Shown in pieces: positions 1 through 64,000 of a stretch of 64,000 bases of DNA; position 1 is the stretch's first letter; every line of letters starts with the position of its first letter. The position numbers and the translations under genes are program-made. Source of the DNA: Aureimonas sp. AU22 (lineage in GTDB: Bacteria > Pseudomonadota > Alphaproteobacteria > Rhizobiales > Rhizobiaceae); NCBI RefSeq assembly GCF_001463745.1, contig NZ_BBWJ01000048.1:62001-126000 (forward strand), given 5' to 3'. The notes below the pieces were generated by a model. It saw only the letters and a list, made by a program, of their open reading frames with translations, did not search any database and was not told the DNA's origin.

Positions 1-81
1 ATCGCTCCCCAGATGGTCTCCATGGAGACCGGCCGCAGCCTCGAACGGCAGGCCAGCGCGGACCTCCCCTCCCTGCGCTGA
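1..81 (+). CDS. C-terminal tail of an upstream gene, probably RND membrane-fusion (adaptor) subunit
   Basis: An open frame runs from the first base and ends at TGA 79-81, giving 26 residues that finish in DLPSLR. It lies 76 bases ahead of an RND pump gene on the same strand. In MexEF/OqxAB-type operons the periplasmic adaptor gene normally sits there, so adaptor tail is the likely identity. The fragment is too short to recognise by sequence alone, so the call rests on position. Confidence 0.5.
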   Translation: MAPQMVSMETGRSLERQASADLPSLR

Positions 82-157
82 CCGCCCTCCCGGCGGAGCC
101 TCCTCCCGCTCCGCCGGGTCCGGCGCAGTTCCCCCCTTTTCCTGAAAGCACCCTGCC

Positions 158-3100
158 GTGAACATCTCCCGGTTCTTCGTGGACCGTCCCGTATTTGCGG
201 GCGTCCTGTCCGTCATGATCTTTCTGGGCGGCCTCCTGTCGATCTTCGCCCTGCCGATCTCGGAGTATCCGGAGGTCGTTCCCCCGTCCGTCGTGGTGCG
301 CGCGGCCTATCCCGGCGCCAACCCGGCGGTGATCGCCGAAACGGTGGCGACCCCTCTGGAGGAACAGATCAACGGCGTCGAGGGCATGCTCTACATGTCG
401 AGCCAGGCGACGACCGACGGCGCCTTGCAGCTGACCGTCACCTTCCGCATCGGCACCGACCCCGATCAGGCGCAGCAGCTCGTGCAGAACCGCGTCGCCC
501 AGGCCGAGCCGCGTCTGCCCGAAGAGGTGCGCCGTCTCGGCGTCTCGGTAGTGAAGTCGTCGCCGGACCTCATGCTGGTCGTCCACCTCACCTCGCCGAA
601 CGGTCGCTACGATCTGACCTATCTGCGCAACTACGCGCTCCTCAACGTGCGCGACCGCCTGGCCCGCATCGACGGCATGGGGCAGGTCCAGCTCTTCGGC
701 TCGGGCGACTACTCGATGCGCATCTGGCTGGACCCCGAGAAGACCGCGAGCCGCGGTCTCTCGGCCAACGACGTCGTCACCGCGATCCGCGAGCAGAACG
801 TCCAGGCCGCAGCCGGCGTCATCGGCGCCTCGCCGAGCGTGGAAGGCGTCGAGTTCCAGCTGTCCGTCAACGCGCAGGGGCGCCTCAAGGACACGCAGGA
901 GTTCGCCGACATCATCGTGCGCACCGATCCGGAGACCGGCGCGATCACGCGCATCCGCGACATCGGTCGCGTCGAGCTCGGCGCCTCCGAATATGCGCTG
1001 CGCTCCCTTCTTTCCAACGAACCGGCGGTCGCCATTCCCGTCTTCCAGGCGCCCGGCTCGAATGCGATCGCGATCGCGGACGAGGTGCGCAGCACCATGG
1101 CCGAGATCAAGCAGACCATGCCGGAGGGCGTCGACTACGAGATCGTCTACGACACGACGCAGTTCGTGCGCGCCTCGATCGAGGCGGTGGTCGATACGCT
1201 GCTCGAGGCCGTCGTGCTCGTGGTGCTGGTCGTCGTGGTCTTTCTCCAGACCTGGCGCGCCTCGATCATCCCGCTCCTCGCCGTGCCCGTCTCCATCGTC
1301 GGCACCTTCGCGGTGATGCATCTCCTCGGCTTCTCGATCAACGCGCTCTCGCTCTTCGGCCTGGTGCTCGCCATCGGCATCGTGGTCGACGACGCGATCG
1401 TGGTGGTGGAGAACGTCGAGCGCAACATCGAGAACGGGCTGTCCCCGCGCGAGGCCACCTATCAGGCGATGCGCGAAGTGTCGGGGCCGATCATCGCGAT
1501 CGCGCTGGTGCTCGTCGCCGTCTTCGTGCCGCTCGCCTTCATCTCGGGCCTCACCGGCCAGTTCTACCGGCAGTTCGCGCTGACGCTGGCGATCTCCACG
1601 GTGATCTCGGCCTTCAACTCGCTCACCCTCTCGCCGGCGCTCGCCGCCCTCCTCCTGCGCGGCCACGACGCGCCCAAGGACCGGTTGACCCGCATTCTCG
1701 ACGGCGCGCTCGGCTGGTTCTTCCGGGGCTTCAACCGTTTCTTCGGGGCCTCGTCGCGACGCTACGGCAACGGGCTCGGTCGGCTGGTGACGCGCAAGGG
1801 CATGATGCTCGTCCTCTATGTCGGGCTCGTCGGGCTCACCGTCGTCCTGTTCCGCAGCGTGCCCGGCGGCTTCGTGCCGGCGCAGGACAAGCAGTATCTT
1901 GTGGGCTTCGCGCAGCTGCCCGACGGGGCATCGCTCGATCGCACGGACGTGGTCGCCCGCCGCATGGGCGAGATCGCGCTGAAGGTTCCGGGCGTGGAAT
2001 CGACGCTGGCCTTCCCGGGCCTCTCCATCAACGGCTTCACCAACTCCTCCAACGCCGCCGTCGTGTTCCTGACGCTCGCACCCTTCGAGGATCGCGAGAC
2101 GCCGGAGCTTTCGGCCGGCGCCATCGCGCAGCGGCTGAACGGCGAGTTCTCCGGGATCGAGGAAGCCTTCACCGCGATCTTCCCACCGCCCCCGGTGCAG
2201 GGGCTCGGCACGATCGGCGGCTTCAAGCTGCAGATCGAGGACCGCGCTGGCCAGGGCTACCAGGCCCTCGACGAGGCGGTGAAGGGCTTCCTCGCCAAAG
2301 CCTATCAGGCACCCGAGCTGACCGGCATGTTCACCGGCTACGGAATCGACGTGCCCCAGCTCTTTGCCGACGTCGACCGCGCCCGGGCGCGGCAGCTGAA
2401 CGTGCCCATCAGCGAGATCTTCAACACGCTGCAGATCTATCTCGGCTCGCTTTACGTCAACGACTTCAACGAGTTCGGCCGCACCTACTCCGTGCGCGTC
2501 CAGGCCGATGCGCCCTATCGAGCAAGAGCCGAGGACATCGGCAGCCTGAAGGTGCGCTCGACCACGGGGGAGATGATCCCGCTGTCCGCTCTCCTCAGCG
2601 TCGACACGGTGGCGGGGCCGGAACGCGCGCTGCGCTACAACGGGTTCCTCGCTGCCGACATCAACGGCAACGCCGCGCCCGGGTTCTCCTCGGGCCAGGC
2701 ACAGGCCGCGGTGGAGCGCATCGCCGCCGAAACGCTGCCGCCGGGCTTCGCCTTCGAATGGACCGAACTGACCTATCAGGAGATCATCGCCGGCAATTCG
2801 GGCCTCGTCATCTTTCCGCTGGCGATCCTTCTCGTCTTCCTCGTGCTGGCCGCGCAGTACGAGAGCCTGACCCTGCCCATCGCGATCCTCCTAATCGTGC
2901 CGGCCGGTCTGTTCTCGGCGCTGGCCGGGATCTGGCTGACGGGGGGCGACAACAACATCTTCACCCAGATCGGCCTCATCGTGCTGGTCGGGCTGTCGGC
3001 GAAGAACGCGATCCTGATCGTCGAGTTCGCGCGGGAGCTGGAGTTGGAGGGGCGCTCCCCGCGCGAAGCGGCGATCGAGGCGGCGCGCCTGCGGCTGCGG

Positions 3101-3334
3101 CCGATCCTGATGACCTCGCTCGCCTTCATCATGGGCGTCCTGCCGCTCGTCCTGTCCACGGGCGCGGGTGCCGAGATGCGATCGGCGATGGGCGTCGCGG
3201 TGTTCGCGGGCATGATCGGGGTCACCGTGTTCGGCCTCTTCCTGACGCCAATCTTCTATGTCCTGGTGCGAGGGAGAGGGGCGAGGAAGACGCAGCCGGC
3301 ACCCGCACCCGCGACGATCGCCCACGCGTCGTAG
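158..3334 (+). CDS. RND multidrug efflux permease, HAE1 family, MexF/OqxB-like
   Basis: Inner-membrane, proton-driven drug exporter that works as a trimer with a periplasmic adaptor and an outer-membrane channel. The 1058-residue length is normal for the family. The N-terminus (FFVDRPVFAGVLS), the ISEYPEVVPP block and the TM4 proton-relay motif GIVVDDAIVVVEN with its Asp pair match MexF/OqxB more closely than AcrB by memory. A second hydrophobic block (GLSAKNAILIVEFARE) carries the TM10 Lys. The ATG at 158 gives the canonical MNxxRFF start. The adaptor gene tail is just upstream. No outer-membrane factor gene follows within the window. Substrates cannot be read from sequence. Confidence 0.95.
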   Translation: MNISRFFVDRPVFAGVLSVMIFLGGLLSIFALPISEYPEVVPPSVVVRAAYPGANPAVIAETVATPLEEQINGVEGMLYMSSQATTDGALQLTVTFRIGTDPDQAQQLVQNRVAQAEPRLPEEVRRLGVSVVKSSPDLMLVVHLTSPNGRYDLTYLRNYALLNVRDRLARIDGMGQVQLFGSGDYSMRIWLDPEKTASRGLSANDVVTAIREQNVQAAAGVIGASPSVEGVEFQLSVNAQGRLKDTQEFADIIVRTDPETGAITRIRDIGRVELGASEYALRSLLSNEPAVAIPVFQAPGSNAIAIADEVRSTMAEIKQTMPEGVDYEIVYDTTQFVRASIEAVVDTLLEAVVLVVLVVVVFLQTWRASIIPLLAVPVSIVGTFAVMHLLGFSINALSLFGLVLAIGIVVDDAIVVVENVERNIENGLSPREATYQAMREVSGPIIAIALVLVAVFVPLAFISGLTGQFYRQFALTLAISTVISAFNSLTLSPALAALLLRGHDAPKDRLTRILDGALGWFFRGFNRFFGASSRRYGNGLGRLVTRKGMMLVLYVGLVGLTVVLFRSVPGGFVPAQDKQYLVGFAQLPDGASLDRTDVVARRMGEIALKVPGVESTLAFPGLSINGFTNSSNAAVVFLTLAPFEDRETPELSAGAIAQRLNGEFSGIEEAFTAIFPPPPVQGLGTIGGFKLQIEDRAGQGYQALDEAVKGFLAKAYQAPELTGMFTGYGIDVPQLFADVDRARARQLNVPISEIFNTLQIYLGSLYVNDFNEFGRTYSVRVQADAPYRARAEDIGSLKVRSTTGEMIPLSALLSVDTVAGPERALRYNGFLAADINGNAAPGFSSGQAQAAVERIAAETLPPGFAFEWTELTYQEIIAGNSGLVIFPLAILLVFLVLAAQYESLTLPIAILLIVPAGLFSALAGIWLTGGDNNIFTQIGLIVLVGLSAKNAILIVEFARELELEGRSPREAAIEAARLRLRPILMTSLAFIMGVLPLVLSTGAGAEMRSAMGVAVFAGMIGVTVFGLFLTPIFYVLVRGRGARKTQPAPAPATIAHAS

Positions 3335-3339
3335 CAGAA

Positions 3340-3627
3340 TTACGGCGGCCCGCGCTCAGGCAGGCCGCCGGTCAACTCGGCGAGACCCACGGCGATCCTT
3401 TCGAAATGCTGCGTGACCGTGCGCAGGAGCCGTTCGCCCGCCTCCGTGGTCGGCACGCTGCGCGTCGTGCGGTTGAGGAGCCTGAGACCCAACCGCGCCT
3501 CTATCCCGCGGAGCGTGTGGCTGAGGGCCGGCTACGAGATGCCCATATCCTTGGCCGCCTGCGTGAAGCTTCCGGCTCTTGAGATCGCGAGGAAGGCGAG
3601 CACGTCGCTGAGATTGTCTTGGGACAT
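3340..3627 (-). pseudogene. Truncated, amber-interrupted LysR-family regulator remnant
   Basis: On the minus strand the ATG at 3625-3627 opens a clear LysR helix-turn-helix: FLAISRAGSFTQAAKDMGIS, then a TAG stop at 3532-3534 (codon 32), then PALSHTLRGIEARLGLRLLN in the same frame. In intact relatives the stop position is a glutamine, so a CAG-to-TAG change is likely. The frame ends at TAA 3340-3342 after 95 codons, so the effector-binding domain (about 200 residues) is gone. The fragment begins just past the RND gene stop, and the intact gene may once have regulated the pump. It is non-functional unless amber suppression occurs, and even then it would make only a DNA-binding stub. Confidence 0.8.
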
Positions 3628-3799
3628 TCACGAGCCTCGTCGATGGCGGACGAGCGCTAACTAGCGGCCAGCCGTGGGACCGGACAGCCCTGAAACTCCG
3701 ATCGCGCCTCGCGGCACCTCGCCCGACGGCGGCGGCCAGGACCGGCGGGAACATCGCCCGCACAACCTCGGTTGTATTACGCGCGACGAGGAGGTTCCG

Positions 3800-4015
3800 A
3801 TGACCAAGGGTGTGATGAACGCGTGGGAGATCGAGGCGGGTCGGATGCGGCGCCGCGATCTGACGAAGGAGGAGACGGCCGCGATCGGGGAGGAGATGCT
3901 GAAGGGCACGCTCGTTCCCGACATGGATCCCCGTCGCCGAAAGAACGTGATCCGCACGGCGATCGACGGCGTGCGGCCGGGCAAGGCGGCGCGAGCCGGA
4001 AGGCACACGTCATGA
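3800..4015 (+). CDS. Small conserved-looking hypothetical protein (71 aa)
   Basis: The start ATG at 3800 is preceded by a strong Shine-Dalgarno (gaggagg). A longer in-frame start at 3674 is possible but lacks such a site. The 71-residue product is charged and probably helical (WEIEAGRMRRRDLTKEE), with a basic Arg/Lys-rich C-terminus and no signal or membrane segment. Its stop overlaps the next start (ATGA at 4012-4015), so the two genes are translationally coupled. I do not recognise the family and assign no function. Confidence 0.55.
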   Translation: MTKGVMNAWEIEAGRMRRRDLTKEETAAIGEEMLKGTLVPDMDPRRRKNVIRTAIDGVRPGKAARAGRHTS

Positions 4016-4404
4016 ACACCGCCAACCTCCAGCTCGAGGGACTTTATGCCGCCGTTGCGGCGTTGATGACGGCGCTGCGCCAGAGCGGAGCGGTCAGCGA
4101 AGGCGATCTCGACGCCGCTCTCGCCGAAGCCGAGGACGCGGTGACGGCGGACCGAAGCCGCGCCGACGACCTCAGCCCCGCGCATCTCGACGCCATCGCC
4201 TTTCCGCTTCGGTACCTGCGCCTCGCCAACAGGCTCGGCGCGGAGGGATCCTATCCCGGCTTCGCCGAACTGACTGCGCGGGTCGGCCGCGAAAAGCCGC
4301 AGCGAGCCCACCTCCAGGCTCTCGAGCGCGAGGACATCGAGGCTTCCGAGGACGCGGACGTTCGACGCCTCGAGGTGATCGATGGCCGGGACGTCAGTCC
4401 GTAG
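4012..4404 (+). CDS. Hypothetical protein (130 aa), coupled to the preceding gene
   Basis: The ATG overlaps the stop of the 71-residue gene upstream by ATGA. The product has a helical N-terminal half (LEGLYAAVAALMTALRQSG) and an acidic middle (ALAEAEDAVTADRSRADDLS), consistent with a small soluble helical protein. No catalytic motif, signal peptide or transmembrane segment is visible. The pair sits between the LysR relic and an HNH gene in a stretch of small accessory-type genes. Family not recognised. Confidence 0.5.
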   Translation: MNTANLQLEGLYAAVAALMTALRQSGAVSEGDLDAALAEAEDAVTADRSRADDLSPAHLDAIAFPLRYLRLANRLGAEGSYPGFAELTARVGREKPQRAHLQALEREDIEASEDADVRRLEVIDGRDVSP

Positions 4405-4499
4405 CGCATCGACGGGCGAGCGCCCGCAGGTCGCCCTCCCGCGACGGCCGGTGCACGCCGCGTCCCCTTCGCGATCGGTGCGGCGGACCGCCCCATTGA

Positions 4500-4874
4500 T
4501 TGCGCCAGCCTGCGGCGGCATCTCGCCCGGAAGTGGATACGCGGACGGCGCATGTGGCGAGAAAGCATCGGGGTTGGGACGAGACGACGGACACGGCGGC
4601 GCCCGAGGCGGTCGCATGCTGGCTATGCAGCCGGCCGCTCGGTCGCCGGATCGAATGGCATCATCCGGTCCCCAAGAGCCGCGGCGGGCGCGATACCGTG
4701 CCCGTTCATCCGATCTGCCATCGGACCCTCCACGCATGCTTCACCAACACCGACCTCGAGCGACACGCGGAAGGCGGCGAGCCGTTGAGCACCAATCCGG
4801 AACTGGCCCGGTTCCTGAAGTGGATCGCCGGCAAGCCCCCCGACTTCCACGCGCCGACACGCAAGGTGCGCTGA
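4500..4874 (+). CDS. HNH endonuclease-family protein
   Basis: The 124-residue frame contains a classic HNH/zinc module: CWLCSRPL, then RIEWHHPVPKSRGG, then VHPICHRTLHACFTN. The two Cys-x2-Cys/Cys-x2-His pairs would bind structural zinc, and the WHH plus the later Asn/His supply the metal-dependent nuclease site. Proteins of this size are common in alphaproteobacteria and also occur in phages. The start is uncertain. The frame opens with TTG at 4500, but a GTG at 4554 would give a shorter protein closer to the core domain. Whether it cuts DNA in the cell is unknown. Confidence 0.75.
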   Translation: MRQPAAASRPEVDTRTAHVARKHRGWDETTDTAAPEAVACWLCSRPLGRRIEWHHPVPKSRGGRDTVPVHPICHRTLHACFTNTDLERHAEGGEPLSTNPELARFLKWIAGKPPDFHAPTRKVR

Positions 4875-4891
4875 ACCGGAAGACGGAGCCC

Positions 4892-5530
4892 TCAGCGCAG
4901 AAGGCCCTCGGCATCGAAGGCCTCCCATTCGCGCAACGAGGGCTTGGGGCCGAGCGGACCGGAACGCTCCGTGGCGGCGCCTCGCTTTCGCGGTGGCTTC
5001 GAGCCCCGCGTCATCGCCGCCTTGCCGGCCGCCCGCCGCCGGTTCTCCGCCGCAGCCTCCGCGTCCTCCGCTCGCCAAATGGACGCGAGGTCGCGATCCA
5101 GGACGTCTTCGATGTGCCGGGGGTCGAAGACGTGAAACGTGACCGCCTTGGCGCGTCCGCGCAGCTTCACGGTCCGCGTGCCGACGCTCCGCAGCCGGCC
5201 GTCCTTCGTCCATTTCAGGCGTTCGCGCGGCAGGATGGTGAGGATGTCGTCGACCTCGCGCGGCAGCACGGGCAGTGCGCCGATGCCGTCCAGCACCTCC
5301 TGCACGATCCTTGACGCGGCCGCGATGCGCTGTTCCTCGCCAGCTTCGAACGTCAGGCGGATGATCTCGTCCTGGACCAAGAGGTGCTTGCGGTCGGGGA
5401 AGGCCAACCGCCCCTTGATCTCGCGCACGATCCCCTCGGCGCGCACGCGCGATCCGAGCGCCGCCGCTCTCGGAAAGGGCCACTCGGCAAAGAGCGGCGG
5501 TCTGGCACTGTCATCGTCGGCGCGTGTCAT
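4892..5530 (-). CDS. Hypothetical protein (212 aa) with a basic C-terminal region
   Basis: The ATG at 5530 starts MTRADDDSARPPLF. A TTG at 5668 would extend it, but the extra residues look non-coding. The middle looks like a folded domain (ALPVLPREVDDILTILPRER, then KAVTFHVFDPRHIEDVLD). The C-terminus is rich in Arg/Lys and ends in FDAEGLLR. There is no signal peptide or membrane segment. It is convergent with the HNH gene and divergent from the MarR gene. I do not recognise the family. Confidence 0.55.
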   Translation of the reverse strand: MTRADDDSARPPLFAEWPFPRAAALGSRVRAEGIVREIKGRLAFPDRKHLLVQDEIIRLTFEAGEEQRIAAASRIVQEVLDGIGALPVLPREVDDILTILPRERLKWTKDGRLRSVGTRTVKLRGRAKAVTFHVFDPRHIEDVLDRDLASIWRAEDAEAAAENRRRAAGKAAMTRGSKPPRKRGAATERSGPLGPKPSLREWEAFDAEGLLR

Positions 5531-5724
5531 CGTGGCAGAACGAGAATGCCTGGGGTTTCTTTCCACCGTGCCACGGGACGACGTGACGGGCGCCGTCGTC
5601 GGGAGATGAAACTTGGAAAGGCGGCGCAAAGGGACTTCGGTGCAGCAGCGCTGAACGGTCCGTTGCAAGGCCAGGACGCAAACAATGTCTTGCTTATCAA
5701 TAGCGCACTATCTAAATCCTCCGC

Positions 5725-6183
5725 ATGGCTACGATCGACCCCGCCCTAAAGGCTGCCTTCGCCGAAAACCTCGTGAAGATCGGCCGCAAGTTGCGCACGC
5801 GCTTCAATGCCGACGTGGTGCGGCATGGGCTGACCTATCCGCGCGCGCGCGTCCTGGCCGTTCTCGCCGAACGACAGCCGCTGCGGCAGGCGGAACTTGC
5901 GGCCGATCTCGAACTTGAGGGACCGACGGTGGTCCGGCTGCTCGACGGGATGGAGGCCCTGGACCTCATCACGCGCCGTTCGGTCGCCGGCGACCGGAGG
6001 GCGAAGCATGTGGAACTGACCGAGCACGGTGCCCGGCAGGCCGAGGTCGTGGGGGCGATATCGGCCCGCCTGCGCGATACGATCCTCTCCGGAAGCGACG
6101 CCGCCGAGGTCGAGACGGCGCTCGGGGTGCTGCTCGGCATCGGCGAGGTGCTCGACCGGCCGGCCGAAGGGGATGGCGCATGA
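5725..6183 (+). CDS. MarR-family regulator of the adjacent MFS/HlyD efflux operon
   Basis: This 152-residue winged-helix protein has the MarR layout: an N-terminal dimer helix, a recognition region (LRQAELAADLELEGPTVVRL) and a wing with the DRR signature (RSVAGDRRAKHVELTEHG). MarR repressors commonly sit upstream of drug pumps and are released by the pump substrate. Its stop overlaps the MFS start (ATGA at 6180-6183), so it is coupled to the pump and probably autoregulates the whole three-gene operon. The upstream 190 bases are comparatively AT-rich near the start (aatagcgcactatctaaat), consistent with a promoter there. Confidence 0.9.
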   Translation: MATIDPALKAAFAENLVKIGRKLRTRFNADVVRHGLTYPRARVLAVLAERQPLRQAELAADLELEGPTVVRLLDGMEALDLITRRSVAGDRRAKHVELTEHGARQAEVVGAISARLRDTILSGSDAAEVETALGVLLGIGEVLDRPAEGDGA

Positions 6184-7898
6184 CCGACGAGACCCTTTCC
6201 GCGCGCGCCACCGCACAGGTCGGCGGCCCCGCCCCGGCCGACGTGATGGCGGACGGCTCGTCGACCGCCGGAGCGCAACGGTCCCGCCGCCGCGGCCAAC
6301 CCATGCCGGCGCCCGCGCCCTATGTGCCCAAGCCCGTCTGGCTCGCCGGGCTCTACATCCTCGCCTCGACCCTGATCGCCATGACGCAGGGGCTCGGGCT
6401 CAACCTCGTCACCGCCAATCTCTACCAGATCCAGGGTCCGCTCGGCGCCTCGCTGAACGAGACCGTGTGGCTCTCGGCCGCCTATCTCGCGCCCAATGTC
6501 AGCCTGACGCTGCTCCTGACCAAGGTCCGGGCGCAGTTCGGCCTGCGCGTCTTCGCGACCTATGCGATCGTCGCGTTCGTCGCGGTCGCCTCGCTCCATC
6601 TCGTCGTGGACGACATCCAGTCGGCGATCGTGGTGCGCTTCTTTGCGGGCGTGGCGGCCTCGCCCATGTCCTCGCTCGCCTTCCTCTACATGCTGGAGCC
6701 CTTTCCGCCGGAACGGAAGATGACGGTGGCCGTCAGCCTGGCGATGACGAACCTGTCGATCGCAGCGCCGCTCGCGCGCATCGTCTCGCCGACGCTTCTC
6801 GACTACGGCGGCTGGAACGGGCTGTTCATGCTGGAGACGGCCCTCGCTCTCGTCAGCTTCGCCTTCATCCGGCTCCTGCCCTTGAACTCGCCGCCGAAGA
6901 CGCCGGTGATCGAGACGATGGACGTCGTGAACTACGTGTTCATCGCGGTCGGGCTCGGCTCTCTCGCCATGGTCGCGACGGTGGGGCCGTTCTACTGGTG
7001 GTTCGAAGCGCCCTGGATCGGCGGGCTCCTGGCGCTCGGCCTCGGCAGCCTGACGATCGCCGTCGTGATCGAACTGAACCGCGAGAACCCGTTGATCGAC
7101 GTGCGCTGGATCACCTCGCGCGAGATCCTGCACTTCGCCGGCACGCTCCTCCTGTTCCGGCTGCTTCTGTCGGAGCAGGCGAGCGGGGCCACCGGCTTCT
7201 TCCAGGTGCTGGGTCTCAAGAACGAACAGATGACGGTGCTGTATCTCGTGATGCTGGGCTCGGCGATCGCCGCGGGCCTTCTGTGCACCGTGATCGTGCG
7301 GCCGGGGCGCGCGCCCTATATCCACATCGTCGCCCTGTCCTGTCTCATCGCCGGCTCGCTGATGGATTCGCGCGCGACGGCGCTGACGGGTCCCGAGCAG
7401 ATGTATCTCAGCCAGGGTCTCATCGCCGCCGCCGGCGTCCTCTTCCTTCCCCCGGCGATGGCTGTCGGCTTCGCCTCGGCGATGAAGCGCGGCATGAACT
7501 ACATCCTGTCGTTCCTGATCGTCTTCCTGACGACGCAGTCGCTCGGCGGTGCGATAGGCTCGTCCCTGTTCCGAACCTTCGTGACGATCCGCGAGAAGTT
7601 CCATTCCAGCCAGCTCGCCGAAAACATCGTGCTGTCCGATCCCGTGGTCGCCGCGCGCATCGCACAGACCGGCGCAGCCTATGCGCGGGTCCTGCCGGAT
7701 GCCGGGCTGCGCCAAGCCGAAGGACTGGCCCTTCTTGGCACCCAGGCGACGCGCCAGGCCAATATCCTCGCCTACAACGACGCTTTCCTCGCGATCGCGG
7801 TCCTGTCCGGCATCGGCCTCGCGACGCTTCTCGTGCATCTCGCCGTCATCCACCTGCGCCAATGGCGCGCGCCGCGCCCGGAAGCACAGGCCGCCTGA
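6180..7898 (+). CDS. MFS drug efflux transporter, DHA2/EmrB-like
   Basis: 572 residues with about 14 hydrophobic segments, the length and topology of DHA2-type proton/drug antiporters that pair with a HlyD-type adaptor. A soluble, proline-rich N-terminal leader of about 50 residues precedes the first helix (WLAGLYILASTLIAMTQG). The loop after helix 2 (TKVRAQFGLRVF) is a degenerate form of the MFS A motif. It is coupled to MarR upstream by ATGA and is followed after 53 bases by the HlyD adaptor. It probably forms an EmrAB-like tripartite pump with an unlinked outer-membrane channel. Substrate unknown. Confidence 0.9.
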   Translation: MTDETLSARATAQVGGPAPADVMADGSSTAGAQRSRRRGQPMPAPAPYVPKPVWLAGLYILASTLIAMTQGLGLNLVTANLYQIQGPLGASLNETVWLSAAYLAPNVSLTLLLTKVRAQFGLRVFATYAIVAFVAVASLHLVVDDIQSAIVVRFFAGVAASPMSSLAFLYMLEPFPPERKMTVAVSLAMTNLSIAAPLARIVSPTLLDYGGWNGLFMLETALALVSFAFIRLLPLNSPPKTPVIETMDVVNYVFIAVGLGSLAMVATVGPFYWWFEAPWIGGLLALGLGSLTIAVVIELNRENPLIDVRWITSREILHFAGTLLLFRLLLSEQASGATGFFQVLGLKNEQMTVLYLVMLGSAIAAGLLCTVIVRPGRAPYIHIVALSCLIAGSLMDSRATALTGPEQMYLSQGLIAAAGVLFLPPAMAVGFASAMKRGMNYILSFLIVFLTTQSLGGAIGSSLFRTFVTIREKFHSSQLAENIVLSDPVVAARIAQTGAAYARVLPDAGLRQAEGLALLGTQATRQANILAYNDAFLAIAVLSGIGLATLLVHLAVIHLRQWRAPRPEAQAA

Positions 7899-7951
7899 CC
7901 GCCCACCCCATCCCTGCCCCGTCCGTTCCACGCCCTTCCAAAGTTCGTCCG

Positions 7952-9016
7952 ATGAAACTCTCGCGCTTGCTCTCCACCCTCTTCGCCGTCGCGGTCGGCC
8001 TCGCCGGCGTCGCGCTGGTTCTCTATGCGTGGCGTCTGCCGCCCTTTGCGACCAGCATTGAAACCACCGAGGACGCCTATGTGCGCGGCCAGGTGACGGT
8101 GATCTCGCCGCAGCTCGCCGGCACGGTGGTCGAGGTGCCGGTTCAGGACTACGAGAGCGTCGCGGAGGGGCAGCTCATCGCTCGCATCGACGACCGGATC
8201 TTCTCCCAACGGCTGGCGCAGGCCCGCGCGACGCTGGCCGGGCAGCGGGCGCAGCTCGCCAATTCGCAGCAGGGACGTCGCTCCGCCGAGGCGAAGGTCA
8301 AGGCGAGCGAGGCCGCCATCGCCAGCGCCCAGTCGGCGTTCGATACGTCGGAGGCGAACTACGCCCGCATCGCGCCGCTGGCCAGCAAGGGTTTCGTGCC
8401 GGGCAGCGATCTCGACGTGGCGACACGCACGCGCGACCAGGCAGCCGCCGCGCTCGACCAGGCGAAGGCGGCGCTCGAGGTCTCGCGCCAGGACCTGCAG
8501 ACGGTGATCGTGGCGCGCCAGTCGCTGGAAGCCGGGGTGGAAGGGGCGGAAGCGGCGGTCCGGCTGGCGGAGATCGATCTTGCCAACACGCGCATCCTCG
8601 CCCCGAAGAGCGGGCGCCTCGGCGAGATCGGCGTGAAGCTCGGGCAGTTCGTCCAGGCGGGCACGCAGCTCACCAGTCTGGTGCCCTCGACGGTCTGGGT
8701 CGTCGCCAATTTCAAGGAGACGCAACTTCCCGGCATGACGGTGGGCCAGCCCGTCCACTTCACCGTCGACGCCTTGGCGGCCAGGACGCTCACCGGGCGG
8801 ATCGAGCGCTTCGCCCCGGCAACGGGCTCGGAATTCGCGGTTCTTCGCCCCGACAACGCGACGGGCAACTTCACGAAGGTCGCGCAGCGCCTGCCCGTTC
8901 GCATCGCGATCGATCCCGGCCAGCCGGGGGCAAGCGAACTCGTGCCCGGCATGTCGGTGGTGGTGCGCCTCGACACGGCGGCCGACGCGGCGCCACCCGC
9001 GGTCGCCGGCAACTAA
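7952..9016 (+). CDS. HlyD/EmrA-family membrane fusion protein
   Basis: Periplasmic adaptor of 354 residues for the MFS pump upstream. It has one N-terminal transmembrane anchor (LLSTLFAVAVGLAGVALVLY), then the family motif TTEDAYVRGQVTVISPQLAG that starts the barrel-sandwich domain. A long Ala/Gln-rich coiled-coil hairpin follows (about residues 85-200), then the return strand (ANTRILAPKSGRLGEIGVKL) and a beta-barrel. The ATG at 7952 was chosen because it directly precedes the anchor. An upstream extension in the same frame overlaps the MFS gene and is not real. Confidence 0.92.
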   Translation: MKLSRLLSTLFAVAVGLAGVALVLYAWRLPPFATSIETTEDAYVRGQVTVISPQLAGTVVEVPVQDYESVAEGQLIARIDDRIFSQRLAQARATLAGQRAQLANSQQGRRSAEAKVKASEAAIASAQSAFDTSEANYARIAPLASKGFVPGSDLDVATRTRDQAAAALDQAKAALEVSRQDLQTVIVARQSLEAGVEGAEAAVRLAEIDLANTRILAPKSGRLGEIGVKLGQFVQAGTQLTSLVPSTVWVVANFKETQLPGMTVGQPVHFTVDALAARTLTGRIERFAPATGSEFAVLRPDNATGNFTKVAQRLPVRIAIDPGQPGASELVPGMSVVVRLDTAADAAPPAVAGN

Positions 9017-9089
9017 AAGCCGCGTCCGGCCGGCGGCGGCATCGTCGAACGACCGCGCGTCCTCCAACGCGGAGCGGTGCGCTGACAGC

Positions 9090-9551
9090 TCAATCCCGGC
9101 GGCGGCGAGCCGCAGCGATCGCAAGGACCGCGCACAGGACGACCGCCGCATCTTCGGCGAGGCCGCTCGGCGTCCTGCCGAACGCGTCCATGCTTCGGCG
9201 CCGCAGCGCGACCCCGCCGAAGGCGCTGCCAAGGGCGACAGCCGCGGCCAGCCCCGCGCCCGCGGGCCGCTGTGCGCGCGGCGCCAGGACGGCACCCGCG
9301 AAGGCCGCGGTGAACGTTCGGGCGAGGAGGCCGGGCAGGACGGTGCGATCGGGCGCCGAAGGCATCTTGTCGCCCGCCATCTCCGCAAGGCCGAGCGCCA
9401 GGAGGCCGGCCAGCGCTCCGGGTCGGCGCAAGAGGCTTCCGGCCGGCGCCCCCGACGGGAGGGCGCCCTGCCGAGCGGCGACGGCCAGAACCGCCGGCGG
9501 TGTCATGGCGCGTTGTCCGGCGGCAAGGCCGATCAGAAGCGAGGCGAGCAT
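9090..9551 (-). CDS. DUF4126-type small integral membrane protein
   Basis: 153 residues, strongly hydrophobic, with about four predicted helices. The opening (LLIGLAAGQRAMTPPAVLAV) and the central LGLAEMAGDKMPSAPDRT match what I know of DUF4126 membrane proteins, which carry a Glu and an Asp-Lys-x-Pro motif in the second helix region. Function of the family is unknown. The C-terminus is a run of Arg. It is convergent with the efflux operon and is followed on the same strand by the RTX protease gene's end 74 bases upstream, so co-transcription is possible but not shown. Confidence 0.75.
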   Translation of the reverse strand: MLASLLIGLAAGQRAMTPPAVLAVAARQGALPSGAPAGSLLRRPGALAGLLALGLAEMAGDKMPSAPDRTVLPGLLARTFTAAFAGAVLAPRAQRPAGAGLAAAVALGSAFGGVALRRRSMDAFGRTPSGLAEDAAVVLCAVLAIAAARRRRD

Positions 9552-9625
9552 GGCGCGTTTCCAGAAAGGATCGATCGGTCACAACACGCGAGGGTGCCGA
9601 TCGTATCCCTCCGAAGGGCGCCGCG

Positions 9626-10759
9626 TCAGACGACGGCTGCGGACTCGAACGTGGCGGCAGTGACGCCGAGAAGCGTGATGGTGCCGCCACCCGACAGGCT
9701 GACAACGGCGGAGCCCTGGATGTCGTCCACGCGGTAGCTCTGCCCGCCGAAGCTCAAGCGGTCACCCTCGGCGGCGTTGAAGTCGACGATGATGTCGCTG
9801 CCGTGCCCAGCCTCGAACAGGAAGAGGTCCGCGCCCTGACCGCCGCTCAGCGTGTCGTTGCCGAACCCGCCATGCACGGTGTCGTTGCCCCGGTCGCCCG
9901 CGACCAGATCGTCGCCACGCCCGCCGTAGACGAGGTCGTTGCCCTGCCCGCCATGGACGGTGTCGTTTCCACGGTCGCCCGTGACGGTATCGTCGCCCAA
10001 GTTGCCCAGCACGAGGTCGTCATCCCTCCCACCGTAGACGAGATCGTTGCCCGTGCCGCCATAGATCGTATCGTTGCCCTGGTTGCCCGCGAGCGTATCG
10101 TTGCCCTCGCCGCCATAGACGAGATCGTTGCCCGTAAACCCGTAGACGACGTCGTTGCCGGCGCCCGCGTCGACGGTGTCGCTGCCGGCCGTTCCGTTGA
10201 GGATTTCCGAGAAGGCCGTCCCGACGATCGACTGTCCCGCCAACCCGTAGAGCGCCTGGATGGCGGCGATGTCGGCGGCCATGGGCGCGGTCTGGACGCC
10301 GAGATAGGGATACATGATCGAAGACGGATCGTCGGCGTGGGCGAGGCCGATCGTATGACCGATCTCATGGACCACGACGCCGTAGAAATTGCTGCCGCCA
10401 GCGGAGGCCGGCCCCCAGTATTCCGCCGAATCGATGGCGATCTCGGCGTGAAGGGTCAGGCCGTTCGCGTAGGACCAACGGGCCTCGCCCAGCGTGCCGC
10501 CCCGCCCGTCGAAGCTTTGAAGGCCGATCTGGATGTCGGCCGGACCGGTTCCGATTTCGACGAAATCGATCGCGGCGATCTTCTCCCAGGCATCGAAGGC
10601 GCTGCGGACCAGGGACTGGAAGGCGGCGGACCCGATGGCGCTCTCGAACCCGTAGAACCGTGCGCCCACGAGGCTGAGGCTCCAGGTGACGACGCCGCCA
10701 CTCGTGCCGGGCACGGACGAGTCGCCCCATTTCGTGCCCGTGTAGGGGACCTGGACCAT
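9626..10759 (-). CDS. Secreted RTX zinc metalloprotease (M10, serralysin/matrixin-like)
   Basis: 377 residues. The catalytic domain has the metzincin zinc motif [14 protein letters not shown] (H131, E132, H135, H141) and the Met-turn SIMYPY with M149. Residues about 185-310 are glycine/aspartate nonapeptide repeats ([10 protein letters not shown] type, roughly a dozen copies) that bind calcium in a beta-roll. The C-terminal end is hydrophobic (ATFESAAVV), as expected for a type I secretion signal. No N-terminal signal peptide is seen. It is shorter than classical serralysins (about 470-480 residues) because the N-terminal part of the protease domain is compact. No type I secretion genes lie nearby. 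A GGAAC-type ribosome site precedes the ATG. Confidence 0.9.
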
Positions 10760-10978
10760 TCTTCGTTCCTTGCGATCTAGCCGACCCTCGAATGAGGACG
10801 TGCCTTATCATCCGACGGACGGAGTAAATAGGCCGCCAACGCGGTGGCGTTCACAAGTCCTTTATTTTCTCCGAAGTGCGAGGCGGGAACGGGAATCGGT
10901 GGAAAGCGTCGCCGACCTGCTTTCGCCCGATGCGGACGAGGGCCAAGTTCGGTCCATCGGAATCAGAGAGTCGCCATC

Positions 10979-11164
10979 ATGATGCAAGCTGCCGCGCGCC
11001 ACGACGAACTCGATGCTGCCGTGGACGAGGCGGTGGCCCAGGCCGGCGGCGATCTTCTGGCCGCGATCCGGAACCTCGCGCGACGCCAGCACGAGATGGA
11101 GCATTGCCTCCAGGCCGACGTGTCGGCCGGTTTCGTTCGGCGGGGGCTCCGCCCGGCGCGCTGA
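10979..11164 (+). CDS. Small hypothetical protein (61 aa)
   Basis: Two adjacent ATGs (10979 and 10982) are candidate starts, preceded by agagag. The product is a mostly helical 61-residue protein (ELDAAVDEAVAQAGGDLLAA, then LARRQHEMEH) ending in RRGLRPAR. I recall similar small proteins of unknown function being common in Hyphomicrobiales. There is no membrane segment or signal. It is convergent with the acetyltransferase gene 20 bases downstream. Upstream (10760-10978) is the shared promoter area with the divergent protease gene. Confidence 0.6.
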   Translation: MMQAAARHDELDAAVDEAVAQAGGDLLAAIRNLARRQHEMEHCLQADVSAGFVRRGLRPAR

Positions 11165-11183
11165 AGCGCTTAGGGCCGGGACG

Positions 11184-13868
11184 TCAGGCGTCCCGGCCTG
11201 TCGACGGATCCGCGGAAAGGTCGAATTCGAGAACGCGCAGTCCCGGATCGTCCTTGTGCACCTTCTGGCGAAAGCCGATGCGCCGCGCCATCGACAGCAT
11301 CGCCGTGTTCTCCGCCAGAACCTCGCCATGGACGGTGCCGACACGCTGGGCCTTTGCATAGGCGAGGATCGCCTCCATCAGGAGGCGGCCGAGACCCCGC
11401 CCCTTCTGGTCCGAGCGCACCATGATGCCGAATTCGGCGCGCTCGCCGTCGGGATCCGCGATGAGACGCACGACGCCGAGTATGGCGCTCTGCGCACCGG
11501 GCTCCGCCGGCTCGGCAACGAGGGCCATCTCGCGCGAATAGTCGATCTGCGTCAGGCGCGCCGCGAAGGCATGCCCGATCCGGCGCAGCGGCGCGAAGAA
11601 GCGCAGGCGCACGTCCTCGGGGTCGCTGAGCTCCACCATCCGGACCAGCGCCGGCTCGTCTTCGGGCCGGATCGGACGCAGGCGGAACCGGCCCTTGCGC
11701 GAGACGGCCTCGCGTTCCAGGTCTTCCGGGTAGGGCAGGATGGCGAAGCGCGCGCTCCCCGCCGGCGGCTCTGCGCGCAGCACGACACGGGCGTCGAGCG
11801 CCACCACCCCCTCGCCGTCGGCAAGGAGCGGATTGATGTCGAGTTCGGCGATGGCCTCGATGTCGGCGGCCATCCGCGACAAGGTGACGAGCGTCGCGGC
11901 GATCGTCTCGGCGTCCGCCGGCGGGCGCTCCCGGTAGCCTTGGAGGAGACGCCAGACCTTCGTGCGGCCGATCATGTCGCGCGCGAGCACGGCGTTCAGC
12001 GGCGGCAGGCCGATGGCACGGTCGTTCAGGATGTCGGCCGCCGTGCCGCCCTGGCCGAAGCGGATGACCGGGCCGAACACCGGATCGGTGGAGATGCCGA
12101 GCCGCAGTTCCACGGCATGGGCGCGGCGCACCATGGCCTGGACGGTGAAGCCATCGATCCGCGCGCCGGGCTGGCGTCCCGCCACGGTGCGGATCATGTG
12201 TTCGCCGGCCTCGCGTACGCTTGCGGCGTCGTCGAGCTGGAGGCGCACGCCGCCGACGTCGGTCTTGTCGGCGATGTCGGGCGAAAGGATCTTCAGCGCC
12301 ACCGGGAAGCCGATGCGGGCGGCGAGCGCGGCGGCTTCCGCCGGATCGCCCGCGATCTCGGTGGGAACCGTGGCGATGCCGTAGGCAGCCAGAAGCGCCT
12401 TCGATTCCGGCTCGGTGAGAACCGTGCGTCCCTCGCCGAGCGCGCCCCCGACGAGCCGCTCGACGGCCGCACGATCGACGCCGAACGGCGCCACCACCGC
12501 CGGCGTCTGCATCAGGAGGTCCTGGTTGCGCCGATAGGTGACGAGCTGCATGAAGGCGCGGACCGTCTCGTCCGGCGTCTGGTAGGTCGGGACGTTGCCG
12601 GCCGCGAAGACGCGGCGTGCGGTTCGGGCGGCGCGCTCGCCGAGCCAGCAGGTGAGGATCGGCGTGCGGCGCGCCTTGCGCGCTGCCTCCACCGTGGCGC
12701 GCGCGGCCTCGGTCCCGTCGGCGATCGCTTGCGGACAGTTCATCACGAGGACGGCGTCCTGATCGCCGGATTCGAGGATCGCGGCGAGCGTGTCGGCATA
12801 GGCGTCGGCCGTGGCGTCGGGCGCGAGCTTCACGAGACCGCTGCGCGCGGGAGATCCCGGCAGGCCTGGAGCCAGCCGTGACCAGGCGGCTTCGGGGAGC
12901 TCTGCCAGACGTCCGCCGAAGGCGCTCAGGGCATCGAGCGCCAGCGTGCCCGCCGCATCGCTGTTGGTGACGACGGCGAGCCGGTCGCCGCTCGGGCGAA
13001 GGCCCGTGGCGAGCGTGGCGACCGCCTCGAACAGTTCGCGCAGCGTGTCGACCCGCAGCATGCCGGCGCGCCGGAACGCGGCGTCGTAGACGTCGTCCGC
13101 GCCGCGCCCGCCGCCGATTTCGGGCCGGAGGTCCGCCTGCAGCCCGGCGCCCCGCCCCGTCTTGATGACCACCACCGGCTTGGTGCGCGCGGCGATGCGG
13201 GCGGCGGTCATGAACTTGCGCGCGTCCGTGACGGTCTCGAGGTAGAGGAGGATCGCCCGCGCCCGCGCGTCGAGCGCGAGATAGTCGAGAAGGTCGCCGA
13301 TATCGACGTCGCTCATGTCGCCGGTCGAGACGACGTGCGAGAAGCCGATCTCGCGCACGTCGGCCCAGTCGAGCACGGTGGTCGCCATGGCGGCCGACTG
13401 GCTGACGAAGGCGAGATCCCCCTTGCGCGGCGTGAGGTGGGCGAAGCTGGCGTTGAGCGCCGTCGGCGGCGACAGGACGCCCAGACAATTGGGGCCGACC
13501 ACGCGCAGGAGATGGGGACGCGCCGCTTCGAGGAGCGCCCGTCTGCCGGCCGCGTCGAAGCCGGACGAGATCACCACGGCCGCCCGGCAGCCTCGCTGCG
13601 CGAGATCGGCCACCAGCGCCGGCACGCCCGAGGCGGGGGTCGCCACGACAGCGAGATCCGGCACGGCGGGAAGCGCGTCGAGCGAGGGATAACACACCAC
13701 CGAGCGGATGGAGGTCTCGCGCGGATTGACCGGCATCACGGGACCGTCGAACCCCGAGCCGAACAGGTTGCGCGCCAGGACGGCGCCGACCGATCCCGCC
13801 CGGTTGCTCGCTCCGATCAGAGCGATGGATCGCGGCTCGAACAGGGCATCCAGGTTGCGGATCGACAT
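11184..13868 (-). CDS. Pat-type protein lysine acetyltransferase (acyl-CoA synthetase-like domain plus GNAT)
   Basis: 894 residues in the order of an NDP-forming acyl-CoA synthetase followed by a GNAT domain. A CoA-binding Rossmann fold comes first (SIALIGASNRAGSVGAVLARN), then the ligase domain, an ATP-grasp domain (about 480-700) and a C-terminal acetyltransferase (about 725-890, with the acetyl-CoA loop RSDQKGRGLGRLLMEAIL). The catalytic His segment of true ADP-forming synthetases (SHTGALAG type) is replaced by a His-free stretch before DAAFRRAGMLRV, as in Salmonella Pat/E. coli PatZ. It therefore most likely acetylates proteins such as acetyl-CoA synthetase rather than making acetyl-CoA. 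It faces away from the diguanylate cyclase gene. Confidence 0.88.
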   Translation of the reverse strand: MSIRNLDALFEPRSIALIGASNRAGSVGAVLARNLFGSGFDGPVMPVNPRETSIRSVVCYPSLDALPAVPDLAVVATPASGVPALVADLAQRGCRAAVVISSGFDAAGRRALLEAARPHLLRVVGPNCLGVLSPPTALNASFAHLTPRKGDLAFVSQSAAMATTVLDWADVREIGFSHVVSTGDMSDVDIGDLLDYLALDARARAILLYLETVTDARKFMTAARIAARTKPVVVIKTGRGAGLQADLRPEIGGGRGADDVYDAAFRRAGMLRVDTLRELFEAVATLATGLRPSGDRLAVVTNSDAAGTLALDALSAFGGRLAELPEAAWSRLAPGLPGSPARSGLVKLAPDATADAYADTLAAILESGDQDAVLVMNCPQAIADGTEAARATVEAARKARRTPILTCWLGERAARTARRVFAAGNVPTYQTPDETVRAFMQLVTYRRNQDLLMQTPAVVAPFGVDRAAVERLVGGALGEGRTVLTEPESKALLAAYGIATVPTEIAGDPAEAAALAARIGFPVALKILSPDIADKTDVGGVRLQLDDAASVREAGEHMIRTVAGRQPGARIDGFTVQAMVRRAHAVELRLGISTDPVFGPVIRFGQGGTAADILNDRAIGLPPLNAVLARDMIGRTKVWRLLQGYRERPPADAETIAATLVTLSRMAADIEAIAELDINPLLADGEGVVALDARVVLRAEPPAGSARFAILPYPEDLEREAVSRKGRFRLRPIRPEDEPALVRMVELSDPEDVRLRFFAPLRRIGHAFAARLTQIDYSREMALVAEPAEPGAQSAILGVVRLIADPDGERAEFGIMVRSDQKGRGLGRLLMEAILAYAKAQRVGTVHGEVLAENTAMLSMARRIGFRQKVHKDDPGLRVLEFDLSADPSTGRDA

Positions 13869-14057
13869 GCGGTCTCCTTAGGCCGGCGCGGACGCCCGCG
13901 TCCAGGCGCGTGCGCTCCGAGCGTCACGGTGCCGGCACGATGGCGACATTTGTGGTGGGGCCGTCATCCGATTTGTTAAGCGCCTTGCGTGTAGGAATGA
14001 CCACTGGCCGTGCAACCCTTGCGGTCGGACCAACGAACGGGGATCGACCTGGCTTCC

Positions 14058-16067
14058 ATGATGAACGTCCTTCGCAACATCGGGGTGCGCGCTCGCCTCT
14101 TGTTGTTGATCGCGGCCGCGATGCTGCCGCTGATCGGACTCATCGCGGCCGGCCTCGTGGTCTCGTTCCGCGACGCCGAACTCGAGGCGCACAGGAACAT
14201 CGCCAACGAAACAAGACTGGGCGCCGAAACGATCTCGCGCGTCTTCAGCGAGGCGCGCGAATTCCTCGCCACCTTGCGCCAGATGCCTCAGGTCCGCGAC
14301 CTCGGCGAGACGAACTGCAAGGGCCTCCTGGCGGGTCTGAAGGCCGAGCGCCAACAGTTCATGACCATCGGCGTCGTGTCCCCGGACGGCGTGATCCGCT
14401 GCCACAGCCGCGGCGTCCACGGATCGTCGTTCGGCGACCAGAAGCTCATCGAGCGGACCATGGCATCCCGTGGCGCCCGGTTCCTGGTCGGCGACTTCAT
14501 GATCGGCGCGGTCACGAAAAAGCCGACCGTGGCCGTGGCCATGCGCCTGCCGCCCTCCAGCGACCCGAACGGCGCGGGCGCCGTCTTCGCTTCGCTCAAC
14601 CTGTCGCTGATCGAGCAGGATGTGCGCGCGTTGTCGGAGGCGACCGGTCACTCGGTCGCGATCGTGCAGCCCCGCGCCTCTCGCGTCCTGGTGAGCTGGC
14701 CGCATGTCGCGGAGTTCGGCACCGTGATGCCGGACTTCCGCCTGCTGGGCACGATGCGGGAAACGCGCGAACGCGGAACGGCGACCACGGCCGATCTGTC
14801 CGGCCGCACGACGATCTTCGGCTTCGAGCCCATCGATGGGGCCGGCACCGCCGATCTCTGGCTGGCCGTCGGCGTATCCCCGGACGAAGTCTACGGAACC
14901 CTTCACAGCCGGATGCGATGGGCCTTGCTGACGAGTGCCGCGACCCTCGTCTTGGCGCTCGCGGGCACCGCCCTCCTCGCCTACTGGATGCAGCTTCGCC
15001 CCATCGAGCTCCTGTCGCGCTCGGCGCAGCGAATCGGCGCCGGCAACTTCTCGGTGCGCACCGGCATGGAATCCTGGCAGGCGCCCGAGTTCCGGCGTCT
15101 GGGCCAGCTCGTGGACACGGCGGCCAGGACCTTGGCGCAGGCCAAAGTGGCCGAAGAGGCCGTGGCGGCGGGCCAGCGGCGGTTCCAGCTGGTCGCGGAC
15201 AACACCGTGGACATGATCTCCTGCGTCGATGCGGACGGAAACCGGACGCTGGTCACGGGTGCAAGCCGGCGGATCCTCGGCTACGATCCGGCGGAGCTTC
15301 TCGGACAGAGCCCGCTCGAGATCGTGGTGCCGGAGGATCAGCCCATCGTGCGTTCGCTCCTCGACACCTTCCGCGCCGGGGGCGAGGTCAACGGCGTGCG
15401 CTACCGCGTGCGGCGCAAGGACGGCAGTATCGTCTGGGTCGAGCTGTCCGGCCGGCCGATCGACGATGCGGGCGGCAGCGTGATCTCCCTGCGCGACGTC
15501 GACCAGCGACAGCGCACCGAGGAAGCGCTGGCGGAAGCCAACCGGCAGCTGGAAATGCTCGCCGCAACGGACGACCTGACGCGCCTTGCCAACCGCCGGA
15601 CCTTCAATCGCCGGCTGGAGGAGGCCTTTGCGAAGGCCGAGGACGGGACCGATTTCAGCCTGCTCCTCCTCGACGTCGACCGGTTCAAGGCGTTCAACGA
15701 TCGCTACGGCCATCCGGCCGGTGACCGCTGCCTGAAGGCGGTCTCGGAGGCGCTGGCGGCCTGCGTGCGGCGCGACGACGAGATCGGCGCCCGCTACGGC
15801 GGCGAGGAGCTGGCCCTGATCCTGCCGGGCGCGGGGCCGGCCGAGGCGCTGATCCGGGCCGAGACCATCCGGCGCGCCGTGGCCTCGCTCGCCATCCCGC
15901 ACCAGGACGGCGACGAAGGATACCTCACGGTGAGCATCGGCGTGGCGTCCCTGTCCGATCTGCGCTCGGGGACCACCGTTCCCCTCGACATCATCCAGAA
16001 GGCCGACGAGGCTCTGTATGCGGCGAAGGCGGGCGGGCGCAACCAGGTGCGCGCCCGCGCGGCCTGA
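14058..16067 (+). CDS. Membrane diguanylate cyclase: periplasmic Cache-like sensor, HAMP, PAS, GGDEF
   Basis: Makes cyclic di-GMP from two GTP. After the ATG pair at 14058/14061 (an upstream GTG at 14010 is possible), one helix (LLLLIAAAMLPLIGLIAAGL) leads into a periplasmic sensor of about 250 residues. A second helix follows (LLTSAATLVLALAGTALLAY), then HAMP, a PAS domain (FQLVADNTVDMISCVD) and a C-terminal GGDEF domain. The active-site loop is RYGGEELALIL, an active-type GGEEL variant. The product-inhibition site that usually reads RxxD is RDDE here, so feedback control may be weakened. No EAL domain is present. It stands alone between convergent and divergent neighbours. The ligand is unknown. 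Confidence 0.9.
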   Translation: MMNVLRNIGVRARLLLLIAAAMLPLIGLIAAGLVVSFRDAELEAHRNIANETRLGAETISRVFSEAREFLATLRQMPQVRDLGETNCKGLLAGLKAERQQFMTIGVVSPDGVIRCHSRGVHGSSFGDQKLIERTMASRGARFLVGDFMIGAVTKKPTVAVAMRLPPSSDPNGAGAVFASLNLSLIEQDVRALSEATGHSVAIVQPRASRVLVSWPHVAEFGTVMPDFRLLGTMRETRERGTATTADLSGRTTIFGFEPIDGAGTADLWLAVGVSPDEVYGTLHSRMRWALLTSAATLVLALAGTALLAYWMQLRPIELLSRSAQRIGAGNFSVRTGMESWQAPEFRRLGQLVDTAARTLAQAKVAEEAVAAGQRRFQLVADNTVDMISCVDADGNRTLVTGASRRILGYDPAELLGQSPLEIVVPEDQPIVRSLLDTFRAGGEVNGVRYRVRRKDGSIVWVELSGRPIDDAGGSVISLRDVDQRQRTEEALAEANRQLEMLAATDDLTRLANRRTFNRRLEEAFAKAEDGTDFSLLLLDVDRFKAFNDRYGHPAGDRCLKAVSEALAACVRRDDEIGARYGGEELALILPGAGPAEALIRAETIRRAVASLAIPHQDGDEGYLTVSIGVASLSDLRSGTTVPLDIIQKADEALYAAKAGGRNQVRARAA

Positions 16068-16069
16068 AC

Positions 16070-17680
16070 TCAGGCCGCGCCGGCGCGGCGGTCGGCCCGC
16101 ATCATCTCGGCCGCCTTCTCCGCGATCATCACCGTGGGGGAGTTCGTGTTGCCGGAAACGATCGCGGGCATCACCGATGCGTCGGCGACGCGAAGGTTCG
16201 CGACGCCGCGCACCCGCAGCCGCGGATCCACCACCGATTCCGGATCGGCGCCCATGCGGCAGGTGCCCACCGGATGAAAGATGGTGGTACCGATCGCTCC
16301 TGCCGCCTCGCGCAGCTCGTCCTCCGTCTGGAAGGCGGGACCCGGCTTGAACTCCTCCGGCCGGTAAGGCTTCAGCGCCGCCTGCGCGACGATGCGCCGT
16401 GTCAGCCGGATCGCGTCGGCCGCCACGCGCCGGTCGCCCTCGGTCGAGAGATAGTTCGGCCGAATCGAAGGCTGCAGCCTGTGGTCGGGAGCGCGGGCAT
16501 GGACGCTGCCGCGGCTCTCCGGCCGCAGGTTGCAGACGCTTGCCGTGAAGGCGGGGAACGGATGCACCGCCTCGCCGAACTTCTCGAGGCTGAGCGGTTG
16601 CACGTGATACTGGAGGTTCGCCGTCTCGAAGGCCGGATCGGAGCGGGTGAAGATGCCGAGCTGGCTCGGCGCCATGGACATCGGGCCCGACCGCTTCAGC
16701 GCGTATTCCAGTGCGATCGCCGCCTTTCCGAGGAGCGTCGAGGCCTTTTCGTTCAGCGTCGGGATGCCCGACACCTTGTAGGCGCAGCGCAGCTGGAGAT
16801 GATCCTGCAGGTTCTCGCCGACGTCCCGCCGCTCGTGCACCACCGCAATGCCGGCGTCGAAGAGGACGTCTCCCCGCCCGATGCCCGACAGTTCCAGGAT
16901 GTGCGGCGAGCCGATCGCCCCGGCGCTGAGCACGACTTCGCCGCGGCAGCGCGCGAGGCGGACCTGCGTGCCTTGCGAAAATTCGACGCCCGTGACGCGC
17001 GCCCCGTCCACCACGAGGCGGCGCACCTGCGCATGGGTTTCGACATGGAGGTTGGGCCGGCCCATGACGGGCTTCAGGAAGGCCTTCACGGCGTTCCAGC
17101 GGACACCGCGCCGCTGGTTGACCTTGAAGTAGGAGGAACCCTCGTTGTCGCCGCGGTTGAAGTCGTCGATGGGCGCGATGCCGGCCTGTTCGGCGGCGGT
17201 GCGGAAGGCGTCGAGAATGTCCCAGTGGAGGCGCGCGGTCTCGACCCGCCATTCGCCGCCCGCCCCGTGCATCTCGTCGGCGCCGGCGAACCAGTCCTCC
17301 GAGCGGCGAAACACGGGCAGGACGTCGTCCCAAGCCCAGCCCTCGCAGCCTATCTGGCGCCACCCGTCGTAGTCGCGCGCCTGGCCGCGCATGTAGATCA
17401 TGCCGTTGATCGACGAGCAGCCGCCGAGCACCTTGCCGCGGGGGTAGGACAGGACGCGCCCGTTCAATCCGGCTTCCGCATCCGTCAGGAAGCACCAGTC
17501 GGTGCGCGGGTTGCCGATGCAGTAGAGATAGCCGACGGGAATGTGGATCCAGGCGTAGTTGTCGCGCCCGCCTGCCTCGAGGAGCAGGACGCGCTGGTCC
17601 GGATCGGCCGAGAGACGGTTGGCGAGGACGCAGCCGGCGGTGCCGCCGCCGACCACGATGTAATCGAACTCGCCGTCCAT
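16070..17680 (-). CDS. GMC-family FAD oxidoreductase (choline/alcohol dehydrogenase-like)
   Basis: 536 residues. The FAD-binding Rossmann motif is at the N-terminus (FDYIVVGGGTAGCVLANRLS) with a second ADP contact (VLLLEAGG). The GMC signatures follow: YPRGKVLGGCSSINGMIYMR, and SAGAIGSPHILELSGIG. The C-terminal catalytic segment is FHPVGTCRMG and SGNTNSPTVMIAEKAA. ATG 17680 is chosen because it directly precedes the dinucleotide fold. It is the last gene of the liv-type operon, 11 bases after livM, so it probably oxidises an imported substrate or its product. BetA-like sequence alone does not prove choline as substrate. Confidence 0.88.
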   Translation of the reverse strand: MDGEFDYIVVGGGTAGCVLANRLSADPDQRVLLLEAGGRDNYAWIHIPVGYLYCIGNPRTDWCFLTDAEAGLNGRVLSYPRGKVLGGCSSINGMIYMRGQARDYDGWRQIGCEGWAWDDVLPVFRRSEDWFAGADEMHGAGGEWRVETARLHWDILDAFRTAAEQAGIAPIDDFNRGDNEGSSYFKVNQRRGVRWNAVKAFLKPVMGRPNLHVETHAQVRRLVVDGARVTGVEFSQGTQVRLARCRGEVVLSAGAIGSPHILELSGIGRGDVLFDAGIAVVHERRDVGENLQDHLQLRCAYKVSGIPTLNEKASTLLGKAAIALEYALKRSGPMSMAPSQLGIFTRSDPAFETANLQYHVQPLSLEKFGEAVHPFPAFTASVCNLRPESRGSVHARAPDHRLQPSIRPNYLSTEGDRRVAADAIRLTRRIVAQAALKPYRPEEFKPGPAFQTEDELREAAGAIGTTIFHPVGTCRMGADPESVVDPRLRVRGVANLRVADASVMPAIVSGNTNSPTVMIAEKAAEMMRADRRAGAA

Positions 17681-17691
17681 CCGAGGAGCCT

Positions 17692-18657
17692 TCAGCCCCG
17701 CCGCCGGAGGCGGTGGGCGATCTCGCCGACGATGCCGCGCCGGAACAGGAGCACGCAGACCATGAAGGTGAGGCCCGTGATCACGGTGACCGGGAAGGCC
17801 GAGGTCGCGAGATAGTTCTGAAGCGACACGACGAGCGCGGCGCCCACCAGCGGCCCCGCCATGGTGCCGATTCCGCCGAGCAGCGTCATCAGGATCACCT
17901 CGCCTGACATCTGCCAGGCGACATCGGTGAGCGTCGCGAACTGGAACACCAGCGCCTTCAAGCCACCGGCCAGTCCCGCGAGCCCGGCCGACATGACGAA
18001 GGCGGCGAGCTTGTAGGAGCCGACCGAAAGGCCGAGCGAAGTGGCGCGCGTCTCGTTCTCGCGGATCGATTTGAGGATCATGCCGAAGGGCGAGTGGACG
18101 ATGCGCCAGATCGCGAAGAGCCCGATCAGCACCACGGCGAGCACGTAGTAGTAGATCGCCAGCGGCTGGCCGAGGTCGATGATCCCCAGCGCGTAGCCGC
18201 GCGGCACGCCCTGCAGCCCGTCCTCGCCGCCGGTGAAGGGTGCCTGCAGGCAGAAGAAGGCGAACATCTGGGACAGCGCCAGCGTGATCATCGCGAAGTA
18301 GATCCCCTGCCGGCGGATGGCGAGGAAGCCGATCGCAAGGCCGAGCAGCGCGCCCGCCGCGACGCCGACGAGAAGCCCGAGTTCGGGGGCGAGGCCCCAC
18401 ACCTTCACGGCATGCGCCGTGGCGTAGGAGGCGCCGCCGAAGAAGGCGGCATGGCCGAACGACAGGAGGCCCGTGTAGCCCAGGAGCAGGTTGAAGCTCG
18501 CGGCGAAGAGCGCGAAGCACAGGACCTTCATCAGGAAGATCGGGTAGACCAGGAAGGGCGCGGCGACGAGGCCGGCGAGCGCGACCAGGAGGAGCACGAG
18601 GCCGGTCGCCTTGGCGGCGGACCGTTCGCGCGGGAGCGTCATGGCATCTTGCGACAT
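17692..18657 (-). CDS. livM: Branched-chain amino acid-type ABC transporter permease LivM
   Basis: 321-residue inner-membrane permease with eight or more helices. The cytoplasmic coupling region (LAIGFLAIRRQGIYFAMITL, then SLGLSVGSYKLAAFVMSAGL) is typical of LivM. It pairs with LivH, starts one base after livH's stop and precedes the GMC gene. LivFGHMJ-type systems also carry amides, urea and aromatic acids, so the substrate may not be a branched-chain amino acid. Confidence 0.92.
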   Translation of the reverse strand: MSQDAMTLPRERSAAKATGLVLLLVALAGLVAAPFLVYPIFLMKVLCFALFAASFNLLLGYTGLLSFGHAAFFGGASYATAHAVKVWGLAPELGLLVGVAAGALLGLAIGFLAIRRQGIYFAMITLALSQMFAFFCLQAPFTGGEDGLQGVPRGYALGIIDLGQPLAIYYYVLAVVLIGLFAIWRIVHSPFGMILKSIRENETRATSLGLSVGSYKLAAFVMSAGLAGLAGGLKALVFQFATLTDVAWQMSGEVILMTLLGGIGTMAGPLVGAALVVSLQNYLATSAFPVTVITGLTFMVCVLLFRRGIVGEIAHRLRRRG

Positions 18658-18658
18658 G

Positions 18659-19546
18659 TCAGGCCGCCCTTCCGAAGAGGCCCGCAGGGCGCACGAGCAG
18701 CACGATGGCCATGATCACGAAGATCACGATCGAGGAGGCTTCGGGGTAGAAGACCTTGGTCAGCCCTTCGAAGAGCCCGAGCATGTAGCCGGTGAGGATG
18801 GCTCCGCCGATCGAGCCCATGCCGCCGACGACCACCACCGCGAAGACGACGATGATGATGTTGGAGCCCATCAGCGGCGAGACCTGGTAGACGGGCGCCG
18901 CCATGATGCCGGCCAGCCCCGCCAGCGCCGAGCCGAGCCCGTAGGTGAAGGTGAGGAGCAGCGGCACGTTGATGCCGAAGGCGCGCACCATGACCGGATT
19001 TTCGGTGGCCGCGCGCAAGGTGGCGCCGAGCCGCGTCTTCTCGATCAGCGCCCAGGTGCCGATGCACACCGCGAGCGAGGCCACCACGATGAAGGCGCGG
19101 TAGTTCGGCAGGAACATGAAGCCGAGATTGGTGCCGCCGGTGAGCTGGGCTGGCGGCGCGTAGGGCTGGCCCGAGGCGCCGTAGAGGTAGCGGAACAGCC
19201 CCTCGATCACGAGGGCGAGGCCAAAGGTGAAGAGGAGGCCGTAGAGCGGATCGAGGTTGTAGAGCCGCGACAGCGCCGCCCGCTCGATCACGACGCCGAC
19301 GAGCCCGACGATCAGGGGCGCCAGCAGCAGCGAGAACCAGAAGCCGATGCCGAGGTTCGTCAGCAGGAGATAGCCGACGAAGGCGCCGAGCATGTACTGC
19401 GCGCCGTGTGCGAAGTTGATGATGCGCAGGAGGCCGAAGATGATCGCGAGGCCAAGGCTCAGCATCGCGTAGAACGAGCCGTTGATGAGCCCGACCAGAA
19501 GCTGGCCGAGCAGCGCCTGGATCGGAATGCCGAAGACGGTGGTCAT
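18659..19546 (-). CDS. livH: Branched-chain amino acid-type ABC transporter permease LivH
   Basis: 295 residues, all-hydrophobic, with the LivH hallmarks: GLINGSFYAMLSLGLAIIFG near the N-terminus, RIINFAHGAQYMLGAF in the following helix and GGMGSIGGAILTGYMLGL near the end. It forms the transmembrane pore with LivM. The genes run livJ-like, livG, livF, livH, livM, GMC with gaps of at most 13 bases, which indicates a single operon. Confidence 0.94.
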   Translation of the reverse strand: MTTVFGIPIQALLGQLLVGLINGSFYAMLSLGLAIIFGLLRIINFAHGAQYMLGAFVGYLLLTNLGIGFWFSLLLAPLIVGLVGVVIERAALSRLYNLDPLYGLLFTFGLALVIEGLFRYLYGASGQPYAPPAQLTGGTNLGFMFLPNYRAFIVVASLAVCIGTWALIEKTRLGATLRAATENPVMVRAFGINVPLLLTFTYGLGSALAGLAGIMAAPVYQVSPLMGSNIIIVVFAVVVVGGMGSIGGAILTGYMLGLFEGLTKVFYPEASSIVIFVIMAIVLLVRPAGLFGRAA

Positions 19547-19551
19547 CCCAG

Positions 19552-20248
<697 letters not shown>

Positions 20249-20256
<8 letters not shown>

Positions 20257-21055
20257 GGTCGGTCCCCATATAGGCGGTGCGCACGCGCTCGTCGGTGGAG
20301 ACGGTGGCGTAGTCGCCGGCCGCCAGGATCTCGCCGCGCTGGAGCACGGTGACGCGGTCGCAGAGGTCGGCCACCACCTTGAGATTGTGCTCCACCATCA
20401 AGACGGCGCGCGTCTCGGCGACCTTCCTGATAATGGCGGCGACCGTGCCGACGTCCTCGTGGCCCATGCCGGCCATCGGCTCGTCGAGGAGCAGCACCTT
20501 CGGATCGAGCGCCAGCGTGGTGGCGAGTTCGAGGACGCGCTTGCGCCCGTAGGAAAGGTCGGCGGCCAGGAGGTCGCGCGCGTCCTCCAGCCCCACCTCG
20601 CGCAGAAGCTCCATCGCCCGGCCGTCCAGCCGGTCGAGCACCGAGAGACCGCGCCAGAACTGCGTGGCGAGGCCGGCCGGGCGCTGCAGGGCGACCCGCA
20701 CGTTTTCCAGCACCGTCATGTGCGGGAAGGTCGCCGAGATCTGGAACGAGCGCACGAGACCCATGCGCGCGACCTTCGACGGCGAGGTCTTGGTGATGTC
20801 CTCGCCCATCAGGGTGATGGTTCCCGCTGTGGAGGCTAAGAACTTGGTCAGGAGGTTGAAGACCGTGGTCTTGCCGGCGCCATTCGGCCCAATCAGGGCA
20901 TGAACCTCGGCGTGACGAACATCGAGGTCGACGTCCTTGACGGCGGTGAAGCCGCCGAAGTCGCGCCGGAGGCCGCGGCAGGCGAGGACCACCTCTCCCC
21001 CGCCCCCGGCCGGAACGGTGCCCGGCCGGTCGATACGCTCCGCGACGCCTGCCAT
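20249..21055 (-). CDS. livG: ABC transporter ATPase LivG
   Basis: 268 residues with Walker A GPNGAGKTTVFNLLT, a signature of the LivG type (LSYGRKRVLELATTLA), Walker B VLLLDEPMAGMG and the H-loop LMVEHNLKVVADLCD. The C-terminal extension (RVRTAYMGTDHG) is the usual LivG tail. It begins 13 bases after the binding-protein gene stop and overlaps livF. The N-terminus carries about 20 extra residues rich in Gly, so a start further downstream is possible. Confidence 0.94.
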
Positions 21056-21068
21056 GGCGGCCGCGCCC

Positions 21069-22277
21069 CTACTGCGTCGCCACCAGCGAACAGCCGCTTT
21101 TGGCCGGATCGATATAGGCCTCGGCGCCCGGAACGGTGGCGAGCACCTTGTAGTAGTCCCAGGGCTTCGTGCTCTCGGCCGGCGTCTTCACCTCCATGAG
21201 GTACATGTCGTAGATCATGCGCCCGTTGGCGCCGACCTTGCCGCCGCGCGCGAAGACGTCCTCGACCGGCATCTCGTGCAAAGCCTTCGACACGGCCTCG
21301 GTCTCGTCGGTGCCAGCCTTCTCGATCGCCTTCAGATACTGCGTCACGGCCGAATAGGTGCCGGCCTGGATCATGTTGGGCATGCGCTGGGTGCGCTCGA
21401 AGAACTTCTGGGAGAAGGCACGCGATTCGTCGTCGCGATCCCAGTAGAACCCTTCCGTCAGCGACAGCCCCTGCGCCGCCTCGAGGCCGAGACCGTGGAC
21501 TTCCGCCAGCGTGAAGAGCAATGCCGCGAGGCGCTGGCCGCCCTGCACGATGCCGAACTCGGCCGCCTGCTTCACGGCGTTGGCGGTGTCGAGGCCGGCG
21601 TTCGCCATGCCGATCACCTTGGCGCCGGACGACTGGGCCTGGAGGAGGAACGAGGAATAATCGGTGGTCGAGAGCGGATGGCGCACAGAGCCGAGCACCT
21701 GGCCACCGTTGGCCTTCACGAAGTTCGAGGTCTGCTCCTCCAGCGAATAGCCGAAGGCGTAGTCGGCGGTGAGGAAGAACCATGTGTCGCCGCCCTGCTT
21801 CACCAGCGCGCCGCCGGTGCCGACCGCCAACGCATGCGTGTCGTAGGCCCAGTGGAAGCCGTAGGGGCTGCACTGCTTGCCGGTGAGTTCCACCGTCGCC
21901 GCGCCGGTCGTGATCGTGACCTTCTTCTTCTCCTTGGACAGACCCTGCACGGCCAGCGCGACCGAGGAGGTCGTCAGCTCCATGATCGAATCGACCTGCT
22001 CGGTGTCGTACCACTGGCGGGCGATGTTGGAGGCGACGTCGGGCTTGTTCTGGTGGTCGGCGTTGACGACCTCGATCGGCGCATCCAGCACCTTGCCGCC
22101 GTAATCCTCCACCGCCATCTTCGCCGCCTCGAAGCTCCAGCGGCCGCCGAAGTCGGCATAGACGCCGGACTGGTCGTTGAGGATGCCGATCTTCACCTTG
22201 CCGTCGGACACCTGGGCGGCGGCCGGCAGAACGGTGGCGGCGAGAAGAAGCGTCGAAAGCGCGGCGAGCTTGGTCAT
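21069..22277 (-). CDS. Periplasmic substrate-binding protein of the Liv-type ABC transporter
   Basis: 402 residues. The Sec signal peptide is MTKLAALSTLLLAATVLPAAA, followed by the type I periplasmic-binding fold (KVKIGILNDQSGVYADFGG). The ATG at 22277 has a good ribosome site (gggagga) and starts the signal, whereas the longer open frame to 22463 has no signal. The sequence resembles LivJ-like binding proteins that handle diverse solutes, including amides and aromatic acids, so no substrate is assigned. It is the first gene of the operon, facing the LysR gene. Confidence 0.92.
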   Translation of the reverse strand: MTKLAALSTLLLAATVLPAAAQVSDGKVKIGILNDQSGVYADFGGRWSFEAAKMAVEDYGGKVLDAPIEVVNADHQNKPDVASNIARQWYDTEQVDSIMELTTSSVALAVQGLSKEKKKVTITTGAATVELTGKQCSPYGFHWAYDTHALAVGTGGALVKQGGDTWFFLTADYAFGYSLEEQTSNFVKANGGQVLGSVRHPLSTTDYSSFLLQAQSSGAKVIGMANAGLDTANAVKQAAEFGIVQGGQRLAALLFTLAEVHGLGLEAAQGLSLTEGFYWDRDDESRAFSQKFFERTQRMPNMIQAGTYSAVTQYLKAIEKAGTDETEAVSKALHEMPVEDVFARGGKVGANGRMIYDMYLMEVKTPAESTKPWDYYKVLATVPGAEAYIDPAKSGCSLVATQ

Positions 22278-22479
22278 CCGTGGTCCTCCCGGTTGCAGCG
22301 AACCCCGGGAGACGGCGCGCGCGGACGAGCGGAACCGCCAGCCCCGTCGCGCAACCTCCCAGTGACCGTCCCGCGTCCTTGGAGATCGCGCGGGTTCAAG
22401 CCGTTCGCCCGCAGCACCAGGACCTCCCGTCCCGTCGTGCTGCCGATACGCGAAGGCTAGCATCGGCCGTCGTCCATAT

Positions 22480-22503
22480 GAATGTTCATTTCCGAAAACA
22501 TTC
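22480..22503. promoter_or_regulatory. Inverted repeat, candidate LysR-type operator
   Basis: Perfect 7-base arms GAATGTT and AACATTC are separated by 10 bases, 31 bases ahead of the LysR start and about 200 bases ahead of the divergent binding-protein gene. LysR regulators bind dyads of this size in the shared intergenic region. A second short dyad (gtac-N6-gtac, around 22506-22518) lies between it and the start codon. The assignment is by position and symmetry only. Confidence 0.45.
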
Positions 22504-22533
22504 TGTACAAAAACGTACGGACAGGAGCGGCGG

Positions 22534-23445
22534 TTGAGCGAATTTGCCTGGGACGACCTGCAGTATTTTCTGGCCGTCGCGCGAACCGGTCAGCTGTCGT
22601 CGGCCGCGCGCATCCTGCGCACGAACCATGTGACCGTCTCGCGCCGTCTCGACCGGCTGGAGAAGGATCTCGGCATTCGGCTCTTCGAGCGCTCGCCGCG
22701 CGGCTACATGCTGACCGCGCTGGGAGAGCGGCTGGTGGAGCGGGCGGGGGCGATGGAGCGAGACGCGGCGGTGTTCGCGGAGGCCGCCACTGAAGGCCCC
22801 GCCAGCCCGCGCGGCACGGTGCGACTGGCGACGCCCGAGGGCTTCGGCAACTTCTTCCTGGCCGACCGGCTTCCCGGCCTCGCGCGCAGCCATCCCGCCC
22901 TGTCGATCGAACTCGTGCCGATCCAGCAGATCGTCTCCCTGTCTCGCCGTGAGGCGGACCTGTCGGTGGCCCTTCATGCGCCGTCGAGCGGTCCCTACCG
23001 GCGCGAGCGCATCTTGCCCTACCGGCTCTTCGTCTACGCCTCGCGCGGCTATCTCGACGCCTCGGGACCGATCGCCGAGCCATGCGCCCTCGGGTCCCAT
23101 CCGGTAATCGGCTACATCGAGGACATGATCTTCACGCCCGGGCTCGACTATCTCCGCGAGATCCTGCCGGGCACGCGGGCGAGCTACCAGAGCTCGAGCA
23201 TCCATGCGCAGCTCGCGGCAACGCGCGACGGCTTCGGGCTCGGCGTCCTGCCCTACTTCATCACCAGCCGCTACCCCGACCTCGTGCCGATCCTGCCGCG
23301 CGAGGTGCATATCGAGCGCGACTACTGGCTGATCTGCCACGACGACCTCGTCGGTGCCCCGCGTATCCGCCTCCTGTCGGACTTCATCCGCGACACGGCG
23401 CGCGCCGCCAGGTCGATCTTCGCCGGCGAGCCGCTCCTCGCATGA
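22534..23445 (+). CDS. LysR-family regulator, probably of the divergent liv/GMC operon
   Basis: 303 residues with an N-terminal winged helix (DLQYFLAVARTGQLSSAARI, then HVTVSRRLDRLEKDLGIRLF) and a LysR substrate domain (RGTVRLATPEGFGNFFLADR). The start is TTG at 22534 behind the ribosome site aggagcgg. The HVTVSRR recognition helix places it in the sub-group with LRTNHVTVSRRL-like sequences. Divergent orientation towards the liv-type operon is the classical LysR arrangement. The effector is unknown but could be the transported solute. Confidence 0.88.
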   Translation: MSEFAWDDLQYFLAVARTGQLSSAARILRTNHVTVSRRLDRLEKDLGIRLFERSPRGYMLTALGERLVERAGAMERDAAVFAEAATEGPASPRGTVRLATPEGFGNFFLADRLPGLARSHPALSIELVPIQQIVSLSRREADLSVALHAPSSGPYRRERILPYRLFVYASRGYLDASGPIAEPCALGSHPVIGYIEDMIFTPGLDYLREILPGTRASYQSSSIHAQLAATRDGFGLGVLPYFITSRYPDLVPILPREVHIERDYWLICHDDLVGAPRIRLLSDFIRDTARAARSIFAGEPLLA

Positions 23446-23447
23446 AA

Positions 23448-23470
23448 AAGGCCGCCCCGGGGGCGGCCTT
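23448..23470. terminator. Bidirectional hairpin terminator between LysR and aldehyde dehydrogenase genes
   Basis: A GC-rich perfect stem (aaggccgcc pairing with ggcggcctt) with a short CCGGG-type loop lies immediately after the LysR stop and 24 bases before the converging dehydrogenase stop. The A-run on the left and TTCT on the right suit use from both sides. Confidence 0.75.
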
Positions 23471-23493
23471 CTCGATCGATCGCCGATCGGCTC

Positions 23494-25077
23494 TTACGCC
23501 TTCGGCGCGGTCATCTTGCCGTCCATGCGGCGCCAGAGGCCGAGCGGGTTGGCATCCTTCAGGGCGTCCGGCAGGAGGCCGTCCGGCAGGTCCTGGTAGC
23601 AGACCGGGCGCAGGAACCGCTCGATCGCCTTGGAGCCGACCGAGGTGGAGCGACCGTCCGCCGTGGAGGGATAGGGGCCGCCGTGCACCATGGCGTGCGC
23701 CACCTCGACGCCCGTGCCGAAGCCGTTGACGAGTATGCGGCCGGCCTTGCGCTCGAGCAGAGGCAGGACGGCGCGCGCGGCCTCGTGGTCGGCGTCCGCG
23801 ATGTGGATTGCCGCGGTCAGCTGACCTTCCAGCGCCGCGACGACGCTCTTCATCTCGGCGGCGTCGCGGCACACGACCACGATCGAGGCCGAGCCGAACA
23901 TCTCCTCCTGCAGCTCGGCCGACTTGACGAAGTCGGCGGCCGAGACGCGGAACAGCGCGGCCTGTCCGCGAAGGTTCTCGCCGGCCAGGCCCTTGGCGAC
24001 CACGGAGACCGAGGCATGGCCCTCGACGGCGGCGACGCCCTTGGCATAGGCCGAGCAGATGCCGGGCGTCAGCATGACCGCGGCGGGCGCGGCCACGAGC
24101 GTTTCTTCCGCGGCCTTGAGGAAGGCCTCCAGACCTTCGCCCTCGATGGCGATCACGAGCCCCGGATTGGTGCAGAACTGGCCGGCGCCCAGCGTCAGCG
24201 AGCCGACGAAGGCCTTGCCGATCGCAGCGCCGCGGTCCCGCAGCGCTGCCGGGAACAGGAGCACCGGGTTGATCGAGCTCATCTCGGCATAGACCGGGAT
24301 CGGCTCGGGGCGGTTGGCGGCGATCTTCATCAGCGCCGTGCCGCCCGTGCGCGAACCGGTGAAGCCGACCGCCTTGATGCGGGGATCGGCGACGAGGCCC
24401 TCGCCGATCGCGCGCTCGGCCGCGAAGAGGAGCGAGAACGTGCCCTCCGGCATGCCGCACTTGGCGACGGCCGCATGCACCGCGCGCCCGACGAGCTCGG
24501 ACGTGCCGGGATGAGCCGAGTGGGCCTTCACAACGACCGGGCAGCCGGCAGCCAGCGCCGAGGCCGTGTCGCCGCCGGCGACCGAGAAGGCGAGCGGGAA
24601 GTTCGACGCGCCGAACACGGCGACGGGCCCGAGCGGCACGTTGCGCAGCCGCAGGTCCGGCCGGGGCAGCGGCTGGCGGTCCGGCATCGCGGGGTCGATG
24701 CGCGCGTCGAGATAGCCGCCGTCGCGCAGGACGCCCGCGAAGAGGCGCAACTGGCCCATCGTGCGGCCGCGCTCGCCCTCGATGCGCGGACGCGGCAGGC
24801 CGCTCTCGGCCATGCAGCGCTCGATCAGCTCGTCGCCCAGCGCCAGGATCTCGTCGGCGATCGTCTCCAGGAACTTGGCGCGGGCCTCGAGGCTCGTCTC
24901 GCGGAAGGCGTCGAACGCGGTTTCGGCCAAGGCACAGGCCCGGTCGAGATCGGCCTTGCTGGCGCCGCCGAATGCGGGCTGGAGCTGTGCGCCCGTCGCG
25001 GCCTCGATTCCGTAGACCGTGCCCTGCCCTCCCTTGGAGATGGCCTGGCCGATGATCTGCTCGCCTTGGATGGTCAT
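23494..25077 (-). CDS. NADP-type aldehyde dehydrogenase, alpha-ketoglutarate-semialdehyde dehydrogenase family
   Basis: 527 residues. The catalytic Cys lies in [11 protein letters not shown] and the general-base Glu region is YAEMSSINP. The cofactor segment [20 protein letters not shown] and the C-terminal [20 protein letters not shown] are typical of the sub-family that oxidises 2,5-dioxovalerate in non-phosphorylated pentose or hexuronate degradation. ATG 25077 was preferred over 25113 because it begins the conserved [10 protein letters not shown]. It sits near a polyol dehydrogenase and a sugar ABC importer, which supports a sugar-acid role. The exact substrate is inference. Confidence 0.85.
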
Positions 25078-25252
25078 GGGGTTCTCCGTCCTGTCGCGAC
25101 TGGCGCAGCGCACCCGTCACCTCGCGCTCCGATTACAGGCTCCGGGCGACGGAGGGAACCATGGCAGTGCCGTTCGATCGCAATTCCTCGGACAATTCGC
25201 CGGATTTCGTTGGAAATCGTAAGGCGAGCCTGTTACCTGTAAGCGTATGCCT

Positions 25253-25268
25253 GCAACCTACATGTTGC
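25253..25268. promoter_or_regulatory. Short inverted repeat upstream of the OhrR-like gene
   Basis: Arms gcaac and gttgc, 6 bases apart, lie 49 bases before the regulator's ATG in an AT-richer divergent region (25078-25316) shared with the dehydrogenase gene. MarR-family proteins bind such dyads and often autoregulate. It does not resemble the OhrR box that I know from Xanthomonas or Bacillus, so the assignment is weak. Confidence 0.3.
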
Positions 25269-25316
25269 GTAGCCGTGCACATTGCTGCATGGGAGATTGA
25301 CAGACAATTGCAGGAC

Positions 25317-25772
25317 ATGGCGGCCCAAGCGATGAGCAAGGACATTCTCCTCGACGAGCAGCTCTGCTTCGCCATCTATTCGGCAACCCATGCGTTCAAC
25401 CGCTTCTACAAGCCTCGCCTCGATCGACTGGGCCTGACCTATCCCCAGTATCTCGTGATGATGGTGCTGTGGGAGGAGGAGCCGCAGACCGTGGGAAGCA
25501 TCGGCGAACGCCTGCTTCTCGACTCCAGCACGCTGACCCCACTGCTCAAGCGGCTGGAAACGGCCGGCTATGTCAGCCGCACCCGTTCCTCGCGCGACGA
25601 ACGCGTCGTGGAGGTCACGCTGACGCCCGTCGGCCGCTCGCTTCGCGAAGACGCCTGCCCGATCCCCGAAGCCGCCAAGTCGGCGACGGGCACGTCGATG
25701 ACGGAGTTGAACGAGCTTCGGCACCAGCTCGTCACGATCCGGGACGCGCTCAACACCGCCGATCCCGCCTGA
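25317..25772 (+). CDS. MarR-family regulator, OhrR-like (peroxide-sensing type)
   Basis: About 151 residues. The segment [19 protein letters not shown] places a single Cys (C17 from this start) exactly where OhrR proteins have the peroxide-reactive cysteine. It is followed by [20 protein letters not shown], the helix-turn-helix [20 protein letters not shown] and the wing [20 protein letters not shown] 25317 is the likely start, or the next Met at 25332. The frame open from 25161 includes intergenic sequence. No ohr peroxidase gene is adjacent, which is unusual. Its targets may be elsewhere or may be the divergent dehydrogenase. Confidence 0.8.
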
Positions 25773-25868
25773 CGCCTCGCCGCGAGGCGTGCGCAGCGCG
25801 GAGGAATCCGCTAAGAGATCGCCCGAATACGGCAGCCGCGGACGGCGCCGCGCGAGGGAGGATCGACG

Positions 25869-27341
25869 ATGGTGGCGCTCGGCAACGGCAATCTGGCCGA
25901 AATCTCTGATGTGGCACGCGTGCCGGCCTATGATCGGGCGGCCCTTGTGCCCGGCATCGCGCATTTCGGCGTCGGCAATTTCCACCGCGCGCACCAGTGC
26001 GTCTATCTCGACGACCTGTTCGCCACCGGGGCCGGACATGAATGGGCGGTCGTCGGACTCGGCGTGCGTCCCGAGGAGAAGGCGGCCTTCGCCGATCTCG
26101 CCGCCCAGGATGGGCTCTTCACCGTCACCGAGGTGGACGAGGGCGTGCGGCAGACGCGTGTGATCGGTTCGGTGGTCCGTGTCGTGGAGCCGGGCGACCG
26201 GGCCGCCACGATGGCGGTCCTGACCGATCCGGCGATCCGCATCGTCACCCTCACCATCACGGAAGGCGGCTACTACCTGTCGGGCGACAAGCCCAATCTC
26301 GACCATCCCGACCTCGTCGCCGATGCCGCCGACCTTGCCGGCTCGCGCACCGTCTTCGGTCTGATCGTCGCCGCCCTGTCCGAGCGGCGTGCGGCGGGCA
26401 CCCCGCCCTTCACCGTCCTGTGCTGCGACAACCTTCCCCATAACGGCGACCTGACGCGCCGCCTCGTGACCGGTCTCGCACACCAGGCGGATCCGGCGCT
26501 CGCCGATCATATCGAGACCTCGGTCGCCTTCCCGAACTCGATGGTGGACCGCATCACCCCCGCGACGACGCCCGGCCAGATCGAATCGCTGCGCGCCGAG
26601 ACCGGCATCGAGGACAAGCGCCCGGTGTTCTGCGAGCCCTTCATCCAGTGGGTGGTGGAAGAGCGCTTTCCCAATGGGCGCCCGGCGCTGGAGACCGTGG
26701 GCGTCACCTTCGTGGAGGACGTCACCCCCTACGAGCTGATGAAGCTGCGCATCCTGAACGCGGGTCACGCCACGATCGCCTATCCCGCCGCGCTCCTCGG
26801 CCTCACCTATGCGCACGACGCGATGCGCGACGACCTCGTCCTGCGCTTCTTCCGCGACGTGGAGGAGAACGAACTGCTGCCGACGGCCCCGAGTATCGAA
26901 GGCGTCAGCCGCGAGGACTACCTGGCGACCGTCACCTCGCGCTTCGCCAACCCGGCGATCGCCGACACGCTTCGGCGCCTGGCGCTCGACGGCTCGAACC
27001 GCCAACCCAAGTTCATCCTGCCGTCCGTGCGCGAGCGGCTGGCGAAAGGGGAGGACATCTCGGGCCTCGCCCTCGTCGGAGCGCTGTGGTGCCGCTACTG
27101 CTACGGCACGCTGGAGGACGGGACCGCGATCGAGCCGAACGACCCGAATTGGGATACGCTGCAGGCGGCCGCGCGCGCCGCCAAGGACGAGCCCCGCCGC
27201 TTTCTGGAGCAGCGCGACATCTTCGGCGATCTCGGCGCGAATGCCCTCTATGCCGATACGTTCGGGCGGCACCTGCAGGCCCTCTGGCGCGATGGCGTGC
27301 GCCCGGTTCTGGAAGCGCATCTGGCGCGCAGGGCAACCTGA
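25869..27341 (+). CDS. Mannitol dehydrogenase-family polyol/hexuronate dehydrogenase
   Basis: 490 residues of the long-chain polyol dehydrogenase family, which interconverts sugar alcohols and ketoses (mannitol, arabinitol, sorbitol, fructuronate). The N-terminal nucleotide-binding part includes HFGVGNFHRAHQCVYLDDL. The catalytic Lys region is ELMKLRILNAGHATIAYPA, the family signature with the Lys, Asn and His of the active site. A gggagg ribosome site precedes ATG 25869. It lies upstream of a sugar ABC importer on the same strand but is separated from it by a terminator. Substrate specificity is not readable. Confidence 0.9.
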   Translation: MVALGNGNLAEISDVARVPAYDRAALVPGIAHFGVGNFHRAHQCVYLDDLFATGAGHEWAVVGLGVRPEEKAAFADLAAQDGLFTVTEVDEGVRQTRVIGSVVRVVEPGDRAATMAVLTDPAIRIVTLTITEGGYYLSGDKPNLDHPDLVADAADLAGSRTVFGLIVAALSERRAAGTPPFTVLCCDNLPHNGDLTRRLVTGLAHQADPALADHIETSVAFPNSMVDRITPATTPGQIESLRAETGIEDKRPVFCEPFIQWVVEERFPNGRPALETVGVTFVEDVTPYELMKLRILNAGHATIAYPAALLGLTYAHDAMRDDLVLRFFRDVEENELLPTAPSIEGVSREDYLATVTSRFANPAIADTLRRLALDGSNRQPKFILPSVRERLAKGEDISGLALVGALWCRYCYGTLEDGTAIEPNDPNWDTLQAAARAAKDEPRRFLEQRDIFGDLGANALYADTFGRHLQALWRDGVRPVLEAHLARRAT

Positions 27342-27371
27342 GCCTTCCCCACGCGGAACGGCAGCGAACCG

Positions 27372-27404
27372 AAAGGGCCGGACCTCCTCGAGGTCCGGCC
27401 CTTT
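27372..27404 (+). terminator. Rho-independent terminator after the polyol dehydrogenase gene
   Basis: A 14-base perfect stem (aaagggccggacct with aggtccggcccttt) and a 5-base loop are followed by ttgtcgttt. It starts 31 bases after the dehydrogenase stop, so the importer genes downstream need their own promoter. Confidence 0.8.
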
Positions 27405-27459
27405 GTCGTTTCCCGTCGTCGTCGGCCTCCCCCGGGGGAGGCGGTCCACTCTCCGTGTG

Positions 27460-27558
27460 TCAGGGAAACAGGATTGCGACGGCCAATGTCGTGCCCGCGG
27501 CCAGCATGGCCAGTGCAGTCAGGTTGACGAAGACGGACACCATGGTCTCGATGCGCAC
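27460..27558 (-). CDS. Possible single-helix membrane miniprotein (32 aa)
   Basis: On the minus strand a GTG at 27558 follows a strong ribosome site (gaggagag) at proper spacing and opens a 32-residue frame. It ends with one continuous hydrophobic helix (LTALAMLAAGTTLAVAILF). An internal ATG at residue 6 is an alternative. The frame is open further upstream to 27663 but that part reads as non-coding. It occupies a gap with no other gene. I do not recognise it. The call rests on ribosome site plus hydrophobicity. Confidence 0.4.
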   Translation of the reverse strand: MRIETMVSVFVNLTALAMLAAGTTLAVAILFP

Positions 27559-27761
27559 CGGAAACTCTCCTCGTGGTCGGCCCTTCGCTTCTACAACGGC
27601 CTTGTTTCCGCCTGGTTTCGTGACCCCGCGGATTTGATCGCACACCCCGCAATCCACAGACATATCGCTTCGACCGATGCGCCGCGCAGATGACCGAGGC
27701 CCGTCCGGCGAACCGCCGGATCGGCTTGCCCGGCTCTTCCTCTGCGATGCAAGAAATCGTG

Positions 27762-27791
27762 TTGACAGATCCCGCGGTTTAGAACTTGTAT
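27762..27791 (+). promoter_or_regulatory. Candidate sigma-70 promoter of the ytfQRT-yjfF operon
   Basis: TTGACA at 27762-27767 and TTGTAT at 27786-27791 are separated by 18 bases, about 120 bases before the ytfQ start. The -35 is a perfect consensus and this is one of the few AT-rich spots here. The -10 is weak, as is usual in alphaproteobacteria. Confidence 0.5.
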
Positions 27792-27910
27792 GAGTTATTG
27801 CGGATCAGCGGTCCGCAAGGATGTCGGCCGGAATGGCTCGACGTCGTCGCCGGCTCGGGAGGCCGGGGGAATTTTCGGCCGGCGTTCGTCCGGCATCAGG
27901 GAGGAAGAGC

Positions 27911-28879
27911 ATGAGCAAGTTGGGCAAGCTGGCAGCGGCCTTGGCGTTGGCGACCGTGATGGGCGCCCCGGCCTTCGCGCAGAGCGGCATGGTGGTCGGC
28001 TTCTCGCAGGTCGGCTCCGAATCGGGCTGGCGCGCCGCCGAGACGGCGGTGACCCGCCAGGAAGCCGAGAAGCGCGGCATCGACCTGAAATTCGCCGACG
28101 CGCAGCAGAAGCAGGAAAACCAGATCAAGGCGATCCGCTCCTTCGTGGCGCAGGGCGTCGACGCGATCCTGCTCGCCCCCGTAGTCGCCACGGGCTGGGA
28201 CGACGTCCTGGAAGAGGCCAAGGAAGCCGAGATCCCCGTCGTCCTTCTCGACCGCAACATCGAGACGACGGACGACTCCCTGTATCTTACGGCCGTGACC
28301 TCCGATCAGGTCCACGAGGGCAAGGTCGCCGGCGACTATCTCGTCGGCCAGGTCGGCTCGAAGCCCTGCAACGTCGTGGAGCTCCAGGGCACCACGGGAT
28401 CGTCGCCCGCCATCGCCCGCAAGAAGGGCTTCGAGGAGGCGATCGCCGGCCACGACAACATCAAGCTCACCCGCTCGCAGACGGGCGACTTCACCCGCAC
28501 CAAGGGCAAGGAAGTCATGGAGAGCTTCATCAAGGCCGAGAACGGCGGCAAGGACATCTGCGCGGTCTACGCCCACAACGACGACATGGCCGTCGGCGCG
28601 ATCCAGGCCATCAAGGAAGCCGGTCTGAAGCCGGGCTCGGACGTCATGGTCGTCTCGATCGACGCCGTGCCGGACATCTTCGCCGCCATGGCGGCCGGCG
28701 AGGCCAACGCCACCGTCGAGCTGACGCCCAACATGGCCGGCCCCGCCTTCGACGCGCTGGAGGCCTACAAGAAGGACGGCACCGAACCGAAGAAGTGGAT
28801 CCAGACGGAATCCAAGCTCTACACCCAGGCCGACGACCCGAAGGCGGTGATGGAGTCCAAGAAGGGCCTCGGTTACTGA
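27911..28879 (+). CDS. ytfQ: Periplasmic sugar-binding protein YtfQ (galactofuranose-type)
   Basis: 322 residues. The signal peptide (MSKLGKLAAALALATVMGAPAFA) is followed by a mature start MVVGFSQVGSESGWRAAET, near-identical in memory to E. coli YtfQ. Further matches are DAQQKQENQIKAIRSFVAQG, LLAPVVATGWDDVL, and KGKEVMESFIKAENGGKDIC. ATG 27911 follows gaggaagagc, and earlier in-frame Mets lack a signal. It binds a furanose sugar in the periplasm and hands it to the YtfT/YjfF pore. It is first in the operon, with a strong hairpin after it. Confidence 0.93.
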   Translation: MSKLGKLAAALALATVMGAPAFAQSGMVVGFSQVGSESGWRAAETAVTRQEAEKRGIDLKFADAQQKQENQIKAIRSFVAQGVDAILLAPVVATGWDDVLEEAKEAEIPVVLLDRNIETTDDSLYLTAVTSDQVHEGKVAGDYLVGQVGSKPCNVVELQGTTGSSPAIARKKGFEEAIAGHDNIKLTRSQTGDFTRTKGKEVMESFIKAENGGKDICAVYAHNDDMAVGAIQAIKEAGLKPGSDVMVVSIDAVPDIFAAMAAGEANATVELTPNMAGPAFDALEAYKKDGTEPKKWIQTESKLYTQADDPKAVMESKKGLGY

Positions 28880-28922
28880 GCCGAGCCGTCTGACGGGTCT
28901 CGTCCCGTCCGGCCCACGATCC

Positions 28923-28959
28923 CCGCGCCGCCGGCCTGACTTCATGGCCGGCGGCGCGG
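28923..28959 (+). terminator. Strong intra-operon hairpin between ytfQ and ytfR
   Basis: A perfect 14-base GC stem (ccgcgccgccggcc with ggccggcggcgcgg) and 9-base loop sits 44 bases after ytfQ and 90 bases before ytfR. There is no U-run. Such hairpins commonly protect the binding-protein mRNA and reduce read-through into the ATPase gene, giving excess binding protein. Confidence 0.6.
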
Positions 28960-29049
28960 TCCTTGGCGGCGACGGCACGGCCGACCGCGCCGGCTCGCGG
29001 CGAGATCCGCGACGGCCCGCCCCCGGCTCATCGGACCCGAGCGAACTTT

Positions 29050-30564
29050 ATGCCTCACGATCTCCTGGCCCTTCGCGGGCTGACCAAGACCTTTGCCGGA
29101 ATGACGGCGCTCGACGGCGTAGACCTGACGCTGCGCGCCGGCGAGATCCACGCGCTTCTCGGCGAGAACGGCGCCGGCAAGTCGACCCTGATCAAGACGC
29201 TGACGGGCGTCTATCGGCGCGACGGCGGCCGCATCCTTCTCGACGGCGCCGAGATCAACCCGGCCGACAGCCGGCAGGCGCAGGCCCTGGGCATCGGCAC
29301 GGTCTATCAGGAGGTCAACCTCCTGCCCAACCTGTCGGTCGCCGAGAACCTCTTTCTCGGCCGCCAGCCGATGCGCTTTGGGTTCACCGATGGGCGCGCC
29401 ATGCGCCGGCGGACCCGGGAGCTCCTGACGGCCTACGGCCTCGACGTCGACCCCTCCGCGACGCTCGGCCAGCTCTCGGTCGCGGTCCAGCAGCTCGTCG
29501 CCATCATCCGCGCGGTGGACGTGTCGGGCAAGGTGCTGATCCTCGACGAGCCGACCGCGAGCCTCGACGCCGCCGAGGTCGAGATGCTGTTCGCGGCGAT
29601 GCGGCGCCTGCGAGACCAGGGCATGGCGATCGTCTTCGTCACACATTTCCTCGATCAGGTCTTCGCCGTCTGCGACCGCGCCACGGTGCTGCGCAACGGC
29701 CGGCTCGTCGGCGAGCGCGCGATCGCCGAGACCTCGCGCATGGACATCGTCACCATGATGCTGGGCCGCGAGCTGGGCGAGGCCGTTCATCACAAGACGC
29801 CTGCCACCGCCGCCGCTGGTGAGCCGCGCGTCGCCTTCCGCAATTTCGGCCGCCGCCGCAGCGTCGAGCCCTTCGACCTCGCCATCCGACCGGGGGAGGC
29901 GGTGGGCGTCGCCGGTCTTCTCGGCTCCGGCCGCACCGAGACCGCCCGCCTCGTCTTCGGCGCCGACCGAGCCGATACGGGTGAGGCCTTCGTGGACGGC
30001 AAGCTCGTGCGCCTCGCCAACCCTCGCGCGGCCATCCGCGCCGGCTTCGGCTACTGCCCGGAGGAGCGCAAGGTGGAGGGCATCGTCGGCGACCTGTCGG
30101 TGCGCGAGAATATCATTCTGGCATTGCAGGCCCGGCGCGGCTGGGCGAAGCCCCTGTCGATGCGCGAGCAGATCCGCATATCCGACCGCTTCGTCAAGGC
30201 GCTTGATATCCGAACCACCGATATCGAGAAGCCGATCCGGCTCCTGTCCGGCGGCAACCAGCAGAAGGCGATCCTCGCCCGCTGGCTGGCGACGGAGCCG
30301 AGCTTCCTGATCCTCGACGAGCCGACGCGCGGCATCGACGTCGGCGCCCATGCCGAGATCGTGCGCCTGATCGAGACGCTGTGCGCGGACGGCATGGCGA
30401 TGCTCGTCATCTCGTCGGAGCTCGACGAGATCACCGCCTATGCGAACCGCGTGCGCGTGCTGCGCGACCGCCGCCATCTCGGCGACCTCACGGGCGAGGA
30501 CGTCTCGCCCGCCGCCATCATGCGCACCATTGCCGGCACGTCCACGGAAGGAGCGCGCGCGTGA
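29050..30564 (+). CDS. ytfR: Sugar ABC transporter double ATPase YtfR
   Basis: 504 residues with two fused nucleotide-binding domains, as in MglA/RbsA/YtfR. The first has Walker A GENGAGKSTLIKTL, a weak signature (LSVAVQQLVAIIRA) and Walker B VLILDEPTASLD. The second has a degenerate Walker A (GLLGSGRTETAR) but an intact signature LSGGNQQKAILARWL and FLILDEPTRGIDVG. This asymmetry is normal in the family. ATG 29050 was chosen because homologous sequence begins there, but its ribosome site is weak, which fits lower expression than ytfQ. Its end overlaps the ytfT start. Confidence 0.92.
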   Translation: MPHDLLALRGLTKTFAGMTALDGVDLTLRAGEIHALLGENGAGKSTLIKTLTGVYRRDGGRILLDGAEINPADSRQAQALGIGTVYQEVNLLPNLSVAENLFLGRQPMRFGFTDGRAMRRRTRELLTAYGLDVDPSATLGQLSVAVQQLVAIIRAVDVSGKVLILDEPTASLDAAEVEMLFAAMRRLRDQGMAIVFVTHFLDQVFAVCDRATVLRNGRLVGERAIAETSRMDIVTMMLGRELGEAVHHKTPATAAAGEPRVAFRNFGRRRSVEPFDLAIRPGEAVGVAGLLGSGRTETARLVFGADRADTGEAFVDGKLVRLANPRAAIRAGFGYCPEERKVEGIVGDLSVRENIILALQARRGWAKPLSMREQIRISDRFVKALDIRTTDIEKPIRLLSGGNQQKAILARWLATEPSFLILDEPTRGIDVGAHAEIVRLIETLCADGMAMLVISSELDEITAYANRVRVLRDRRHLGDLTGEDVSPAAIMRTIAGTSTEGARA

Positions 30565-31595
30565 GCCTCTCCCGCCTCAGATCGGCCCTGCCGCAGCTCC
30601 TGGCGCTCGCGCTCGTGCTCGGCATCAACGCGATGGTGTTCCCGTCCTTCTTCGACCTCGCCGTGCGCAACGACCGGCTCTACGGCCCCTTGATCGACGT
30701 CCTCAACCGCGGCGCGCCGGTGATGCTGCTCGCCATCGGTATGACGCTCGTGATCGCGACCAAGGGCGTCGACCTCTCCGTCGGCGCCACCATGGCGATC
30801 TCGGGCGCGGTCGCCGCGACCCTCACCGTCGCAGGCGTGCCAATCCCGCTCGTGATCCTCGCCTCGCTCGGCGTCGGCCTCCTCTGCGGCCTCTGGAACG
30901 GCATCCTCGTCGCCGTCCTCGACATCCAGCCGATCATCGCGACCCTGATCCTGATGGTCGCTGGACGCGGCATCGCGCAGCTCGTCACCTCCGGCTTCAT
31001 CGTCACCTTCAACGATCCGACCCTGTTCTTCATCGGCTCGGGCTCGTTCCTCTTCCTGCCCATGCCGGTGGTGATCGCGCTGGTGATGGCCGTGCTCGTC
31101 ATCCTTCTCGTGCGGCGCACCGCGCTCGGCCTCCTGATCGAGGCGACGGGCATCAACCGCCGCGCCTCGGCACTGGCCGGCGTCGACGCCAAGGCGGTGC
31201 TCATCGCCGCCTACATGACGTCGGGCCTCTGCGCCTCCGTCGCCGGCCTCATCGCCGCCGCCGACATCCGCGGCGCGGACGCGAACAACGCCGGTCTGTG
31301 GCTCGAACTCGACGCGATCCTTGCGGTCGTCATCGGCGGCACGTCGCTGATGGGCGGGCGCTTCTCGATCCCGCTCGCGCTCGTCGGTGCCCTGATCATC
31401 CAGGCGATGAACACCGGCATCCTCTTGTCCGGCTTCCCGCCGGAGATGAACCTCATTCTGAAGGCCGTGCTGATCGCCGTGATCCTGGTGCTGCAGTCGC
31501 CCGCCATGGCGCGCGCGACGAGCCTCCTGGCGGCGCGCCGTCCGCCCGCAACCGGGGTCGCCGCGCCCACCGCCGCCGATCCCCGCAAGGTCTGA
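30561..31595 (+). CDS. ytfT: Sugar ABC transporter permease YtfT
   Basis: 344-residue permease of the RbsC/YtfT family starting at GTG 30561, which overlaps the ytfR stop (GTGA) and has the site aaggagcg before it. Diagnostic regions are LLAIGMTLVIATKGVDLSVG, GILVAVLDIQPIIATLILMV and ILAVVIGGTSLMGGRFSIPL. It forms a heterodimeric pore with YjfF. It has about 10 helices and a proline/alanine-rich tail. Confidence 0.92.
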   Translation: MSLSRLRSALPQLLALALVLGINAMVFPSFFDLAVRNDRLYGPLIDVLNRGAPVMLLAIGMTLVIATKGVDLSVGATMAISGAVAATLTVAGVPIPLVILASLGVGLLCGLWNGILVAVLDIQPIIATLILMVAGRGIAQLVTSGFIVTFNDPTLFFIGSGSFLFLPMPVVIALVMAVLVILLVRRTALGLLIEATGINRRASALAGVDAKAVLIAAYMTSGLCASVAGLIAAADIRGADANNAGLWLELDAILAVVIGGTSLMGGRFSIPLALVGALIIQAMNTGILLSGFPPEMNLILKAVLIAVILVLQSPAMARATSLLAARRPPATGVAAPTAADPRKV

Positions 31596-31600
31596 CGCCG

Positions 31601-32563
31601 ATGAATGCGCGCTTTCTGCCCCTTCTCGTCACGGTCGCCGTCTTCGCCGTCGCCTTCGCCCTGTCGGCGGCGCAGTTCCCGGCGATGCTGTCCACCCGCG
31701 TCGTCGCCAACCTCCTGACCGACAACGCCTTCCTCGGCATCGTCGCCGTCGGCATGACCTTCGTCATCCTGTCCGGCGGCATCGACCTGTCGGTCGGCTC
31801 GGTGATCGCCTTCACCGGCGTCTTTCTCGCCGTCACCATTCGCGACGGATACCACCCCTACCCGATGATCGCGGCGATCCTCGTGATATCGGCCCTCTTC
31901 GGCGCGTTGATGGGCGCGATGATCCATACGCTCGAGACGCCGCCCTTCATCGTCACACTGGCCGGCATGTTCCTCGCACGCGGCGGCTGCTACCTCTTGA
32001 CCACCGAGTCCGTGCCGATCGACCATCCGGCCTTCGACGCGCTGAAGCGGATCTACTGGACCATCCCCACCGGCGGTCGCCTCACCTTCGTCGCCATGGT
32101 CATGCTGGCCGTCTTCGCGCTTGGCATGGTGATCGCGCACAAGACGCGCTTCGGAACCTATGTCTATGCGCTGGGCGGCGACAGGACCTCGTCGGAGCTG
32201 ATGGGCGTGCCGGTGGCCCGCGTCACAATCGGCATCTACGCGCTGTCGAGCCTGCTCGCCGGCATCGCCGGCGTCGTCTTCGCGCTCTACACCTCGTCCG
32301 GCTACTCGCTGGCGACCGTCGGCGTCGAGCTCGATGCGATCGCCGCCGTCGTGATCGGCGGGACCCTCCTCACCGGCGGGGTCGGCTTCGTCGCCGGTAC
32401 CTTCGTCGGCATCCTGATCTCCGGCCTGATCCAGACCTACATCGTCTTCGACGGCACGCTCTCGTCCTGGTGGACCAAGATCGCCATCGGCATCCTCCTC
32501 TTCGCCTTCATCACCCTGCAGCGCGGCCTGACGAAACGCACCAGCCTCGCGGCCGCGGCGTAA
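31601..32563 (+). CDS. yjfF: Sugar ABC transporter permease YjfF
   Basis: 320 residues, five bases after ytfT. It contains the paired-permease motifs GMTFVILSGGIDLSVGSVIA and LDAIAAVVIGGTLLTGGVGF, plus LETPPFIVTLAGMFLARGGC, typical of YjfF. Two different permeases are characteristic of the galactofuranose importer, unlike RbsC or MglC homodimers. It is the last gene of the operon. The convergent malic enzyme gene ends 169 bases downstream, beyond a large palindrome. Confidence 0.92.
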   Translation: MNARFLPLLVTVAVFAVAFALSAAQFPAMLSTRVVANLLTDNAFLGIVAVGMTFVILSGGIDLSVGSVIAFTGVFLAVTIRDGYHPYPMIAAILVISALFGALMGAMIHTLETPPFIVTLAGMFLARGGCYLLTTESVPIDHPAFDALKRIYWTIPTGGRLTFVAMVMLAVFALGMVIAHKTRFGTYVYALGGDRTSSELMGVPVARVTIGIYALSSLLAGIAGVVFALYTSSGYSLATVGVELDAIAAVVIGGTLLTGGVGFVAGTFVGILISGLIQTYIVFDGTLSSWWTKIAIGILLFAFITLQRGLTKRTSLAAAA

Positions 32564-32572
32564 GGAAGGGGC

Positions 32573-32730
32573 GGGGCTGCCGCCCCGGTCCCCGCTCGGG
32601 AATGAATTCCCGAACCCTTCTTTCTTTTTGACATGGAAAAAGGGGGCCGGCGGCCCCCTTTTCCATGTCACCAAAGATGGGGGTCCAGGGGAATCATTCC
32701 CCTGGCGGGGTGCAGGGGCGGCGCCCCAGC
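32573..32730. repeat. Composite extragenic palindrome: two diverged copies of an approx. 80-base module, inverted
   Basis: The gap between convergent yjfF and maeB is nearly filled by an inverted repeat with its axis near 32650. The inner arms (tgacatggaaaa plus gggggccg) pair across 32629-32670 with one bulged base. The outer arms align as diverged copies. Each copy has a GGGGC-GCCGCCCC hairpin, then CCCCGC, then a GGGAATGA-TTCCC mini-palindrome, then ACCC and TCTTT, then TGACATGG. It would fold into a very stable RNA structure on either strand and can serve both genes as terminator. The modular structure resembles REP/BIME-type extragenic elements. Confidence 0.75.
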
Positions 32731-32731
32731 C

Positions 32732-35011
32732 CTACCCCTCCGCCGAGAATGCCGCGAAGGCGGCCATGTTGACGATGTCGGTGTCGGCGGCGCCGAGCTT
32801 GACAATCTGGACGGGCTTTTCGAGACCGACGAGCACGGGGCCGAGCACGGTCGCCTCGCCGAGTTCCTGCACCAGACGCGTCGAGATCGAGGCGGAGTGG
32901 AAGGCCGGCATGACGAGAACGTTGGCCGGTCCGGTGAGGCGGCAGAACGGATAGAGCGCCATCAGCTCGGGATTGAGCGCGACATCGGCGCCCATCTCGC
33001 CATCGAACTCGAAGTCGACGCTGTTCTGCGACAGGAGCGCGACGGCCTCGCGCACGCGCTCGGACCGCTCGGAGGCGGGGTGGCCGAAGGTCGAGTGGGC
33101 GAGGAAGGCGACGCGCGGCGTGTGGCCGAGCTTGCGGGCGAAGCGCGCGGCTTCCGTGGCGATGCGGGCAAGCTGCTGGGCGCCCGGCATATCGTGGACC
33201 GCGGTGTCGGCGACGAACGTCGTGCGCCCCCTGGCGATCACGATCGAGATGCCGATCACGGCGCGGTTCGGCTTGGGGTCGATGACGTGTCGCACGTCGT
33301 CGAGCACGACCGAGTAGTTGCGCGTCAGGCCGGAGACCATGGCGTCTGCGTCGCCCAGCGCCACCATGGCGGCGGCGAAGTGGTTGCGGTCGGTGTTGAT
33401 CAAGCGATGACAATCGCGCTGCAGGTAGCCGTGGCGCTGGAGGCGGCCGTAAAGGTGCTCGGAATAGGCGCTGGTGCGGTCCGACAGGCGCGCGTTGTTG
33501 ATGGCGATCCCGTCCTTCAGCTCGACGCCGGCAAAGCGAGCGGTCTCGCGGATGCGGTCCTCGCGCCCGACGAGGACCGCCTGTCCGAGCCCTTGCGTGA
33601 CGTAGGAGGTGGCGGCGCGGATGACCTGCTCCTCCTCGCCTTCCGCGAAGACGACCTTGCGGGGACGCTGGCGCAGGCTGGCGAAGATGTTCTGGAACGT
33701 GCCGGCAGTCGGGTCGCGGCGCGAGGCGAGCTGGTTGCGGTAGGCGGTCCAGTCCGCGATGTCCTTGCGCGCCACCCCGGACTCCATCGCGGCGCGGGCC
33801 ACGGCTTCCGGGATGTGGGTGATGAGGCGTGGATCGAAGGGGGCGGGGATGATGTAGTCGCGGCCGAACTTCGGACGCCCCGAACCCTTGTAGGCCGAGG
33901 CGACGGCATCGGGCACGTCCTCGCGGGCGAGCGCCGCCAGAGCCTCGGCAGCCGCGATCTTCATCGCGTCGTTGATCTGCGTCGCGCGCACGTCGAGCGC
34001 GCCGCGGAAGATGTAGGGGAAGCCGAGGACATTGTTGACCTGATTGGGGTAGTCCGAGCGGCCGGTCGCCACGATCGCGTCGTCGCGGATCGCGTGCGCC
34101 TCCTCCGGGGTGATCTCCGGGTCCGGGTTGGCCATGGCGAAGATGATCGGGTTCTCCGCCATCGAGCGCACCATTTCGGGGGTCAGCGCGCCCTTGGCCG
34201 AGACGCCGAAGAAGACGTCGGCGCCGCGCATCGCATCCTCGAGGGTCCGGGCGTCCGTATGGGCGGCGTGCGCCGACTTCCACTGGTTCATGCCCTCGGT
34301 GCGACCCTGGAAGATCACGCCCTTGGTGTCGCAGAGGATGACGCTGTCGTGCGGCACGCCCATCGCCTTGACAAGCTCGACGCAGGCGATGCCAGCCGCG
34401 CCCGCGCCGTTGCAGACGAGCTTGATGTCCCGCATCTCGCGCCCCGTCAGATGCAGGGCGTTGATGATGCCGGCGGCGGCGATAATCGCCGTGCCGTGCT
34501 GGTCGTCGTGGAAGACGGGAATGTCCATCAGCTCGCGCAGGCGCTGCTCGATGATGAAGCACTCGGGCGCCTTGATATCCTCGAGGTTGATGCCGCCGAA
34601 GGAGGGGCCGAGATAGCGCACGGCGTTGACGAAGGTGTCGGGGTCTTCGGTGTCGACCTCGAGGTCGATGGAATCGACGTCGGCGAAGCGCTTGAAGAGG
34701 ACGGCCTTGCCCTCCATCACGGGCTTGGAGGCGAGCGGCCCGAGATTGCCGAGGCCGAGGATCGCCGTGCCGTTGGAGATCACGGCCACCATGTTGCCGC
34801 GCGTCGTGTAGTCGAAGGCGCGCGCCGGATCCTCGGCGATGGCCTTTACCGGCACGGCGACGCCGGGCGAGTAGGCCAGGCTGAGGTCCCGCTGCGTCGC
34901 CATGGGTTTCGTCGGCGCGATCTCCAGCTTGCCGGGACGTCCGTCGGCATGGAAGGCGAGCGCCTCCGCATCGGTGGTGCGGATGCCGCTGCGTCGCGTC
35001 GTGTCGGCCAT
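32732..35011 (-). CDS. maeB: NADP-dependent malic enzyme with C-terminal phosphotransacetylase-like domain
   Basis: 759 residues, the normal length of MaeB. The N-terminal malic enzyme domain (about 1-430) includes [19 protein letters not shown], a catalytic/metal segment ([20 protein letters not shown]) and the NADP fold [20 protein letters not shown]. The C-terminal half (about 440-755) resembles phosphate acetyltransferase ([25 protein letters not shown]-like, [11 protein letters not shown]) but usually lacks that activity and acts as an acetyl-CoA-responsive regulatory domain. It converts malate to pyruvate plus CO2 and NADPH. ATG 35011 is the start because conserved sequence begins soon after (MADTTRR). 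Confidence 0.95.
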
Positions 35012-35215
35012 GATTCCCTCGCTTCGTAGGCCAGGCTCATCGCCGGCCGCAAGGGTCGTTGTTTCGTGGGGAGCGGCCGTCGTCAACGGGTCCGTCGTGC
35101 GGCAGTGCAGCGAAGACGCCAGCGTTTGCGGGATCGGATGGCCGGTCGGCGGCGGGACGACCGCGGCGCTTCGGACCGCCGGTCTCTTGGGATCGCGAGG
35201 GCAATAAACGAAGAC

Positions 35216-35289
35216 GGGAGAGACCCGGGACGACGGGTCTCTCCCCAAAACTGGAGGCAGGAAGCCGAAGGGGCATGACGCCCCTTCGG
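35216..35289 (-). terminator. Two stem-loops downstream of the porin gene
   Basis: Read on the minus strand after the porin stop, the first hairpin pairs gccccttcgg with ccgaaggggc (35265-35289, 5-base loop). The second pairs gggagagaccc with gggtctctccc (35216-35245) and is followed by GTCTTCGTTTAT. The second is the better terminator. Together they isolate the highly expressed porin from maeB. The rest of 35012-35302 holds no gene. Confidence 0.7.
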
Positions 35290-35302
35290 TATCGCGGTCG
35301 GA

Positions 35303-36550
35303 TTAGAAGTTGCGCTGGAAGCGCAGGAAGCCCGAGACCTGATCGGTGTCGCCGATCGGGCCGCCGAAGTCGACGTTCCGGTAGGAGACTTCGGCCAGCG
35401 TCGCGAAGTTGTTGGTGATCTGGTAGCCGACGTTGCCGACGAGCGCGTAGTAGTCGCCCGACGAGATGACCGGCAGGAGCTGACCGAAGGCGTTACGCAC
35501 GAAGAAGCGCGTGTCGAAGGTCTCGCCGTACTGGCCCGACACCGCGACGCCGACCTTGCCGAACGCCTGGGCGTAGCCCGCACCGGCGGCCCACTCGAGG
35601 ACGATCGGAACCGAGCCCGGGACCGGGTTCAGGATGTTCGGGTTGTTGGCGGCGAAGGTACCGGCCGTGGTCAGACCGTCGGTGACGGCGTAGACGGTCG
35701 GGTCGAAGGCGTAGTGACCCTCGATCTTCAGCTGCGACTCGGGCGCGATGAGGTCCTTCAGCAGCACGCCGGCCTTCAGAGCGAAGGCGCCGTTGTCACC
35801 GTCTTCCAGCAGCGTCGGGTAGTTGCCGTTCAGCACGAAGCGGCCGGCAGAGGTGAACAGGTCGTCGACGTCTTCCTGGTTGAAGGTCTCGTCGTAGACG
35901 GCCGACAGGAAGGCACCGCCCCAGGCGCCGGAATAGACCAGCTTGCCGTGGATGTCCGGAACCACGTCGCCGGTGCCGTCGTCTTCGAGGCCGATCGAGG
36001 CCGAGAAGCCGCCCGCGGCGAAGGTGTAGGACACCTGGTTGGTGTTGAAGTCACCGACGATGAGGTCGGTATCGGTCAGAAGGCCATCCTCGAGACCGCC
36101 GATGTCCGACGACCACATGGAGTCGCGGTAACCCATGAGCAGGCCGCCGAGCTGGATGTAGGCCTGGTCGATCGCAACGCCGTTGTTGGCGCCCGACAGG
36201 TTGGTCGCCTGGAGACGGGCGAAGGCGCGCAGGGTGCCGAGCTCGGTCTCTTCGCGGGCGTCGAAGTTCAGACGGGCGCGGACGCGGCTGCGCAGGTCGT
36301 AGTCGTCGCCTTCGAGGTTCTGGGCCGGGTCACCGGCGACGTTCACCTGGAAGCGGACGTAACCACCGACCGAAAGGCAGGTCTCGGTGCCCGGGATGTA
36401 GTAGAAGCCCTTGCCGTAGACGTCGCAAACGCGGACGTAGTCGACCGGCTCGGGCTCGACGGCAACGATGGCATCAGCGGCGCGAGCGCCGGAAACAGCG
36501 ACGAGAGCCGCAGCGGAGCCAAGAAGAACTTGGTGGAAAACGTTTTTCAT
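35303..36550 (-). CDS. Outer-membrane porin, Omp2b/RopA family
   Basis: 415 residues. A signal peptide (MKNVFHQVLLGSAAALVAVS, cleaved near ARAADA) is followed by the alphaproteobacterial porin motif VRVCDVYGKGFYYIPGTETC with its Cys pair, then CLSVGGYVRFQVN, many amphipathic beta strands and a C-terminal Phe (GFLRFQRNF). It is a trimeric general-diffusion channel. ATG 36550 begins the signal, and the in-frame Met at 36634 is 5' leader. The third-position GC is lower than in neighbours and codon use is biased, as expected for a very abundant protein. Confidence 0.93.
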   Translation of the reverse strand: MKNVFHQVLLGSAAALVAVSGARAADAIVAVEPEPVDYVRVCDVYGKGFYYIPGTETCLSVGGYVRFQVNVAGDPAQNLEGDDYDLRSRVRARLNFDAREETELGTLRAFARLQATNLSGANNGVAIDQAYIQLGGLLMGYRDSMWSSDIGGLEDGLLTDTDLIVGDFNTNQVSYTFAAGGFSASIGLEDDGTGDVVPDIHGKLVYSGAWGGAFLSAVYDETFNQEDVDDLFTSAGRFVLNGNYPTLLEDGDNGAFALKAGVLLKDLIAPESQLKIEGHYAFDPTVYAVTDGLTTAGTFAANNPNILNPVPGSVPIVLEWAAGAGYAQAFGKVGVAVSGQYGETFDTRFFVRNAFGQLLPVISSGDYYALVGNVGYQITNNFATLAEVSYRNVDFGGPIGDTDQVSGFLRFQRNF

Positions 36551-36953
36551 TGTCCCGGACAATTCCTGGTTGAAGGCTAAGGCAGCCCTTGCGGCGGCTA
36601 CCTCCGACAAATGCCATTGAAGTTGTTTGGACACAATTTAAAAACCGCTGCGGCCTTCCCTCGTAAGCTCTCTGACACAGCGTTGTGCCGTTTTGGCCAC
36701 ATTTCGACTTGCAGCAACGCAATCACTACTTAAGATAAGGGAAGCTTCCTAATCTGAACCAGCGTCGGCGGAAAGGGGCGCCACAATTGCTGGATGGCCG
36801 GATCGAGCGCGGCGTAATGTGCAGCGATAACAGCACCATGGCGGCGTGGCGCGCGCGCATGCGCCAGGGACCACCTGTCGTATACAAGTGCCGCAAAGCC
36901 GTGTTGGCTGAAGACTCGAGGGCGGAGCCTGCCCTCGCGGCGTCCGCGCGCGA
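36551..36953. promoter_or_regulatory. Gene-free interval, promoter and long leader region of the porin gene
   Basis: This 403-base gap lies between the metH stop and the porin start, both on the minus strand. Its porin-proximal half (36600-36750) is noticeably AT-richer than the surroundings, with tracts such as acaatttaaaaacc and acttaagataaggg. Rhizobial porin genes commonly have long leaders and regulated promoters. No hexamer pair stands out enough to name a promoter, and no protein-coding frame looks real. Confidence 0.4.
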
Positions 36954-40718
<3,765 letters not shown>

Positions 40719-40752
40719 GAAAAGCACCTCACGGCCGGGCACCGCCCGATGG

Positions 40753-40774
40753 CATATAAGGATGTCCTTATATG
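40753..40774. promoter_or_regulatory. Perfect 22-base palindrome in the metH promoter, candidate operator
   Basis: Arms catataagga and tccttatatg flank a central tg, giving a perfect dyad 35-56 bases ahead of the metH ATG. It is strikingly AT-rich for this genome. ArsR-family regulators of the S-adenosylhomocysteine-sensing kind (SahR type) control methionine-cycle genes in proteobacteria through AT-rich dyads of about this length, so such a protein is the favoured candidate. The link is inference. Confidence 0.55.
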
Positions 40775-40826
40775 ATCCGACACGCCATGGCGAGGCGTCA
40801 GACATGCCGCGGATGCGCGACTTGGA

Positions 40827-40841
40827 TTGGAACGGTTCCAG
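40827..40841. promoter_or_regulatory. Irr-box-like inverted repeat upstream of efeUOBM
   Basis: TTGGAACGGTTCCAG is a 6-3-6 dyad matching the general form of the rhizobial iron control element (TTnGAA-N3-TTCnAA) bound by Irr, with G/C replacing A/T at the variable positions. It lies in the 212-base gap between metH and efeU, 11 bases above a candidate promoter. The location ahead of iron-uptake genes supports it, but the consensus match is incomplete. Confidence 0.4.
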
Positions 40842-40851
40842 AACATATTTA

Positions 40852-40880
40852 TTGCTGACAATTTCGTGAAGGATTATGAG
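40852..40880 (+). promoter_or_regulatory. Candidate promoter of efeUOBM
   Basis: TTGCTG (40852-40857) and TATGAG (40875-40880) with an exact 17-base spacer lie 50 bases ahead of the efeU ATG. The Irr-like dyad is just upstream. Both hexamers are imperfect but acceptable for alphaproteobacterial housekeeping promoters. Confidence 0.35.
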
Positions 40881-40930
40881 GTCGGGGCCGGCAAGCGCTC
40901 GGCGCATCCGAAATTCCGCAGGGTTCGACC

Positions 40931-41773
40931 ATGCTGGTCCCATTCCTCATCATGCTCCGGGAGGGGTTGGAAGCGGCGCTGATCGTCGGGATCGTGGCCG
41001 GCTACCTCTCTCACAGCGGACGCGGCGCCTGGATGCCGGCGGTGTGGACCGGCATCTTCCTCGCCGTCGCCCTCGCCTTGTTCGCCGGAGCCGGACTGCA
41101 GCTGGCAAGCGCCGAATTTCCCCAGCGCACGCAGGAACTGTTCGAGGCGATCGTCGGCTTCACGGCCGTCGCGATCCTCACATCGATGGTTCTGTGGATG
41201 CGCAAGGCCGCGCGCTCGCTGAAAGCGGAGTTGCAGGGTTCGATCGACGCCGCCCTTTCGGGATCGCGGGCGCGAGGGCTGGCGCTGGTCGGCCTCGTCT
41301 TCTTCGCCGTGGCGCGCGAGGGCCTGGAATCGGTGTTCTTCCTGCTGGCGATCTTCCAGCAGAGCCCCGGCGCGTCGGGGCCGCTCGGAGCGCTTTTGGG
41401 CATTCTCGTGTCCGGGCTCCTCGGCTGGGCGATCTATGCCGGCGGCGTGCGGCTCGATCTCGCGCGCTTCTTCCGATGGACGGGCGTCTTCATTCTCGTC
41501 GTGGCGGCGGGGCTCCTGGCGGGTTCGATGCGCCATCTGCACGAGGCGGGCGTCTGGAACGCTCTCCAGGCCACGGTCTTCGATCTGAGCCGCGCCCTGC
41601 CCGTGGACAGCCTTCTCGGCAGCGTCCTGTCCGGTCTCTTCGGCTATCTCGCCGATCCGACGGTGGGCGAGGTGCTCGCCTATGTCGCCTATCTCACCGT
41701 GGCGCTGGTTCTCTTCCTGAAGCCCGCCACGCCGGCCCCCGGCCGCGCGCGTCCCGCCGCCGCACTTCGCTGA
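40931..41773 (+). CDS. efeU: FTR1-family high-affinity iron permease EfeU
   Basis: 280-residue inner-membrane protein with seven helices and the two REGLE iron-binding motifs of the family: [12 protein letters not shown] at residues 9-20 and [12 protein letters not shown] mid-protein. It takes up iron, with ferrous iron delivered after periplasmic processing. It is the first gene of a four-gene operon with EfeO, EfeB and EfeM. The length matches E. coli YcdN/EfeU. Divergent from metH. Confidence 0.93.
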
Positions 41774-41783
41774 AGGCCGATCG

Positions 41784-42980
41784 ATGGCTCCCACCGTGCA
41801 GTCCGCTTCGCCCCGTCCGAACCGTGCCCTCCTGTGGGGAGCCGCCGGCTCCGCTCTCCTCATGGTCGCGGGGCTCGGCGCCTTCGCCTACGCCTCTCAG
41901 GTCGCCGCCCGCCGCGCGCCCGGCGGGAGCGACATCACGGTAACGCTGCAGGACAACGCCTGCCAGCCGAACGAGCTGACCGTTCCGGCGGGACGGACGA
42001 GCTTTCGCATCGTCAACCGAACCGAACGCGCCGTGGAATGGGAGATCCTCGACGGCGTGATGGTGGTCGAGGAGCGCGAGAACATCGCGCCCGGCCTGTC
42101 GCAGACCTTGTCCGCCCGCCTCAAGGCCGGCGAATACGCCATCACCTGCGGCCTCCTGTCCAACGCGCGCGGCCGACTGGTCGTCACGCCGGCGGCCTCC
42201 GGCACACCGCTCGAGGCGCCCAAGCTCGTCGCCTTCGTCGGTCCCCTCGCCGAGTATCAGGTCTTCACGCAGCTCCAGGCGCGCGCCCTCCAGCGCGAGG
42301 TGACGGCGCTCGACGAGGCGATCCGGGCCGGCGATCTGGCGAAGGCCCGCGCGCTCTACTCGCAGGCGCGCGCGCCCTACCTGCGCCTGTCTCCGGTCGC
42401 CGGTCGCATCGCCGACCTCGCCAATGCGATCGACCCCGTCGCCGCCTACCTCGCGGGACGCGAGCTAGACGCCGCCTTCACCGGCTTCCATCGGCTGGAA
42501 TACGGCCTCTTCGCCACGAACAGCCTCGACGGCCTCGCCCCGGTGTCGGCTAAGCTCGTCACGGACGTCGGGACGTTGCGCGAGCGGCTGCGCGCGCTGA
42601 AAGCCGCGCCTGCCGACATGCCCGATGGCGCGGCCCGGGTCCTGCGGGGTCTTGCCGACACCACAGCGGGCGGCGGCGCGAACGTCTATGCCCGTACCGA
42701 CCTCGCCGACTTCGACGCGAGTCTTGCGGGGATCGCCAAGATCGTCGCCCTTTTGAAGCCCGTCGCCGGTGAGGCTGCGCCCACCGCCTTCAGTGCCGTG
42801 GAAACCAAGCTTTCGTCGCTGGAAGCCCGGCTGGCCGCCCTTCGCGGGCCGGACGGCTATCGCGCGTTCGACGCGGTCGCGGCCGATGACCGACAAGCGC
42901 TCGTGGAGGGCGCGCGAGACCTCGGCCAGGCGCTGGACCAGACCAGCGAAGCGATCGGCCTCGGGCAGGGCGGCGCGTGA
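41784..42980 (+). CDS. efeO: EfeO: cupredoxin domain fused to M75 (imelysin-like) iron-binding domain
   Basis: 398 residues. One N-terminal transmembrane segment or uncleaved signal (LLWGAAGSALLMVAGLGAFA) is followed by a cupredoxin domain (about 50-135, DNACQPNELTVPAGRTSFRI). A C-terminal M75 domain (about 145-395) carries the HxxE motif in GFHRLEYGLFA. In EfeUOB systems EfeO is thought to bind and deliver iron, and possibly copper, to EfeB and EfeU. It starts 10 bases after efeU, and its stop overlaps the efeB start (TGATG). Confidence 0.92.
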   Translation: MAPTVQSASPRPNRALLWGAAGSALLMVAGLGAFAYASQVAARRAPGGSDITVTLQDNACQPNELTVPAGRTSFRIVNRTERAVEWEILDGVMVVEERENIAPGLSQTLSARLKAGEYAITCGLLSNARGRLVVTPAASGTPLEAPKLVAFVGPLAEYQVFTQLQARALQREVTALDEAIRAGDLAKARALYSQARAPYLRLSPVAGRIADLANAIDPVAAYLAGRELDAAFTGFHRLEYGLFATNSLDGLAPVSAKLVTDVGTLRERLRALKAAPADMPDGAARVLRGLADTTAGGGANVYARTDLADFDASLAGIAKIVALLKPVAGEAAPTAFSAVETKLSSLEARLAALRGPDGYRAFDAVAADDRQALVEGARDLGQALDQTSEAIGLGQGGA

Positions 42981-44284
42981 TGGACGACGGGACGAAACAG
43001 GTACCGCGTTTCCTGACCGACCGCCGCCGGCTCCTGATGGGCCTTGCGGGGAGTGCGGCCGGGGTCGCGGCCGGCAAGACCGCAGGCGCTGCGCAGCAGC
43101 CGCAATCGGAGGTCACGCAGGCCCCGCAGAGCGAACAGGCGCGCAGGGCCCAGCCGTTCCACGGGGCGCATCAGAGCGGCATCGTCACGCCCCGCCCGGC
43201 GGCCGGCATGATCGTCGCCTTCGACACGCTGGCGGAAAGCCCCGAAGAGGTCGAGCGCCTTTTCGCGACGCTGACCGAGCGCTTCCGCTTCCTGATGGCG
43301 GGCGGCCCGGTTCCCGAGCTCGATCCGAAGCTGCCGCCGGCCGATTCCGGCATTCTCGGCCCGGTCGTCGCGCCCGACAACCTGACGATGACCCTGTCGC
43401 TCGGGCACAGCTTCTTCGACGCCCGGCCCTGGCTCCATCCGCTGAAGCCGCGGTGCCTGCAACGCATGACGCGGTTCCCCAACGACGCGCTCGACCCCGC
43501 ACTCTGCCATGGCGACCTGTCGATCCAGATCTGCGCCAACACACCGGACGCCACGATCCACGCGCTGCGCGACATCATCAAGTCGCTGCCCGACCTCCTG
43601 GTCATTCGCTGGAAGCAGGAGGGCACCGTGCCGATCGTTCCGCCGAGCCCGGACGGCGCCCAGGAAAGCGCTCGCAACTTCCTCGGCTTCCGAGACGGCT
43701 CCGCCAATCCGGACTCGCGGGACGCTGCGCTGATGAACACCCTCGTCTGGGTCGGGGACGGCGTCGAGGAGCCCGCATGGGCAGATGCCGGGACCTACCA
43801 GGCGGTGCGCATCGTCCGCAATCTGGTGGAGCGCTGGGACCGCACGCCGCTCGGCGAACAGGAAGCCATCATCGGGCGTCGCAAGGCGAGCGGCGCGCCG
43901 CTCGGATCGTCGGGCACCGAGATCGAGGTTCCCGACTATGCCCGCGATCCCGACGGCAGCGTGACGCCGCTCGACGCGCATATCCGCCTCGCCAATCCGC
44001 GCCGGCCCGACACGCAGAAGAACCTCATGCTGCGCCGCCCCTTCAACTACTCCAACGGCGTCACCCGGAACGGGCAGCTCGACCAGGGACTGCTGTTCAT
44101 CGCCTATCAGGCCGATCTCGACCAAAGCTTCATCGCCATCCAGCAGCGCCTCGATGGCGAGCCGCTGGAGGAGTACATCAAGCCTGTCGGCGGCGGCTAC
44201 TTCTTCACCCTGCCCGGCGTGCGCGACGAGGAAGACTTCCTCGGCCGCTCGCTTCTCCAGGCCGCATCGGACCTGAAGGCCTGA
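42980..44284 (+). CDS. efeB: EfeB: Tat-exported Dyp-type heme peroxidase
   Basis: 434 residues. A twin-arginine signal (DRRRLLMGLAGSAAG) indicates folded export to the periplasm. The Dyp peroxidase motif GFRDGSANP supplies the catalytic Asp, and the proximal His lies in the C-terminal half. Other family segments are FFDARPWLHPLKPRCL and LLFIAYQADLDQSFIAIQQR. EfeB oxidises ferrous iron or extracts iron from heme for EfeU. ATG 42980 overlaps efeO's stop. A GTG three bases earlier is also possible. Confidence 0.93.
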   Translation: MDDGTKQVPRFLTDRRRLLMGLAGSAAGVAAGKTAGAAQQPQSEVTQAPQSEQARRAQPFHGAHQSGIVTPRPAAGMIVAFDTLAESPEEVERLFATLTERFRFLMAGGPVPELDPKLPPADSGILGPVVAPDNLTMTLSLGHSFFDARPWLHPLKPRCLQRMTRFPNDALDPALCHGDLSIQICANTPDATIHALRDIIKSLPDLLVIRWKQEGTVPIVPPSPDGAQESARNFLGFRDGSANPDSRDAALMNTLVWVGDGVEEPAWADAGTYQAVRIVRNLVERWDRTPLGEQEAIIGRRKASGAPLGSSGTEIEVPDYARDPDGSVTPLDAHIRLANPRRPDTQKNLMLRRPFNYSNGVTRNGQLDQGLLFIAYQADLDQSFIAIQQRLDGEPLEEYIKPVGGGYFFTLPGVRDEEDFLGRSLLQAASDLKA

Positions 44285-44301
44285 CGACGGAGACCAAGCC
44301 C

Positions 44302-45120
44302 ATGAAGCCTGCCCTGCCCGCCGGCGCGTTCCTGTTCGCGCTTCTGTCCGGCGCCACGCCGACGCTCGCCGAGGTCTCGCCTCTCGACCTCGTGCAGCCC
44401 GTCGCGGACTACAAGATCTACGTCTCGGAGAAGCTGGAGACGCTGACCGGCGACACCAAGGCCTTCACCGACGCGATCAAGGCGGGCGACACGGCCAAGG
44501 CCAAGGCGCTCTTCGCGCCGACGCGCATGAGCTACGAGGCTGTGGAGCCCATCGCCGAACTCTTCTCCGATCTCGACGCCTCGATCGACTCGCGCGCCGA
44601 CGACCACGAGAAGCGCGAGGAAGACCCCGGGTTCATCGGCTTCCACCGCCTCGAATACGGCCTGTTCTCGCAGAACTCGACCGAGGGTCTCGGCCCGGTC
44701 GCCGACAAGCTGATGGCCGACGTGACCGATTTGGAAAAGCGCATCTCCGATCTCGCGCTGCCGCCGGAAAAGGTGGTGGGCGGCGCGGCCGCGCTGATGG
44801 AGGAAGTGGCCGCGACCAAGATCTCCGGCGAGGAAGACCGCTACAGCGGGACCGACCTCTGGGACTTCAAGGCCAATTTCGACGGTTCGAAGACGATCTT
44901 CGACCTCGTCCGCCCCCTCCTGACGAGCGACGCGGCCTTCGTCGCCAAGGTGGACAAGAGCTTCGGCACGGTGGATACGACGCTCGCGAAGTATCGCGAC
45001 GGCGAGGGCTACCAGCACTACGAGAAGCTGACCGACGGCGACCGCAAGATCCTTGCCGCCAACGTCAACACGCTGGCCGAAGACCTGTCCACCCTGCGCG
45101 GGAAGCTCGGCCTCAACTGA
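44302..45120 (+). CDS. efeM: EfeM: periplasmic M75 (imelysin-like) iron-binding protein
   Basis: 272 residues with a Sec signal (MKPALPAGAFLFALLSGATPTLA) and a lone M75 domain without cupredoxin. It repeats the EfeO features KALFAPTRMSYEAVEPIAEL and GFHRLEYGLFSQNS with the HxxE metal motif. It is the fourth gene of the operon, 17 bases after efeB. A short EfeM beside a cupredoxin-containing EfeO means two M75 proteins serve one permease, perhaps in relay. Confidence 0.9.
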   Translation: MKPALPAGAFLFALLSGATPTLAEVSPLDLVQPVADYKIYVSEKLETLTGDTKAFTDAIKAGDTAKAKALFAPTRMSYEAVEPIAELFSDLDASIDSRADDHEKREEDPGFIGFHRLEYGLFSQNSTEGLGPVADKLMADVTDLEKRISDLALPPEKVVGGAAALMEEVAATKISGEEDRYSGTDLWDFKANFDGSKTIFDLVRPLLTSDAAFVAKVDKSFGTVDTTLAKYRDGEGYQHYEKLTDGDRKILAANVNTLAEDLSTLRGKLGLN

Positions 45121-45272
45121 CATCCCTCGCCACCGCGCCGGAGGCCCAGTTGTCCTTCGGCGCGGCGGCGACGGATCCGGAAAGCCCCGCCGCACCGCTT
45201 GCCTTCGACCGCCTTCGATCGGTGGCCGACGCCGGCCGCAGGCGGCATCCCGGACGCCACCCTTCGCACGGC

Positions 45273-45653
45273 CTAGGCCGGCGACGTGATCGCGCCGTCC
45301 TGCAAAACCGAGAGCACCTGGGAGGGAAGGTAGGGCTTGCCGACGAACCCCAGCGGTTTCCAACCGAGACTGCGGGCCCGCTCCTCCTCTTCGAGATGAG
45401 CCGAGACGAACAGGGCCTCGACCCCGTGCTCCTTGCGAAGCCTGTCCGCCGTCTCGATTCCGTCGTCGCCCCTGGCAAGGTCGATGTCGAGAACGGCGAG
45501 GTCGATCGGAGCGGCGTCGGCGGCGATCTGGAGGGCCTGCGCCATGGTCATCGCAATCCCCACCACGGTGTGCCCGGCATCGGCAAGGATATCCTGCAGG
45601 TCCATGGCGATGATGGATTCGTCTTCAACGATCAAGACTTTGAGGTTACGCAA
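45273..45653 (-). CDS. Stand-alone response regulator receiver domain
   Basis: 126 residues containing only a CheY-like receiver. The acidic pocket is VEDES (E10, D11), the phosphorylation site D56 is in LAVLDIDLARGDDG, the switch Ser is in FVSAHLEE and the conserved Lys is in GFVGKPYLPSQV. There is no output domain. Receivers of this type in Hyphomicrobiales often pair with HWE/HisKA2 kinases encoded elsewhere. No kinase gene is adjacent. It converges on efeM. Confidence 0.88.
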   Translation of the reverse strand: MRNLKVLIVEDESIIAMDLQDILADAGHTVVGIAMTMAQALQIAADAAPIDLAVLDIDLARGDDGIETADRLRKEHGVEALFVSAHLEEEERARSLGWKPLGFVGKPYLPSQVLSVLQDGAITSPA

Positions 45654-45989
45654 GATACCGCTCCGTTCACACTGACCACGTGAACAATCACGAGCGATGG
45701 CTGTTCCGGCTCAACGGTCGCCGGCCTGCGGACCCGGCGCGACCGCCGCCGGCAAGTTTGCGGCTTGCCGCTTCCGCCACGCAGACATCACGCGTCGTGT
45801 CCCGACAAACGGCGCGCCAAGTCGGCAGGGCCGGTGGCCGCCCGAAGGCCCTCCGCATTACCAGCGTTTCCTCACGATCGAGCCGCCAACGCCAACGCCT
45901 CGACCCCGTCGACGTGACCATCGCCGGGACAGGCCGTCGAAACCCGGACGCCGGACATGGTCGACGCCGAACGGGGCGTCGCCCGCGCG

Positions 45990-46231
45990 CATCGCCCGGT
46001 CCCGCTGGACCGTGTCGTGCTGTGGGCATCGTCGTGGCGATCGCCGCCAAAGCGCTGCGGGCCGTGGCGCGCAACGAGAACTTCGGCTGGTCCGTGGTCG
46101 CCCAGTGGTTCTTCGATCCACGGTGATGCAGGGCCTCAGCGTGGCCTTGGGGCTCACCGTCGTCACCATGTCGCTCGGCGATGCACCCCATCGTGCCGCC
46201 GACCGGCAACCCGCTCGTCAGCAGGATCTAG
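45990..46231 (+). pseudogene. Decayed N-terminal relic of a polar amino-acid ABC permease
   Basis: Three frames in succession give recognisable family sequence. The first is ALRAVARNENFGWSVVAQWF ending FDPR then TGA (46124-46126). A one-base shift at about 46123 gives VMQGLSVALGLTVVTMSLG. A further shift and a gap give GNPLVSRI then TAG (46229-46231). Intact glutamine/histidine-family permeases read NFxWxVVxxYLF, then a helix, then MRLSxNPLV at these positions. The C-terminal two thirds is absent. The rest of the 700-base gap (45654-46353) holds no convincing gene. Confidence 0.5.
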
Positions 46232-46353
46232 GCGACCTCGCTGGTCAGCGTGCTGCGAGCGATCCGTGGCCATGGAGCACGCTCGGCAGCCCGTGGAGAT
46301 CCCGAACCTCACGCCTCCGACGACGGAAGCCGCGCGGGAAGCCGAGCTCGGTC

Positions 46354-46779
46354 CTAGTTGCCGGCCAAGCCGAGTTGTTGCTGCATCACGGATGCGGCGT
46401 TGTAGCAGTGGAACGAGGTGACCTTGCCGCCTGCCAGATGGAAGACGTCGCAGCATGGCACGTCGATCGTCCGGTGCGTGGGCGCAAGGGTCCCCGAGGG
46501 AAGGGCCAGCGGGCCCGTGTGCGTTCCGCGAATGGCGAGTTCGACGACGATGACGCCTCCAGCGTCGTAGACGTTGAACAGTTCGCGATGGATGTCCGGG
46601 AATGCGGCGGACAGCGCCCCGATATAGTCCCCGATCGCCTGACCGCGAAGCGTCGCCCCGGCGGGAATGTCGGTCATGTATCCGTCGTCGGAAAAGGCGG
46701 CGACGAAGGTCGCCATGTCGAACCCCTCGCCTTCCGCGACGGCGTAGAGGTCACGGATGATCGCCTCGTTCTCACGCAT
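46354..46779 (-). CDS. SnoaL-like/NTF2-fold polyketide-cyclase family protein
   Basis: 141 residues of the NTF2-like fold: an N-terminal helix pair (ENEAIIRDLYAVAEGEGFDM), ATLRGQAIGDYIGALSAAFP, the strand IVVELAIRGTHTGPL and DVFHLAGGKVTSFHCYNA. SnoaL/ester-cyclase-like proteins have varied or unknown substrates. ATG 46779 has a good site (aggaga). It lies 97 bases downstream of the SDR gene on the same strand and probably shares its transcript. Confidence 0.8.
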   Translation of the reverse strand: MRENEAIIRDLYAVAEGEGFDMATFVAAFSDDGYMTDIPAGATLRGQAIGDYIGALSAAFPDIHRELFNVYDAGGVIVVELAIRGTHTGPLALPSGTLAPTHRTIDVPCCDVFHLAGGKVTSFHCYNAASVMQQQLGLAGN

Positions 46780-46876
46780 TGCGTATCTCCTGGATTGGAC
46801 GTCGCTGGGCCGGCCGTCACGGCGGCCGATCTGGGGTCCGGACGCGAAGGCCGAACTGGCTTTCGCTGGAAATGCT

Positions 46877-47626
46877 CTAGACCTGCGCCTGCCCGCCATC
46901 GGCGAAGAGCTCGCTGCCGTTGACGAAGCTGCTGTCGTCGCTGGCGAGGAACAGGGCGGCGGCAGCCGTCTCGTCGGGGGTCGCCATCCGGCCGAGGGGG
47001 ACCTGCGCCTCCATCGCCGCGACGAAGGCTCGCCGCTCATCTTCGCTCGAGGCAAGGCCGTGCAGACCCGGTGTCGACGTCGGGCCGGGAACGAGCACGT
47101 TCACGCGAATGCGACGCGGTGCGAGATCCAGGATCCAGTTGCGGGCGAAGCTGCGGATGGCCGCCTTGCTGGCGCCGTAGACGCTGAAGGCCGGCGATCC
47201 CGTGCTGGCGGCCGTCGACCCGGTAAGGATCACCGAGGCGCCGTCGACGAGGAGCGGCAGCGCCTTCTGGACGGTGAACAACGTTCCCTTGACGTTCGTG
47301 GAGAAGGTTCGCTCGTACTCCTCCTCCGTGATCTCGGAAAGGGCGGCGAAGCTGCCGCCGCCGGCATTGGCGAACAGCACGTCGATCCGATCGGCTTCCG
47401 CCGCCACGATCTCGTAGAGGCGATCGAGATCGGCGAGGTTCGCGATGTCGCCCTGCACCCCGCGCGCGCCGTTGCCGACCTCGGCCACCGCGGCGTCGAG
47501 TTCGCGCGGGCGCCGTCCGGTCATGAAGACGCGTGCCCCTTCGCTCGCGAAGCGCTTGGCACTGGCGAGCCCGATGCCGCTGTTGGCCCCGGTGACGACC
47601 GCGATCTTGTTGGCGAGCCTGCCCAT
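46877..47626 (-). CDS. Short-chain dehydrogenase/reductase
   Basis: 249-residue classical SDR. The cofactor motif is TGANSGIG (12-19), with NAG at 87-89, catalytic Ser137, Tyr150 and Lys154 (VYGASKAA), and an Arg-Arg after the second strand (TGRRP) that suggests NADP preference. The C-terminus is the usual LFADGGQAQV. It is divergent from an HxlR regulator and upstream of the SnoaL-like gene. SDR plus HxlR pairs frequently respond to quinones or aldehydes, but the substrate is not readable. Confidence 0.9.
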   Translation of the reverse strand: MGRLANKIAVVTGANSGIGLASAKRFASEGARVFMTGRRPRELDAAVAEVGNGARGVQGDIANLADLDRLYEIVAAEADRIDVLFANAGGGSFAALSEITEEEYERTFSTNVKGTLFTVQKALPLLVDGASVILTGSTAASTGSPAFSVYGASKAAIRSFARNWILDLAPRRIRVNVLVPGPTSTPGLHGLASSEDERRAFVAAMEAQVPLGRMATPDETAAAALFLASDDSSFVNGSELFADGGQAQV

Positions 47627-47688
47627 CCATCGTCTCCTTCGTTCGATGGAAGCGGATATAGACAGGCACTGACAACGGCACTAGTACA

Positions 47689-47700
47689 TACCAAAAGGTA
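47689..47700. promoter_or_regulatory. Candidate HxlR operator between SDR and HxlR genes
   Basis: The dyad TACC-AAAA-GGTA lies 16 bases before the HxlR start and 63 bases before the SDR start. HxlR-family proteins bind dyads with GTAC/GTA-type half-sites in such divergent gaps. The region around it (47650-47710) is AT-rich for this genome. Confidence 0.45.
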
Positions 47701-47715
47701 AGTGACGGTTCCGGT

Positions 47716-48087
47716 ATGAGCAAAAGCGAATCTGATTGCGGCCTGGACGTCGCGCTGGCGGTGATGGGCGGCAAGTGGAAACCGCTCATCCTGTATCACC
47801 TCGGATACGGACCGAAGCGTTTCGGAGACCTTCGGCGACTGGTGGCGGGCATCAGCGAGAAGGTGCTGATCCATGAGTTGCGCGAACTCGTCGCCTCCGG
47901 CGTCCTGATCCGGCACGACTATCGGGAAGTGCCGCCACGGGTCGACTACACCGTGACACCGTTCGGGGAGACGCTCGTGGAAGCGCTCCGGCCGCTGTGC
48001 GCATGGGGAACGGCGCATCGTCGCCATGTCGAGGCGACACGGAACGACAGGGCGCCGGATGAGTCCCGCCCCGCAGCATCGCGGTGA
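47716..48087 (+). CDS. HxlR-family transcriptional regulator
   Basis: 123 residues with the family core: LAVMGGKWKPLILYHLGYGP, then RFGDLRRLVAGISEKVLIHE, then the wing DYREVPPRVDYTVTPFGETL. HxlR/YodB-type regulators are small winged-helix dimers, often sensing electrophiles through Cys. Here a Cys occurs near the N-terminus (SDCGLD), where such sensors have it. Its divergent partner, the SDR/SnoaL pair, is the likely target. Confidence 0.9.
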   Translation: MSKSESDCGLDVALAVMGGKWKPLILYHLGYGPKRFGDLRRLVAGISEKVLIHELRELVASGVLIRHDYREVPPRVDYTVTPFGETLVEALRPLCAWGTAHRRHVEATRNDRAPDESRPAASR

Positions 48088-48160
48088 TTTCGAGGGGGTC
48101 TCCCTAAGGGCCGGAGGCCCGGTTCAGCCCACGAGAAGCGAGTGCGGCGGCAATCGGCTG

Positions 48161-49069
48161 CTAGGACGTTTCCACGCCGTCGATCGTCGAGAGCCGTTCG
48201 ACGGCGAATTCCGCAAAGGCGCGGACTGCGGGGCGCATGAACTTGACCGAGGGATAGGCCAGGAACATCTCGGTCGGGCGAACCTCGTACTCCGGCAGGA
48301 TGCGCAAGAGCCGGCCGCTCGCCAGATCATCGGCGATGAGCAGGTGCTGCACAGGACCTGCGGCATGGCCGTCCAGCAGCGTCCTCTCGATCACATGCGC
48401 ATCGATGGTTCTGAGGATCGACCAGACGTCCACCTCCAACTGCTCTCCGTCCCGCAGCAGGGCCATGCGATTCTGTGGCGTGACCGAGCGGGGGGTCGTG
48501 ATCAACGGCACCTCGGACAGACGGTCGAGGGTCTCGATCGCGCCGTGCTTGGCCAGATAGGCGGGGCTCGCGACGAGGATACGGCGGACAAGACCCAGTC
48601 GGCGGATGATCACGTCCTGTGCCTCCGGGCGACCGTAGACGAGCGCCAGATCGAAGTTCTCGAACACGAGGTCGACCGTCCGGCTTTCGAGGACGAGGTC
48701 GATGGCGACATTCGGATGCTTCCGCTGGAACGCCATGACGATGGGATGGAAGTGCTTGGCGCCGATACAGGACGGGGCGTGGACGCGGATCGTCCCTTCG
48801 ATGCGACCGCAATCGGCTTGCAGGCCCTCCACTGCGGCGTCGATCGAGGCGAGTGCCGAACGGCTCGCATCGTAGAGCGCCTGCCCCTCCGCGGTCGGAC
48901 GAACGCTGCGAGCGGACCGCTCGAGAAGGCGCGCCTGAACGCGATGTTCGAGGTTGGCGATATGCTTCGACACGGCTGGCTGGGTGAGCGAGAGATCGCG
49001 CGCTGCCGCCGTCAGCGAGCCGCGTTCGACGGTGCGGGCAAAGGCGCGAAGAGCGGCGGTCAGGTCCAT
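48161..49069 (-). CDS. LysR-family transcriptional regulator
   Basis: 302 residues from ATG 49069 (an upstream in-frame ATG at 49099 adds ten). The N-terminal helix-turn-helix is FARTVERGSLTAAARDLSLT followed by QPAVSKHIANLEHRVQARLL, and the C-terminal effector domain contains FHPIVMAFQRKHPNVAIDLV. It resembles the CrgA/DmlR-like subgroup. It is divergent from an L,D-transpeptidase gene with a 100-base gap and convergent with the HxlR gene. Target and ligand unknown. Confidence 0.88.
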   Translation of the reverse strand: MDLTAALRAFARTVERGSLTAAARDLSLTQPAVSKHIANLEHRVQARLLERSARSVRPTAEGQALYDASRSALASIDAAVEGLQADCGRIEGTIRVHAPSCIGAKHFHPIVMAFQRKHPNVAIDLVLESRTVDLVFENFDLALVYGRPEAQDVIIRRLGLVRRILVASPAYLAKHGAIETLDRLSEVPLITTPRSVTPQNRMALLRDGEQLEVDVWSILRTIDAHVIERTLLDGHAAGPVQHLLIADDLASGRLLRILPEYEVRPTEMFLAYPSVKFMRPAVRAFAEFAVERLSTIDGVETS

Positions 49070-49169
49070 CTCGTCATTCCAAACAGCTATCGATACCATT
49101 CAGGTATAGCCGTTGTTTATGCCTCGCCGAACTGGTGTTCTCAAGCGATCTCCAAAAAGGTGTTCGGGA

Positions 49170-49856
49170 ATGCATCGACGGTTCTTCTTGCTTGGCGCGC
49201 CGCTGGCGCTGGCCGCTTGCGCGACGACGGCGGAGCAGCCACCCGCGGTCATGTCCTACGTGCCGCCCGAGCCGACGATCGATCCCACGTATTTGGCCAT
49301 GTATGCCGCGGTGGACGGTGAGCCGTTTCCCGTGCCGGCGATCGATCTGACGCGGATCGTCGATCCGAAATTCCTGCGTCGGGAGGTCGACTACGCGAGC
49401 GATGAGGCGCCGGGCACCGTGGTGGTGGACCCGAACGAGCGCTTTGCCTGGTACGTGCTCGGCAACGGTCGGGCGGTGCGCTACGGCGTCGGGGTGGGCA
49501 AGGTCGAGGCGTTCAACTTCCAGGGCGATGCCACGATCGCCTGGAAGGCGAAATGGCCGAAATGGACGCCGACGCCGGACATGATCGCCCGCGACCCGCA
49601 GCGTTACGGCCCGCTCCGGAACGGCCTGCCCGGCGGCCTGGGCAACCCGCTCGGTCCTCGTGCGCTCTACCTGCACCGCGACGGTCGCGACACGCTCTAC
49701 CGCCTGCACGGCACGGTGGAACCGTGGACGATCGGCACGAAGGTTTCGTCCGGCTGCATCCGGCTTTTGAACCAGGACATCATCGACTTGTACGACCGGG
49801 TTCGAGACGGCAGCAAAGCCATCGTCCTGCCGATCCGCGGCGAAGGCATGACCTGA
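49170..49856 (+). CDS. L,D-transpeptidase (YkuD domain) lipoprotein
   Basis: 228 residues. A short signal ends in a lipobox LAAC with Cys17, so the protein is probably lipid-anchored in the periplasm. The YkuD active site is LHGTVEPWTIG with His180 and SSGCIRLLNQD with nucleophile Cys196. It forms 3-3 peptidoglycan cross-links or attaches proteins to the wall. ATG 49170 starts the signal, and the longer frame from 49113 does not. Alphaproteobacteria usually have many paralogues, so its specific role is open. Confidence 0.9.
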   Translation: MHRRFFLLGAPLALAACATTAEQPPAVMSYVPPEPTIDPTYLAMYAAVDGEPFPVPAIDLTRIVDPKFLRREVDYASDEAPGTVVVDPNERFAWYVLGNGRAVRYGVGVGKVEAFNFQGDATIAWKAKWPKWTPTPDMIARDPQRYGPLRNGLPGGLGNPLGPRALYLHRDGRDTLYRLHGTVEPWTIGTKVSSGCIRLLNQDIIDLYDRVRDGSKAIVLPIRGEGMT

Positions 49857-50108
49857 CGCTTCACAGGGTCGGAACGAGGGATCAGGAACCCGCCCAAGCG
49901 TCTGCCGTCGCCTGCCAATCGCCCGATGGTCGAGAGCTTATTTCCAGCACGCCGGCGAACCGTCCGATCCACCCACGGGCGTTGCAGGCGACAAGCCGCC
50001 GTTGCGCCGCCACGGGTCCAACCCGAGCCGCAACTACGGGCAGCGCCGATCCGTATCTTGGCGACCACATGCGGGACGACGACGTGATGCGTGTTGGCCG
50101 CGGAATCG

Positions 50109-51452
50109 TCAGATCGAGGTCGGGTCCAAGCCGATATGCGCGGCCACCAACGAGCGTACGTCGACCCGCGCACCCAGGCGCGCCGCAAGGAGCGCGATGC
50201 CGCTGACTTTGCGCTGAACGAAGAGCGTGTCGGTCGGCGGGACGTGCCAGGTCTCGCGGTCGCCCGCCACCGTGGCGGCCTGATCGCGAACGACGGCGAG
50301 GACGCGCCGGTCGGCGAAGTCGAACGGACCCGTCCGGGAGGCCTGGGTCATGATCACCTCGATCATGCGCTCGATCAGGTCCTCGTGCCGTCGAACGGCC
50401 GCTTCGCCGAGGAACCCCGCCTCCACCGCGGCCCTCTTCACCGCTCCACCATCCCCGGAGAGACCGGCGGCCAGCAGCGTGCGGTAGGCCTGCGAGGTCG
50501 CCGGCGAGACAACGCGCGTCGCGCCGAAGTCGAGAAGGACGACCTTGCCGGTCGCCGGCTGGTATCGGAAGTTCGCAAAATTCGGATCGGTCTGCATCAC
50601 CGCCAAGCGGAAGAGTTCGTCGAGCGTGAGGTCGATCAGGAGGGCCGCGATGCGGTCGCGCTCCGGCTGCTCGGCGACGACCACGTCCTCGATCGGCACC
50701 CCCTCGACGAACGACATGGCGAGGACGTTGTCCGTCGTGAAATCCGGCGCGAGGGTCGGCACCACGAAGGCGTCCTTGCCCGCGAGGAGGCGCCCGTAGG
50801 CTTCCATCTGGTTGCCTTCGCGCCGATAGTCGGTCTCCTCGTGGAGTTGCGCCTTTGCCTCGGCCAGCAGTGGCGCGATATCGAGTCCGGGCGGCAAGAG
50901 CCCGGACACGCGCAGGAGCGTCGCGACGTTGTCGACGTCGGCGTCGATGCTCCCGCGAACGCCGGGATACTGGACCTTGATCGCGAGGTCGCGTCCGTCG
51001 AGCGCCACCGCCCGGTGGACCTGCCCGATGGACGCCGCGGCGATGGGCCGGTCGTCGAACCGCTGGAAGCGGATGCGCCACTCCCGCCCCCACTCGGCAG
51101 CGAGCACGCGCTGGAGCTGGACCGGCGGCATGGGGTCGGCATGGGCCCGAAGCCGGGCCATGAACTGGGAGAGTTCGCCCGGCAGCGCGTCGCCCGCGTC
51201 CATCGAGATCATCTGCCCGAGCTTCATCGCCGCACCGCGCAGGTGCGACAGGCGATCGGCGACGCGAACGAGGTTGCCGGGCGTCAGCAGCATGTTGCGC
51301 ATCGCCGGCCGCTCGCCGTCCGCCAGGCGGCGGGCGCCCTCGGCGAGCATGCCGCCCGTCAGCCCGCCGGCGAGCCGCCCGAACTGTCCGAGCCGCGACA
51401 GACGACCGCTCGGCACCGGCCGCCCCTTCGCGCCGTCGTCTCGTGTGCTCAT
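50109..51452 (-). CDS. ABC1/UbiB-family atypical kinase
   Basis: 447 residues with the UbiB-type features: the KxGQ motif in GAAMKLGQMISMDAG, the Ala-rich nucleotide loop AAASIGQVHRA, the Lys of IKVQYPG, a degenerate catalytic loop MQTDPNFANF and the metal motif LLDFGATR. Family members (UbiB, COQ8) act as ATPases in quinone lipid metabolism rather than as protein kinases. No ubiquinone genes are nearby. Four bases separate its start from the stop of the DUF427 gene, which is upstream on the same strand. Confidence 0.9.
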   Translation of the reverse strand: MSTRDDGAKGRPVPSGRLSRLGQFGRLAGGLTGGMLAEGARRLADGERPAMRNMLLTPGNLVRVADRLSHLRGAAMKLGQMISMDAGDALPGELSQFMARLRAHADPMPPVQLQRVLAAEWGREWRIRFQRFDDRPIAAASIGQVHRAVALDGRDLAIKVQYPGVRGSIDADVDNVATLLRVSGLLPPGLDIAPLLAEAKAQLHEETDYRREGNQMEAYGRLLAGKDAFVVPTLAPDFTTDNVLAMSFVEGVPIEDVVVAEQPERDRIAALLIDLTLDELFRLAVMQTDPNFANFRYQPATGKVVLLDFGATRVVSPATSQAYRTLLAAGLSGDGGAVKRAAVEAGFLGEAAVRRHEDLIERMIEVIMTQASRTGPFDFADRRVLAVVRDQAATVAGDRETWHVPPTDTLFVQRKVSGIALLAARLGARVDVRSLVAAHIGLDPTSI

Positions 51453-51456
51453 GGTC

Positions 51457-51951
51457 TCACCATCCCGCGCTGCCGGCCCCGCCCTTGAAGGGGCCCGCGA
51501 AGCAGCCGGTGATCCAGCCGCCGTAGAACCCGCCTTGCTGCGGCGTCACGATCTGCCCGTCGACGGAGCAGCGGCCGAACGGCCCGGCATAGAAGGCGAC
51601 GTGGTCCTTCAGGATCGCGAAAGCGGGCGTCGGCGACGGGTAGCTCCATCCGACCCGCTCCAGCACCTCGCCGTCCACCACGACGTCCCAGTAGACCGCC
51701 CCGCCCTTCCATTCGCAAAAGGAGCAGCCTACGGCCCGGCGCAGGAGGCCGGGTTCGATATCGGCCCGGAGGATGTAGTAGCTGGGCGGATGGCTGGTCT
51801 CGAGCGTGCGGATCGTTCGGCGGCTGTCGACGATCCGGCGACCTCGATGCTCGATGACGATGTGGGCGCCGGTCGGCTGGGCGATGGCGGGTCTGGGAAA
51901 AGACCAGACGCTCTCCTGGCCGGCCGAAATCGGCTCGGGCTTGGGTTTCAT
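51457..51951 (-). CDS. DUF427 family protein
   Basis: 164 residues. The DUF427 beta-rich core is visible: RTLETSHPPSYYILRADIEP, then GCSFCEWKGGAVYWDVVVDG and the Trp/Tyr-rich SYPSPTPAFAILKDHVAFYA. A second, glycine-rich part ends in GGFYGGWITGCF. Function unknown in the family. It overlaps the DCC gene by ATGA (51948-51951) and is nearly contiguous with the UbiB-like gene, giving a three-gene minus-strand operon. Confidence 0.85.
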   Translation of the reverse strand: MKPKPEPISAGQESVWSFPRPAIAQPTGAHIVIEHRGRRIVDSRRTIRTLETSHPPSYYILRADIEPGLLRRAVGCSFCEWKGGAVYWDVVVDGEVLERVGWSYPSPTPAFAILKDHVAFYAGPFGRCSVDGQIVTPQQGGFYGGWITGCFAGPFKGGAGSAGW

Positions 51952-52310
51952 GGACGCTCCAAACGATGGGCAACCGTCTGCAACGCGGGGCGCGCTCGCA
52001 GGAAAGCCCGGTAGCAACGCTCGAGCAGCGCCGAGGCGAAGGGGCCCTGGAACGCGAGCCCGAACGGGCGAAAAAGGGGTATCGCGCGCCACATGGCCGC
52101 GAACGCGTCGGCGCCGCTGACGATCCGTCCGTTCTCCGACGCATGGAAGCGGGCGAGCAGTTCGCCCCGGTCGACCGGGCAGGCTGCCGGCTCGGCCTGT
52201 TCCAGATCGACGAAGCGGATCGCGCCCCGACGATCGATCCGACGCATCAGCGCGATCTCCCGACGACACAGGGGGCAAGAACCATCGAACCAGACCGTCA
52301 ACTCCGACAT
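51948..52310 (-). CDS. DUF393/DCC-family thiol-disulfide oxidoreductase-like protein
   Basis: 120 residues beginning MSELTVWFDGSCPLCRREIA, where the D-x-x-C-x-x-C pattern (DGSCPLC) defines the DCC family, a thioredoxin-like fold with a Cys pair. A further conserved segment is GADAFAAMWRAIPLFRPFGL. Start 52310 is chosen because the family begins right at the redox motif. It is the first gene of the DCC-DUF427-UbiB operon. The role is unknown but possibly redox. Confidence 0.85.
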   Translation of the reverse strand: MSELTVWFDGSCPLCRREIALMRRIDRRGAIRFVDLEQAEPAACPVDRGELLARFHASENGRIVSGADAFAAMWRAIPLFRPFGLAFQGPFASALLERCYRAFLRARPALQTVAHRLERP

Positions 52311-53009
52311 GAGCAGGACATGGTGCGCCCGACCCATGAAGTCGCGTGCGGCGGCCTGCGGCAGATCGCGCCGCCGCCTAGCGGGCGCCCGCGCGATGGA
52401 GCTCACGATCGACGTCGCCGAACGGGGCGGCGGCGATCGTCCTGTTGTCGACCCATCGCCTTTGCCGAGTTGGAGGCGGACCGGCAGCTTCAGAGGTCGA
52501 TTGTGTGGAAAGCGGTCCTTTCGCGATCGCCCCTTCGAAAAGTGTCGCGTCCGTTATCGACGTCACGCAGCGACAGACGTGATCTTTCGGCCCGCCGACC
52601 CCGAACGTGGGGGTGGCTGACGCACCCGAAGGACCCTTCAGCCTGGGGCGGCGAAGCGCTCCGCGAATTTGATCGGACCGGGCTCGCTGCAGATCTCGGC
52701 GACCCACAGCGCCGCGCCACCGGGACCCGCGCCACCGGGACCACCCGCGCGGGCCACGGGCAGCATCAGCGTGCCGACGGAGAGCGGGGCGAGCCTTGCG
52801 AGATGGCGGCGATGCTCCCTCGCCGTCGGGGCACCCGTGCGGCATGCGGGTGCCTGGGCGGCTTGTGCGGGTGTTCATGGGGCGGCCACGCGCAGTCGGT
52901 GGACGTCCGCAAGGGCCCCACGCAAATCGTGGGACCAGCGCGAAAACTCGTATGGATCCTTTATGCCGATCGGGTCCACTTGAAAGGCGATCCCGAAAGG
53001 AGGGTTCGC
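52311..53009. other. Gene-poor 700-base interval ahead of the kdp operon
   Basis: No frame here looks like a protein on either strand. It must contain the divergent promoters of the DCC operon and of kdp. Visible structure includes a 15-base direct repeat (gcgccaccgggacc twice in tandem, 52714-52743) and a hairpin (ccccacg with cgtggga, 52914-52936) just before kdp. An AT-richer patch lies around 52940-52975 (ggatcctttatgcc). A KdpE site would be expected in that patch but no consensus is evident. Confidence 0.4.
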
Positions 53010-53093
53010 ATGTACGACCTGATCTACCTGGCCGTGGGGCTGGGCTTCTTCGCGTTGATGGGCGCCTACGCGCGCTGGGCCGGACAGGCCTGA
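53010..53093 (+). CDS. Unnamed 27-residue single-helix membrane miniprotein preceding kdpF
   Basis: ATG 53010 follows an excellent ribosome site (aaaggaggg) and encodes 27 residues: MYDLIYLAVGLGFFALMGAY, then ARWAGQA. That is one transmembrane helix with a positively charged C-terminal side. Two bases separate its stop from the kdpF ATG, so it is the true first gene of the operon. It is not KdpF, which follows, but has the same size and topology. I recall similar unnamed small frames ahead of kdpF in other proteobacteria. It could be a second accessory subunit or a stabilising peptide of the Kdp complex. Confidence 0.7.
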   Translation: MYDLIYLAVGLGFFALMGAYARWAGQA

Positions 53094-53095
53094 CG

Positions 53096-53182
53096 ATGTT
53101 CGACCTCATCCTCGGCGGCGCCGTCGCGCTCGCCCTTGCCGGATACCTCGTGTTCGCCCTCGTGCGTCCCGAGCGGTTCTGA
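53096..53182 (+). CDS. kdpF: KdpF, small subunit of the potassium-transporting ATPase
   Basis: 28 residues with one helix: MFDLILGGAVALALAGYLVF then ALVRPERF. The RPERF ending is the KdpF hallmark. KdpF sits at the KdpA-KdpB interface and acts as a lipid-like stabiliser. It starts 2 bases after the miniprotein gene and 29 bases before kdpA. Confidence 0.93.
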   Translation: MFDLILGGAVALALAGYLVFALVRPERF

Positions 53183-53211
53183 ATTCGTCCCGTCCCTGAA
53201 AGGCGCGTGCC

Positions 53212-54921
53212 ATGACTCTCAATGGCTGGCTGCAAATCATTCTCATCCTGGCGGCCGTGGTCGCCTTCGCCATTCCGCTCGGCGCCTACATGGGCCGCGT
53301 CTTCGCGGGCGAGCGCAACGTCCTCTCGCCCGTCCTCGGCCCCGTCGAGCGCGGCTTCTACAAGGTGTCGGGCATCGACCCGGCCCGTGAGCAGGGCTGG
53401 CTCGGCTATACGCTGGCGATGCTCGCCTTCAACGGCGCGGGCTTCCTGCTCCTGTACCTATTGCTGCGCTTCCAGGCCTTCCTACCGCTCAACCCGCAGG
53501 GCTTCGCGGGCCTCTCGCCGCACCTCGCCTTCAACACCGCCGTCTCCTTCGTGACCAACACGAACTGGCAGTCCTACGGCGGCGAGACGACGATGAGCAT
53601 CTTGAGCCAGATGGCGGGCCTGACCGTGCAGAACTTCCTGTCGGCAGCGACCGGCATCGCGCTCGCCGTCGCGCTGGTGCGCGCCTTTGCCCGCTCGGGC
53701 GCCCAGACCGTCGGCAACTTCTTCACCGACATGACGCGCGCCACGCTCTACGTCCTCCTGCCGCTGGCGATCGTCACGGGCCTCTGGCAGGTCGCCATGG
53801 GCACGCCGCAGACGCTCGACGCCTCGGCCACCGTCGAGACGCTGGAAGGCCAGCCGCAGACGCTGGCGCTCGGCCCCGTCGCCTCGCAGATCGCGATCAA
53901 GCAGCTCGGCACCAACGGCGGCGGCTTCTACAACGCCAACGCCGCGCATCCCTACGAGAACCCGACGCCGCTCTCCAACGCGCTGACGATCTGGCAGATG
54001 CTGGTGGTCTCGGTGGCACTGGTCTTCGCCTTCGGCCGGCTGATCGGCGACCGGCGGCAGGCGGTGGCCATCCTCAGCGTCATGGGCCTGCTGCTCGTCG
54101 GCGCGACGGCGGTCTGCTACTGGGCCGAGGCCGCGGGCACGCCGGTTCTGGCCGCTGCTGGCCTCGATCCCGCCGGCGGCAACATGGAGGGCAAGGAGGT
54201 CCGCTTCGGCATAGCCGCGTCAAGCCTCTTCGCCTCCGTGACGACCGGCCTGTCGGACGGCGCCGTCAACGCCATGCACGGCTCCTTCACGCCGATCGGC
54301 GGCATGGTGCCGATGGTGCTGATCATGCTCGGCGAGATCCTGCCGGGCGGCGTCGGTTCGGGCCTCTACGGCATCCTGGTGATCGCGATCATCTCGGTCT
54401 TCGTGGCGGGGCTCATGGTGGGCCGCACGCCGGAATATCTCGGCAAGAAGATCGAGGCGAAGGAGATGAAGATGGCGGTGCTCGCGATCCTCATCCTGCC
54501 CACCGCGATACTCGGCTTCTCGGCGGTCTCCGCCGTGCTGCCGGCGGCGCTGTCGGGCCTCGGCAACGCCGGCCCGCACGGGCTGTCGGAGATCTACTAC
54601 GCCTACACCTCGGCGGCCGGCAACAACGGCTCGGCCTACGGCGGCCTGTCGGCGAACTCGCCCTGGTGGAACACGACGCTGGGGCTCGCCATGCTGCTCG
54701 GCCGCTTCGCCTATATCGTACCGATGATGGCGATCGCCGGATCGCTGGTCGGCAAGACCAAGCTCGCGCCCTCCGCCGGCACGTTCCCGACCCACGGACC
54801 GCTCTTCGTCGGGCTGCTCGCCGGCATCATCCTGATCCTCGGCGGCCTCCAGTTCTTCCCCGCCCTCGCCCTCGGCCCCATCGCCGAGCAGGTGCAGATG
54901 CTGGCGGGCAAGACCTTCTGA
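53212..54921 (+). CDS. kdpA: KdpA, potassium-translocating channel-like subunit
   Basis: 569 residues, the usual length. The four selectivity-filter regions of this K-channel superfamily member are visible: [54 protein letters not shown] and [16 protein letters not shown]. It selects and passes K+ into the tunnel towards KdpB. It is co-transcribed with the genes on both sides. Confidence 0.97.
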
Positions 54922-55021
54922 CGCTCCAGGCGTGGCTCCGCCGTGCAGGCGGGGACCCTTCCGAACCGTCCCCATTCTTCGTCGGTCCTCCCAGAGGACC
55001 CGGCAACAAGGAACACCTCCC

Positions 55022-57076
<2,055 letters not shown>

Positions 57077-57100
57077 CCCGTACCCGAAAGAAGCACGACC

Positions 57101-57709
57101 ATGCTCTCGCAACTTCGCGCCGCGGCGACCCTCCTCGGCCTCCTCACCGTCCTTCTCGGCCTCCTCTACCCCGCCGCCATGACCGCGATCGCAGGCGCGG
57201 CGATGCCCGCGCAGGCGCACGGCAGCCTCGTGATGCGCGACGGCCGGCCCGTCGGCTCCTCGCTGATCGGCCAGGCCTTCACGCAGCCGGGGTACCTCCA
57301 GGGGCGCCCGTCGGCGGCCGGCAACGGTTACGACGCGTCGGCCTCGTCCGGCACCAACCTCGGCCCCACCAGCGCCAAGCTCGCCGAACGCCTTAAGACC
57401 GACGGCGACGCCATGCGCCAAGCCACCGGCGCCGTCATCCTGCCGGCCGACGCGATCACGACGTCGGGCTCGGGCCTCGACCCCGACGTCTCGCCGGCCT
57501 TCGCCGAGCTTCAGGTCGCCCGCATCGCGCAGGCACGGGGTGTGCAGGCGGATGCGGTTCGAGGCATCATCGCCGCGAACACCACCGGCCGTACGCTGGC
57601 CGTCCTTGGCGAGCCGCGCGTCAACGTCCTCGCGGTGAACCTTGCACTCGACGCGGCCGCTCCGGCCGCGGGCATCCCGACGGCCTCGGCCGCGACGCCC
57701 GCGAACTGA
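57101..57709 (+). CDS. kdpC: KdpC, potassium-transporting ATPase chaperone-like subunit
   Basis: 202 residues with one N-terminal helix (AATLLGLLTVLLGLLYPAAM) and a periplasmic domain. Diagnostic blocks are SLIGQAFTQPGYLQGRPSAA, SSGTNLGPTSAKL, and ITTSGSGLDPDVSPAFAELQ. KdpC may raise ATP affinity or assist K+ capture. It has an Ala/Pro-rich tail of about 15 residues beyond the usual end (NLALDAA). Two hairpins follow before kdpD. Confidence 0.96.
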   Translation: MLSQLRAAATLLGLLTVLLGLLYPAAMTAIAGAAMPAQAHGSLVMRDGRPVGSSLIGQAFTQPGYLQGRPSAAGNGYDASASSGTNLGPTSAKLAERLKTDGDAMRQATGAVILPADAITTSGSGLDPDVSPAFAELQVARIAQARGVQADAVRGIIAANTTGRTLAVLGEPRVNVLAVNLALDAAAPAAGIPTASAATPAN

Positions 57710-57717
57710 CGCCTGGC

Positions 57718-57780
57718 GCGGTCCGGACAGCCGGACCGCAACGCTTGCGCAGACGGCGCGGGGGGCTCTCCCCCCGCGCC
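57718..57780 (+). terminator. Two perfect hairpins between kdpC and kdpD
   Basis: Hairpin one pairs gcggtccgg with ccggaccgc around a 4-base loop (57718-57739). Hairpin two pairs ggcgcgggggg with ccccccgcgcc around ctct (57755-57780). They begin 8 bases after kdpC and end 56 bases before kdpD. Neither is followed by a U-run. They probably reduce read-through so that the sensor genes are expressed less than the pump genes. Confidence 0.65.
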
Positions 57781-57835
57781 GAACCCCGTTCCCGGGTCGG
57801 CCGACCGGCCCCCGGCCAGATCCGGACCGACGACG

Positions 57836-60508
57836 ATGCAGGACGACGCGCCCCGAGCCTCACCGGATGCCCTCCTCGCCCACGCCGAGCGCGAGGGACG
57901 GGGCAAGCTGCGCCTGTTCCTCGGCGCCGCGCCCGGCGTCGGCAAGACTTACGCCATGCTGGGCGCGGCGCGTGCCGCCAGGGCTGGGGGACGCGACGTC
58001 CTCGTCGGCATCGTCGAGACGCACGGGCGCGCCGACACGGAAGGCATGGTCGCCGGCCTCGAGGTGCTTCCGCGCAAGTCGATTCCCTATCGCGGGCGGC
58101 TGGTGCCGGAGTTCGACATCGACGCCGCGCTCGCGCGCCGCCCCTCGCTGCTTCTGGTCGACGAGTACGCTCATTCCAACGTCGACGGCTCGCGCCACCC
58201 CAAACGCTGGCAGGACGTCGCCGAATGCCTGAAGGCGGGCATCGACGTCTGGACCACGATGAACGTCCAGCACGTCGAGAGCCTCAACGACGTCGTCCAG
58301 CGCATCACGGGCGTGCGCGTGCGCGAGACCGTGCCCGACACGACGCTGGAGGTCGCCGACGAGATCGTGCTGGTCGACCTGCCCTCGGACGAGCTGATCC
58401 GACGGCTCGCCGAGGGCAAGGTCTATGTCGAGGACACGGCCACCCGCGCCACGCAGAACTTCTTCAAGCCATCCAACCTCACCGCGCTGCGCGAACTGGC
58501 GCTGCGCCAGGTCGCCGCCCAGGTCGACTCGGACCTCGTCGAGCGCATGCAGGGCGGCGCGATCGAGGGTCCCTGGGCGGCGGGCGAGCGGCTTCTCGTT
58601 TGCATCGGCCCCGACCGGCAGGCCGAGCGCCTCGTGCGCGAGGGCAAGCGCCTCGCGGACCTTCTCGACGCGCCCTGGTTCACGGTGACCATCGAGCGGC
58701 CGGGCACGACGCCGGATCCGAACGATGCGTCGCGTCTCGATGCCTCCCTCCAACTCGCCAAGAGCCTCGGCGCCGAGACGCACAGCCTGGTCGCCAGCGA
58801 CCTGCCGGCCGAGATCCTGCGCTTCTCGCGCTTCGAGAACGTCACGCAGATCGTGGTCGGCAAGGCGCGGTCCCGCCGCCTGAAGCTCCCGTGGTCGGAA
58901 GGCAATCTCGCCGATGCCCTCGTGGGGGGTGCGAGGGGTGTCTCGGTGCTGGTTCTCACCGAGAGCGAGGCGGCACCGCCGCGGGAATGGCGCTGGCCCG
59001 AGGTCGGGCGTTCGGTCGGCTACGCAGCGGCCGTCGCCTTCGTCGGCCTTGCGACCCTTCTCGGCACGGAGCTCGTCCGCTACGTCTCGCTGCCCAACGT
59101 CTCGATGCTCTACCTGCTCGCGGTTCTCGCGCCCGCGCTCCTCTACGGCGTCTGGTCCGCGGTGTTCGCCTCGTTCCTGTCGTTCGGGGCCTACAACTTC
59201 TTCTTCATCGATCCGCGGGGCACGTTCACGGTCGCACGGCCGCACGAGGTCCTGGCGTTGGTGATCTTCCTGATCATCGCCGTCGCGATCTCCGCGGTCG
59301 CCGGCCAGGCCCGCGAGCAGATGCGCGCCTCGGCGCGCCGCACGAGGGCCGCCCGGCGCCTCTACGAGTTCACGCGCACCCTGTCCGCGCTTCCCGACGT
59401 CGGCACCGTCGCCGATGCCGCCGCCACCGAGATCAATGCCGCGATCGGACGCGCGGTGACGATCCTGCGGTCCGATGGTGCGGACCTCGCGATCGCCGCC
59501 GCCTGGCCGCCCGACGACCGGCTCGACGTTCCCGCCCGCACCGCCGCGCGCTGGGCGCACGAGCACGGCGAGAAGGCCGGCGCGGGCACGCAGACGCTTC
59601 CCTCCAGCGGCTGGACCTTTCTCCCCCTGGCGGTCCAGGACAGCAAGGTCGGCGTCCTCGGGATCGAGAGGCCGCCGGGTGCGGAGCCTCTTGACGCCGA
59701 GGTGAGGACCCTATTGTCGGCGCTCGCCGAGCAGACCGCCGCCGCGCTCCAGCGCGCGCTGCTGTCGACCGAGGTGCGCAGCGCGCGCACGGCGGCCGAG
59801 ACCGAGCGTGTGAGGAACATCCTCCTCGCCTCGATCAGCCACGACTTCCGCACCCCGCTCTCCTCGATCCTTGGGGCCGCGACCGCGCTGATCGAGTACC
59901 GCGACCGGCTCGACGCCACTGCCCGCGACGACCTTCTCGCGCAGGTCCGAGACGAGGCGCGCCACCTCGACCAGATGGTCCGCAACCTCCTGTCGATGAC
60001 ACGGCTGGAGGCCGGGGCGCTCGAGATCACGAAGGACTGGGTCGACATCCGCGAGATGCTCGACAGGCAGGTCGACCAGGCCCGCAGGCGCGGCGCGCCG
60101 CAGCGGTTCTCCGTCGACCTTCCGCCCGAGCCGATCCTTGCCTTCGGCGACGGGACGCTGCTCGACCAAGCCGTCGGCAATATCGTCGGCAACGCCGTCA
60201 AGCACGCGGGGGCGAACGCCACCGTGACGCTTCGGGCCCGGGCCGAACCCGGCGGCGTCGCGATCGAGATCTCCGACGACGGGCCCGGCATCCCGGCGGA
60301 CCTGCGCGACCACGTCTTCGAGAAGTTCACGCGGCTGCGCACCTCGGCCGCCGACGGCGGCGACAGCGCGGGTCTCGGCCTTGCCATCACCAAGGGCATC
60401 GTCGAGGCGCATGGCGGCACCGTCGCGCTCCTGCGGCCCGACGCGTCCCGCCCGCGCGGGGCCGCCTTCCTGATCCGACTGCCATCCGAGCGCGCGGCGA
60501 CCCCATGA
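57836..60508 (+). CDS. kdpD: KdpD, potassium/turgor sensor histidine kinase
   Basis: 890 residues with the complete architecture. The N-terminal KdpD domain has Walker A GAAPGVGKT (30-38) and LLLVDEYAHSNVDGSRHPKR. A universal-stress-like domain follows (about 245-375), then four clustered helices (about 395-500), a GAF-like domain, the kinase H-box SISHDFRTPLSSILGAATAL and the ATP-binding N and G boxes (VGNAVKHAG, DDGPGIP). It phosphorylates KdpE when K+ is limiting and dephosphorylates it otherwise. Its stop overlaps the kdpE start. Confidence 0.96.
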   Translation: MQDDAPRASPDALLAHAEREGRGKLRLFLGAAPGVGKTYAMLGAARAARAGGRDVLVGIVETHGRADTEGMVAGLEVLPRKSIPYRGRLVPEFDIDAALARRPSLLLVDEYAHSNVDGSRHPKRWQDVAECLKAGIDVWTTMNVQHVESLNDVVQRITGVRVRETVPDTTLEVADEIVLVDLPSDELIRRLAEGKVYVEDTATRATQNFFKPSNLTALRELALRQVAAQVDSDLVERMQGGAIEGPWAAGERLLVCIGPDRQAERLVREGKRLADLLDAPWFTVTIERPGTTPDPNDASRLDASLQLAKSLGAETHSLVASDLPAEILRFSRFENVTQIVVGKARSRRLKLPWSEGNLADALVGGARGVSVLVLTESEAAPPREWRWPEVGRSVGYAAAVAFVGLATLLGTELVRYVSLPNVSMLYLLAVLAPALLYGVWSAVFASFLSFGAYNFFFIDPRGTFTVARPHEVLALVIFLIIAVAISAVAGQAREQMRASARRTRAARRLYEFTRTLSALPDVGTVADAAATEINAAIGRAVTILRSDGADLAIAAAWPPDDRLDVPARTAARWAHEHGEKAGAGTQTLPSSGWTFLPLAVQDSKVGVLGIERPPGAEPLDAEVRTLLSALAEQTAAALQRALLSTEVRSARTAAETERVRNILLASISHDFRTPLSSILGAATALIEYRDRLDATARDDLLAQVRDEARHLDQMVRNLLSMTRLEAGALEITKDWVDIREMLDRQVDQARRRGAPQRFSVDLPPEPILAFGDGTLLDQAVGNIVGNAVKHAGANATVTLRARAEPGGVAIEISDDGPGIPADLRDHVFEKFTRLRTSAADGGDSAGLGLAITKGIVEAHGGTVALLRPDASRPRGAAFLIRLPSERAATP

Positions 60509-61182
60509 CCCAGCAGACCATCCTCGTCGTCGACGACGAGCCGGCGATCCACCGCTTCCTGAAGCCCGTCCTGACGGCCGAGGGCTACCGCGTCGTCCAG
60601 GCGCTGACGGCGGCGGACGCCCTGAAGCTCGCGGCGGACAGGCAGCCCGACGCGGTGGTCCTCGACCTCGGCTTGCCGGACCTCGACGGAAAGGAGGTCA
60701 TCCGCCGCCTTCGGCACGAGTCCGCCGTGCCGATCGTCGTCCTGTCGGCGCGCGACCGCGAGACCGAGAAGGTGCAGGCGCTCGACCTCGGCGCCGACGA
60801 CTATGTCGAGAAGCCGTTCGGCGTCGGCGAGTTGATGGCAAGGCTCCGGGCCGCCCTCCGGCATGCCAGGCCGAGGACGGACCAGGGGGTCCTCGTCGCC
60901 GGGAACGTGGAGGTCGATCTCGGCGCCCACGTGGTGCGCAAGTCCGGCACGGAGGTCCGCCTGACGCGCCGCGAGTTCGACGTGCTCGTCGTACTCCTCC
61001 AGAACGCCGGCAAGGTCGTCACCCACGCCCATCTCCTGCGCGAGGTGTGGGGATCGGCCAACGAGGGCAACACGCAGTACCTGCGCGTCTATGTCGGGCA
61101 GATCCGCCAGAAGCTCGAGGAGGACCCTGCGGCGCCGCGCCTGATCCTGACCGAGCCCGGGATCGGGTACCGACTGGTCTAA
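60505..61182 (+). CDS. kdpE: KdpE, OmpR/PhoB-family response regulator
   Basis: 225 residues: a receiver domain (D10/D11 pocket, phosphoacceptor D54 in VVLDLGLPDLDG, Lys in YVEKPFGVGELMARL) and a winged-helix output domain (VRLTRREFDVLVVLLQNAGK, HAHLLREVWG, YLRVYVGQIRQKLE). It activates the kdpFABC promoter. It is coupled to kdpD through ATGA. The adjacent PRC-barrel gene follows 11 bases later with its own ribosome site. Confidence 0.96.
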   Translation: MTQQTILVVDDEPAIHRFLKPVLTAEGYRVVQALTAADALKLAADRQPDAVVLDLGLPDLDGKEVIRRLRHESAVPIVVLSARDRETEKVQALDLGADDYVEKPFGVGELMARLRAALRHARPRTDQGVLVAGNVEVDLGAHVVRKSGTEVRLTRREFDVLVVLLQNAGKVVTHAHLLREVWGSANEGNTQYLRVYVGQIRQKLEEDPAAPRLILTEPGIGYRLV

Positions 61183-61193
61183 AGGAGGACGAC

Positions 61194-61741
61194 ATGGAGC
61201 CCACACGCCGACGTCGGGCCGGAACGGCGCCCGGTGCCCGTGCCGGGATGCTGCTGATCGGCGGCGCCCTCCTTGCGGGCGCGTGGGCCGTGGCGGACTG
61301 CCGGGATCCGGCCGCTTGCGCCGGGACGGCGGACAGGGCAGCCCCTCGCTTCGGCACACGCATGGCGCCGGGCCCGGACGAGACGATGGCCTCCGCCCTC
61401 ATCGGAGCGGCCGTGATCGACCGGCAGGGCGAACGCCTCGGCACGGTCGGCGACGCGGTCCTGGACCGCGATCTTCGCGTGGTCGCGCTCGCGGTCCGGG
61501 TCGGTTGGTCCTCGGCGTGACCACGCGCACGGTGGCCGTCCCGATCGGGGCGGTCCATCCCGAGGGGGATCGGGCGACAGTGCCTGGCGACAGAGCCGCG
61601 CATGAAGGGGGCCTGGCCGCGACCCTCGACGCCCTGATGGCGGGCGGCGCCCCGGAGCGGGGCGACGCGCGAACGCGACGCCTCGTCAGCGACCTCTCCC
61701 GGGCCGAGCTGCTGGCCGCCCCCGAGTTCAAGACCCGATAG
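61194..61741 (+). pseudogene. PRC-barrel domain protein gene split by a frameshift
   Basis: ATG 61194 follows a strong ribosome site (aaaggagg). The first frame gives an N-terminal membrane/signal segment (AGMLLIGGALLAGAWAVA) and the first half of a PRC-barrel: ALIGAAVIDRQGERLGTVGD, then VVALAVRVG. It then stops at TGA 61518-61520. The second half continues in another frame from about 61502 (LGVTTRTVAVPIGAVH) through a C-terminal tail ending LLAAPEFKTR at 61741. One missing base near 61503 explains the break. PRC-barrels are envelope or RNA-binding adaptors with no fixed role. A sequencing error is possible. Confidence 0.7.
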
Positions 61742-61824
61742 ACGTGCTCGCCACCCCATGATCGGGCGGCTGGGAATCCGTATCGAACCCCGGTGCGGAA
61801 AAGCCAGCCTTTACCCTCAACGCA

Positions 61825-61960
61825 TGTGGCTGAAAGGAATTAGGCCGTTCGACCCCTCAGCAACGTCAATCGCTTAGCCGAATCCTGAAAGGGATTGGAA
61901 AAAGGCTAATTGGATTAGGCTGACCGCCCTACGGCTTCTAACGGGATTAGACTAACTGCC
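61825..61960. repeat. AT-richer cluster of iterated GGATTAG-type repeats
   Basis: Four direct copies of a motif like CTGAAAGGRATTRG / CTAAyGGGATTAG lie at 61830-61843, 61885-61898, 61906-61918 and 61938-61950. A related inverted copy (cttagccgaatcc) is near 61873-61885. Several copies continue into RCTRAC (gattaggctgac, gattagactaac). The block is much lower in GC than its surroundings and codes for nothing. It looks like a protein-binding array, such as transposon-end or iteron-type sites, and lies between the kdp locus and a tniQ gene. The function is not established. Confidence 0.6.
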
Positions 61961-61993
61961 GATTCCGGGCGCTTGGAAGCCCAGTGCGACACC

Positions 61994-62404
61994 TCAACGC
62001 CCCGGCCGGATGCCCGGCTCGTAACCGCCCAGCGGGAGGTCGTCGATGGTGTCGGCATGGTCGTCGAAGCGGAACGTCCACGCGCCCTTCTGGCGGGCCA
62101 TGCGCATGGCCGCGACGAAGCCGTCCGAGTGGCCGAGTTCCGAGAGCTCGGCCATCCTGGCCTCGAATTCGGTTTCGTGCCGATGTGTCCAGAGACCGAC
62201 CCTGTGCAGGGTGAACCCGTTATCCGAGTCGACGACGTTCTGGGGATCGCCCCAGCGGGAACCTTGCAGGAGTTCGGCGTCCTCTGGCGTCAGGTGCGTC
62301 GATGACACGACCATGCGCGGGTAGTCGCGGGTCCTCTCGGTAGGGTACCGACGTCCCATGCGCTGGTTGACGAAGTCGATGTTCAGCTTCCCGGGCGGCT
62401 TCAT
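61994..62404 (-). CDS. Hypothetical accessory protein (136 aa)
   Basis: ATG 62404 has a near-perfect ribosome site (aggaggaattc). The soluble 136-residue product has the motif VVSSTHLTPEDAELLQGSRW, then DNGFTLHRVGLWTHR and a helical RMAELSELGHSDGFVAAMRM. The STxHLTPE-type motif recalls DUF5983-like proteins carried by mobile elements, but I am not sure. It lies between the repeat cluster and tniQ, on the tniQ strand, 86 bases downstream of tniQ, so it may be cargo or an accessory gene of the same element. Confidence 0.6.
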   Translation of the reverse strand: MKPPGKLNIDFVNQRMGRRYPTERTRDYPRMVVSSTHLTPEDAELLQGSRWGDPQNVVDSDNGFTLHRVGLWTHRHETEFEARMAELSELGHSDGFVAAMRMARQKGAWTFRFDDHADTIDDLPLGGYEPGIRPGR

Positions 62405-62490
62405 GAATTCCTCCTGCTTTGGAGGAAACCTTCCGCTCGGCACCGCAAGCGACCAGCGGCGCCAACGCCCCGCTGCGGGCGGCAAGCATT

Positions 62491-63684
62491 TCAGGCCGCG
62501 GCGGTCGTTCCGTGGAGCCTTCCCTCGATGTCCTCGCGCAGGAGCCCGTAGAGGTGTCCGTCCGTGTCACCATCCGCGAGCAGACCCTCCGCCCGCGCGA
62601 GCGCCAGCATCTCCTTGGGTCGGATGCCCAGCAGTTTCGCCGCGTGTCCCGCGGTGATCCGGCGACCGGCCTCGACGCCATCGCGGAACACCGTCTCGCC
62701 GAGATCCAAAGGGACGTGCTCGACGATGTAGGCGCGCATCGCGTCGCGGAGGACCGCCCTGACCTCCTGATCCGCGCGTGCGCCCCGGTCGTCGTAGAGC
62801 CTTGAGTAGTACCGTCCGAACCGCCCCTTGAGCCCGCGGACGTTGGCGGGCGCGCGTTCTTGCAGGGTGCGCAGAAGGGCGTTCATCCCGTTCGGCCAGT
62901 CGAGGCAGGCTTCCAGTCCCCTGGAGCGCAGGTCGGCGGCTTGGTCGAACGGAAGCCCGCGCGCGTAGTTGGCCCGCGCCCCGCTAACGACGACCTCGCC
63001 GACCCAGTTGAGAACCGCGGAGGCCTCGCCCAACGGCAGCGCGTCCAGGAACGGGACATCCACGCGGGGCATCGCGCCGAGGCGGCCCAGGAGGTAGCCG
63101 TCCGCGCTTGTGTCGGACGGCGGGACGGCGGCGGCCGGAGCCTCGCAGAGGCCGCCCCAGTAGGCCCGAAGCCTCGCCTCGTCGGAGCGGTCGGGAGCGA
63201 GGACGCGCCCCCCGCCCGACACCGCCGACAGGGTGCAGAGGTGGATCGGGCAGGTGTAGACGTCCAGCACGTTCCACCACGCGCGCACGTACGGCCTCTG
63301 CACCTTGGGTCCCCCGTCACGGTCGGCGAGGTCCGCCCGCAGGCATTCGGGACAGGCGCGTACCCGCCGGCCGCTCCCGATGCCCAGCGTCATGTCGTGG
63401 GGCGTCCTCAGCACCTCGCCGCGCAGCGTCACGCGCGTGTTCCCGATGTCCGAGGGAGTCCAGGACGCCAGCGTCCCGGCCTCCCGTTCCGACAGCTCCA
63501 TCAGCACGGCCAGCCTGGCGTTCGCCCTGCCGCGCGCCACGTCGTTCAGCCGGAGGGCAAACATCGCCGCGAGTTCGCGCTCGCTCGCGAGGCCGATGCG
63601 CAGGCACGTCCGCCCGAGCGCGGCGATCGCGGGCTCGCCATCGCGGGGGCGTACCCGGAGGGGGAATCGGTCGAACGAGTCCAT
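62491..63684 (-). CDS. tniQ: TniQ-family transposition targeting protein
   Basis: 397 residues from ATG 63684 (an in-frame upstream extension to 63867 looks non-coding). The opening FPLRVRPRDGE is typical of TniQ. A zinc motif, ACPECLRADLADRD (C111, C114) followed by YVRAWWNVLDVYTCPIHLC (C145, H148), is the TniQ signature. The C-terminal third has a helix-turn-helix-like segment (RRITAGHAAKLLGIRPKEML). TniQ/TnsD proteins direct Tn7- and Tn5053-like transposons to target sites. The partner transposase and ATPase genes (tniA, tniB) are not visible before the window ends, so it may be an orphan or part of an element that continues to the right. Confidence 0.8.
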   Translation of the reverse strand: MDSFDRFPLRVRPRDGEPAIAALGRTCLRIGLASERELAAMFALRLNDVARGRANARLAVLMELSEREAGTLASWTPSDIGNTRVTLRGEVLRTPHDMTLGIGSGRRVRACPECLRADLADRDGGPKVQRPYVRAWWNVLDVYTCPIHLCTLSAVSGGGRVLAPDRSDEARLRAYWGGLCEAPAAAVPPSDTSADGYLLGRLGAMPRVDVPFLDALPLGEASAVLNWVGEVVVSGARANYARGLPFDQAADLRSRGLEACLDWPNGMNALLRTLQERAPANVRGLKGRFGRYYSRLYDDRGARADQEVRAVLRDAMRAYIVEHVPLDLGETVFRDGVEAGRRITAGHAAKLLGIRPKEMLALARAEGLLADGDTDGHLYGLLREDIEGRLHGTTAAA

Positions 63685-63947
63685 GATGCGAATCCCATCG
63701 TTTGGCCCTTTCGAGCACGTCGTGGCTGAACGAAGGATTGAGACGGCGGACCGACAGGCATGGCGCGGCCACGAGACGGGCCGAGCGGAACCCCGAAGAC
63801 CGGGAGCAGCGTGAGGAACGGCACGCGGGCAGGCCGCTCCGGCAACCGGGAAACGATGCAAGCGCATCGGACGCAGGGACCGAGGAGTCGCTCAAGACCA
63901 GCGCCATGCTGCCTGGCAGCCGCTTGCGCCGCGTAATTCCGCCCCAT
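63685..63947. other. Gap upstream of tniQ without a recognisable gene
   Basis: Open frames here read as compositional artefacts (runs of Arg, Ser, Pro). No TniB-like ending or Walker motif is seen. It probably contains the tniQ promoter. The ribosome site before ATG 63684 is weak. Confidence 0.4.
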
Positions 63948-63958
63948 AAAAGGCGAAA

Positions 63959-63991
63959 CCCCGGGAGGGGCGCTGAACGCCTGTCCCGGGG
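63959..63991 (-). terminator. Rho-independent terminator of a minus-strand gene lying beyond the window
   Basis: A GC stem (ccccggga with tcccgggg, extended by partial pairing of gggcg with cgcct) is followed on the minus strand by TTTCGCCTTTTAT. It implies that a gene to the right of position 64000 ends here and that tniQ is transcribed separately. Confidence 0.65.
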
Positions 63992-64000
63992 ATCTAGGTA

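Follow-up and report, generated by a model that had tools for sequence, protein, structure and literature searches.

The DNA from position 61825 of the window onward is very probably the left end of a Tn7-like cut-and-paste transposon, which is the best explanation for the sequence found there. The window is the whole stretch of 64,000 nucleotides that was analyzed, corresponding to C48:62001–126000 of a draft genome (4.63 Mb, 85 contigs; G000, hereafter the source genome); contig C48 extends 2,185 bases past the window end (to 128185). An opposite tip, TGTGGCGGGAAGGGATTG, is located in the same draft genome at C51:34241, 26 bp after the stop codon of gyrB. What had appeared as a patch of repeats can thereby be described as a mobile element with two defined tips, a duplicated target site, and an identified neighbor gene. 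The features of the window are as follows (window positions, strand, description).

about 61193–61741, plus: host flank gene after kdpE, outside the transposon, split over two frames here
61820–61824, plus: ACGCA, target-site duplication copy beside the left tip; its partner TGCGT is beside the C51:34241 tip
61825–61851, plus: transposon tip with the first candidate transposase-binding-type site, TGTGGCTGAAAGGAATTAGGCCGTTCG (from the end of Leaf324 homology and the sequence)
61874–61891, plus: inverted copy of the candidate binding-type site, TTAGCCGAATCC core (from repeat search and site comparison)
61906–61928, minus: candidate binding-type site, GGATTAGGCTGA core (from repeat search and site comparison)
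61938–61960, minus: candidate binding-type site, GGATTAGACTAA core (from repeat search and site comparison)
61994–62404, minus: DUF5983 gene, end-proximal cargo (PF19419, E 2.3e-10)
62491–63684, minus: small tniQ, 397 aa from ATG (PF06527, E 1.7e-7)
63959–63991, no strand: inverted repeat rich in G+C, located between tniQ and the divergent gene that follows (visible in the sequence)

The left tip, TGTGGCTGAAAGGAATTAGGC at 61825, is bracketed by two comparisons. In a DNA search, homology to Aureimonas sp. Leaf324 (G009; 84%/81%) stops exactly at 61825, and both the window and the array-bearing Leaf324 contig (NZ_LMOH01000010.1; 37,460 bases) start with TGTGGC at the homology border. On the host side, the kdp flank is 86% identical to that of another Aureimonas genome (G008) through kdpE and the next gene, and this match stops at 61790, which is 34 bases outside the tip. 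The switch from host DNA to element therefore lies between 61790 and 61825. The original prediction had let the accessory region begin at 61742; the transposon starts at 61825 instead, and the repeat array does lie there, ending near 61960. The damaged gene reported after the kdp locus is real in the sense that it occupies two frames in the window and a single open frame in G008, and the break may be due to decay or to sequencing error. Beyond the kdp flank, G008 continues into other genes. This downstream flank was rejected as the empty site, since the source genome has no DNA match to the initial 1.5 kb (dapA-like by eye), and more distant parts match C33 and other contigs. Copies of a gene near the G008 kdp flank are present on C4, C51, and C40, with 81–86% DNA identity.

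The low-GC iterated motifs noticed originally are evident on closer measurement: GC is 0.52 and 0.51 in 100-base intervals at 61801 and 61851, compared with 0.68–0.78 at 61401–61701. A finer repeat search identified 23-nt copies at 61906 and 61938 that are 78% alike and a 12-nt pair at 61830/61885, and an inverted core is present at 61874. The copies are degenerate but real; the array is absent from the Tandem Repeats Finder list and from a first repeat search (seed 9). Matches to TTAGCCNAATCC with at most one mismatch show no genome-wide excess (12 in the source genome, compared with 16 for the reversed control; 12 in Leaf324, control 13), and it is their clustering that places the array beyond chance, as three of the 12 fall within 82 bases at the array and five of the 12 in Leaf324 fall within 155 bases. 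An inverted 36–37-nt end unit occurs three times in Leaf324 (L029 404–512) and once in the window (61874), so that the number of end sites varies. The array would be a row of binding sites for the TnsB/TniA transposase of the element itself.

The array has a narrow distribution. A DNA search of 151 genomes yielded matches in four, namely the source genome, Leaf324, and two genomes (G034 and G030) whose matches (E 0.006 and 0.008) were discarded as short; the array is convincing in one of 150 relatives. In an order-level draw of 397 genomes it was found in the source genome only (1/397). The conserved kdp–array–tniQ order that the original prediction had named as the sign of ordinary synteny is thus not found in these samples. 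A two-site pattern scan of the GTDB species-genome collection gave four matches, among which Leaf324 alone is real; those in Faecalibacter, a MAG, and Pantoea were discarded because no further core lies nearby. The window array has no match in plasmids, the Leaf324 array has none in plasmids or phages, and two DNA patterns have none in IMG/VR.

The opposite end on C51 resembles the left end in its organization. Its tip likewise starts with TGTGGC and has a GGATTAGGCTGA core 53 bases in, with further sites inward; GGATTAGGCTGA-type sites are common to both ends, and the sites of both ends align in register. All nine non-array core matches of the source genome, and one of the seven in Leaf324, were fetched, and the C51 site scores 22.8 on the site matrix; the other non-array sites of the loci compared reach 16.6 at most. 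Only 14 of 20 bases are identical between the two tips, and one of the sites at the left end has the inverted orientation; a tip pattern allowing three mismatches missed the C51 end, which has four. The gene beside the tip is gyrB according to NCBIfam (1221.6 bits, with a cut-off of 796); parE was rejected as its identity, as the NCBIfam parE models score below their cut-offs.

The 5-bp flanks, ACGCA before the window tip and TGCGT before the C51 tip, are reverse complements, which is the 5-bp duplication expected at two facing ends. Both the distant matching end and the 5-bp duplication foreseen in the original prediction are therefore present. The C51 place was chosen by its site before its flank was examined. 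When 38,019 plus-strand TGT pairs were compared (69 TGT positions in the last ~15 kb of C48 and 551 on C51), 181 agreed at 14 or more of 20 bases, the threshold being the level of agreement in the left tip/C51:34241 pair itself, and among these 181 that pair alone also has matching 5-bp flanks. At this base composition, a chance flank match for one pair has a frequency of about 1 in 600, and about 0.2–0.3 pairs with shared flanks are expected by chance among the 181 loosely alike ones.

The insertion lies just behind the conserved gene gyrB, and as a single insertion it is insufficient to show a dedicated site. gyrB is absent from the 10–18 kb downstream of kdp in all four relatives inspected (G007, G008, G016, and G018), so the gyrB–kdp neighborhood is not seen in relatives, and the empty site anticipated by the original prediction (here gyrB–kdp lacking the insertion) was found in none of the four. 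In G016, other genes come after gyrB, and no insertion lies immediately behind gyrB. The missing gyrB–kdp order may reflect a species-specific gene order or a later move of one flank, the latter being disfavored by the matching 5-bp flanks.

Contig C51 also carries, toward its right end, the tns/tni genes, in the order tnsA–tniA–tniB–tniQ, that the original prediction expected to the right of the window:

C51:91181–91945, minus: tnsA (PF08722, E 1.1e-9, above cut-off)
C51:88675–91167, minus: tniA (phmmer E 5.3e-36 to a TnsAB fusion and 8.6e-14 to Tn7 TnsB)
C51:87572–88675, minus: tniB (PF05621, E 2.9e-30)
C51, in the operon: large tniQ, about 610 aa (PF06527, E 1.8e-11, with a C-terminal helix-turn-helix, HTH_17)

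TnsA also has a phmmer match to a TnsA–TnsB fusion (E 6e-4), and the rve match of TniA is below the Pfam cut-off (21 versus 32.6 bits). The operon is ~51 kb from the gyrB-side end. Together with the opposite end and the duplication, these genes bear out the proposal of a left end at the array, with the element running past 64 kb. The tniQ gene of the window had been taken for the last gene of a tni operon; it is instead the second, small TniQ of the element.

C48 and C51 probably belong to a single element, whose known parts amount to 62 kb (4,361 bases on C48 and 57,923 on C51), with a gap in addition. This assignment is based on an XRE gene at the end of C48 (L004 5226–5552), which is 57% identical over 89 residues to genes of the Aureimonas elements in G015 and G002, each of which lies within 1 kb of a TnsA-like match; in G015, a second TnsA-like frame is on the other side. 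The contig ends have no exact overlap, so the join is inferred, with a gap or further contigs separating them. The order would be left end, DUF5983, small tniQ, an unknown gene, XRE, gap, tnsA, tniA, tniB, large tniQ, cargo (about 50 kb), right end, and gyrB.

The gap between C48 and C51 leaves room for another reading: the array would terminate a degenerate or non-autonomous relative, a second copy of the same family would supply the C51 end, and the flanks would match by chance. Leaf324 has such a remnant, and TniA and TnsA were not found on its 37-kb contig by tblastn, and the 181 loosely alike tip pairs provide material for coincidence. Against this, array and core searches of the source genome reveal one array plus the C51 site, and the matching flanks and the XRE link also speak against it; this reading is improbable. 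Still less probable is a role of the array as regulatory DNA or as an RNA gene of DUF5983. That gene adjoins the array in both the source genome and Leaf324, but the homology stops at the TGT tip, and similar sites occur at C51:34241; the called gene closest to them has neither a Pfam family nor a PADLOC match. An RNA is further disfavored by the absence of any Rfam match (E up to 1) and by the folding results: in the window, neither strand (z -0.45 and +0.54) folds better than shuffled sequences, and z is -1.6 in Leaf324. Ordinary chromosomal intergenic DNA beside a stand-alone tniQ, which the lack of adjacent tniA/tniB in the window might suggest, is a negligible prospect given the array's convincing presence in the source genome and Leaf324 only (among four of 151 genomes matched), the G008 kdp flank that runs on into other genes, and the two ends with a 5-bp duplication.

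For the Tn7-like transposon, transposition would proceed by TnsB binding to the end sites, TnsA and TnsB cutting at the tips, and TniB bridging. The large C51 TniQ, which has a helix-turn-helix, would direct insertion behind gyrB, and the small TniQ would serve a second target route or be accessory.

The small gene beside the array was predicted with no family; it is present and belongs to DUF5983. A DUF5983 remnant of 68 residues, 87% identical, lies beside the Leaf324 array, and the protein has no match in plasmids and one relative (31%) in IMG/VR. The neighboring gene is of the TniQ family, as predicted; its product matches nine plasmid records at 24–35% identity and has no match in the PDB. 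A terminator had been placed just upstream of tniQ, and a terminator scan of window 63600–64200 scored none, the inverted repeat in that region being visible in the sequence. The gene divergent from tniQ (L004 4062–5078) has no Pfam family above cut-off and a weak PADLOC match to PD-T4-5 (E 2e-6). The gene at the very end of C48 is incomplete, running off the contig. No resolvase family was found in the scanned genes next to tniQ, and the scans named no tnsE.

The C51 part of the element contains defense-type cargo, with PADLOC matches to PD-Lambda-2_B (E 8e-133) and to a type II restriction-type system (E 3e-19), as well as Vsr, C5 methylase, and metal-handling genes. The proteins of C51:64664–66889 and 67787–70501 have strong PADLOC matches (PD-Lambda-2_B, E 8e-133; PDC-S06, E 5e-49), and a heavy-metal P-type ATPase gene is located at C51:58548–60767. 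Pfam, applied to TniB and to 48 of the 56 interior ORFs (script-called ORFs, C51:34.2–92.1 kb), identified no Cas gene. A PADLOC match of TniQ to a “CAS-I-F associated” model was set aside as not distinctive because all six TniQ proteins match it.

On sequence grounds the element is assigned to the Tn7-like class, with TnsA, TnsB/TniA, TnsC/TniB, and TniQ/TnsD, TGT...ACA tips, a 5-bp duplication, and an array of ~20-bp sites at each end; it adds to this known class of mobile elements, with defense-type and metal-handling genes. Tn7 inserts 25 bp behind glmS. Like Tn7, the element has TnsA, TnsB-type, TnsC/TniB-type, and TniQ/TnsD-type genes, several ~20-bp sites per end, TGT tips, a 5-bp duplication, and an insertion shortly behind a conserved gene; unlike Tn7, it lies behind gyrB, has two TniQ proteins and no named tnsE, and its tns operon is ~51 kb from the gyrB-side end. 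The original prediction of a Tn7/Tn5053-like element stands for Tn7, given the presence of tnsA, and not for Tn5053. Tn5053/Tn402 (tniABQR) likewise has genes of the tniA/tniB/tniQ type and ends marked by repeat arrays, whereas the present element has tnsA upstream of tniA and a gene end as its target. parE and gyrB are paralogues. PMC8649781 gives three sites at the left and four at the right end of Tn7, and describes arrays of ~20-bp repeats as a general mark of Tn7-like ends.

In some type I-F3 CRISPR-associated elements, according to a 2024 review, a TniQ directs insertion next to parE (PMC11406308). Tn7017-type I-F3 elements resemble the present one in having two TniQ proteins, one of which directs parE insertion in the same account (PMC11406308), and differ in that the target here is gyrB and the interior ORFs scanned are free of Cas genes. 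With gyrB as the neighbor, the parE site published there would be extended to a paralogous gene. The words gyrB and gyrase are absent from the text of that review, and no report of gyrB as a Tn7-like insertion site was found in the open-licence literature; in excerpts of its Tn7-like, gyrB, and TniQ papers, gyrB is a tree marker or an unlinked mention. Searches of the same literature found neither Aureimonas with Tn7 nor Tn7-like with TniQ and TnsD in alphaproteobacteria.

The spare small TniQ makes the element a possible case of a second target pathway. Among the 151 genomes, the best relative of the window tniQ is the second tniQ of an operon in G015 (30%), and the C51 tniQ is 37% identical to the first. 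Four GGGATTTATG units lie 230–350 bases behind the second tniQ of G015 and nowhere else on its 79-kb contig; the G015 layout is therefore a second tniQ followed by an array, as at the window, with another repeat. For the other end of the G015 element, six flank candidate pairs were considered and none accepted, and none was found by tip. Tentatively, the lineage might home to the gyrB 3′ end via the large helix-turn-helix TniQ and use the small, CRISPR-free TniQ beside DUF5983, at the far end, for another target route not yet described (e.g., plasmids or phages), which is possible and rather less than probable.

Other TniQ-bearing stretches are found in these genomes. In G016:C1 (L033 7720–8300), one such stretch starts with TTGACGCGCATAAAGCT repeats; it was rejected as a gyrB insertion, being 2.2 kb from gyrB, inside a rhodanese-like gene (by eye), and with another repeat. 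The source genome has a second tniA–tniB–tniQ operon at C40:11367–17357 (L006 5367–11357), which is probably another Tn7-like element. Ahead of this operon is an ORF of 283 aa that matches nothing in Pfam or NCBIfam, and the low-GC DNA behind the operon's tniQ contains TGAGGCAAACC-like repeats (by eye).
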